From Caldisericaceae bacterium (GTDB lineage: Bacteria > Caldisericota > Caldisericia > Caldisericales > Caldisericaceae), in contig JAINCR010000015.1 of assembly GCA_036574215.1 (NCBI GenBank), positions 1 to 34,950 on the forward strand: a stretch of 34,950 nt of DNA, written 5' to 3'. Shown here piece after piece: positions 1 to 34,950 of this stretch (position 1 is its first letter; every line of letters begins with the position of its first letter). The notes beneath the pieces were generated by a model. The model made no database searches. It had not been told where the DNA came from and saw nothing but the letters and a program-made list of their open reading frames with translations. Made by a program: the position numbers and the translations under genes.

Positions 1-942
1 TTACTTTTGATAATACTCTTAATAGTTGGTGCATTTTGCCTTTCCTCCTGCGGGAAGACCTTTGAAGTTAAGTTCGTTGATTCAATCACAAACGAAACTC
101 TTAAAAACATTACAGTTGATGGTAAACCCTATCAAAATGGAGTTGCTAACCTTCCACAAGGGCCTCACAAAATATCAAGTGATTACTACTTACCAAAAGA
201 AATTGATGTAAATAAAAACACGGAAATTGATCTTAAACCTAAGGCATACCTTGTGATTGCTCCAAATTGTGAGATCGATAAAGTTTTTCTAAACGGCAAT
301 GAAGTAAACGCAAAACATATTGTTGAAGGTGGTATTTCCCTTTATGCTGTCTCTCCAATAAAAGAAGGCAACTATGAGCTAAAACTCACAAGTGAGCTTT
401 TTAAACCTTATATAAAAAGTGTTGAGATTACTTCAGGCAAAAATCTTGTAGAAGCAAACCTTGATGTAGATCCTGAAAAATTTGCTATTTTTATTGATTC
501 ACTCCAAAATATACTTGAGGTAGACCCTGTTAACATAAAAATAAAAGTTTTAGGAACTGCTAATGGCAACAGCGTTTCTAAAGAACTAACAATAAAAAAG
601 GAATTAACAACCATTACTATTCAAGATTCAAACATCACATATTCTTTTAAAGACGGTATTTTATTGGATAAAGAAGTTTCCCAAGAAGAAAAAGAGATAC
701 TTTTATATGCAAAGCAAACAGTAGAATATTTTTTGAATGTTAAAACATTTCTTCCCAACATGAAACTTGAAAAAGTTGATAACGGAAGGTATTTTTTAGT
801 TAACAACGGCACTTTTGAAGGAAACGAACTCGTTGAGCGTGTTGTCTTGAGCATTAAAGAAAGCAAAATCACAAACTTCAACATATCCATCATCCAGGAA
901 AAATCGAACACTAATTTAGTAATCAGTGTGGAGGTAATTTAA
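1..942 (+). CDS. Putative lipoprotein, 5' end outside window
   Basis: The reading frame is open to the first base of the window. It starts inside a hydrophobic segment ending in a lipobox-like L-S-S-C followed by G-K-T, so this is probably a lipoprotein anchored by the Cys near residue 16 of the visible frame. The true start is probably just upstream. TTG at 7 is the first possible start inside the window. The mature part (about 295 residues) has short beta-rich stretches resembling carboxypeptidase-regulatory or PEGA-like surface modules (for example DSITNETLKNITVDGKPY), but I cannot assign a family. No catalytic motif is visible. Its stop lies 1 nt before dnaE and the dnaE Shine-Dalgarno (GGAGGT) lies inside its last codons, so the two are probably co-transcribed. 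The function is unknown. Confidence 0.75.
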   Translation, partial: LLLIILLIVGAFCLSSCGKTFEVKFVDSITNETLKNITVDGKPYQNGVANLPQGPHKISSDYYLPKEIDVNKNTEIDLKPKAYLVIAPNCEIDKVFLNGNEVNAKHIVEGGISLYAVSPIKEGNYELKLTSELFKPYIKSVEITSGKNLVEANLDVDPEKFAIFIDSLQNILEVDPVNIKIKVLGTANGNSVSKELTIKKELTTITIQDSNITYSFKDGILLDKEVSQEEKEILLYAKQTVEYFLNVKTFLPNMKLEKVDNGRYFLVNNGTFEGNELVERVVLSIKESKITNFNISIIQEKSNTNLVISVEVI

Positions 943-943
943 C

Positions 944-3900
944 ATGGGATTTACTCATCTTCATCTACATACAGAATACAGTCTACTTGATGGACTTAAC
1001 AAAATTTCTGAACTTTCAAAAAGGATAAAAGAACTTGGTATGGATGCTGTTGCAATTACCGACCACGGAAACATGTACGGAATAATCGAGTTCTACGAAG
1101 AGATGAAAAAGGCAGGTATAAAGCCCATAATTGGAGTAGAAGCTTATGTTGCGCCAAACGGTATGGAAAAAAAAGAGAAAGACGAAGAAAGATATCATCT
1201 TGTGCTCCTTGCAAAGGATCTTACAGGTTATATGAACCTTACAAAGATAGTTACAGAGAGTTATACAAGAGGTTTTTATTACAAACCAAGGGTAGACTTA
1301 GAAACTATAAGTAAGTATAGAGACGGCATTGTCGCACTATCTGCCTGCTTACAAGGAGAAATCTCCAAAAAGGCATTAAAAGGAGACATAAAAGAAGTTA
1401 AAAACGCCCTTTACAAGTATCTTGATATATTCTCAAAAGAAAACTTCTTTGTTGAAGTGCAAAACCATGGCCTTGAAGAAGAAAAAGCAGTTATTGAAGT
1501 TGCAAAGCATTTGAGAGATACGGAAGGAATAAAACTTGTTGCAACAAACGATGCACACTACCTAACAAAAGAAGATGCTTACGCACATGATATACTTCTC
1601 TGTGTACAGACCCTTCAGCCCGTTGATAGCGAAGATAGAATGCGTTTTCCAAATAGTGAATTCTATGTGAAAAGCGAACAAGAAATGAAAGAAGCCTTTC
1701 CCAACTTAGAAGATGCAGTTGAAAATACAGAACTCATTAAAGAAATGTGCTCTGTTGAATTTGATTTTTCCAAATACCATCTTCCTGTGTATAAGAAAGA
1801 TGAGGCGTGGGATCCTTCAAAGAACAAAGATTACTTAACAGAACTAACAATAAAGGGAATAAAAGAAAAATACAAAGAAAACTACGATATTGCCTTAGAT
1901 AGAGCAAACTACGAACTTAGCGTGATTGAAAATATGGGATTTACCGATTATTTCCTTATAGTGCAAGATTTCATAAACTATGCAAAGACGAACAAAATAC
2001 CAGTTGGCCCAGGTAGAGGATCAGCTGCGGGTTCCATAGTGGCGTTTGCCCTTGGTATAACAGAAATTGATCCTATAAGATACAATTTATTTTTCGAAAG
2101 ATTCTTAAATCCAGAAAGGATAAGTTTGCCAGATATCGACGTAGACTTCGCTGACACAGGAAGAGATGCCGTAATTGATTATGTAAGAAAAAAATACGGG
2201 GAAACCAATGTCGCACAAATTGCTACTTTTGGCAAAATGGAAGCAAGACAGGCAATAAGAGATGTAGGAAGAGCTCTAAAATTTTCTTTTCAGGAAACTG
2301 ATAAAGTATCAAAACTCATTCCACAAGGTTTTAAATTAAAAGAAGCACTTGATTCCGTCCCAGAACTTAAAAAACTCTACGAAGATAAGCGTTTTAAAGA
2401 ATTGTTTGATATTGCCATGAAACTTGAAGGGGTTGTAAGAAACTTTTCAACACACGCAGCAGGAGTGGTAATTGGAGATGCTCCACTTACCGACTATCTT
2501 CCCCTTCAAATAGATAAGGACAACTCCATTATAACTCAGTTTGATAAGGATGTTGTTGAACATATTGGCTTGCTAAAAATGGATTTTCTCGGTATTAAAA
2601 ACTTGACCATCATTTCTGATACTATAGAGCTACTTTCCGAAAAAGGAATACATATAGAAATTGATAAGATACCTGAAGATGACAAAGAAACTTTTGATAT
2701 GCTAAAGAAAGGTGATTCTGTTTCTGTATTTCAACTTGAAAGCGCCGGTATGAGAAGGGTGCTTAAAGGAGTCCAACCCGATAGTATTGAAGATTTAACT
2801 GCAGTCGTTGCTCTCTACAGACCTGGAACGATAAAAGCTGGGGGAATTGAAGAATACATAAATAGAAAATCTGGAAAAAATAAAGTGACATATCCACACC
2901 CAAAACTTGAGACAATCCTTAAAAACACCTATGGAATCATTGTTTATCAAGAACAGGTAATGCAAATTGCAAACGCACTTGCAGGATATTCAATGGCTGA
3001 AGCAGATACACTAAGAAAGGCAATCGGTAAGAAGATCGCCGAGATAATGAAAGAACAAAGAAACGTTTTTGTTGAGAGAGCAGTAAAAAACGGTGTTGAG
3101 AAAAGTGTAGCAGAAAAGGTATTTGACCTCATTGAATTCTTTGCAGGATATGGTTTCAATAAGTCTCATGCTGTAAGTTATGCAACTCTTGCCTATAGAA
3201 CTGCCTACCTTAAGGCTCATTACCCAAAAGAGTATTTCACAGCAATTTTAAATTCTTACATTGAAAACGAAGATAAAGTCCACGAAACACTATTGGAAGC
3301 AAAAGCAAAAGGTATTAAAATACTTCCTCCTGATATAAACAAATCTGATGCAAAATTTAAAGTTGAGGGCGATGGTATAAGGTTTGGTTTTCTTGCTATT
3401 AAGCATGTAGGCGCTGCCTCAATTAATGAAATTGTTAAAGAAAGAACTGCAAATGGTGCGTATTCTTCTTTTAGGGATTTTGAGAGGAGAACCACTCCAT
3501 TAAAGATAAATAAAAAAGTTATTGAATATTTAATAAAAGCTGGCTGTTTTGATTCTTTAGAGGAAGATAGAACAGCTCTTCTTACGAAAGATAATGTAGA
3601 AGCAGTTATCTCAAATACACTTTTTGCGGGTGTGCAAACCCAACCCAAAAAGGTTAAAACAACAAATGCAGATTTACTTAACTATGAAAAAGAAGCCTTT
3701 GGTTTTTATCTTACAAATAACCCTATTGAAGCTTATCTTGGACTTATCGAAGACCTTGAAGTTGACACTGTAAGTGAGCTTTTGTCTTCTATAACGAGTG
3801 AGCAAGAGGAAAACGAGTTTAAAGATACCGAAACTTTGGATGTAGAAAAGGTTAAAGTTGCAGGTATTGTTTCAAATGCAAAAAAGACAAAGACAAAAAA

Positions 3901-4375
3901 CGGAAACTTTATACTGAGATTTGACCTTGAAGATGGAGTTCATAAAATACACTGCCTTGTTATGCCTCAGAATTTAGAAAAATTTTCAGAATACATCGAT
4001 ACAAACGGTGTTATAGTAATTTCAGGAGATCTAAGAAGAGAAGAAGATAGTATAACGCTTTTTGCAAATGATGTTATTAAATTTTTTACCGAAAAAGATA
4101 TTAAAAAATCTGAAGATGGTGTTGCAATACATCTAAAACTTGACCTTGAAAAAGAGAATTTTTTAGAATTAGAAGAAAAGCTAAAGTCTCTTAAAGACCT
4201 CACGGAGAAATATAGAGGAGATACCCCTATAATTTTCCACGTTAAAGTGGATGGTATTTTGGCAAGAATACATCCTTCACCAAAGCATTCAGTGCTTAAA
4301 ACAAAACCTTTTATGTCAAAATTAGAGGAACTCTTCGGAAAAGGAACATTCGAAGTAAAAGATATCTTTGAGTAG
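944..4375 (+). CDS. dnaE: DNA polymerase III alpha subunit (DnaE type)
   Basis: Replicative DNA polymerase, 1143 aa, normal for DnaE (E. coli 1160). The N-terminal PHP domain keeps its metal ligands: H5, H7 and H9 in HLHLHTEYSLLDG, D40-H41 in ITDHGNMYG, and the NDAHYL motif near 210. Because these are intact, this may be a DnaE with PHP-dependent proofreading, as known for thermophile DnaE1 enzymes (inference). The palm has GPGRGSAAGS near 355 and the catalytic aspartates D397 and D399 in PDIDVDF. The third, D547, is in KMDFLGIKNLT. A (HhH)2 region and an OB-fold domain (VKVAGIVSNAKKTKTKNG, near 970) follow. The ATG at 944 has GGAGGT at 930-935. A tRNA gene follows 38 nt after the stop. Confidence 0.97.
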   Translation: MGFTHLHLHTEYSLLDGLNKISELSKRIKELGMDAVAITDHGNMYGIIEFYEEMKKAGIKPIIGVEAYVAPNGMEKKEKDEERYHLVLLAKDLTGYMNLTKIVTESYTRGFYYKPRVDLETISKYRDGIVALSACLQGEISKKALKGDIKEVKNALYKYLDIFSKENFFVEVQNHGLEEEKAVIEVAKHLRDTEGIKLVATNDAHYLTKEDAYAHDILLCVQTLQPVDSEDRMRFPNSEFYVKSEQEMKEAFPNLEDAVENTELIKEMCSVEFDFSKYHLPVYKKDEAWDPSKNKDYLTELTIKGIKEKYKENYDIALDRANYELSVIENMGFTDYFLIVQDFINYAKTNKIPVGPGRGSAAGSIVAFALGITEIDPIRYNLFFERFLNPERISLPDIDVDFADTGRDAVIDYVRKKYGETNVAQIATFGKMEARQAIRDVGRALKFSFQETDKVSKLIPQGFKLKEALDSVPELKKLYEDKRFKELFDIAMKLEGVVRNFSTHAAGVVIGDAPLTDYLPLQIDKDNSIITQFDKDVVEHIGLLKMDFLGIKNLTIISDTIELLSEKGIHIEIDKIPEDDKETFDMLKKGDSVSVFQLESAGMRRVLKGVQPDSIEDLTAVVALYRPGTIKAGGIEEYINRKSGKNKVTYPHPKLETILKNTYGIIVYQEQVMQIANALAGYSMAEADTLRKAIGKKIAEIMKEQRNVFVERAVKNGVEKSVAEKVFDLIEFFAGYGFNKSHAVSYATLAYRTAYLKAHYPKEYFTAILNSYIENEDKVHETLLEAKAKGIKILPPDINKSDAKFKVEGDGIRFGFLAIKHVGAASINEIVKERTANGAYSSFRDFERRTTPLKINKKVIEYLIKAGCFDSLEEDRTALLTKDNVEAVISNTLFAGVQTQPKKVKTTNADLLNYEKEAFGFYLTNNPIEAYLGLIEDLEVDTVSELLSSITSEQEENEFKDTETLDVEKVKVAGIVSNAKKTKTKNGNFILRFDLEDGVHKIHCLVMPQNLEKFSEYIDTNGVIVISGDLRREEDSITLFANDVIKFFTEKDIKKSEDGVAIHLKLDLEKENFLELEEKLKSLKDLTEKYRGDTPIIFHVKVDGILARIHPSPKHSVLKTKPFMSKLEELFGKGTFEVKDIFE

Positions 4376-4376
4376 T

Positions 4377-4404
4377 TTGAAAACAAGGAAAATAATAATA
4401 TAAT
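4377..4404 (+). promoter_or_regulatory. Sigma-70-type promoter of tRNA-Leu
   Basis: A -35 element TTGAAA (4377-4382) and a perfect -10 TATAAT (4399-4404) are separated by 16 nt. The predicted start, near 4411, is 3 nt before the mature tRNA 5' end. The promoter sits in the short gap after the dnaE stop. Confidence 0.6.
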
Positions 4405-4413
4405 AGAGTAAGT

Positions 4414-4503
4414 GCCGGAGTGGCGGAATTGGCAGACGCGGCGGACTCAAAATCCGCAGGGGTTCAGAGCTCCGTGTGGGTTCGACTCCCACCCCCGGCA
4501 CCA
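4414..4503 (+). tRNA. tRNA-Leu (anticodon CAA)
   Basis: A full cloverleaf can be folded. The acceptor is GCCGGAG/CCCCGGC with a single A6-C67 mismatch. The D arm follows, then an anticodon stem GCGGA/TCCGC with loop CTCAAAA, placing anticodon CAA at 4448-4450, which decodes UUG. There is a long class II variable arm as expected for leucine tRNAs. The T arm is GTGGG-TTCGACT-CCCAC, the discriminator is A4500, and CCA is genome-encoded at 4501-4503. The A6-C67 mismatch is the only irregularity. Confidence 0.96.
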
Positions 4504-4528
4504 AACTTCAAAATATGGAGGTCTTGTC

Positions 4529-5317
4529 ATGGACTTAGGTCTTAAAGGGAAAGTCGCCTTTGTTATGGCAGGGAGTAAAGGTCTTGGCAAAGGTGTTGCA
4601 ATGAAATTCGCAGAAGAGGGTGCTTTTGTTTCAGTTGTCTCAAGAGATGAAAACAACCTTCAAAAGGTAAAAGATGAAATTAAAGCTAAAACTCACGTAG
4701 ATATTCTTACTATAAAAGGTGATGTAACGAACAAAGAAGATTTGCAAAACGCCATCAGTAAAACTGTTGAGAAGTTTAACACAATTCACATTCTGTTTGC
4801 TAATGCAGGGGGACCGCCTTCAGGAGGATTCTTCGATGTTGCAGTTGATGATTATCTTAATGCCGTCAACTTGAATCTTATGAGCACAATTTATGCTGTT
4901 TACGGTGTAAAAGACTACATGATAAAACAAAAATGGGGACGTATTATTGCTTCTACTTCAATTTCTGTTAAACAGCCACTTGATAATCTAATACTTTCAA
5001 ATGTATCTAGAGCTGGTGTTGTAGCCTTTATAAAATCTGTATCAAATGCTCTTGCCACTTATGGAATTACTGCAAATGTGGTTGCTCCAGGTTATACAAT
5101 GACAGAAAGAGTTGAGAGTTTACTTAAGGCGAAAGTCGAAAAAGAGGGTATCTCTTTTGATGAAGCACAAAAATCAATGATTGCTAATATCCCAATGGGA
5201 AGAATTGGCACTGTGGATGAATTTGCTTCAACGGTAGTCTACCTTGCTTCTGAGAAAGCCTCTTACATCACTGGTGTTGTTTTGCCGATTGACGGTGGAT
5301 TTATCAAAGGAGTGTAA
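4529..5317 (+). CDS. SDR-family oxidoreductase-like protein lacking the catalytic YxxxK
   Basis: This 262-aa protein has a short-chain dehydrogenase fold. The cofactor-binding glycine motif is AGSKGLGKG (14-22), NAGG is at 92-95, and the C-terminal IDGG motif is typical of 3-oxoacyl-ACP-reductase-like SDRs. The ATG at 4529 is preceded by GGAGG (4517-4521). The open frame extends upstream through the tRNA but that extension is spurious. In the catalytic block the expected Ser (S144) is kept, but the Tyr and Lys of YxxxK are replaced by S157 and R161 (SNVSR). This matches the atypical FabG-like subgroup that keeps the fold but departs from the SDR tetrad, so the name FabG should not be used. 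The substrate is unknown. Two broken genes follow directly, so an original operon has been disrupted. Confidence 0.88.
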   Translation: MDLGLKGKVAFVMAGSKGLGKGVAMKFAEEGAFVSVVSRDENNLQKVKDEIKAKTHVDILTIKGDVTNKEDLQNAISKTVEKFNTIHILFANAGGPPSGGFFDVAVDDYLNAVNLNLMSTIYAVYGVKDYMIKQKWGRIIASTSISVKQPLDNLILSNVSRAGVVAFIKSVSNALATYGITANVVAPGYTMTERVESLLKAKVEKEGISFDEAQKSMIANIPMGRIGTVDEFASTVVYLASEKASYITGVVLPIDGGFIKGV

Positions 5318-5318
5318 A

Positions 5319-5453
5319 ATGATAAAATTTAACCCAGAGAAAGATATAGAAGCACTTCTTGAAGTTGCAAGATTAATGTGTGTTGCAGCAAGAACTGCTC
5401 CAAAGGGTAGTTGTAGCAAATACATTGGGAGAAATATTCGGAAAAGGTTTTAG
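5319..5453 (+). pseudogene. 5' fragment of a DUF2148 (ferredoxin-domain) gene
   Basis: Starts with an ATG 1 nt after the SDR stop, with AAAGGAG upstream. The first 30 residues, ending LMCVAARTAPKG, match the conserved start of DUF2148 proteins, where an ARTAPK motif is followed by a long cysteine-containing domain of about 180 aa in total. Here homology stops at about 5404-5412. The frame then runs into unrelated sequence (SCSKYIGRNIRKRF) and terminates. The remaining roughly 150 residues of the family, including its cysteines, are missing. This is a remnant fused at the DNA level to the aminotransferase fragment that follows. Confidence 0.7.
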
Positions 5454-5580
5454 AATTGGACATATGGGAAGTGTTACAAAAGACGAACTTCTTGTTGCCA
5501 TTTACAAGATTGGGTTAACATTTGAAGAGTTTGGGTATAAGGTAAACTTGGGGAGTGCCTTAGAGAAATTTTCAAGTTAA
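5405..5580 (+). pseudogene. 3' fragment of a class V aminotransferase gene
   Basis: In a different frame from the preceding fragment, the sequence from about 5412 encodes VVANTLGEIFGKGFRIGHMG followed by KVNLGSALEKF and a stop. This is the C-terminal end of alanine-glyoxylate or serine-pyruvate type class V PLP aminotransferases, in which a FRIGHMG motif lies about 50 residues from the C-terminus. The PLP lysine and about 300 N-terminal residues are absent and no start codon with a ribosome site is present. The last 9 nt overlap the convergent MFS gene. Confidence 0.7.
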
Positions 5581-6795
5581 GGTTCTTTGCATAAGTAAAT
5601 AACCCAAAAATACAAAGAAGCCACCAATAATAAATAGGAGTGCATACCCAAGGTGGTAAGAGATAAACCCTGCAACAAACGAAGCTGTAATAACGCCAAA
5701 ATTAATAGCCATATTAAACATACCTAAAGTTTTACCTCGTGTTTCATGAGATGTTAAGTTAGTAATTTGTAGCGTAAGAGGAATGTAAAGAAATGGCCAT
5801 GTAAAACCTAAAACAATGAAACCTATATAAGTAAAAAGCTTTACAAAACCAACCTTTAAAAATAAGAAGATGCCAATTAATAAAAATATAATACTCCTTG
5901 TAATTAGAACACCTTCAATAAAAATCTTATCGAGTTGCTTGTTCTTACTTGTTTGCCTCACAATGAAAAAAGCAATATTTCCTCCCAAACTATTTGCTGC
6001 AAATAGAAAAAATACAAACTGTGATGAGACTTTAAAATATTCCTTTAAGAAGACTGCAAAAATCGTGAATAATAGGTTAGCACCAAAGAATATTATAAAA
6101 ATCGCAAAGATTAAAAGTCTTAATTGTCTATCAAGTTTTTTAATATTAATTACTGAAAAAAATTCCCAGGTAAACTTTGCAGCTTTAAGAAAAATAATTT
6201 TTGTTGCCCTAATATCTGGGACTATCCTTATTACGATTTTTCTTCTCTCTAATGTAAGAACAGAACTTATCAAAAGTAAAATTGATGAAATAAAAAATAC
6301 GATTTTTAACTTTTTCACATCATCCAGATTTTTTATGGTATTGAGAAGGAAACTTCCAAAAAGCATTCCGATTGTTGAGCCTATGCTATTGTAGAGGTTT
6401 AAATTGTTTATTTGTCTACGCACAAAACCATCGTCACCTGCCTTTGAAAGTTGTAATGTCATTGCAGGCCCTGTAAAGGATATCATGATACCCAAAGAGG
6501 TAGAAAGTAAGTAGTATAGATAAATTGATTTCACAAAAGCCATAAGGATGATAATTAAAGAAGATGAAAGGAAGCTTAAATAAATAAGTAATGATACTTT
6601 ACGAATTTTATCAAGAATTATACTTGAAGATATCGAACCTATGAGGTTCCCCAGAGAAAAAAAGGCAACAGCAACAGAGGCACTTTGAATATTTCCATTT
6701 AGAGCAATAACCACATACAAACTCAACACTATGTTGAGGATTGAAATCGATGCTCCTTGTAGTGCAAAAGAAACAAACCACTTTTTTAAGCCCAT
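5572..6795 (-). CDS. MFS-type permease
   Basis: A 407-aa integral membrane protein with about 12 hydrophobic segments in two halves joined by a basic cytoplasmic loop (ERRKIVIRIVPDIRATK). The loop between TM2 and TM3 has the shortened MFS motif-A-like sequence ILDKIRK. Overall this resembles YfiS/NepI-like or drug-efflux major facilitator proteins, but the substrate cannot be read from the sequence. The ATG at 6795 has only a weak ribosome site. A promoter TTGTTT-16-TATACT (with the -10 at 6823-6828) lies upstream on the minus strand. It is a single-gene unit that ends 9 nt inside the aminotransferase remnant. Confidence 0.85.
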   Translation of the reverse strand: MGLKKWFVSFALQGASISILNIVLSLYVVIALNGNIQSASVAVAFFSLGNLIGSISSSIILDKIRKVSLLIYLSFLSSSLIIILMAFVKSIYLYYLLSTSLGIMISFTGPAMTLQLSKAGDDGFVRRQINNLNLYNSIGSTIGMLFGSFLLNTIKNLDDVKKLKIVFFISSILLLISSVLTLERRKIVIRIVPDIRATKIIFLKAAKFTWEFFSVINIKKLDRQLRLLIFAIFIIFFGANLLFTIFAVFLKEYFKVSSQFVFFLFAANSLGGNIAFFIVRQTSKNKQLDKIFIEGVLITRSIIFLLIGIFLFLKVGFVKLFTYIGFIVLGFTWPFLYIPLTLQITNLTSHETRGKTLGMFNMAINFGVITASFVAGFISYHLGYALLFIIGGFFVFLGYLLMQRTLT

Positions 6796-7010
6796 ATTTT
6801 AAATCCAAAAGAATGCTTTTGTAGTATACCCTAAATTGGGTTATAAACAAAAAGCCTATACTTTATTATGTATATCAAAATAAAAAATCATGTCAAGAAA
6901 AACTAATATGGAAAGAAACCCCCTAAAGGCTTTTCTGTCATCCTGAGGAGCGCATTTTCCATGTCATCCTGCCTTCATTTTCCTTGTCATCCTGAGCCAC
7001 TTTTTTTCTT

Positions 7011-7093
7011 GTCATCCTGAGCACGTTCGCTTTGCTCAGTGTAAACTTAAGCGAAGGATCTCAAAAACCGAGGGGGGAACAGATCCCCCTCGG
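7011..7093 (+). repeat. Composite repeat unit 1a
   Basis: The GTCATCCTGAGCACG core is followed by TTCGCTTTGCTCAGTG and GCGAAGGATCTCAA (7011-7065). CTGAGCA and TGCTCAG form a 7-bp inverted repeat. A second hairpin, CCGAGGGGGG / CCCCCTCGG, occupies 7068-7093. Confidence 0.8.
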
Positions 7094-7157
7094 AACTCCC
7101 CCAAATACAAGAAAACACATGGGGAGCACCCCCTCAATGCTCCCCCCACTTCCTCCT

Positions 7158-7238
7158 GTCATCCTGAGCACGTTCGCTTTGCTCAGTGTAAACTCCAGCG
7201 AAGGATCTCAAAGTTGAGGGGGTAAAAGAACCCCCTCA
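7158..7238 (+). repeat. Composite repeat unit 1b
   Basis: A nearly identical copy of unit 1a (7158-7212), starting 147 nt after it, is followed by the hairpin TTGAGGGGG / CCCCCTCAA at 7214-7238. Confidence 0.8.
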
Positions 7239-7259
7239 ATACTCCCCCCACTTCCTCCT

Positions 7260-7319
7260 GTCATCCTGAGCGATAGCGAAGGATCTCAAACTTGAGGGGG
7301 TAAAAAGCACCCCCTCAAG
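7260..7319 (+). repeat. Composite repeat unit 1c (short form)
   Basis: GTCATCCTGAGCGATAGCG and AAGGATCTCAAA without the longer internal arm (7260-7290), followed by the same TTGAGGGGG / CCCCCTCAAG hairpin (7292-7319). Confidence 0.75.
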
Positions 7320-7512
7320 GCTCCCCAAAAAAGCATAAACGGATGAGATTCTTCACTTCTTACGCCCTCAGAATGACAGCATAGGATGAACGAGGAGATT
7401 CTTCGGCTTCGCCTCATAACGACTCTCATTAACCCAATTTCAGTAAAACTCAATGGAAGGCCGTAAAACTTCAAGCCTCCTATTAAAAACATATACGTGT
7501 TTGTAAATTTAT

Positions 7513-10500
7513 TTAATGTGGATCTTTAGGGATACCATCAAAAACATCAACGCTATTAATCCTATCATAAGCATAGCTGGTAGTTGTGTGAGTGTTCGGG
7601 TCATAATGGGTTTCGGGGAGTTTGGGTAAGCTAAAACCACTTGTGTATACCTCAAAATGAGATTTCCCAGCACCAGTTGTGCCACCAACTGTACCCCAGT
7701 AGAGAAGCGAAAAATCCTCCCAGGTAACGCTTTCACCAAGAGGTGCAAATGGATAAGGTTTCCCAACATACTCTTTCAAATAGACTCGGACTTTGGTGCT
7801 TTGGTGAGGTTGCAGTGCAGGTATTGGAATATCTCTCATCGGCTCAAAAACTGGATAATAAAGAGGGTATCCACCATTGTAGCCTTTTTTAAGTCCGTAA
7901 AGGAAGTGTGAGAAATACGGGTTAACTCCGTCTTCATGCCACTCCCACCTTACATCTATATTCAATTTTCCAGGGCGCGAAGGCTTATCATAGTTATTTG
8001 TGATTGTAATATCCAAGTATGCAGGTCTATATAAATACTGCGGATCGGCTTTAAGGAATGGGCAATTAAGCGGATTTGGAGTAGATGAGTTAGTTGAGTT
8101 AGCAAGACTTTCTCCAATTCCTTTTGCTGTCTTTTTAACTATGTCAGTAGTCATTTCATTTGCAGGAATGCCTGCCTCCGTTAGAGCTTCCATTGCAAGA
8201 TAGTCAAGCCCAGCTTCTGTAAGTTGGTCAAAATTTGGAAGTTCTGGAGGAATTCCAAGAGACGCAAGCCCATAATCTACAAGTGCAGTTAGCGCTTTCT
8301 TCAATTCATCACGCAAACTATCGGGAAGTAGAGGGAAGTTTTTTGCAACAAAATTAACCAAATAAGCTTTTAAGTTTGCATATGCCTGTGATACCCAATT
8401 TGTAATTTTTGCTATTACATCTACTAAAGACTTAAAGAAACTAACAATCCCATCCCATAACTCTCCCCAGAAAGATTTATCTTCTTCTCTATCCCAAATT
8501 TGGATTTTACTTCCTGGTTCAAGCCACTTCCAGAGGATTTCTTTTTCATATCGCTCAGGAGTCATTGAAGGATCGTTCATATAATAATGCATATAGGGAT
8601 AAAGCGTATCTGTGCCATTTGTTACCTTAAAATTAAGCTCATACCAATGGGGATAACGGTAAACAACGTAGTAATGTGCCCAATCTGGATGCTGCCACTG
8701 AATAGGTTCGTAATGTGTTATTTTGACAGAGGGTATATACAACGGGACTGAAACTGTTTTGGAAGTATACCAAATTATGGGATTTTGTTTTTCATAATTA
8801 ACTTTTATAACTTCTGATACTGAATAATTCTCGCTTCCTACAGAAGTAGATGGAACAAATGCAACTGCACGCACATAGTAAGGAATTAAATCCCCAGGTT
8901 TTAAAGTTGAGTCTGAAGGTGCAAAATCATGGAATTTAACTGCAACTGCATTTTGATCTCCGGAAGGTGCTTTAGGGATTGGTAGCGTGTATGTCTTTGA
9001 GTAGACAAGCCCTACAGGATTATTAACCGGGTCTTTGCTATCGAAGGGTTTTGCCGAGATTTGTAGAGTAATCGATTTTGTGTTGCTTGGAAAATTTTTA
9101 AATTGAAACCATCTTACTTCTTCTGCCACACTTTCAGCGTTAAAACCAACTTCTTTTAAATGCATTAAAACGTTTGGAAATTCTCCATAGTGTGTAATAT
9201 CACCAAGTCTCTGCGTTGTCCAGATTTCAAATGATGAGGGAATAAAGACTTTTCTGCCGTTTATAGTAGCCTGTATTAATTTCGGTGAGCCGATGAATTT
9301 GTCACCGTAGAGCACTCTTATACCTTCGCCAGGGTCTCCAATACAGTTCATATTTTTATCCACAGGGACAGCTCTTACATAGTAAGTTTGTTGAGATGGA
9401 GTTTTTCTTACATTTAGTAGCGGACCTGACAAAGATAAAGGAGTGAATTTTGAAAAGTCAATAACAAATTCCTTTGTTGCTGGAGATATAGTGCCCGTTG
9501 CAACAAGCCCAGGTGGGTTTTTCCAGTTATCTACAAAACCGACAAATCGGGCTTTTGATACCTGCCAAACGATTGCATGAGGAGAAAGTGTTCCATAATC
9601 TGCATAAAAATAACGTTTCTTATTTGAAGAGGCTTCTATAAAAGCTCCGTAGTCTGCTTTCGTGTAGATCGAACCTGATGCAGGTTGTGTTTTATCTGTG
9701 GGTTTACTTAAAGGTTTTTCTGCACCTGTTGCTGCATACAGTGTAAGTTTTGTTTTATACAATGGCGCATTCAAAAGTGCTTTAAAATCAAGATTTTTGA
9801 ATTTATCTTCTTCACTCATAGGTGACGGTGGTGGCGTAAGCCTTAGTGTTGCATTAATTGATGTTCTAAAGTTTTCATAAGTCCTCTTTACTAAAATAAT
9901 ACCTTGTTCTCTTGTGGTGTTTGAAAGTGGATCAATTTTGTCTTTTGATACGCCTTTTATTATGTTGTTTTGAAAACAGAATTTCATTGATTCAAGTGCC
10001 CATGGAGCAATCTTATTTGCATCCTTAAATGGAAAATCGTTTGGTTTTACTTTAGGAAGATTCTTGTAGCTTTTTGAAAGAGCACGGTAAATCATCGTTG
10101 TAATTTCTTGCCTTACTATGGGAAGCGTTGGTGAAAATTTACCACCACCTGTTCCTTTCACTATACCCAATTGATACGCTTTTATAATTTCAGGATTTAC
10201 CGTATCAGAGAATAGAGAAGCACCTGCAGTAACAGTTTTATTTGTAAGTTTTGTGTAGAGCTTAACAACAATTACACAGAATTCCTCTCTTGTGATTGGC
10301 TGCTGAAATTTACCCATGATGTCAGGATACGTAAGCCCGTAATTATAAGCCTGTGTGAGTTCTGAAACTGCCCATTTGCTTGCCGTGTTGTCTTTAAAAA
10401 TTGGAGTGTCTAATCCAAAAACTTTTACTCCCCCAAAAAAGTTTAGAAAAAGCATTACAAAAACTAACCAAATTGTTAATACTTTAGTAAACACCAACAT
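7513..10500 (-). CDS. Secreted SLH-domain surface protein
   Basis: A 995-aa exported protein. The first 30 residues form a hydrophobic signal peptide. Three S-layer-homology repeats follow at about 33-85, 95-145 and 155-210, each with the usual (F)xD...W/A...I..A...G...G and later TR-E / RQE signatures (for example FSPTLPIVRQEITTMIYRAL). SLH domains anchor proteins to pyruvylated cell-wall polymers. The remaining 750 residues are beta-rich, with an amphipathic helical stretch (about 680-790, containing ELWDGIVSFFKSLVDVIAK) and a further beta domain at the C-terminus. No enzyme motif is recognised. The ATG at 10500 follows AAAGGAGGTG. It is divergent from the pilus operon with a 243-bp shared spacer, which suggests but does not prove a joint surface role. 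Confidence 0.88.
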   Translation of the reverse strand: MLVFTKVLTIWLVFVMLFLNFFGGVKVFGLDTPIFKDNTASKWAVSELTQAYNYGLTYPDIMGKFQQPITREEFCVIVVKLYTKLTNKTVTAGASLFSDTVNPEIIKAYQLGIVKGTGGGKFSPTLPIVRQEITTMIYRALSKSYKNLPKVKPNDFPFKDANKIAPWALESMKFCFQNNIIKGVSKDKIDPLSNTTREQGIILVKRTYENFRTSINATLRLTPPPSPMSEEDKFKNLDFKALLNAPLYKTKLTLYAATGAEKPLSKPTDKTQPASGSIYTKADYGAFIEASSNKKRYFYADYGTLSPHAIVWQVSKARFVGFVDNWKNPPGLVATGTISPATKEFVIDFSKFTPLSLSGPLLNVRKTPSQQTYYVRAVPVDKNMNCIGDPGEGIRVLYGDKFIGSPKLIQATINGRKVFIPSSFEIWTTQRLGDITHYGEFPNVLMHLKEVGFNAESVAEEVRWFQFKNFPSNTKSITLQISAKPFDSKDPVNNPVGLVYSKTYTLPIPKAPSGDQNAVAVKFHDFAPSDSTLKPGDLIPYYVRAVAFVPSTSVGSENYSVSEVIKVNYEKQNPIIWYTSKTVSVPLYIPSVKITHYEPIQWQHPDWAHYYVVYRYPHWYELNFKVTNGTDTLYPYMHYYMNDPSMTPERYEKEILWKWLEPGSKIQIWDREEDKSFWGELWDGIVSFFKSLVDVIAKITNWVSQAYANLKAYLVNFVAKNFPLLPDSLRDELKKALTALVDYGLASLGIPPELPNFDQLTEAGLDYLAMEALTEAGIPANEMTTDIVKKTAKGIGESLANSTNSSTPNPLNCPFLKADPQYLYRPAYLDITITNNYDKPSRPGKLNIDVRWEWHEDGVNPYFSHFLYGLKKGYNGGYPLYYPVFEPMRDIPIPALQPHQSTKVRVYLKEYVGKPYPFAPLGESVTWEDFSLLYWGTVGGTTGAGKSHFEVYTSGFSLPKLPETHYDPNTHTTTSYAYDRINSVDVFDGIPKDPH

Positions 10501-10560
10501 AAGCGCACCTCCTTTAGTCCCCTCTTATGTCAAAAAAATTTACATATACTACTACTCTAA

Positions 10561-10589
10561 AGTATAAAACTAATCAATTAATTTTGCAA
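10561..10589 (-). promoter_or_regulatory. Promoter of the SLH-protein gene
   Basis: Read on the minus strand, TTGCAA (10584-10589) and TATACT (10561-10566) are separated by 17 nt, giving a leader of about 55 nt before the start at 10500. Confidence 0.5.
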
Positions 10590-10692
10590 ATTATAGTTGA
10601 CATTAAAAAAATTTTTCAAAATTCTAAGTTTGTTTAAAAATTTTCTTATCTTAAGTAAACATCTATAAGAAGAGGCTACGGTAGAGTAAAAA

Positions 10693-10720
10693 TTGATTTT
10701 TTAAAAAATGTATATATAAT
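10693..10720 (+). promoter_or_regulatory. Promoter of the pilus operon
   Basis: TTGATT (10693-10698) and a perfect TATAAT (10715-10720) are separated by 16 nt, with the predicted start near 10727. The ribosome site AAGGGG (10731-10736) and GTG start at 10744 follow at once, so the 5' leader is very short. Confidence 0.6.
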
Positions 10721-10743
10721 GTTAAAATGAAAGGGGATTTTAA

Positions 10744-11928
10744 GTGAGAAGAGGTTATGCTTTAGTATTAGTAACAATAATCATAACTCTAATGATTATG
10801 GGCCTTATAAATTCAGTATCCGTATGGTTAAGGACGCATGCTTTAGAATTAAACGAAACTTCGGGAAGAGAAGTTGCCTTATATGTAGCACAGTATGGCA
10901 TTAACGAAATGATATACAACATAAATAACGGAACGGCATATTCAGATGGAGCTTCTATAAACGGAACAACACCAAACGGGTTTACATATACAGCTACATA
11001 TTACCAAACCGATACTTTTGGAGGTTCTGCATACATAAAAGGAGAAGGAACAGCATACGGATATACAAGAGTTATATATGCATCGATTATTAGTTTAACT
11101 TCATCTGACTTTTTTAAATACAACCTCTATACTCGGGAGGGAAACTACACCAAAACAAACTCAAATGTAGATTACATAACATTCTATAACTCAATTTATG
11201 GACAAAATTATTTTTACAACACAACTTCTGGTGTGCTTCCCGACCCACAATTTGCATGGTATACAAACCCAAATAACTATCTTGCAAATGTATTTAGAAA
11301 AATAAATTCGAGTAATACAAATTATAATTTCAACTTAGACGCACCTCTATATAATAAACGAGTTGTTTTTATTAACTATACAGGAAATAGTAGCACTGCA
11401 ACATTAACAGTTAACTTCAATAATTTAAGATCCAACAAAACACTGAGTATCATTACAAACTACCCCAATGTTTATTTCCAGTTGAATCTGGAACAATTAA
11501 TAGGAACGCAAATAACCTGGAGTGCTCGTAAAGCATCCGGTGGAAAATTTTATCCACTATTTTTACATGTCCCTAAGGTAGGAAGTGGAAGTGTATATAT
11601 TAACTTAGATTATTCACAAACAGATACAAAAACTATAATTTTTGAAGGCTTATTCTATACAAAATCACCTGTTACTATTGAATACGGAGGCTCTTATTGG
11701 GGATTTTTAAAAATCTTAGGTCAAATGCTTGCAGACTCACTTTTAACCGATTGGGATTATTACGAATCTTTTCTTGGCATTCCAATAGATATAAATGGCG
11801 ACGGATTATACACTACAGAAACAATATTTGATTATGTAGACTACCATAGCAAACTTCCAAAACCTTTTTCAAGCACAGGTGGCACACAAATAGAATACAT
11901 GGTTGGCACATATAGAGAGGAATACTAA
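10744..11928 (+). CDS. PilX/GspK-like minor prepilin, long form
   Basis: 394 aa with a GTG start at 10744 after AAGGGG. The N-terminus MRRGYALVLVTIIITLMIMG is a short basic prepilin-like leader, a Gly cleavage residue and a long hydrophobic helix. Position +5 after the Gly is Leu rather than Glu, as in GspK, the large tip pseudopilin that lacks Glu5. The segment after the helix (ETSGREVALYVAQYGINEM) resembles the PilX/GspK 'A-x-AGl' helix. The rest is Asn/Tyr/Thr-rich and beta-like. The length (PilX usually about 200 aa, GspK about 300) points to a GspK-type tip subunit. It is the first gene of the pilus operon and overlaps the next gene by 1 nt (TAATG). Confidence 0.75.
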   Translation: MRRGYALVLVTIIITLMIMGLINSVSVWLRTHALELNETSGREVALYVAQYGINEMIYNINNGTAYSDGASINGTTPNGFTYTATYYQTDTFGGSAYIKGEGTAYGYTRVIYASIISLTSSDFFKYNLYTREGNYTKTNSNVDYITFYNSIYGQNYFYNTTSGVLPDPQFAWYTNPNNYLANVFRKINSSNTNYNFNLDAPLYNKRVVFINYTGNSSTATLTVNFNNLRSNKTLSIITNYPNVYFQLNLEQLIGTQITWSARKASGGKFYPLFLHVPKVGSGSVYINLDYSQTDTKTIIFEGLFYTKSPVTIEYGGSYWGFLKILGQMLADSLLTDWDYYESFLGIPIDINGDGLYTTETIFDYVDYHSKLPKPFSSTGGTQIEYMVGTYREEY

Positions 11929-12332
11929 TGAGAAAAAGGGGCTTTACTTTAGTAGAAGTTGCCATTGCTATTGTTTTATTTGCAATAGTTACGCTTTGGA
12001 GCATAAATGTATTAATAAATATGTCAAAAGGAAGCTCTACAACCGAGGATTTAACCATTGCAACACTTTTAGCATCTCAAAAAATTGAAGAACTAAAAAG
12101 TCTTAGTTATGATGAACTTAATAATACGCAAAACGTAATTACTCCTACAGACTTTCCTTCGCCTTACGAAAATTACCAGTATACACTAAAGATTAAAAAA
12201 GATGAGCAAAACGATTACGCAATATTTATAGTTACTGTCTCAGTATACAAGAAAAATAATTCCACACCACTTATTACAATTGATGCAAACTACATTAGGA
12301 GAATTTCTGATGGCAAAAATATCGGCTTATAG
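11928..12332 (+). CDS. PilV/GspI-like minor prepilin
   Basis: 134 aa, starting MRKRG-FTLVEVAIAIVL, a canonical class III prepilin signal: a five-residue leader ending in Gly, Phe as the new N-terminus and Glu at +5. The hydrophobic helix runs to about residue 28, followed by TEDLTIATLLASQKIEELK, the conserved alpha1-C helix of PilV/GspI proteins, then a short beta domain. Prepilin peptidase should cleave after Gly5, but none is encoded in the window. It sits between the GspK-like and PilW/GspJ-like genes, which is the gene order of tip pseudopilins. Confidence 0.82.
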   Translation: MRKRGFTLVEVAIAIVLFAIVTLWSINVLINMSKGSSTTEDLTIATLLASQKIEELKSLSYDELNNTQNVITPTDFPSPYENYQYTLKIKKDEQNDYAIFIVTVSVYKKNNSTPLITIDANYIRRISDGKNIGL

Positions 12333-12831
12333 AAGAGGCTTTACAGTTATTGAGATATCTATTGTAATTGCAATTATCTTAATTATTGCAATCCCTGTAT
12401 CTGTATTCATTGCAAACTATTCACAGGGTTTTATTGTAGAAAATATCCAGGTTAAAGAGCAGTATTATCTAAACATTATCTTACAGGATTTAGAGCAGAG
12501 AATAAGAAGGGCAGACGCAAACTCAATTGCTTTTGACACTACAAATAAAATCCTTAATTTTACCTATATTGACGCAGAAATTGATGGTAGCAAAAAAACA
12601 ACCCTATACTGTAGATACGTGCTTGAAAATCCACAAACCGATAACGCAATTTTTAAAAGGGCTGTTTCAACTGACTCTAATACTTCACCAACGATTTTTC
12701 CACCGGGACTTGAGAAAGGAATTATCTACGACTTTAATGTGCAATTACTAACAACCGATACCTGCACCATAACCCTTACTTCAAAAACAGACTTTGTTTT
12801 ACAAAAAACCATATATCTATTAAACTATTAA
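12310..12831 (+). CDS. PilW/GspJ-like minor prepilin
   Basis: The start is taken as ATG 12310 (173 aa) because AGGAGA lies just upstream at 12297-12302 and this gives a standard leader, MAKISAYRRG, before FTVIEISIVIAII. Glu is present at +5. The helix is followed by QYYLNIILQDLEQRIRRADA, typical of PilW/GspJ. The gene overlaps the preceding one by 23 nt. With the two upstream genes it would form a GspI-GspJ-GspK-like trimer that caps and primes the filament (known for type II secretion and T4P, inferred here). Confidence 0.82.
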   Translation: MAKISAYRRGFTVIEISIVIAIILIIAIPVSVFIANYSQGFIVENIQVKEQYYLNIILQDLEQRIRRADANSIAFDTTNKILNFTYIDAEIDGSKKTTLYCRYVLENPQTDNAIFKRAVSTDSNTSPTIFPPGLEKGIIYDFNVQLLTTDTCTITLTSKTDFVLQKTIYLLNY

Positions 12832-12845
12832 ATAGGAGATAAATT

Positions 12846-14306
12846 ATGGGAAATTTGCTTTTGGGTATTACTTTAAATGAAACTGCTATGCGCTGTGCAA
12901 TCATTGAAAACACTGAAAACAATTTTAAAATACGTGCACTTAAGGAATTTACATATCCAAATTTTGAAGAGGCACTAACAGATAAAACACTTATCAATTC
13001 GGTAAGAAGTTTCATTAAAAATTTTAGATACGTAAATTGTGCAGTTTCTATACCACAGAACGTTGCCTTTACAAGGATTAAAAATGTCCCAAAATTACCA
13101 AACGACAAAATTTTTAAATTGATACAATCTGAAATAAAAGATTACGCAATCTTCAAACAAGAAAACGTTGCTCTTGGTTTTATAAAAGTTGATGATAATG
13201 CCGATAGCCAAAATGTCCTCTGGGCAGGCATTAAAGAGCCAATCTTACTTAATATTCTAACTTTTTTAAAACAGTGTAAAATAAAAGCAAACATAATAAC
13301 AATACCACAAATAGGAATAGTTTTTGGAATAAGTGAATTTTATAAAGAAATCGATCCGTATGTAGTGATTAACATTGATAAAGATTCAACAACACTAACA
13401 GCAGTGCAAGGAAAAAAGGTTCTTTACAATTACATTCAAGATATAGGGTATGAAGTATTTGAAAAAGATGATGTCTCCTCAAAAAACATCTTTATTGGAA
13501 ACATTGTTTCAACACTAAATTTTATAACAAGAACTCAAAACATTTCCATTAAAAAAATTTTTCTTATAGCACACACTGATATTACTACTCAAATAGTATC
13601 AAGTTTATCTAACAGGCTTCCTCTAGCACCAATTATGCTTTCAATACCTGAATCAATAGAAATTATAAACGAAGAAGATTACTTAGAAATTCAAAAAAAC
13701 CAGGGAAATAAATACTTTGTTTCTGTTGCACTTGCAGTTCTCTCACAACTAAAGGAAAAAGATATAAGTTTAAAAATAAACGAATACTTTGTAAGAGAAA
13801 GAGTCTCTGAAAGTCTTAAAGTATTTGCAACTGTCTTGACGTTGATTGTAATAAATGGTGCGGCGGTAATTGCCTACCCCATTTTAAAAACAAACCTTAC
13901 AGAAGTTGAAAACAACATAAAAAATGTTTCTAAATCAATCTCAGAAATTTCTATTCCCTCATTGGATGTTAAAAAACTACAAGATGACCTTCAATCATTA
14001 AAAGATAAAACTACCAAATTGCAACTACTTGAAAATTCGTTAAATGACAAAGTAAAATTTTCAACAGTTTTGGACGATCTTGCAGTAAGATTACCTTCTT
14101 CAACTACAATTGAAACTTTAGCAATAAAAGAAGACAATACCATCTTTTTAAGGAGTATTACAAATTTGTGCAAAAGCGCTTTTGACTACGAAGAAAATCT
14201 TAGCCGTTCAAACGTAGTGGAAAACCAAACTGTTCTAAGGGTCATAAATGATAAAACTCAAAATGTTATTTTTGAAATGGAAATGAAAATAAGGGGTAAA
14301 AAATGA
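12846..14306 (+). CDS. pilM: PilM-PilN fusion protein (type IV pilus inner-membrane assembly)
   Basis: 486 aa, longer than PilM (about 350) or PilN (about 190) alone. Residues 1 to about 312 form an actin-like PilM domain, with a degenerate phosphate-1 start (LLLGITLNETAMRCAIIE) and a clearer second phosphate motif near VVINIDKDSTTLTAV. A transmembrane helix at about 323-345 (VFATVLTLIVINGAAVIAY) is followed by a coiled-coil (VKKLQDDLQSLKDKTTKLQ) and a PilN-type domain beginning LDDLAVRLPSSTTIETLAI. In most systems PilM binds the N-terminal tail of PilN; here they are one chain. AGGAG lies at 12834-12838. Its last 4 nt overlap pilO (ATGA). Confidence 0.82.
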   Translation: MGNLLLGITLNETAMRCAIIENTENNFKIRALKEFTYPNFEEALTDKTLINSVRSFIKNFRYVNCAVSIPQNVAFTRIKNVPKLPNDKIFKLIQSEIKDYAIFKQENVALGFIKVDDNADSQNVLWAGIKEPILLNILTFLKQCKIKANIITIPQIGIVFGISEFYKEIDPYVVINIDKDSTTLTAVQGKKVLYNYIQDIGYEVFEKDDVSSKNIFIGNIVSTLNFITRTQNISIKKIFLIAHTDITTQIVSSLSNRLPLAPIMLSIPESIEIINEEDYLEIQKNQGNKYFVSVALAVLSQLKEKDISLKINEYFVRERVSESLKVFATVLTLIVINGAAVIAYPILKTNLTEVENNIKNVSKSISEISIPSLDVKKLQDDLQSLKDKTTKLQLLENSLNDKVKFSTVLDDLAVRLPSSTTIETLAIKEDNTIFLRSITNLCKSAFDYEENLSRSNVVENQTVLRVINDKTQNVIFEMEMKIRGKK

Positions 14307-14866
14307 AAAAAGACCAAAAAAGCAAAATAAGGTTTTTTATAATAGTAGTAATCGTTGAGATTATTTTAGTTATTTCAATTATATCCTATTTAGGCATTCT
14401 TTTAACAAAAAAATCAGGCGAATTAAGTGCTAAAACACAAGAACTCCAAGATTTAGTCCAAAGTGTTCATACTATTGAAACTCTCAAAAATGAAAATGAA
14501 AAAGAAAATGAAAATCTTACGAATTTGAAAAGCAAATTTTTTAATGATGATTCACTACTTACCTTCTTAAAAAACTTCTGCAATAAAGCAAACATTTACA
14601 ATTTAGAAATATTTACTATGGAGTTTGGCACTCTTTCCCCAGTTGTAGACACTTCCCCTCCGCTAAAGAAGCTTCCTGTAAGCATATCAATGAGAGGAAG
14701 TTATAGAAGTCTTACAAACTTTTTAAAGTATCTTGAAAGTAATAAAGAACACATTGAAGAAATTGACCTTAACTTTAGTAATGATACCGTCCTATTGAAT
14801 ATGGTGTTTTACGTGCAAACTAACTCTTTAGACAGATGGGTTTACGAAGGAGCTATTAATGAATAA
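14303..14866 (+). CDS. pilO: PilO-like pilus assembly protein
   Basis: 187 aa with one transmembrane helix at about residues 10-32 (FFIIVVIVEIILVISIISYL), a coiled-coil at 35-70 (SGELSAKTQELQDLVQSV) and a C-terminal ferredoxin-like PilO domain containing LPVSISMRGSYRSLTNFLK, the conserved 'v.l.G.Y..l..Fl..Le' pattern. PilO pairs with PilN to align the motor with the filament. Its start overlaps the PilM-PilN gene by 4 nt and its end overlaps pilB by 8 nt, so translational coupling is likely. Confidence 0.82.
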   Translation: MKKDQKSKIRFFIIVVIVEIILVISIISYLGILLTKKSGELSAKTQELQDLVQSVHTIETLKNENEKENENLTNLKSKFFNDDSLLTFLKNFCNKANIYNLEIFTMEFGTLSPVVDTSPPLKKLPVSISMRGSYRSLTNFLKYLESNKEHIEEIDLNFSNDTVLLNMVFYVQTNSLDRWVYEGAINE

Positions 14867-16535
14867 AGAGTCAAGGATTGGAGATCTTCTTATAAAGCTT
14901 GGAAAAATCACACCACAACAATTAGAAGAGGCTTTAGAAGAACAGAAAAGAACCCAAGAAAAATTAGGAGAAATATTAGTAAATAAAGGTTTTATAACAC
15001 CATTAGATCTTTCAAAAGTTCTCGAAGAGCAGACAAACATACCTTCAATTTCTTTATCTAATATCAAAATTGGTGAAGATGTTTGCTCACTTATTCCTGA
15101 AAGTTTTGTAAGAATAAATAAAGTTTTACCAATAAGTAAAACTTCCGACACTGTAGAAGTTGCCGTTGTGCCACCCATTAACCCGCAGGCTCTTGAAGAT
15201 ATCAAATTAATGACAGGGCTTAAAGTAAAACCGTATATTGTATCTGATGCCGAATTTGAAAACGCACTCAACAAGGTATGCTCAATTAAAAAGAAAATTA
15301 GTGAAACTCTTTCCCAAGTTGAAAAAAAGAAGGAAGGTAGAGAAATTAAAATCATTTCTACAGTTCCCACTGGAGCTGAGCCCGTCACTGTTGCACTCAC
15401 AAACTCAATCATATCAGATGCAATAAATCAAAATGCTTCAGATATCCACCTTGACCCACAAGAGTTTTACACTCAGGTAAGATACAGAATCGATGGTATT
15501 ATTTACAATGTGTTAACCCTACCAAAGGATGTTGCAGAATCAATTACAACCCTTATAAAAGTAAATGCTAACATGGATATTGCAGAAAGAAGACGCCCCC
15601 AAGATGGACACTTTACCGCTAAATACGAAGATGAACTTTACGATTTTAGAGTAGGCACAATGAGTAGTTCCTTTGGAGAAAAACTAAACATCAGGATACT
15701 CAGTAAGCGAAGATTACTAATGCCTCTTGAGAGACTTGGTATGCTTAAAGAACAATTTGAAATTTTCCTTAAACTCATTAAAAAACCTTACGGTATTATT
15801 CTTGTAACAGGTCCAACTGGCTCTGGAAAAACAACTACATTATATTCTGCAATATCAACCTTAAATACAGGAGAAAAAGAAATCGTAACACTTGAAGACC
15901 CTGTTGAATACGATCTTCCAGGTATTGTGCAAATTCAAATAAACGAAGAAGCGGGTATAACATTTGCAACAGGTTTAAGGTCTATACTGAGGCTTGACCC
16001 TGACATCATCATGGTAGGAGAAATTAGAGACCTTGAAACAGCAAAAATAGCAGTAGAGGCTTCTTTAACAGGGCACTTGGTATTAGCATCAATGCATACA
16101 AACGACTCTTTTTCAACCCCAATAAGACTTCTAAACCTTGGCATTGAACCGTATTTGTTGTCTTCATCTCTTATAGGAGTTATCGCTCAAAGACTTGTAA
16201 GGGTAATTTGCCACAACTGTAAAGAAAGTTATATTCCAAGTGAAATAGAAAAACAAGCGTTTCTAAAAGAGTTATCAAATGATATTAGTGAACTATACAT
16301 AGGAAAAGGCTGTTCAATTTGCAATAACATTGGTTTCAGAGGAAGAACGGGTGTCTTTGAAATACTTGAAATTAATGAAAACATCGCTAACATGATTGAA
16401 AAGTCTACTCCATACGAAAAAATTAAGGAAGAAGCTCTTAAATCAAAAATGATTACCTTAAGACAAGCAGCACTTATGAAGGCAAAAGAAGGGATAACCA
16501 CTTTTAGTGAGGTAGAAAGGGTTTTTGGACTATGA
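14859..16535 (+). CDS. pilB: Type IV pilus assembly / type II secretion ATPase (PilB/GspE)
   Basis: 558 aa, the full length of PilB. An N-terminal MshEN/T2SSE-N domain (RIGDLLIKLGKITPQQLEEA) is followed by the hexameric ATPase core. The core has the Walker A GPTGSGKT at 318-325, the Asp box/Walker B DPDIIMVGEIRD at 380-391 and the His box HLVLASMHTND near 405. A tetracysteine zinc site is formed by CHNC 451-454 and CSIC 485-488, a hallmark of extension ATPases as opposed to PilT. It powers filament extension from the cytoplasmic face of PilC. No retraction ATPase (PilT) is found nearby. Confidence 0.95.
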   Translation: MNKESRIGDLLIKLGKITPQQLEEALEEQKRTQEKLGEILVNKGFITPLDLSKVLEEQTNIPSISLSNIKIGEDVCSLIPESFVRINKVLPISKTSDTVEVAVVPPINPQALEDIKLMTGLKVKPYIVSDAEFENALNKVCSIKKKISETLSQVEKKKEGREIKIISTVPTGAEPVTVALTNSIISDAINQNASDIHLDPQEFYTQVRYRIDGIIYNVLTLPKDVAESITTLIKVNANMDIAERRRPQDGHFTAKYEDELYDFRVGTMSSSFGEKLNIRILSKRRLLMPLERLGMLKEQFEIFLKLIKKPYGIILVTGPTGSGKTTTLYSAISTLNTGEKEIVTLEDPVEYDLPGIVQIQINEEAGITFATGLRSILRLDPDIIMVGEIRDLETAKIAVEASLTGHLVLASMHTNDSFSTPIRLLNLGIEPYLLSSSLIGVIAQRLVRVICHNCKESYIPSEIEKQAFLKELSNDISELYIGKGCSICNNIGFRGRTGVFEILEINENIANMIEKSTPYEKIKEEALKSKMITLRQAALMKAKEGITTFSEVERVFGL

Positions 16536-17740
16536 GCCAATTTAAATATACCGCCTATGATAAAAAAGGCAAACTTGTAAAAGGCGTTGTAGAAGCTTCT
16601 AAAAAAGAGGAAGCAAGAAAACTCGTTGAGAATATAGGCTTGTATCCTTTTTTTATAGAAGAAGTTAAACAAAAGAAAATCTCGCTATTTGATTTTGCAC
16701 ACAAGGTAAAAGACGAAGAACTTGTTTTATTTACACATGAATTTGCATCTCTTATGTCTTCTGGTTTAACGGTTGTAGACGCCTTACAAGGTTTAGCTGA
16801 GCAAAGTGAAAATAGCTATTTTAAAAGAGCATTGTTAGATATAAAGACAAAGATTGAAGAAGGAAGTAATATTAGTGACGCATTTAAGAGTCATCCAAGA
16901 ATATTCTCGGACATCTACATAAGTTTACTTAAGGTTGGAGAGGCAACAGGTAGGTTAGATGTAGTACTTAATGGCATGGCTACTTACCTTGAGAAAGACC
17001 TTGATATAAGAAGAAAGATAGCAAATGGTTTTGCATATCCAAAGTTTGTTGTTCTTGTTGTAACTTTTGTAGTTATATTCATGCTAACCGTAGTTCTTCC
17101 ACGTTTTGCTTCGATGTTTGCTTCAGCATCTGCAAAATTACCCACTCCTACATTGGTATTACTAAATATCAGTAATTTTATCCGTTTTAAGTGGTATGTT
17201 ATTGTTGGGCTTATAGCGCTCATCTATATGCTTTACAAAATTATTTACTCCATACCACAAGGAAGGTTAATGATTGATAGCATTAAACTGAGGCTTCCTC
17301 TATTTGGAAGAATTACAACCCTTGGGACACTCACAAGATTTACAAGTACTCTTGCCCTTATAATAGAAAGCGGCATAAACTTATTAGAAGGAGTTGAAAT
17401 AACTTCCTCTGTTACTGGTAATGCCTACGTTATGCATAAATTAAAACAGGTAGAAGAACACATTAAAAATGGGTCTAATTTTAGTGAAGCACTTATCCAA
17501 AGTAAGTTTTTCCCAAAAATTTTAATTCAAATTGTGTCAGTTGGCGAAAAGGCAGGGAGACTTAGCAATTCATTAATGACTATAACCAACCTATGGGAGA
17601 AAACTCTTGATTACACAATCAAAAATCTTTTAGCAAAAATTGAACCTACATTGATCATAGTTCTTGGTGTGATAGTTGGGTTTATTGCCGTTGCAATGTA
17701 TTTACCAATGTTTACACTTCCCACAATCATTGGAAAATAA
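16532..17740 (+). CDS. pilC: Inner-membrane platform protein PilC/GspF
   Basis: 402 aa, the usual length. Two GspF domains are present (about 65-190 and 270-395), each with the helical pattern around LFTHEFASLMSSGLTVVDAL and RFTSTLALIIESGINLLEGV. There are three transmembrane segments at about 168-192, 220-240 and 370-395. The N-terminal YTAYDKKGKLVKGVVEA is the typical cytosolic start. ATGA overlaps pilB. The stop abuts the convergent amidotransferase gene with no spacer, so no terminator exists here. Confidence 0.94.
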   Translation: MSQFKYTAYDKKGKLVKGVVEASKKEEARKLVENIGLYPFFIEEVKQKKISLFDFAHKVKDEELVLFTHEFASLMSSGLTVVDALQGLAEQSENSYFKRALLDIKTKIEEGSNISDAFKSHPRIFSDIYISLLKVGEATGRLDVVLNGMATYLEKDLDIRRKIANGFAYPKFVVLVVTFVVIFMLTVVLPRFASMFASASAKLPTPTLVLLNISNFIRFKWYVIVGLIALIYMLYKIIYSIPQGRLMIDSIKLRLPLFGRITTLGTLTRFTSTLALIIESGINLLEGVEITSSVTGNAYVMHKLKQVEEHIKNGSNFSEALIQSKFFPKILIQIVSVGEKAGRLSNSLMTITNLWEKTLDYTIKNLLAKIEPTLIIVLGVIVGFIAVAMYLPMFTLPTIIGK

Positions 17741-18535
17741 TCAAAAGATTGACTTATCAATACTAAATTCATAAAGATTGTCGTTTATTCTTATAAGCGT
17801 TGAATTTGCTTGCTGTAAAATATGATCCAAAAGATCTTTTGATAGGTAATTAACAAGCGTGCTTGAGAAAAATGCAAAAAAACTATTATCTTCGTAAGTA
17901 AAAGTTTTAAAATAGTTTTCTTTACCTCTGTAAAATGTTGTAAGAAAGATAGAAAAATCTACACTTGTTTTATAGAAAATATTCACTGTATTCAATGCGC
18001 TTGTTGGTAAGACTAATTCTTTTCCTTTCGATAGAAAGTATTTGACATTAGACATCTCTTGCAAATTAGAAGCAATACCCAAGCCTAAAGTATAGGTATC
18101 GGAAAGATTATCTTCTGCCTTATTAGCAAAAATTTTTTCAACCTCAGCCTTATTTAAAGTTCCGTTATGCATAAGATAGTAATCAAACCCATTTTTTAAA
18201 GTAAAGTGATATGGATGATTGTTAATCACATTAATTGCCCCAAGTAAAGCCTTCCTTGCATGGATTGAAAGTATATAGGTATCAAAAGAAGAAACAAGTT
18301 CCTTAATAAAATTTATTTCACTACTTTCAAAAATTGGTTGAGTAGTTCTAAAATGATAAGAGCTTACCGTATTTTTACTTCTCCCAAAGAAAACATAGCC
18401 ATAACCATCGCTATGGGAGATTGGGGTGTCTCCGTAAGTAGGGTCAAACTTAGAAGAAGACACAAGAGCGGTAAGTAAGCTATTTGCTATAGTGTTATCT
18501 TCTTTTGTGCCTCTTAAAAATAGGATCCTGCACAT
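17741..18535 (-). CDS. Class II glutamine amidotransferase-like protein
   Basis: 264 aa if it starts at ATG 18535. This start gives Met-Cys-Arg, placing the catalytic Cys2 at the N-terminus after Met removal, as in class II (Ntn) amidotransferases. A longer frame to 18649 would bury it. Supporting motifs resemble the YafJ family: HSDGYGY (41-47), HAR (92-94), NHPYHF (106-111) and HNGTL (123-127). No synthetase or acceptor domain is present, so the substrate is unknown. No ribosome site is visible upstream. The gene is divergent from rsmG with only 41 nt between starts. Confidence 0.8.
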   Translation of the reverse strand: MCRILFLRGTKEDNTIANSLLTALVSSSKFDPTYGDTPISHSDGYGYVFFGRSKNTVSSYHFRTTQPIFESSEINFIKELVSSFDTYILSIHARKALLGAINVINNHPYHFTLKNGFDYYLMHNGTLNKAEVEKIFANKAEDNLSDTYTLGLGIASNLQEMSNVKYFLSKGKELVLPTSALNTVNIFYKTSVDFSIFLTTFYRGKENYFKTFTYEDNSFFAFFSSTLVNYLSKDLLDHILQQANSTLIRINDNLYEFSIDKSIF

Positions 18536-18565
18536 ATCTAATTCTACACAAAAACAAAATATTTG

Positions 18566-18571
18566 TATAAT
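18566..18571 (+). promoter_or_regulatory. -10 element for rsmG, predicted leaderless start
   Basis: A perfect TATAAT ends 5 nt before the GTG at 18577. The normal -10 to +1 distance puts the transcript start on or within 2 nt of the initiation codon. No convincing -35 and no Shine-Dalgarno are present. Confidence 0.45.
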
Positions 18572-18576
18572 GTTCT

Positions 18577-19128
18577 GTGGAAGAAAAATTTGAAAGATAT
18601 CTAATGTTACTTTTGGGTGCCCCAAAAAGAGCCGTTTTGATGAGTCCAAAAAGTGATAAAACGCTTCTTTTTAAAAAGCATATTGAAGAGGCAAAATTTT
18701 ATCTTTCTTACATAAAGGATAACGACGTTGTGCTTGACTTAGGAAGTGGCGTTGGCTTTCCAGGGATTCCTCTTGCAATACAAAAGCCTCATTCAAAATT
18801 CTATCTACTTGATAGAAAAAAGTTGCATGCAGATTTTTTAACGAAAGTTAAAGATGATCTTTCTCTTACAAATGTTATTGTAATTAACATGGAAGCAAAA
18901 TTTATTAAATCTTTAGATATCAAATTTGATGTAGTTGTTGCAAGAGCCTTCAATAGAATTGAGACAATTTTATCTTTCATCTTCAATAATATAAAGCAAG
19001 GGGGTTTAATTGTATTAGGTAAAAAAGAGGACATCCAAGAAGAACTTAAACAAATAAAACACCCATTTGTTCTTAATGAATTAGTTAAAACACATTTCGG
19101 TTATATCGTCGTAATTAAAAAGTTATAG
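18577..19128 (+). CDS. rsmG: 16S rRNA (guanine(527)-N7)-methyltransferase RsmG
   Basis: 183 aa, somewhat short for RsmG (about 200-240) because the N-terminal helix region is reduced. The SAM-binding motif I reads DLGSGVGFPGIPLAI, diagnostic of RsmG, followed by FYLLDRKKLHADFL (acidic loop and K-K region) and VVVARAFNRIETIL, matching the family 'RAv..l..ll' motif. GTG 18577 is used here. ATG 18604 is an alternative that would remove nine residues. The family methylates G527 of 16S rRNA (E. coli numbering). Its 3' end overlaps the convergent esterase gene by 6 nt. Confidence 0.88.
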   Translation: MEEKFERYLMLLLGAPKRAVLMSPKSDKTLLFKKHIEEAKFYLSYIKDNDVVLDLGSGVGFPGIPLAIQKPHSKFYLLDRKKLHADFLTKVKDDLSLTNVIVINMEAKFIKSLDIKFDVVVARAFNRIETILSFIFNNIKQGGLIVLGKKEDIQEELKQIKHPFVLNELVKTHFGYIVVIKKL

Positions 19129-19866
19129 GTTTAATTTTATAAAATCCGCTGTAAAGGCGTTTATCATATCCTTATCAAAATCCATTGTTGCAACATGGTA
19201 TGAGTCTTCAAGGTATACAACTTTCTTTTCCTCAGATTGAACCTTTTGAAAGGTATAGTCTACATTCTCCATAGGCACCACATGGTCGTGTCGTGATTTA
19301 AAAATAATAAGTGGCTGGGAAACCTTCTTAAGATTCTTTTCAACTTCATTGAGGAGTTTTACCATCTCATACAAGCCCCTTGTTGGAGTCCTATCGTAGG
19401 CAGGCTCTTTAACACTTGGGTCTTTTATATCGCTTCCTATTGCTTTCATTGATTTAACAAATAAACTCATAATTGGAAGGAATTTTACTCTTGGATCATT
19501 AAGCATAACTATATGATTTATCAATATGCCACCTTTTATTTCAGGATGGTTTTCAAGCATGTAAAGTGCTAAAGCACCACCCATAGAAAGTCCTGCTACG
19601 AAAATCTTTTTACTCCTATCTTGAAGTTTTTTGTATGCAGTTTCTATATCGCTAATCCAATCGGTATATTTTACTCTATTCAAGTCTTGCCATCTTGTGC
19701 CATGCCCACTAAGACGAGGAGCTTCCACATTATAGCCAAGATTTGCAAGAAATTTTGCCAAATAGATAACACTGTAAACCGTGCCTGTAAAACCTTGTAA
19801 AACTAACACACCTACTTCACTATTAGAAACAGATGAAAAACTTTTACCTGCTTCTTTAATGTCCAT
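19123..19866 (-). CDS. Carboxylesterase (Est30-like alpha/beta hydrolase)
   Basis: 247 aa, matching the Est30/YvaK thermophilic carboxylesterase family in length and motifs. The oxyanion region is LQGFTGT, the nucleophile is Ser94 in GLSMGG, the acid is Asp194 in SRHDHVV, and His224 is in DSYHVATMD. RLSGHG (51-56) is also typical. No signal peptide is present, so it is cytosolic. It is the last gene of a minus-strand operon behind two DegV fatty-acid-binding proteins and a small membrane protein. A role in releasing fatty acids from esters is possible (inference). An ATG at 19866 follows an AAAGGAGGTAAAG ribosome site. Confidence 0.88.
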   Translation of the reverse strand: MDIKEAGKSFSSVSNSEVGVLVLQGFTGTVYSVIYLAKFLANLGYNVEAPRLSGHGTRWQDLNRVKYTDWISDIETAYKKLQDRSKKIFVAGLSMGGALALYMLENHPEIKGGILINHIVMLNDPRVKFLPIMSLFVKSMKAIGSDIKDPSVKEPAYDRTPTRGLYEMVKLLNEVEKNLKKVSQPLIIFKSRHDHVVPMENVDYTFQKVQSEEKKVVYLEDSYHVATMDFDKDMINAFTADFIKLNL

Positions 19867-19869
19867 ACT

Positions 19870-20367
19870 TTACCTCCTTTTTACTGGTAACAAAATAGTG
19901 ATTCCACCTATAATAAGTAAGAGCGGTAATAAAAATCTTTTCACATTTAACCAAAAAATATCCTCTATCAAAAACACCTTTGGCAAGAAAATTAAAAGTG
20001 CTATTGCTATAAACACAAAACCTACAAAAACATCTTTAATGCGGTAATTAATAATGGTTCCATAGATAAGGTACGATAAACCTATAGACAAAGCAAAAAG
20101 AAAAATGATATTTATAGTATTCCACTGCAGCAAATAAAATTCCAAAGAAAAAAGTGATAGCCCAAAAAACATAACTATTAGATAACCTAAGAGTTTCTCT
20201 TTATAAGAATGGTCTTTAAAAAGAAATACAACACCTAAAAGTGAAAAGAAAATTGCTACAAAAAGGCCAAACGTATCGTGAATGAATACAAACTCTTTAA
20301 TAAGAAAGGCAAGTCCCAATGAAATTGCAAGCAACCCAGCAAAAATTTTTGATTCAGTTGTGCTCAT
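19870..20367 (-). CDS. Small membrane protein (DUF5668/LiaF-TM-like)
   Basis: 165 aa from ATG 20367, chosen because AGGAGG lies 6 nt upstream. A longer frame reaching 20436 overlaps degV and lacks such a site. Five or six hydrophobic helices are packed with short loops, ending FLLPLLLIIGGITILL and a basic tail (PVKRR). That last helix pattern resembles the 'fWPlllIilGl' repeat of LiaF-type transmembrane modules. No catalytic residues are seen. The gene is 3 nt from the esterase gene and 10 nt from degV. Confidence 0.72.
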   Translation of the reverse strand: MSTTESKIFAGLLAISLGLAFLIKEFVFIHDTFGLFVAIFFSLLGVVFLFKDHSYKEKLLGYLIVMFFGLSLFSLEFYLLQWNTINIIFLFALSIGLSYLIYGTIINYRIKDVFVGFVFIAIALLIFLPKVFLIEDIFWLNVKRFLLPLLLIIGGITILLPVKRR

Positions 20368-20377
20368 ACAATACCTC

Positions 20378-21229
20378 CTAAAAAGTTTCCGTATAAAAAT
20401 GTATCGAGAGTACATCAGGACCAGTATGAGTGCCAATGACAGGGCCTAACTGTGTTAAAGAAACTGAGCTTCCTATTTCTTTCTCTACAAAATCTCTATA
20501 TACTTCTGCCTCCTCAAGATTATTTCCATATGCAACAGTAATGTATTTTAGACCAAATTTTTCTACCTTCTCTTTGAGAAGTTCCACCATCCTTATCTTA
20601 CCTTTCTCAAGTGTTCTTGGTTGCTCAAGCACGTTTACAACCCCTTCATCAAAAAATAGGATTGGCTTAATTTTTACAACTGTTCCAAGTAAAGCCTTTG
20701 CCTTTCCAATTCGCCCCAATCTTGCAAGCCAAAAAAGGTCCTTAACAAGAAAGTAGATATTCATATGTTTATACAACGTAGGTATGGTATTCAAAACAGA
20801 TTCTAATGGTAAATGCTCTTCGTAAAGCATCTTTGCAATTTCGATAATCTGATACCCTAAACCCATTGAAGTAAATTTAGAATCAAAAATATGGATTTTT
20901 TCACTTCCAATTGATTCTTTTGCAGCATTTGCTGAATTAAGCGTGCCACTTAAACCTGCGGAGATATGAATAGAGATAATTTCATTTCCCTCTTCAAGTA
21001 ATTTTCTATAGACACTTTCAAAATCCTCTGCGGATGGTTGTGTTGTCTCGGGTAGCACTTGAGAAGTTTTTACCTTTTTGTAAAATTCGTCGTGAGTCAT
21101 ATCAATGCCTTCTTTAAAGGCTTCATCGCCAAACCTTACATAGAGAGGCACAACAGTAATATCGTATTGGTCTATGTAAGATTTCGGCATATAACATGTC
21201 GAGTCTGTAACAATTTTTACTTTCTCCAT
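20378..21229 (-). CDS. DegV family fatty-acid-binding protein (copy 1)
   Basis: 283 aa, full-length DegV/FakB. Hallmarks are VKIVTDSTCYMP at the start, VPLYVRFGDEAFKEG, the TTQPSAEDF motif, SIHISAGLSGTLNSA, and the C-terminal GPVIGTHTGPDVLSIHF. Family members bind a fatty acid and, with the kinase FakA, make acyl-phosphate. No FakA (DAK-like) gene is in the window. ATG 21229 has GGAGGG upstream. It lies 1 nt downstream of the second degV gene. Confidence 0.93.
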   Translation of the reverse strand: MEKVKIVTDSTCYMPKSYIDQYDITVVPLYVRFGDEAFKEGIDMTHDEFYKKVKTSQVLPETTQPSAEDFESVYRKLLEEGNEIISIHISAGLSGTLNSANAAKESIGSEKIHIFDSKFTSMGLGYQIIEIAKMLYEEHLPLESVLNTIPTLYKHMNIYFLVKDLFWLARLGRIGKAKALLGTVVKIKPILFFDEGVVNVLEQPRTLEKGKIRMVELLKEKVEKFGLKYITVAYGNNLEEAEVYRDFVEKEIGSSVSLTQLGPVIGTHTGPDVLSIHFYTETF

Positions 21230-21230
21230 T

Positions 21231-22079
21231 TTACCCTCCTAAATTTTTTCCCACTAACCCTATTCCTAAAAATTCGGGCCCAAGGTGCGCACCAAGCACT
21301 GGGCCAATTCTATGCATATTTGCATTGCTTTCCAAAGACTCCTCTACATTCTGTTTAAATTGCATCGCTTCATCAATGTTTCCACCGTATACGACATCAA
21401 CGTATTCAACATCTTTTAGTTTTTCTTTTACGCCTTTTGCAATATTTATAAGTTCATTTGAAGCACCTTTTCTTGTTCTTCCAAATTTGTAAAAATCAAT
21501 TCTTCCCTCATTTAGATGCACAATAAAATACAATTTTAACACATTGGAAACTTTCCCCTGAAAATGGCTTATCCTACCACCCCTAACAAGGTAGTCTATA
21601 TCCATAGGAAGGAAGAAGCCAAAAATCCTTGAATAAGATTTTTCAACTTCTTCTGCAATTTCCTCCCTTGAGAAACCACTTTCAGCAAGTTTATAGGCAA
21701 AAATTACTTTCCTTAACAAATTAGCCGAAGAAGATTTAGAATCTACTACAGTTATTTTATCTGTCCCTAAAAGTGTTTTGGCTATGTTAGCAGAGTTTAC
21801 CGTCCCAGAGAGTTTTGAAGAAATGTGTATCGAAACGATTTCGTGCCCTTCATCTATAATAGGTTTATACGCTTCTACAAAATCCTGTGGAGATGGTTGC
21901 GATGTTTCAAACTTTTCACCCTGTTTGAGCCTTTCATAAAACTCATCATCTGAAATTTCTACTCTTTCTTTCCACTGACCTTTTTCAGATTTTACATAAA
22001 GAGGAACAACCTTAATATCGTATTTCTTAAGTTCCTCATCATTAAAATACGCTGTTGTATCTGTTACAATTTTAACCAA
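21231..22079 (-). CDS. DegV family fatty-acid-binding protein (copy 2)
   Basis: 282 aa. The start is TTG 22079, selected because AAAAGGAGGTG lies just upstream and the product then begins MVKIVTDTTAYF as in the family. Motifs are TSQPSPQDF, SIHISSKLSGTVNSAN and GPVLGAHLGPEFLGIG. It is clearly paralogous to the adjacent copy but diverged (for example WKERVEIS against FKEGIDMT), so the two probably bind different acyl chains, as known for multiple FakB proteins (inference). It lies 18 nt after dcd. Confidence 0.93.
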   Translation of the reverse strand: MVKIVTDTTAYFNDEELKKYDIKVVPLYVKSEKGQWKERVEISDDEFYERLKQGEKFETSQPSPQDFVEAYKPIIDEGHEIVSIHISSKLSGTVNSANIAKTLLGTDKITVVDSKSSSANLLRKVIFAYKLAESGFSREEIAEEVEKSYSRIFGFFLPMDIDYLVRGGRISHFQGKVSNVLKLYFIVHLNEGRIDFYKFGRTRKGASNELINIAKGVKEKLKDVEYVDVVYGGNIDEAMQFKQNVEESLESNANMHRIGPVLGAHLGPEFLGIGLVGKNLGG

Positions 22080-22097
22080 AAAGCACCTCCTTTTAGA

Positions 22098-22655
22098 TTA
22101 TTTATCTAATTTTGGCAACCAAATACCTGTTTGCTTTTGATATTTCCCTTTCCTTTCTGCGTAAGAAGTCTCACAAGGTTCGTCACCTTCGAAAAATAAA
22201 ACTTGAGCAATACCCTCGAACGCATAAACCTTTACAGGAAGAGGAGTTGTGTTTGAAATTTCAATTGTCACAAAACCTTCCCAACCACTTTCCAAAGGTG
22301 TTACATTAACTATTATTCCCATTCGGGCATATGTGCTTTTGCCAAGCACTACACAAAGCACATTTCTTGGAATTCTAAAATACTCTAAAGTTCTACCAAG
22401 GGCAAATGAGTTTGGAGGAATTATCACATAATCCCCCTTTATATCAACAAAACTTTTAGTAGTAAAATTTTTAGGGTCAATGATCTCAGAGAAAACATTT
22501 GTAAACACTTTAAACTCATCTGAAAGCCTCATGTCGTATCCATAGGAGGAAACTCCATAAGAAATTACTCCCTTTGATACAAGCTGCTCTTCAAATGGCT
22601 CAATCATGCCCTTTTTGGCTTGTTCTCTAATCCACCTATCACTTTTTAGTCCCAT
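22098..22655 (-). CDS. dcd: dCTP deaminase
   Basis: 185 aa, the family's usual length (about 190). It deaminates dCTP to dUTP (or to dUMP in bifunctional forms) for dTTP synthesis. Motifs are [50 protein letters not shown] with Arg111 (equivalent to E. coli R115) and ISNTTPLP preceded by the catalytic Glu132. ATG 22655 follows AGAGGAT, and a TATAAT-type -10 (22672-22677, minus strand) lies 17 nt upstream. It is the first gene of the five-gene operon. Confidence 0.94.
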
Positions 22656-22760
22656 TGCATCCTCTTTTCATATTATATTAAAATGTAAAAATAACCATAA
22701 TGCCAAAATAGAAAAAATGTTTTACTTACAGTAAATATTTTTTTCGTTAAGAATATTATT

Positions 22761-23216
22761 TTAAAAAGGATTTAATAGATTTTCGTCATCCTTCAAACTA
22801 TCAAAAGATGAGCCAAATGTTTCCTCAATCCATGCCTTAATCTCTTCCCTTACTCTTCTAAACTCTCTTAGTATACTTTCTTCATCACCTGTTGCTTCAG
22901 ATGGGTCTTTAAAGCCTTTGTGAAGGTAAAAATTTGCTCCAGGAAAAAATGGGCAAGTCTCTTTTGCATGGTCACAGACGGTAACTACATAATCAAACTC
23001 CTTTCCACGAAATTCCTCAATACTTTTTGAGCGTTGTTTTGAAATGTCAATTCCTATTTCAGTCATAACTTTAATAGCATATGGATTTACCCTTGTTGCC
23101 TGGGTTCCAGCGCTATACGCTTCGTAGTAATCACCATACAATGCCCTAAGTAGACCCTCTGCCATCTGTGAACGAGCAGAATTGTGTGTACAAATAAAAA
23201 GCACTTTTTTCTTCAT
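22761..23216 (-). CDS. arsC: Arsenate reductase (thioredoxin-coupled, LMW-PTP type)
   Basis: 151 aa. The P-loop CTHNSAR contains nucleophile Cys9, and the redox pair Cys81 and Cys88 (TVCDHAKETC) matches the three-cysteine relay of thioredoxin-dependent ArsC (B. subtilis Cys10, Cys82, Cys89). KGFKDPSEATG carries the general acid Asp. It reduces arsenate to arsenite. No ArsR or arsenite pump is adjacent, so it may act with an efflux pump encoded elsewhere or have a phosphatase role. The ATG follows GTGGAGGTAATTATAGA, and a TATACT -10 lies further upstream. The C-terminal about 15 residues are an extension beyond the usual fold. Confidence 0.92.
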   Translation of the reverse strand: MKKKVLFICTHNSARSQMAEGLLRALYGDYYEAYSAGTQATRVNPYAIKVMTEIGIDISKQRSKSIEEFRGKEFDYVVTVCDHAKETCPFFPGANFYLHKGFKDPSEATGDEESILREFRRVREEIKAWIEETFGSSFDSLKDDENLLNPF

Positions 23217-23363
23217 TCTATAATTACCTCCACTTTTAGTATACCAACCTTTACAACGATTTTTATGTGTTAAAACAAATATTAACTTTTTTTAAGAAAA
23301 AAACATACTATCCACTTTATATCTAAGTAGCCCAAAATTACAAAAACTTTTAGCTTTTTTTTA

Positions 23364-23897
23364 TTACTTCAATTTGTAATCAGCAATGTATACGTAAAAA
23401 CTGGTAAAAGGGTAATATCTTGGATAAACCAAATAAAGCGTCAAAATATATTTCCCTTTCTTAACAGCAGTGTAATCGTCTCCTACAATACCTACTACAT
23501 GGTAGAATGGCCCAGATCGGCTTAAGCCTTCTATCTCTAAGAGGTCACCTTCTTTAAGTTCATTAATATCTGCCACCACTTCTAATTTCTGAGGGAGGGT
23601 ATAATCTTCTACTTTCATATTCTTATACTTTTCTAAATCTGCCTGTAAATTTTTTAGATGTGCCTTTATTTCTTCTTTTGGAACTGCCCCTGGGCTTAAC
23701 TCCTCGTCAGGTATTTCAAGCCATTTTTGATGTTTTTCTATTTCTAATTCTATTGCTTTAATGGTTGCTTGGATACATCCCTTTTTTAAACTCGTTATTC
23801 TACTTGAAGCGGTATTTATTTTTACTAATTGATTGATAAGTAAACCTAATAGGATTATTACAATTAAAATAATAACTACCAATATAACTTTCTTCAT
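23364..23897 (-). CDS. Membrane-anchored protein of unknown function
   Basis: 177 aa. Residues 4-24 (VILVVIILIVIILLGLLINQL) form a single N-terminal membrane anchor. Residues 30-100 are charged and helical, with likely coiled-coil (KAIELEIEKHQKWL, HLKNLQADLEKY). The C-terminal 70 residues look like a small beta domain (EGDLLEIEGLSRSGPFYHVV). I do not recognise the family. It lies 18 nt downstream of the repeat-domain lipoprotein on the same strand, so the two are probably co-expressed and both face the cell exterior. Confidence 0.65.
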   Translation of the reverse strand: MKKVILVVIILIVIILLGLLINQLVKINTASSRITSLKKGCIQATIKAIELEIEKHQKWLEIPDEELSPGAVPKEEIKAHLKNLQADLEKYKNMKVEDYTLPQKLEVVADINELKEGDLLEIEGLSRSGPFYHVVGIVGDDYTAVKKGKYILTLYLVYPRYYPFTSFYVYIADYKLK

Positions 23898-23915
23898 ATT
23901 TAGCTTCCCACCAAT

Positions 23916-25007
23916 CTATTGCTCAACAACTGTGTAATCCACTGAAATCTCTGTGTATGTATTATGTTTTTCAAAATCTATATGCACTGTAATTGCTTTA
24001 TTATCCAATTTACTCCCGGCATCTATACTTTCTCCTTGATCGTATACCATGGAATAATTTTTGTTAAGTAAATCTAAGTACCACTTCTTAACTTTATCAA
24101 ACGTATCAGGTGCTAAATACACTGCTTTTATTTCAGTTGAATTAGCCCCTGGCATGGTCATTGTCGATTTATTGTATTCAATCATCACAGATTTAGGGTA
24201 TCTTTCAATGGGGTCTTCCCCTGTTGTTAAATCATGGTCTGGTAAACTATGCTTTGTATAAGCAATATGTATCTGTGTATATGGTGTATCACTTGTGGGT
24301 GCACCAACCCATACATCTACTTCATCATCAGCCTTACTAAAATCGATGTCAATGTCACTTGTACTGCTATTCTGAGAATCTATACTCCATCCTTTGGATT
24401 GAAGTGTTCTCTCAAACCAATCGGCTACCTTATCAAATGTATCTTTTGTGCCATAATCTATATCATAGAGAATTGGGAAATCCCCCCGTTTATAATAATT
24501 TAACATCACAGACCCTGGATACCTTTCAATAGGCTCTTCACCACTTGCCGTATCATTTTGAGGAAGAGATGTGCCTCCTGCATCCCCTTGTTGAGAGACT
24601 GTTTCTCCTACAAAATAAACTGTTTTCCCTTTTTGCTCAAATGCCATAACACCTACCAAAGTATTATCCTTTTTAAGCGTAAGTGAAGATATGCTTGTCC
24701 CTTGAACAGTCGAATTGATCTCGTTTTCTACAGTATAGTTAGAGAGTTTAGATTTATACCACTTTACGATTTCATTAGGGGAAACACCACTTACTACATA
24801 AGAGTGGAATTCCGTAAACTGGTTAGAAAATCCCGTTGCTGTTGCCCACATATTAAAATCGCTACTTTCTTGAGAGTTAGGATACACTGGCAAACCGCTT
24901 GACCCACCTGGTAGATTTGGTTTTGAACATCCCACCATTGACACAACCACAATTGCAAAGACTAACAAAATGGCTAATCCCCAAATTTTCGTGTTAACTT
25001 TTTTCAC
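23916..25007 (-). CDS. Lipoprotein with three related domains, unknown function
   Basis: About 363 aa. GTG 25007 is preferred (MKKVNTKIWGLAILL) because GGGGGTGG then sits at a normal ribosome-site distance. GTG 25016 is an alternative adding three residues. A lipobox, MVGC, places the lipidated Cys at 27. The exported part holds three similar modules of about 110 residues: LPVYPNSQES.., GEEPIERYPGSVML.. and GEDPIERYPKSVMI... Modules two and three share DTFDKVADWF/DTFDKVKKWY followed by a beta hairpin. The pattern 'YP.S ... kW(Y/F)...L...W' resembles uncharacterised lipoproteins of thermophiles. The function is unknown. A TATTAT -10 (25028-25033, minus) implies a very short leader. Confidence 0.8.
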   Translation of the reverse strand: MKKVNTKIWGLAILLVFAIVVVSMVGCSKPNLPGGSSGLPVYPNSQESSDFNMWATATGFSNQFTEFHSYVVSGVSPNEIVKWYKSKLSNYTVENEINSTVQGTSISSLTLKKDNTLVGVMAFEQKGKTVYFVGETVSQQGDAGGTSLPQNDTASGEEPIERYPGSVMLNYYKRGDFPILYDIDYGTKDTFDKVADWFERTLQSKGWSIDSQNSSTSDIDIDFSKADDEVDVWVGAPTSDTPYTQIHIAYTKHSLPDHDLTTGEDPIERYPKSVMIEYNKSTMTMPGANSTEIKAVYLAPDTFDKVKKWYLDLLNKNYSMVYDQGESIDAGSKLDNKAITVHIDFEKHNTYTEISVDYTVVEQ

Positions 25008-25139
25008 GGTTTCCACCCCCTTTTTTTATAATAAATTCGTTCTTCTACAAAATTTTATTAACATTTTCGTATTTTGTCAAGCGTATCAACTCAACAAAAA
25101 ATCTTAAGAGAACTAATCTAAGATACATTAAAAAAGAAT

Positions 25140-25168
25140 TTGCAAAAAATAGAAAAATCATTTACAAT
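25140..25168 (+). promoter_or_regulatory. Promoter of the rimP-nusA-infB operon
   Basis: TTGCAA (25140-25145) and TACAAT (25163-25168) are 17 nt apart. The predicted start is near 25174, a few nt before the leader hairpin. Confidence 0.5.
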
Positions 25169-25180
25169 ATGTTAGTTATG

Positions 25181-25210
25181 AAGTGGGTAAGTTTGCCCAC
25201 TTTTTATTTT
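25181..25210 (+). terminator. 5' leader hairpin with U-tract (attenuator-like)
   Basis: AAGTGGG (25181-25187) pairs perfectly with CCCACTT (25196-25202) over an 8-nt loop and is followed by TTTTTATTTT (25201-25210). This has the form of an intrinsic terminator, but it lies between the predicted transcription start and the rimP start at 25226, so it would act as an attenuator. NusA, encoded in the same operon, is the obvious candidate regulator (inference). Confidence 0.6.
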
Positions 25211-25225
25211 AAAAGGTGTTTAAAT

Positions 25226-25681
25226 ATGAAAAACATAGAAGAAATAGTAAAAAGAAGTGCAGAAAAGTTTAACGCAGTAGTCGTTGAACTAAGCATTGAA
25301 AATGGAAAAATTGAAGCAGTTCTCTACAGAAAAGGAAAGGGTTTAACAGTATTAGACCTTGAAGAATTAACATATTTAATTAAACATGATTTGAAAGTAA
25401 TAGGTGAGGATGAAAATTTTGATATCAACCTTTCTACTCCAGGATTAGATAGAGTCCTAAAAGATAGAAAAGAAATTGACATTTTTGAAGGCTGTGAAGT
25501 TAGGTTTTACTATACGGAAGAAAACAAAAAACTGATGAAAGAAGGTATTCTTAGAGGTAGCAATGGAGATTTAGTGTTGTTTGAAGTTGATGGTGAGACG
25601 ATTTCCTTACCAATCTCAAAAATTATAAAAATAGAATTATTTGAAAGAATGTTTGAAAAAAGAAGAGGTGGTAAAAAGTGA
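25226..25681 (+). CDS. rimP: Ribosome maturation factor RimP
   Basis: 151 aa from ATG 25226, preceded by AAAAGGTG. The longer open frame from 25169 would start inside the leader hairpin and is rejected. Motifs are VVVELSIENGKIEAVLYRK, LDLEELTYLIKHDL, and the family-defining NLSTPGLDRVLKDRKE, followed by the C-terminal SH3-like barrel (LRGSNGDLVLFEVDGE). It assists 30S subunit maturation. Its stop overlaps the nusA GTG start (GTGA). Confidence 0.92.
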   Translation: MKNIEEIVKRSAEKFNAVVVELSIENGKIEAVLYRKGKGLTVLDLEELTYLIKHDLKVIGEDENFDINLSTPGLDRVLKDRKEIDIFEGCEVRFYYTEENKKLMKEGILRGSNGDLVLFEVDGETISLPISKIIKIELFERMFEKRRGGKK

Positions 25682-26736
25682 TAGATATAGAAACTTTAAG
25701 AAATATAGAAAAAGAAGAAGGAATCCCCAAAGAAAAAATCATAGAAATTATCATTAATTCAATGAAAGAAGCTTACAAAAAACAGTTTGGGGAAGAAAAT
25801 GCTGTTGTGAAAATTAACCTCGCAAAGGGTGAAATAAAACTATATGCTGAAAAAATCGTTGTAGAACGTGTAATAAACCCTGTTCTTGAAATTTCATTAA
25901 AAGAAGCAAGTAAATTTGAAACTGAGGCAAAATTAGGCGATAAAATCCTTATTGAGATACCTTTAAAATCTCTCAATTCTTCTGCTATAATGGCTGCTCG
26001 CCAAGTATTCATGCAAGGAGTTGCCGAAAAAAGAAAAGAACACCTTGCAGCGATCTTCTCAGAAAAACTTGGACAGATAGTAAAAGGAAGAGTTGCACGT
26101 TTTAAAGGCAAAGGTAGTATTGGCATAAGCCTCGATGTTGGCACCCAAACAATAGAAGGCACTTTACCTTTTGAAGAGCAAATTCCAAACGAAAGGCTTT
26201 TAAAAGGAAAAGAATACGAATTCTACGTTAAAGAAGTGAAATTGGGCGAACGCAATCCAGTTATTATACTTTCTCGGACAGACCCCAACTTTCTTGGAAA
26301 ATTGTTTGAAAGAGAGATCCCCGAAATTGCACAAAAAATAATTGAAATTAAAGGCATAGTAAGATCTCCTGGTGAAAGGGCAAAAGTTATAGTGCTAAGT
26401 AAAGACCTACATGTTGACCCAGTTGGAGCGTGTATAGGCCCAAAAGGTGTGAGAATAAACAGTATCTCAAAAGTTGTTAATTACGAAAAAATTGATATTA
26501 TCCGCTACAACCCAAACGCCGAAATTCTAATTGCAAATGCCCTAAGCCCAGCAGAAGTTAAAAAGGTTGAGATTATTCCAAATACCAAAGAGGCAAACGT
26601 ATATGTCGATAAGAAGGAAGCACCAGTAGCCATGGGTAAGGAGGGTATAAATGTATCTCTTGCATCATCACTTACAGGATACAATATACACCTCATAGAA
26701 GTAGAAGAAGGTGAGAATAATGAAGAAAGAAAATAA
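25678..26736 (+). CDS. nusA: Transcription termination/antitermination factor NusA
   Basis: 352 aa with a GTG start overlapping rimP by 4 nt. Domains are an RNA-polymerase-binding N-terminus (1-120), S1 (about 130-200, around GQIVKGRVARFKGKGSIG), KH1 with GACIGPKGVRI at 250-260, and KH2 with APVAMGKEGINVSLAS near 315-330. The C-terminal acidic repeats of proteobacterial NusA are absent, as in most other bacteria. It modulates pausing, termination and antitermination. The 3' end overlaps infB by 17 nt. The ylxR and L7Ae-like genes often found between nusA and infB in Firmicutes are missing. Confidence 0.95.
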   Translation: MIDIETLRNIEKEEGIPKEKIIEIIINSMKEAYKKQFGEENAVVKINLAKGEIKLYAEKIVVERVINPVLEISLKEASKFETEAKLGDKILIEIPLKSLNSSAIMAARQVFMQGVAEKRKEHLAAIFSEKLGQIVKGRVARFKGKGSIGISLDVGTQTIEGTLPFEEQIPNERLLKGKEYEFYVKEVKLGERNPVIILSRTDPNFLGKLFEREIPEIAQKIIEIKGIVRSPGERAKVIVLSKDLHVDPVGACIGPKGVRINSISKVVNYEKIDIIRYNPNAEILIANALSPAEVKKVEIIPNTKEANVYVDKKEAPVAMGKEGINVSLASSLTGYNIHLIEVEEGENNEERK

Positions 26737-28624
26737 GCAAGGAAAAAGAGTATACGAATTGGCGAAAACTTTGGGATTAAAATCACAAGATTTGATTGCC
26801 ATAATGGAGGAGCTTGGGATATCTGTAAAAAGCACTCTCTCAACGGTAGATAACGAAACATACAAACTCGTTTCTGATTACATAGATGAACTTAAATCAA
26901 AAGCAAAAGAAAAAAAAGAAGAGTTAGAAAGTATTCCACATAACATCACATTAGAAGAATTTGGAAAGCACTATGGAATACCGGCAGAAGAGATAAGAGA
27001 AAAGATAATGAAATTTGGTTTGCCGTATAAACCAGATTATAAGTATAGAAGAGAAGAAGTTCACTATCTAGCGCACGAACTTGGTTTAAAAGTTCCTCAT
27101 TTCATAGATGAAGACTTTAAAAAGAAACTTGTTAAAAGACCACCAGTTGTAACAGTGATGGGGCATGTAGACCATGGAAAAACAACTCTTCTTGACACAA
27201 TAAGAAAAACAAACATAGCAGCAAAAGAAAAAGGACAAATAACTCAGGCAATAGGAGCTTCAACCGTTAAGATTGGCGATAATGAGATTATTTTTATTGA
27301 TACACCCGGGCACGAAGCTTTTACGGAGATGAGGCTTAGAGGATCGCTAGTAACAGATATAGTCATTCTCGTTGTTGCAGCCGATGAGGGAGTAAAAGAG
27401 CAAACAATAGAATCTTTAAACCATGCAAAAGCAGCAAAAGTCCCGATCATTGTTGCAATAAATAAAATAGACAAGCCTGGCGCTGATCCAGAAATGGTTA
27501 AACATCAATTAGCCGATAGAGGTTTATTACCCGAAGAGTGGGGAGGACAAACTGTTTACGTCCAAGTTTCTGCAAAAACAGGAAAAGGTATAAACGACCT
27601 TCTTGAAATAATTAAATTACAGGCAGAACTCCTTGATCTTAAAACAATTGTTGAAACTGTTGCATCTGGAACAGTCATTGAATCAAGAATCGATAAAAAC
27701 GTTGGTCCCCTTGCAACAGTAATAGTCCAAACTGGAGTTTTAAAAGTTGGGACATACTTAAGAGCAGGTAATACCGTTGGTAAAATTAGGTTCTTAAGAA
27801 ACACATTAGGAAAAAATATCAATCTTGCTCAATCAGTAAGTGCAGTTGAAATTGCAGGACTTGAAAACGTTCCCGAGGCTGGTGAAATTTTCTTTGAGTT
27901 AACAAGTTCAGAAGAAGCAAAATTAGAAAAAGAAAAAATCGAAGAAGAGAAGAAAAAAGCACGTGAACAAGGTAGAACACCAAAGACTCTTGAAGAATTA
28001 CTTAAAGAAATGGAAGAGATGGAAGAGAAAAAACTGTTTATCATCCTTAAAGCAGACACACAAGGTTCACTTGAAGCAGTAAAAAGAGCAATAAGTGAAA
28101 TTAAATCTGATATTCCAATAGAAATTGTCCACGAAGGAATTGGTGGTATTCTTAAAAGTGATGTATTACTTGCTTCAGCTTCAAAAGGCTTTATTCTTGG
28201 TTTTAACGTCCGACCAGTGCAGGAAGCGATCAATGAAGCAAAGTCAAGAGGTATTGAAATCCGCACTTACGATATCATCTTTGAACTTACCGATGAAATT
28301 GAAAAATTACTAAAAGGTATAAAACCAAAAGAAACTAAAGAAGTAGTAATTGGAAGAGTGGTTGTAAAACAAACATTTAAAGTGCCTAATGTAGGGACTG
28401 TTGCAGGGTGTCTTGTTACCGATGGTAAAGTTTTAAGAGGTTCGAAGGTAAAAATCATAAGGAATAATACTGTAATATACACAACTGAGGTCTCTTCTCT
28501 AAAAAGGTTTAAAGAAGATGTAAGAGAAGTTGTCAAAGGATACGAATGCGGTATTGGGCTTAAAAACTTTAACGATATTAAAGTTGGCGACGAATTTGAA
28601 GTGGTAGAAACACAGGAAGCATAA
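26720..28624 (+). CDS. infB: Translation initiation factor IF-2
   Basis: 634 aa from ATG 26720 with AAGGTG at 26708-26713. GTG 26711 is a possible earlier start. Two small N-terminal IF2 modules (VYELAKTLGLKSQDLI and TLEEFGKHYGIPAEEI) are present without a long linker, which explains the short length. G domain: G1 GHVDHGKT 148-155, G2 GQITQAIGAS, G3 DTPGH 194-198, G4 NKID 248-251, G5 SAK 284-286. Domain II and the C-terminal fMet-tRNA-binding beta barrels follow, ending with IKVGDEFEVVE. It recruits initiator tRNA to the 30S subunit. rsmI starts 7 nt after the stop. Confidence 0.96.
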   Translation: MKKENKQGKRVYELAKTLGLKSQDLIAIMEELGISVKSTLSTVDNETYKLVSDYIDELKSKAKEKKEELESIPHNITLEEFGKHYGIPAEEIREKIMKFGLPYKPDYKYRREEVHYLAHELGLKVPHFIDEDFKKKLVKRPPVVTVMGHVDHGKTTLLDTIRKTNIAAKEKGQITQAIGASTVKIGDNEIIFIDTPGHEAFTEMRLRGSLVTDIVILVVAADEGVKEQTIESLNHAKAAKVPIIVAINKIDKPGADPEMVKHQLADRGLLPEEWGGQTVYVQVSAKTGKGINDLLEIIKLQAELLDLKTIVETVASGTVIESRIDKNVGPLATVIVQTGVLKVGTYLRAGNTVGKIRFLRNTLGKNINLAQSVSAVEIAGLENVPEAGEIFFELTSSEEAKLEKEKIEEEKKKAREQGRTPKTLEELLKEMEEMEEKKLFIILKADTQGSLEAVKRAISEIKSDIPIEIVHEGIGGILKSDVLLASASKGFILGFNVRPVQEAINEAKSRGIEIRTYDIIFELTDEIEKLLKGIKPKETKEVVIGRVVVKQTFKVPNVGTVAGCLVTDGKVLRGSKVKIIRNNTVIYTTEVSSLKRFKEDVREVVKGYECGIGLKNFNDIKVGDEFEVVETQEA

Positions 28625-28631
28625 AGTTTAA

Positions 28632-29297
28632 ATGCCTTTGTATATTTGTCCAACTCCAATAGGAAATTTAAAAGATGTTACTCTACGAACTTTGGAAGTT
28701 TTAAAAAATGTTGATTATATACTTGCTGAGGATACACGTATAACCAAAAAATTGCTAAATCATTATTCTATTAACACTCCATTAAAGAGTTTTCATTCTT
28801 ATTCTAATGAATCAGTTGTTAAAAAAATAATTGTAAACCTAAAGGAAGGAAAATCAATAGCTCTTGTTTCAGATGCAGGCACTCCCTGTGTTTCTGATCC
28901 TGGTTATGTGCTTGTAAAAGCATGCATCGATAACAACATTCCTTACGAAGTTCTCCCCGGAGCAAATGCAATTCTTCCTGCTTTAATTCTTTCGGGATTT
29001 CCTCCTGATAGATTTTTATTCTACGGGTTTTTGAAGAGAAGTGAAAGCAAGATCAGACAAACCTTTGAAAGCATAAAAACCTTTGATTTTCCGGTGATCT
29101 TTTTTGAATCCCCATACAGACTCATAAAAGTGTTGAATATTCTTAAAGAAGTCCTACCTGAGCGACAGATTGCCGTTGTAAGAGAAATCTCAAAGATTCA
29201 TGAAAGCGTTGTAAGAGGAGAAGTTTCATTCGTTTTAGAATACTTTAAAGAAAATCCCCCAAAAGGAGAAATTGTATTGGTTATTAACGGGAAATAG
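28632..29297 (+). CDS. rsmI: 16S rRNA (cytidine(1402)-2'-O)-methyltransferase RsmI
   Basis: 221 aa of the tetrapyrrole-methylase fold. Signatures are PTPIGNL (7-13), LAEDTRITKKLL, LVSDAGTPCVSDPG (78-91), LPGANAILPALILSGFP and FFESPYRLIKVL. It is shorter than E. coli RsmI (286 aa) because the C-terminal extension is missing, as in many small-genome bacteria. It methylates the 2'-O of C1402 in the 16S decoding centre. It is placed as the last gene of the translation/transcription-factor operon by a 7-nt gap. No strong ribosome site is visible, suggesting translational coupling to infB. Confidence 0.93.
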   Translation: MPLYICPTPIGNLKDVTLRTLEVLKNVDYILAEDTRITKKLLNHYSINTPLKSFHSYSNESVVKKIIVNLKEGKSIALVSDAGTPCVSDPGYVLVKACIDNNIPYEVLPGANAILPALILSGFPPDRFLFYGFLKRSESKIRQTFESIKTFDFPVIFFESPYRLIKVLNILKEVLPERQIAVVREISKIHESVVRGEVSFVLEYFKENPPKGEIVLVINGK

Positions 29298-29560
29298 GCT
29301 CCTTCGTCACTATAAGTATAACCCCACAATGCTATTCCCAGCATTAGCCCATTTGATTATTCCAAGAAAAAGCCCCCGCATTCATTGTATGATAACTCAG
29401 TCATTCTGAGGCAAAATCCCGCAGGGGAATTCTGAAGCTCCCCCTCTTGGTCATTCTGACGAGTGCACGTAGTGAACGAGGAAGAATCTTGTCTTTTATT
29501 CGAGGGGGTGGAAAGTCCCCCCTCGACACTCCCCCAAAAAGAATGAGATCCTTCGTTTCA

Positions 29561-29709
29561 CTCAGGATGACCGAGTGCGCCGTCATTCTGACAAGGCATT
29601 TTTTGCCGAGGAAGAATCTCGTCCTTTATTCGAGGGGTGGAAAGTCCCCCTCAACTTCAAGATCCTTCGCAAAATTTACACTGAGCGAAGCAAATGTGCT
29701 CAGGATGAC
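29561..29709 (-). repeat. 150-bp direct repeat, copy A
   Basis: Runs from CTCAGGATGACCGAGTGCGC through GTCATTCTGACAAGGC, a GAGGGG..CCCCTC hairpin and CTTCAAGATCCTTCGC to GTGCTCAGGATGAC. Its right half (from about 29657) is the reverse complement of the long unit seen at 7011-7065. Confidence 0.85.
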
Positions 29710-29862
29710 ACGGGGAGCGTGGGAGTCTTGAAGGGTGTTCCTATTGGTGTCATTCCGAGCGAAAGCGAGGAATCTCCTCTTTTTAAAGTCAAGATCCTTC
29801 GTCGCTATCGCTCCACTTGACTTCGTCAAGGAAAAGAGTGCAGGATGACAAGTAAAAAGAAA

Positions 29863-30012
29863 CTCAGGATGACCGAGTGCGCCGTCATTCTGACAAGGCA
29901 TTTTTTGCCGAGGAAGAATTTCATCCTTTATTCGAGGGGGTGTAATAATCCCCCTCAACTTCAAGATTCTTCGCAAAATTTACACTGAGCGAAGCAAATG
30001 TGCTCAGGATGA
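29863..30012 (-). repeat. 150-bp direct repeat, copy B
   Basis: Same order as copy A, 302 nt downstream, with only scattered differences (for example GAATTTCATCC for GAATCTCGTCC, and TGTAATAATC in the hairpin loop). It ends 14 nt before the livF stop, so on the minus strand its hairpins could act as the liv operon terminator. Confidence 0.85.
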
Positions 30013-30025
30013 AACAACGCTACAA

Positions 30026-30730
30026 CTAAGCACCAAGGTAAGCTGCCTTAACTTTTGGGTCTTCTTTCACATCCTTTGCAGGACCTTCAAAGACAACATT
30101 ACCAACTTCAAGTACATACGCATAGTGAGCAATTTCAAGCGCCATCTCTGCGTTCTGTTCAACAAGAAGCACAGTTTTACCTTCTTTATTGATTTTTACG
30201 ATTGTTTTAAAAATCTCCTCAACAAGTACAGGAGCAAGTCCCATTGAAGGCTCATCCATCATAACAAGGTCGGTATCAATCATCAATGCTCTTCCAAAGG
30301 CTAACATCTGTTGCTCTCCACCGGAGAGAGTGCCTGCAAGTTGTTTTTCACGTTCTTTTAAACGTGGAAACAATTCAAAAACGTCTTCAAGTTTTTCTTC
30401 AAATCGTTTTTTATCTTTAAGCGTCCAGGCTGCAAGTTCAAGGTTTTCTCTAACCGTTAAATCAGGGAACACTCTTCTTCCTTCGGGAACATGGGCAACA
30501 CCAAGTCCAACAATTAAATGGGGTTCCATCTTTGTAATATCAATATCTTTGAAAAATATAGAACCTGCTCTTGGTTTAACAAGTCCAGAGATGGTCCTGA
30601 GAGTTGTTGTTTTACCTGCTCCATTTGCTCCAATAAGAGTAACTATTGTTCCAGCTTTCACTTCAAAACTAATGCCTTTCAAAGCCTTAATTGCTCCATA
30701 GTAAACTTCAAGATTGCTAACCTTTAACAT
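30026..30730 (-). CDS. livF: Branched-chain amino acid ABC transporter ATPase LivF
   Basis: 234 aa from ATG 30730, preceded by GGGGAGGAAAGC. The open frame to 30814 lies within livG and is not used. ABC motifs: Walker A GANGAGKT (36-43), the Q-loop region replaced by the LivF-type HVPEGRRVFPDLTV, signature LSGGEQQ, Walker B VMMDEPSMGLAP and switch His region LLVEQNAEMAL, all typical of LivF. It couples ATP hydrolysis to transport with LivG. It overlaps livG by 14 nt and ends the operon next to repeat cluster 2. Confidence 0.95.
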   Translation of the reverse strand: MLKVSNLEVYYGAIKALKGISFEVKAGTIVTLIGANGAGKTTTLRTISGLVKPRAGSIFFKDIDITKMEPHLIVGLGVAHVPEGRRVFPDLTVRENLELAAWTLKDKKRFEEKLEDVFELFPRLKEREKQLAGTLSGGEQQMLAFGRALMIDTDLVMMDEPSMGLAPVLVEEIFKTIVKINKEGKTVLLVEQNAEMALEIAHYAYVLEVGNVVFEGPAKDVKEDPKVKAAYLGA

Positions 30731-31499
30731 TTGCTTTCCTCCCCAAATATGCCTCAATAACACGAGGATTATTCTGAATCTCGTTAGGAGTTCCTTCTGC
30801 AATTGTTTCACCAAAGTCCATTACTTTTATTCTCTCACAGATACCCATAACAACTTGCATGTGGTGTTCTATAAGGTAAATGGTAATCTTGAAGTAGTCT
30901 CTTATCCACAGGATTAAATCCATAAGTTCAGATACCTCTTTAGGGTTCATTCCTGCTGCAGGCTCATCAAGAAGTAAAAGTTTTGGATGTGTAGCAAGGG
31001 CTCTTGCAATTTCAAGTCTTCTCAACTCTCCATAGGGGAGTGCCTTAGCAAGTAAGTAAGCTTTGTCTTTCAGGTTGAATTTCTCAAGTAGATGAAGACT
31101 CTCTTCAGTTATAGATTCTTCACCATTGTAATACTTTGGATTTCTTAAAACAGAATCAAAAAGACCATAATTAAGCCTATAATGGCCTGCAATTCTTACA
31201 TTATCAAGCACTGTAAGGTTACCAAAAATTCTCAAATTTTGAAAAGTTCTTGCAATTCCAACTGATACAACTTCATGCGGTTTAAACTTGGTAATATTTT
31301 TATCATAAAAGTAAATATTTCCCTCGGTTGGTATGTAGACCCCTGTAATTAAGTTAAAAATTGTTGTCTTACCAGCACCATTTGGCCCAATAAGACCCCA
31401 CAAAGCTCCCTCAGGCAAATCAAGGTGAAAATTAGAGACCGCTCTTAATCCACCAAAATAGTGTGTTACAGAGTCGAGTTTAAGAACCACCTGCTGCAT
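30717..31499 (-). CDS. livG: Branched-chain amino acid ABC transporter ATPase LivG
   Basis: 260 aa. Walker A is GPNGAGKT (38-45), and VGIARTFQNLRIFGNLTV carries the Q-loop Gln in a LivG-specific context. The signature is PYGELRRLEIARAL (the usual LSGGQ appears as LPYGE, close to the LivG LSYGQ variant). Walker B is LLLLDEPAAGMNP, followed by switch IEHH and the C-terminal HAAS-like VIEAYLG. ATG 31499 follows AAGAGGAGG. It overlaps livM by 20 nt and livF by 14 nt. Confidence 0.94.
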   Translation of the reverse strand: MQQVVLKLDSVTHYFGGLRAVSNFHLDLPEGALWGLIGPNGAGKTTIFNLITGVYIPTEGNIYFYDKNITKFKPHEVVSVGIARTFQNLRIFGNLTVLDNVRIAGHYRLNYGLFDSVLRNPKYYNGEESITEESLHLLEKFNLKDKAYLLAKALPYGELRRLEIARALATHPKLLLLDEPAAGMNPKEVSELMDLILWIRDYFKITIYLIEHHMQVVMGICERIKVMDFGETIAEGTPNEIQNNPRVIEAYLGRKANVKG

Positions 31500-32523
31500 T
31501 TTTTTCCTCCTCTTCAGGCACCAACATTTTAAATTCTCTCTGTCCCATGATACCTTCCGTTCTATACAACATTACAACAACGAGAAGGACAGCATAAACA
31601 ACCATTCTCCATTCAGGGCCTACTGTAAACGGTAAGATGTGCATAGCATTTACGGAGTCTATACCAAGTCGTAAGAGTTCAGAAAGCACAGTCAAGAACA
31701 CGGCAGCAATTATAGAACCACTCAAAGAGCCTGCGCCACCTATATAAACCATCGTAAGAAGACTTAAAGGCCCCGCTATACTTGGGCTTGTGAAGGAAAA
31801 CATCGTAGGATGGGCAAGTTGTAAAAGATGGACAAGAAGAGCCCCTGCAATACCTGCAAAGAAAGCGCCAACAGAAAACGCCATTACCTTATATTTTGTT
31901 GTATTCACACCTACAAGTTCAGAAGCAACTTCATCCTCTCTTATAGACTTCATTGCTCTACCAATTGTAGAATAGATAATATTTTTCATAATAAAGATTG
32001 AAACTAAAGTAAACAAAAATATCAACGTAAAAGTTGAAAGTCTTGGTATGCCTAAAAGCCCCCTTGGGCCACCTACTGCATCAATTGCGTTAATTGCAAC
32101 TTTTACAATCTCTTGAAAGGCAAGTGTAACAATTGCAAGATAATCGCCCCTTAATCTCAAGGTTGGTATCCCAAGTAAAACACCAACAATTGCTGCAAGC
32201 ACTCCACCTAAAATTACAGCCAATATAAAAAGTGTAAATTTAGGTAGAGCTTGCATCTGCGGAACCTTCCAAACAAGAGTAGTTAGAACTCCTGCAGTGT
32301 ATGCTCCAATTGCCATAAAACCGCCATGGCCCAAAGAAAATTGCCCAGTAAAACCGTTAATAATATTTAAACTTGTTGCAAGAATAATGTTTATGAGAGC
32401 AATTTCAATGATTTGCATATGGTAATTATTCAACGCAGAAAAACTATAGAGCAGTTGTATTAAACCATAGATTAACAAACTATAAATCAAAAAAAGCCTA
32501 TTTTTCGTAAGAATCTTTTTCAT
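31480..32523 (-). CDS. livM: Branched-chain amino acid ABC transporter permease LivM
   Basis: 347 aa from ATG 32523, 1 nt after the livH stop, preceded by AAAAGG. A TTG at 32553 would overlap livH by 29 nt and is less likely. About nine or ten transmembrane helices are present with the LivM signature NIINGFTGQFSLGHGGFMAIGAY and the cytoplasmic coupling loop MKSIREDEVASELVGVNTTKYK. The C-terminal tail is short and acidic (PEEEEKN). Confidence 0.93.
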   Translation of the reverse strand: MKKILTKNRLFLIYSLLIYGLIQLLYSFSALNNYHMQIIEIALINIILATSLNIINGFTGQFSLGHGGFMAIGAYTAGVLTTLVWKVPQMQALPKFTLFILAVILGGVLAAIVGVLLGIPTLRLRGDYLAIVTLAFQEIVKVAINAIDAVGGPRGLLGIPRLSTFTLIFLFTLVSIFIMKNIIYSTIGRAMKSIREDEVASELVGVNTTKYKVMAFSVGAFFAGIAGALLVHLLQLAHPTMFSFTSPSIAGPLSLLTMVYIGGAGSLSGSIIAAVFLTVLSELLRLGIDSVNAMHILPFTVGPEWRMVVYAVLLVVVMLYRTEGIMGQREFKMLVPEEEEKNAAGGS

Positions 32524-32524
32524 C

Positions 32525-33427
32525 TTAAACCTTTTCCCCCGTGCGTTTTCCAAATAGCCCTTGAGGAAGGAAGATCAAAACCAAGATAAGTATTGCATAG
32601 GCAATTCCTTCCCCAATTATAGAATTGATTGAATACCCAAACACTTCAGAAATGCCAAGAATAAATGCACCAGCAACCGCACCACCAATATTCCCTATTC
32701 CCCCTAAAACAGCTGCTATAAAAGCTTTAAGTCCTGGCACAATACCCATGTAAGGTAAAATCCTTGGATATGTTAAACCAGAAAGCAATCCTGCTGCACC
32801 TGCAAGAGCACCACCTACGATAAAGGTTATATCTATAATTTTCTCAAGGTCAATCCCCATAAGCCTCAAGGCATCTTTATCTTGTGCAGACGCTCTCATT
32901 GCCATACCAAGACGTGTGTATTTTATTATGTAAGTTAGAATAAGCATCAACACTATTGATATTGATACATTGATGATTTGATAGTTTGTAAAATATGCCG
33001 TCCCAATATTGTAATTTACCATTGAGATAAACTGAGGAAACGGTCTATAAGAAGGACCTATTGCAGGAATTGCCGATGTAAAATACTCCAAAAACATAGA
33101 AACTCCAATTGCAGTAATTAGTGCAGAAAGTCTTGGCTTATACCTTAATTTTCTGTAGGCAATTCTATTGGAAAGAAATGCAACAAGTGCCCCTGCCAAC
33201 ATACTCACTAAAAGAATAAAAATAATATAAGGATTTTGTCTTTGAGCTAGCATGAAATTGATTGTAAAATAGGCAGCATATGCCCCAAGCATATAAAAAT
33301 CCCCATGTGCAAAGTTCACAAGTCTAATAATTCCATATACAAGAGTGTAGCCGATAGCAATAAGAGCATAAATACTTCCAAGTTGGATTCCGTTAATTAG
33401 TTGTTGTAAGTTAAATATCTTATCCAT
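32525..33427 (-). CDS. livH: Branched-chain amino acid ABC transporter permease LivH
   Basis: 300 aa, about eight transmembrane helices. The N-terminal GSIYALIAIGYTLVYGIIRL plus VNFAHGDFYMLGAY is the LivH signature. The coupling loop is MAMRASAQDKDALRLMGID and the late VLGGIGNIGGAVAGAFILG is also conserved. ATG 33427 follows AGAGGG. It is separated from the binding-protein gene by 51 nt that contain a strong hairpin. Confidence 0.95.
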   Translation of the reverse strand: MDKIFNLQQLINGIQLGSIYALIAIGYTLVYGIIRLVNFAHGDFYMLGAYAAYFTINFMLAQRQNPYIIFILLVSMLAGALVAFLSNRIAYRKLRYKPRLSALITAIGVSMFLEYFTSAIPAIGPSYRPFPQFISMVNYNIGTAYFTNYQIINVSISIVLMLILTYIIKYTRLGMAMRASAQDKDALRLMGIDLEKIIDITFIVGGALAGAAGLLSGLTYPRILPYMGIVPGLKAFIAAVLGGIGNIGGAVAGAFILGISEVFGYSINSIIGEGIAYAILILVLIFLPQGLFGKRTGEKV

Positions 33428-33442
33428 ATTTCCCTCTTTTCT

Positions 33443-33472
33443 TAATTTAGCGGGGTTGCCCCCGCTAAATTA
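33443..33472 (-). terminator. Intercistronic hairpin between the binding protein and livH
   Basis: TAATTTAGCGGGG (33443-33455) and CCCCGCTAAATTA (33460-33472) form a perfect 13-bp stem with a 4-nt loop. On the minus strand it follows the binding-protein stop by 6 nt and no T-run follows, so it is more likely an mRNA-stabilising or partial-readthrough element than a full terminator. Confidence 0.7.
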
Positions 33473-33478
33473 TGCAAA

Positions 33479-34615
33479 CTATGGATTGACAGTTGTTACA
33501 TAAACCTGTTGTCCGTTTTCAATCTCAATAATAACTGCGGACTTTACAGGGTTTCTTTCAGCATCAAATTTTATTTGCCCAGAAACACCATGATAGTCAA
33601 TGTTTTTAAGAGCATCTCTTATCTTTGCTCCATCAGTTGAGCCAGCATTTTGAATAGCCTGTAAAATAAGTCCCATTGCATCATAACCAAGTGCTGCTAA
33701 TGCATCGGGTGGTTGTCCGTATTTTTCTGTGTATTTCTTTACAAATTCTTGAACTTCTGGTCTTTGGTCATCTTTAGAGAAGTGGTTTGTAAAGTAGGAC
33801 CCATTAACCGCATCTCCTCCAATTTTAACAAGGTCTGGTGAATCCCAGCCATCTCCTCCAAGGAATGGACCAGTATAACCAAGCTGTCTTGCCTGTTTTG
33901 CCATAAGTCCATCATCGTTGTAGTAATCTGAGCAGTAAATTACATCGGGTTTCCCTTTGAGGATGTTGGTCAAGAATGGTGTAAAGTCGGTTGTTCCTGC
34001 AGGGTGCCCTTCAAAAGCAACAATTTCCCCACCAAGAGCAGTGAATTTATCCCTAAAGAATTCTGCAAGGCCCTTTGTGTAGTCGTTACTGTTATCAAAA
34101 AGAACTCCTGCCTTCTTTGCATTAAGATCGTTATAAGCAAATATAGCACCAACTGTTCCTTGGAATGGATCGATAAAACAAGCCCTAAAGATGTAATCAC
34201 CTACTTGTGTTACTTTTGGGTTTGTAGAAGTGGGTGAAACCATAGGTATGTTAGCACTCTGACAAATTGGAGCGATTGCAAGGGATACCTTACTCATTAC
34301 TGTTCCTGCAATTGCAACGACTTTATCTTCATTGATGAGTTTTTGTGCTGCAGTTGCACCTTCTGTTGGATCTCCTTTGTCATCTGCAAAAACTAACTCG
34401 ATCTTTTTACCCAACACTCCACCTTTTGCATTCCACTCTTCAATCATCATCTCATAACCGTTTTTAGTTGATACACCAAAAGTAGAAGCTTCTCCTGTTA
34501 CTGGACCAATACCGCCAACTTTAATCGTCTGTGGTTCACTTGAAGTTTTACAACCTGTTAGAGTTGTGCTTAACAGTGCCACCACCAACAACACTAATAC
34601 TACAACTTTTTTCAT
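33479..34615 (-). CDS. livJ: Branched-chain amino acid ABC transporter substrate-binding lipoprotein
   Basis: 378 aa. The signal peptide ends in lipobox LTGC with lipidated Cys22. The mature protein is a type I periplasmic-binding fold: IKVGGIGPVTGEASTFG at the start, NEDKVVAIAGTVMSKVSLA, IPMVSPTSTNPKVT, YIFRACFIDPFQG, DYTKGLAEFFRDKF and GYDAMGLILQAI are standard Liv-type binding-protein motifs. The exact ligand (Leu/Ile/Val, another amino acid, amide or urea-like compound) cannot be read from sequence. ATG 34615 follows GGGGAGGTG. It is the first gene of the operon and the only one ahead of the intercistronic hairpin. Confidence 0.94.
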   Translation of the reverse strand: MKKVVVLVLLVVALLSTTLTGCKTSSEPQTIKVGGIGPVTGEASTFGVSTKNGYEMMIEEWNAKGGVLGKKIELVFADDKGDPTEGATAAQKLINEDKVVAIAGTVMSKVSLAIAPICQSANIPMVSPTSTNPKVTQVGDYIFRACFIDPFQGTVGAIFAYNDLNAKKAGVLFDNSNDYTKGLAEFFRDKFTALGGEIVAFEGHPAGTTDFTPFLTNILKGKPDVIYCSDYYNDDGLMAKQARQLGYTGPFLGGDGWDSPDLVKIGGDAVNGSYFTNHFSKDDQRPEVQEFVKKYTEKYGQPPDALAALGYDAMGLILQAIQNAGSTDGAKIRDALKNIDYHGVSGQIKFDAERNPVKSAVIIEIENGQQVYVTTVNP

Positions 34616-34650
34616 ACTTCACCTCCCCTTTCTAACAAATATTTTTTGAA

Positions 34651-34678
34651 ATTATACGAAAAAACAATTTAAAGTCAA
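34651..34678 (-). promoter_or_regulatory. Promoter of the liv operon
   Basis: On the minus strand TTGACT (34673-34678) and a perfect TATAAT (34651-34656) are 16 nt apart. This is the closest match to the sigma-70 consensus in the window. The predicted start is near 34644, giving a leader of about 28 nt. Confidence 0.7.
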
Positions 34679-34680
34679 TA

Positions 34681-34710
34681 CTAAAAATTTAACCTGTTTT
34701 AAATTTTTAG
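34681..34710. promoter_or_regulatory. AT-rich inverted repeat upstream of the liv promoter
   Basis: CTAAAAATTTA (34681-34691) and TAAATTTTTAG (34700-34710) form a perfect 11-bp inverted repeat with an 8-nt spacer, beginning 2 nt upstream of the -35. It could be a regulator site or an UP-element-like sequence. No regulator gene is nearby. Confidence 0.4.
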
Positions 34711-34950
34711 ATGCAAATTTTCCTAATTTTTACATAACCAAAAGAACCCTTAAAGAAACTTATGTTAAAAACTTTGTTTTCTTAAGATAATAAGAAGAGG
34801 TTCAGTTAAAATTAGGATCCTTAAACTTACTATCCTATTCTTTTTTGTTCCATTTTATTTGTTTTCGAAGGGCATCTAGGAGCTATTCTAAATATACCAT
34901 CGAAATACAAGAAGGAGGAGATTTTTCCACGGATTTTACACTGAGCAAAG
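34711..34950. other. Intergenic end of window, with a partial dispersed repeat
   Basis: No gene with start, ribosome site and family motif is visible in this stretch. From about 34913 the sequence AGGAGGAGATTTTTCCACGG and TTTTACACTGAGCAAAG matches the inverted form of the dispersed repeat seen in clusters 1 and 2, which continues beyond the window. Confidence 0.6.

Follow-up and report, generated by a model that had tools for sequence, protein, structure and literature searches.

A probable two-gene deletion scar in an SDR-DUF2148-aminotransferase operon of a Caldisericaceae bacterium

The window, i.e. the whole stretch of DNA that was analysed (34,950 nucleotides), is the entire contig 15 of a 1.31-Mb draft genome (G000; 109 contigs, 98% complete) and holds no N. 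The locus considered here lies between a tRNA-Leu gene and a convergent gene for an MFS transporter, with the following features.

4414-4503, forward strand: tRNA-Leu (ARAGORN), left anchor, found at the corresponding site before the SDR gene in two congeneric loci, L040 (G004) and L041 (G003)
4529-5317, forward strand: intact gene for an SDR-family oxidoreductase of 262 residues, first gene of the damaged operon (Pfam adh_short_C2, E 3.9e-48)
5319-5405, forward strand: DUF2148 remnant, codons 1-29 of about 167, from alignment to three congeneric orthologues
5319-5453, forward strand: 44-codon out-of-frame fusion ORF, presumed non-functional, in frame within the ORF 5244-5453 and with no Pfam or NCBIfam match
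5405-5407, no strand: probable deletion junction, placed to within 1-2 nt, from breakpoints aligned to L040, L041 and L042
5407-5580, forward strand: class V aminotransferase remnant, last 57 codons and stop, frame-shifted, no internal stop, 67-74% identical to orthologues
5572-6795, reverse strand: intact convergent MFS transporter gene, right anchor, 60-63% identical to orthologues beside the intact operon

The DUF2148 remnant, the ATG of which (5319) follows the SDR stop codon (5315-5317) by one base, comprises 29 residues, MIKFNPEKDIEALLEVARLMCVAARTAPK, that match the N terminus of a congeneric 167-residue ORF (E 1.1e-6, 61% identity over residues 1-31) and are 66% identical to the three congeneric orthologues over 29 codons. 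The aminotransferase remnant is read in a second frame, which from 5407 gives VVVANTLGEIFGKGFRIGHMGSVTKDELLVAIYKIGLTFEEFGYKVNLGSALEKFSS; its 57 residues (codons 5407-5577, VVVANTLGEIFGKGFRIGHMG...EKFSS, stop 5578-5580) correspond to residues 317-373 of the congeners' aminotransferase and were matched at E 1.4e-19 when the genus was searched with the 374-residue congeneric protein. The two remnants are thus in different frames, that of DUF2148 ending at 5453 after 44 codons. In a direct scan the N-terminal remnant has no Pfam or NCBIfam match, because the Pfam DUF2148 model is confined to the C-terminal part that was lost (PF09918, residues 106-166 of the congeneric ORF, E 1e-27), and its identity rests on orthologues and synteny. 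The aminotransferase remnant, with residues 1-316 absent, has no Pfam match, PF00266 included, and is matched by the model for the aminotransferase BhcA (E 6.9e-8). Taken with the gene order, these E-values exclude a chance origin of the remnant matches.

All of the genes flanking the junction are intact, the SDR and MFS genes being full length and having a constrained substitution pattern. The SDR and its orthologues upstream of DUF2148 in the three congeners are 79-80% identical, with changes mostly at third codon positions, and the 3' end of the MFS gene overlaps the aminotransferase stop codon in the window as in the congeners. The nearest solved relatives of the SDR include 2z1n and BacG/YwfH (3u49), and a wider contig search with this protein, from which records near the window were excluded, gave only distant SDR proteins (27-36%). 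Both the SDR of the window and those of the congeners have SNVSR at the position where we would look for YxxxK, the canonical active-site motif, and the active site is possibly non-canonical. Elsewhere in the window, positions 29290-30030 and 6955-7222 are intergenic mosaics of short dispersed repeats, among the modules of which are CGAGGAAGAATCTCGTCCTTTATTCGAGGGG and CTCAGGATGAC. Matches to the 741-bp stretch number 110 in G000 and 50 in G001, but only 3-8 per genome in G002, G003 and G004; some copies lie near contig ends, and the repeat family is expanded in part of the genus.

The three congeners (G004, G003 and G002) keep the full order SDR - DUF2148 (167 residues) - aminotransferase (374 residues, PF00266, E 1.5e-27) - convergent MFS transporter. 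The layout includes dnaE before the SDR gene in L040 (G004) and L041 (G003), begins with the SDR gene in L042 (G002), and has tRNA-Leu upstream in L040 and L041, where the contig extends far enough. SDR - DUF2148 - aminotransferase is also kept in G006 and G007, which represent two further genera of the family, and the intact order is therefore the ancestral one; the five operons compared (L040, L041, L042, L084 and L085) share order and strand with the operon of the window, and the three congeneric ones also its flanks. Alignment of the window with G004, G003 and G002 gives two collinear blocks, and the break between them falls exactly at the junction, across which 1386, 1382 and 1376 bp, respectively, are missing here. 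The window thus differs from the intact operons in having lost 1.38 kb across the DUF2148-aminotransferase boundary, and in retaining only remnants that are 61-74% identical to the congeners' genes.

Searches of G000 with the DUF2148 and aminotransferase queries match only the junction remnants, and a search with PF09918 gave no match. The only full-length PF00266 protein of the genome, at C84, was considered as a relocated aminotransferase and rejected; it is a cysteine desulfurase of the NifS/IscS type with an IscU-like ORF after it. It is possible in principle that an intact copy lies in the missing part of this assembly.

These results bear out the preliminary description in its main points, i.e. 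that the start of a DUF2148 gene is joined, in another frame, to the end of a class V aminotransferase gene, that both genes are otherwise gone, that well over 1 kb was removed and that relatives should have an intact SDR - DUF2148 - aminotransferase operon. Two other points require amendment. The final glycine of the peptide ARTAPKG, given there as a DUF2148 hallmark, is made by the junction (congeners read ARTAPKA), and the change of frame occurs at a join of 0-2 nt, not over about 10 nt. Of the two peptides for which family searches were suggested there, the aminotransferase tail is matched by a family model and the N-terminal one is not.

The DUF2148-side fit reaches 5405-5406 (GCT CCA AAG G) and the aminotransferase-side fit begins at 5405-5407 (GTA GTT GTA GCA AAT ACA), the sequence across the junction being GCTCCAAAGGGTAGTTGTAGCAAATACA. 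The remnants share at most about 2 nt there, unless an AAAGG-like word, which is present at the corresponding place in the aminotransferase gene of two of the three relatives, took part. Exact words common to the 60 nt around the two breakpoints in the intact relatives have a maximum length of 6-8 bp and lie at unequal offsets, and no direct repeat or mobile-element remnant was found in the window at the junction. A repeat-mediated deletion was rejected on these grounds, as was the dispersed repeat family as a cause, which has no copy at the junction, the nearest beginning near 6955.

We consider it very likely (probability about 0.9) that a single deletion of about 1.38 kb left a scar of two genes, both dead, with the SDR and MFS genes still constrained. 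The ancestor of the species would have had SDR - DUF2148 - aminotransferase between tRNA-Leu and the convergent MFS gene; one deletion would then have removed DUF2148 codons 30-167 and approximately the first 316 aminotransferase codons, joining the remnants out of frame with loss of both products. The joining would have been illegitimate, i.e. blunt, short-homology or microhomology-mediated, with no long repeat involved. The locus has what such an event should leave: terminal parts of genes that are adjacent and intact in relatives, unbroken synteny on both sides, and a segment absent elsewhere in the assembly. The deleted segment contains the whole PF09918 match and an SGSQKALATPP-like segment, which we interpret as the pyridoxal-phosphate lysine motif; because both the entire DUF2148 domain and this presumed lysine region are lost, both proteins must, judging from what is known of the families, be inactive.

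The age of the deletion was considered from changes private to the window at sites where the congeners agree. At codon positions 1, 2 and 3 there are 11/70, 11/81 and 12/37 such changes in the remnants and 266/1605, 162/1708 and 403/917 in the neighbouring SDR, dnaE and MFS genes, counts that are only roughly comparable, since dnaE was taken from two congeners and the others from three. There is no significant difference between remnants and intact neighbours at any codon position, with the aminotransferase tail alone showing a weak excess at second positions (9/54, one-sided p 0.066). Both remnants are free of internal stops; in simulations of neutral change, the probability that 86 codons stay so is 0.86, 0.47, 0.22 and 0.08 at 1, 5, 10 and 20% divergence, respectively. 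From the lack of stops and the neighbour-like substitution pattern it follows that most of the divergence of the remnants probably arose while the genes still worked, and that the deletion probably postdates most of the divergence of the species. The recent deletion proposed in the preliminary description is compatible with these data, which constrain its date only loosely.

It may be that the deletion is real in only part of the population and that the deleted form is the one assembled, a special case of the single-deletion reading that we regard as rather unlikely. The slight decay of the remnants is as would be expected of a young, possibly unfixed, deletion, but the assembly has no contig for a second allele, though binning could have discarded one. 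That the deletion is both recent and still segregating, so that a thermophile lineage would be caught in the act of losing the DUF2148-aminotransferase step but not the SDR, is a speculative extension that we hold to be distinctly unlikely; if true, a separate function of the SDR partner could be read out.

An artefact, in which 1.38 kb was passed over by the assembler or in an amplification chimaera while the organism has both genes intact, is improbable, as is the assembly collapse that had been put forward as an alternative to deletion. The draft is in 109 contigs, and multiple-displacement amplification can make joins at short homology. However, collapse at a repeat needs a common word of about k-mer length, and because the breakpoints share only the 6-8 bp words described above, with no junction repeat, a repeat-driven collapse is unlikely and a real deletion is favoured, de Bruijn collapse requiring a far longer word. 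Further, the skipped 1.38 kb is nowhere else in the assembly, and 98% completeness speaks against an amplified single cell. We infer that the deletion, together with the joining of its ends, took place in the organism rather than in the assembly.

It is highly improbable that the leftover ORFs are functional, i.e. that a short fusion peptide or a 66-codon protein from the aminotransferase C terminus is made and selected. The reading frame of the tail is uninterrupted from GTG 5380 to 5580, and the rate of third-position change is still above that at first and second positions. Such a protein would, however, have neither the PLP site nor most of the fold, second-position changes in the tail are if anything raised relative to the neighbours, and after 5% neutral change 86 codons would be free of stops in about one case in two. 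The converse proposal, that the short form is ancestral and that relatives built the intact operon by insertion, fits the patchy distribution of DUF2148 and the aminotransferase in the family but has a negligible probability, since the two pieces in the window are precisely the first 29 and the last 57 residues of proteins that several genera encode in full and side by side, and insertion into such a scar cannot create those ends.

Several other near-complete genomes of the family (G005, G008, G009 and G010) lack the aminotransferase, and other genomes of the family lack DUF2148. In one relative (G011:C63, L086) the SDR gene is directly followed by the aminotransferase gene, DUF2148 being cleanly absent (the genes are 9 nt apart, within 4540-4580), next to the same convergent MFS gene as in the window; by contrast with the window, the aminotransferase (377 residues) is intact, so that the operon was shortened there by a separate change. 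With both genes patchy in the family and L086 lacking DUF2148, the loss seems to be recurrent and tolerated. In G006 a second, paralogous class V aminotransferase gene (L026, G006:C187, 106-854) is broken, with an in-frame TAG and a gap at approximately query residues 203-323, and is apparently another decaying aminotransferase gene in the family.

The deletion in the window is a clear but ordinary gene loss, recorded in a poorly studied lineage, and yields no new general principle. It does link DUF2148, an uncharacterised family, with a conserved operon that also encodes an SDR oxidoreductase and an aminotransferase of the serine/alanine:glyoxylate type, and shows that this operon can lose its last two genes and retain the first. 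A search of the literature collection used found no paper mentioning DUF2148, and sequence searches found no solved structural relative of it. The intact congeneric aminotransferase is closest in the PDB to serine-pyruvate/alanine-glyoxylate aminotransferases (3zrp, E 4.5e-60; 2bkw; 1vjo), and is near the L-aspartate:glyoxylate aminotransferase BhcA, scoring below the BhcA cut-off and below that of every other NCBIfam equivalog; compared with the 3zrp, 2bkw and 1vjo enzymes, the window has only the last 57 residues left. As a whole, the locus resembles deletion-type bacterial pseudogenes formed by illegitimate recombination, with the same out-of-frame fusion, intact relatives and no long repeat. 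Nothing sets it notably apart from the usual examples of this type, one event having removed two neighbouring genes of one operon.
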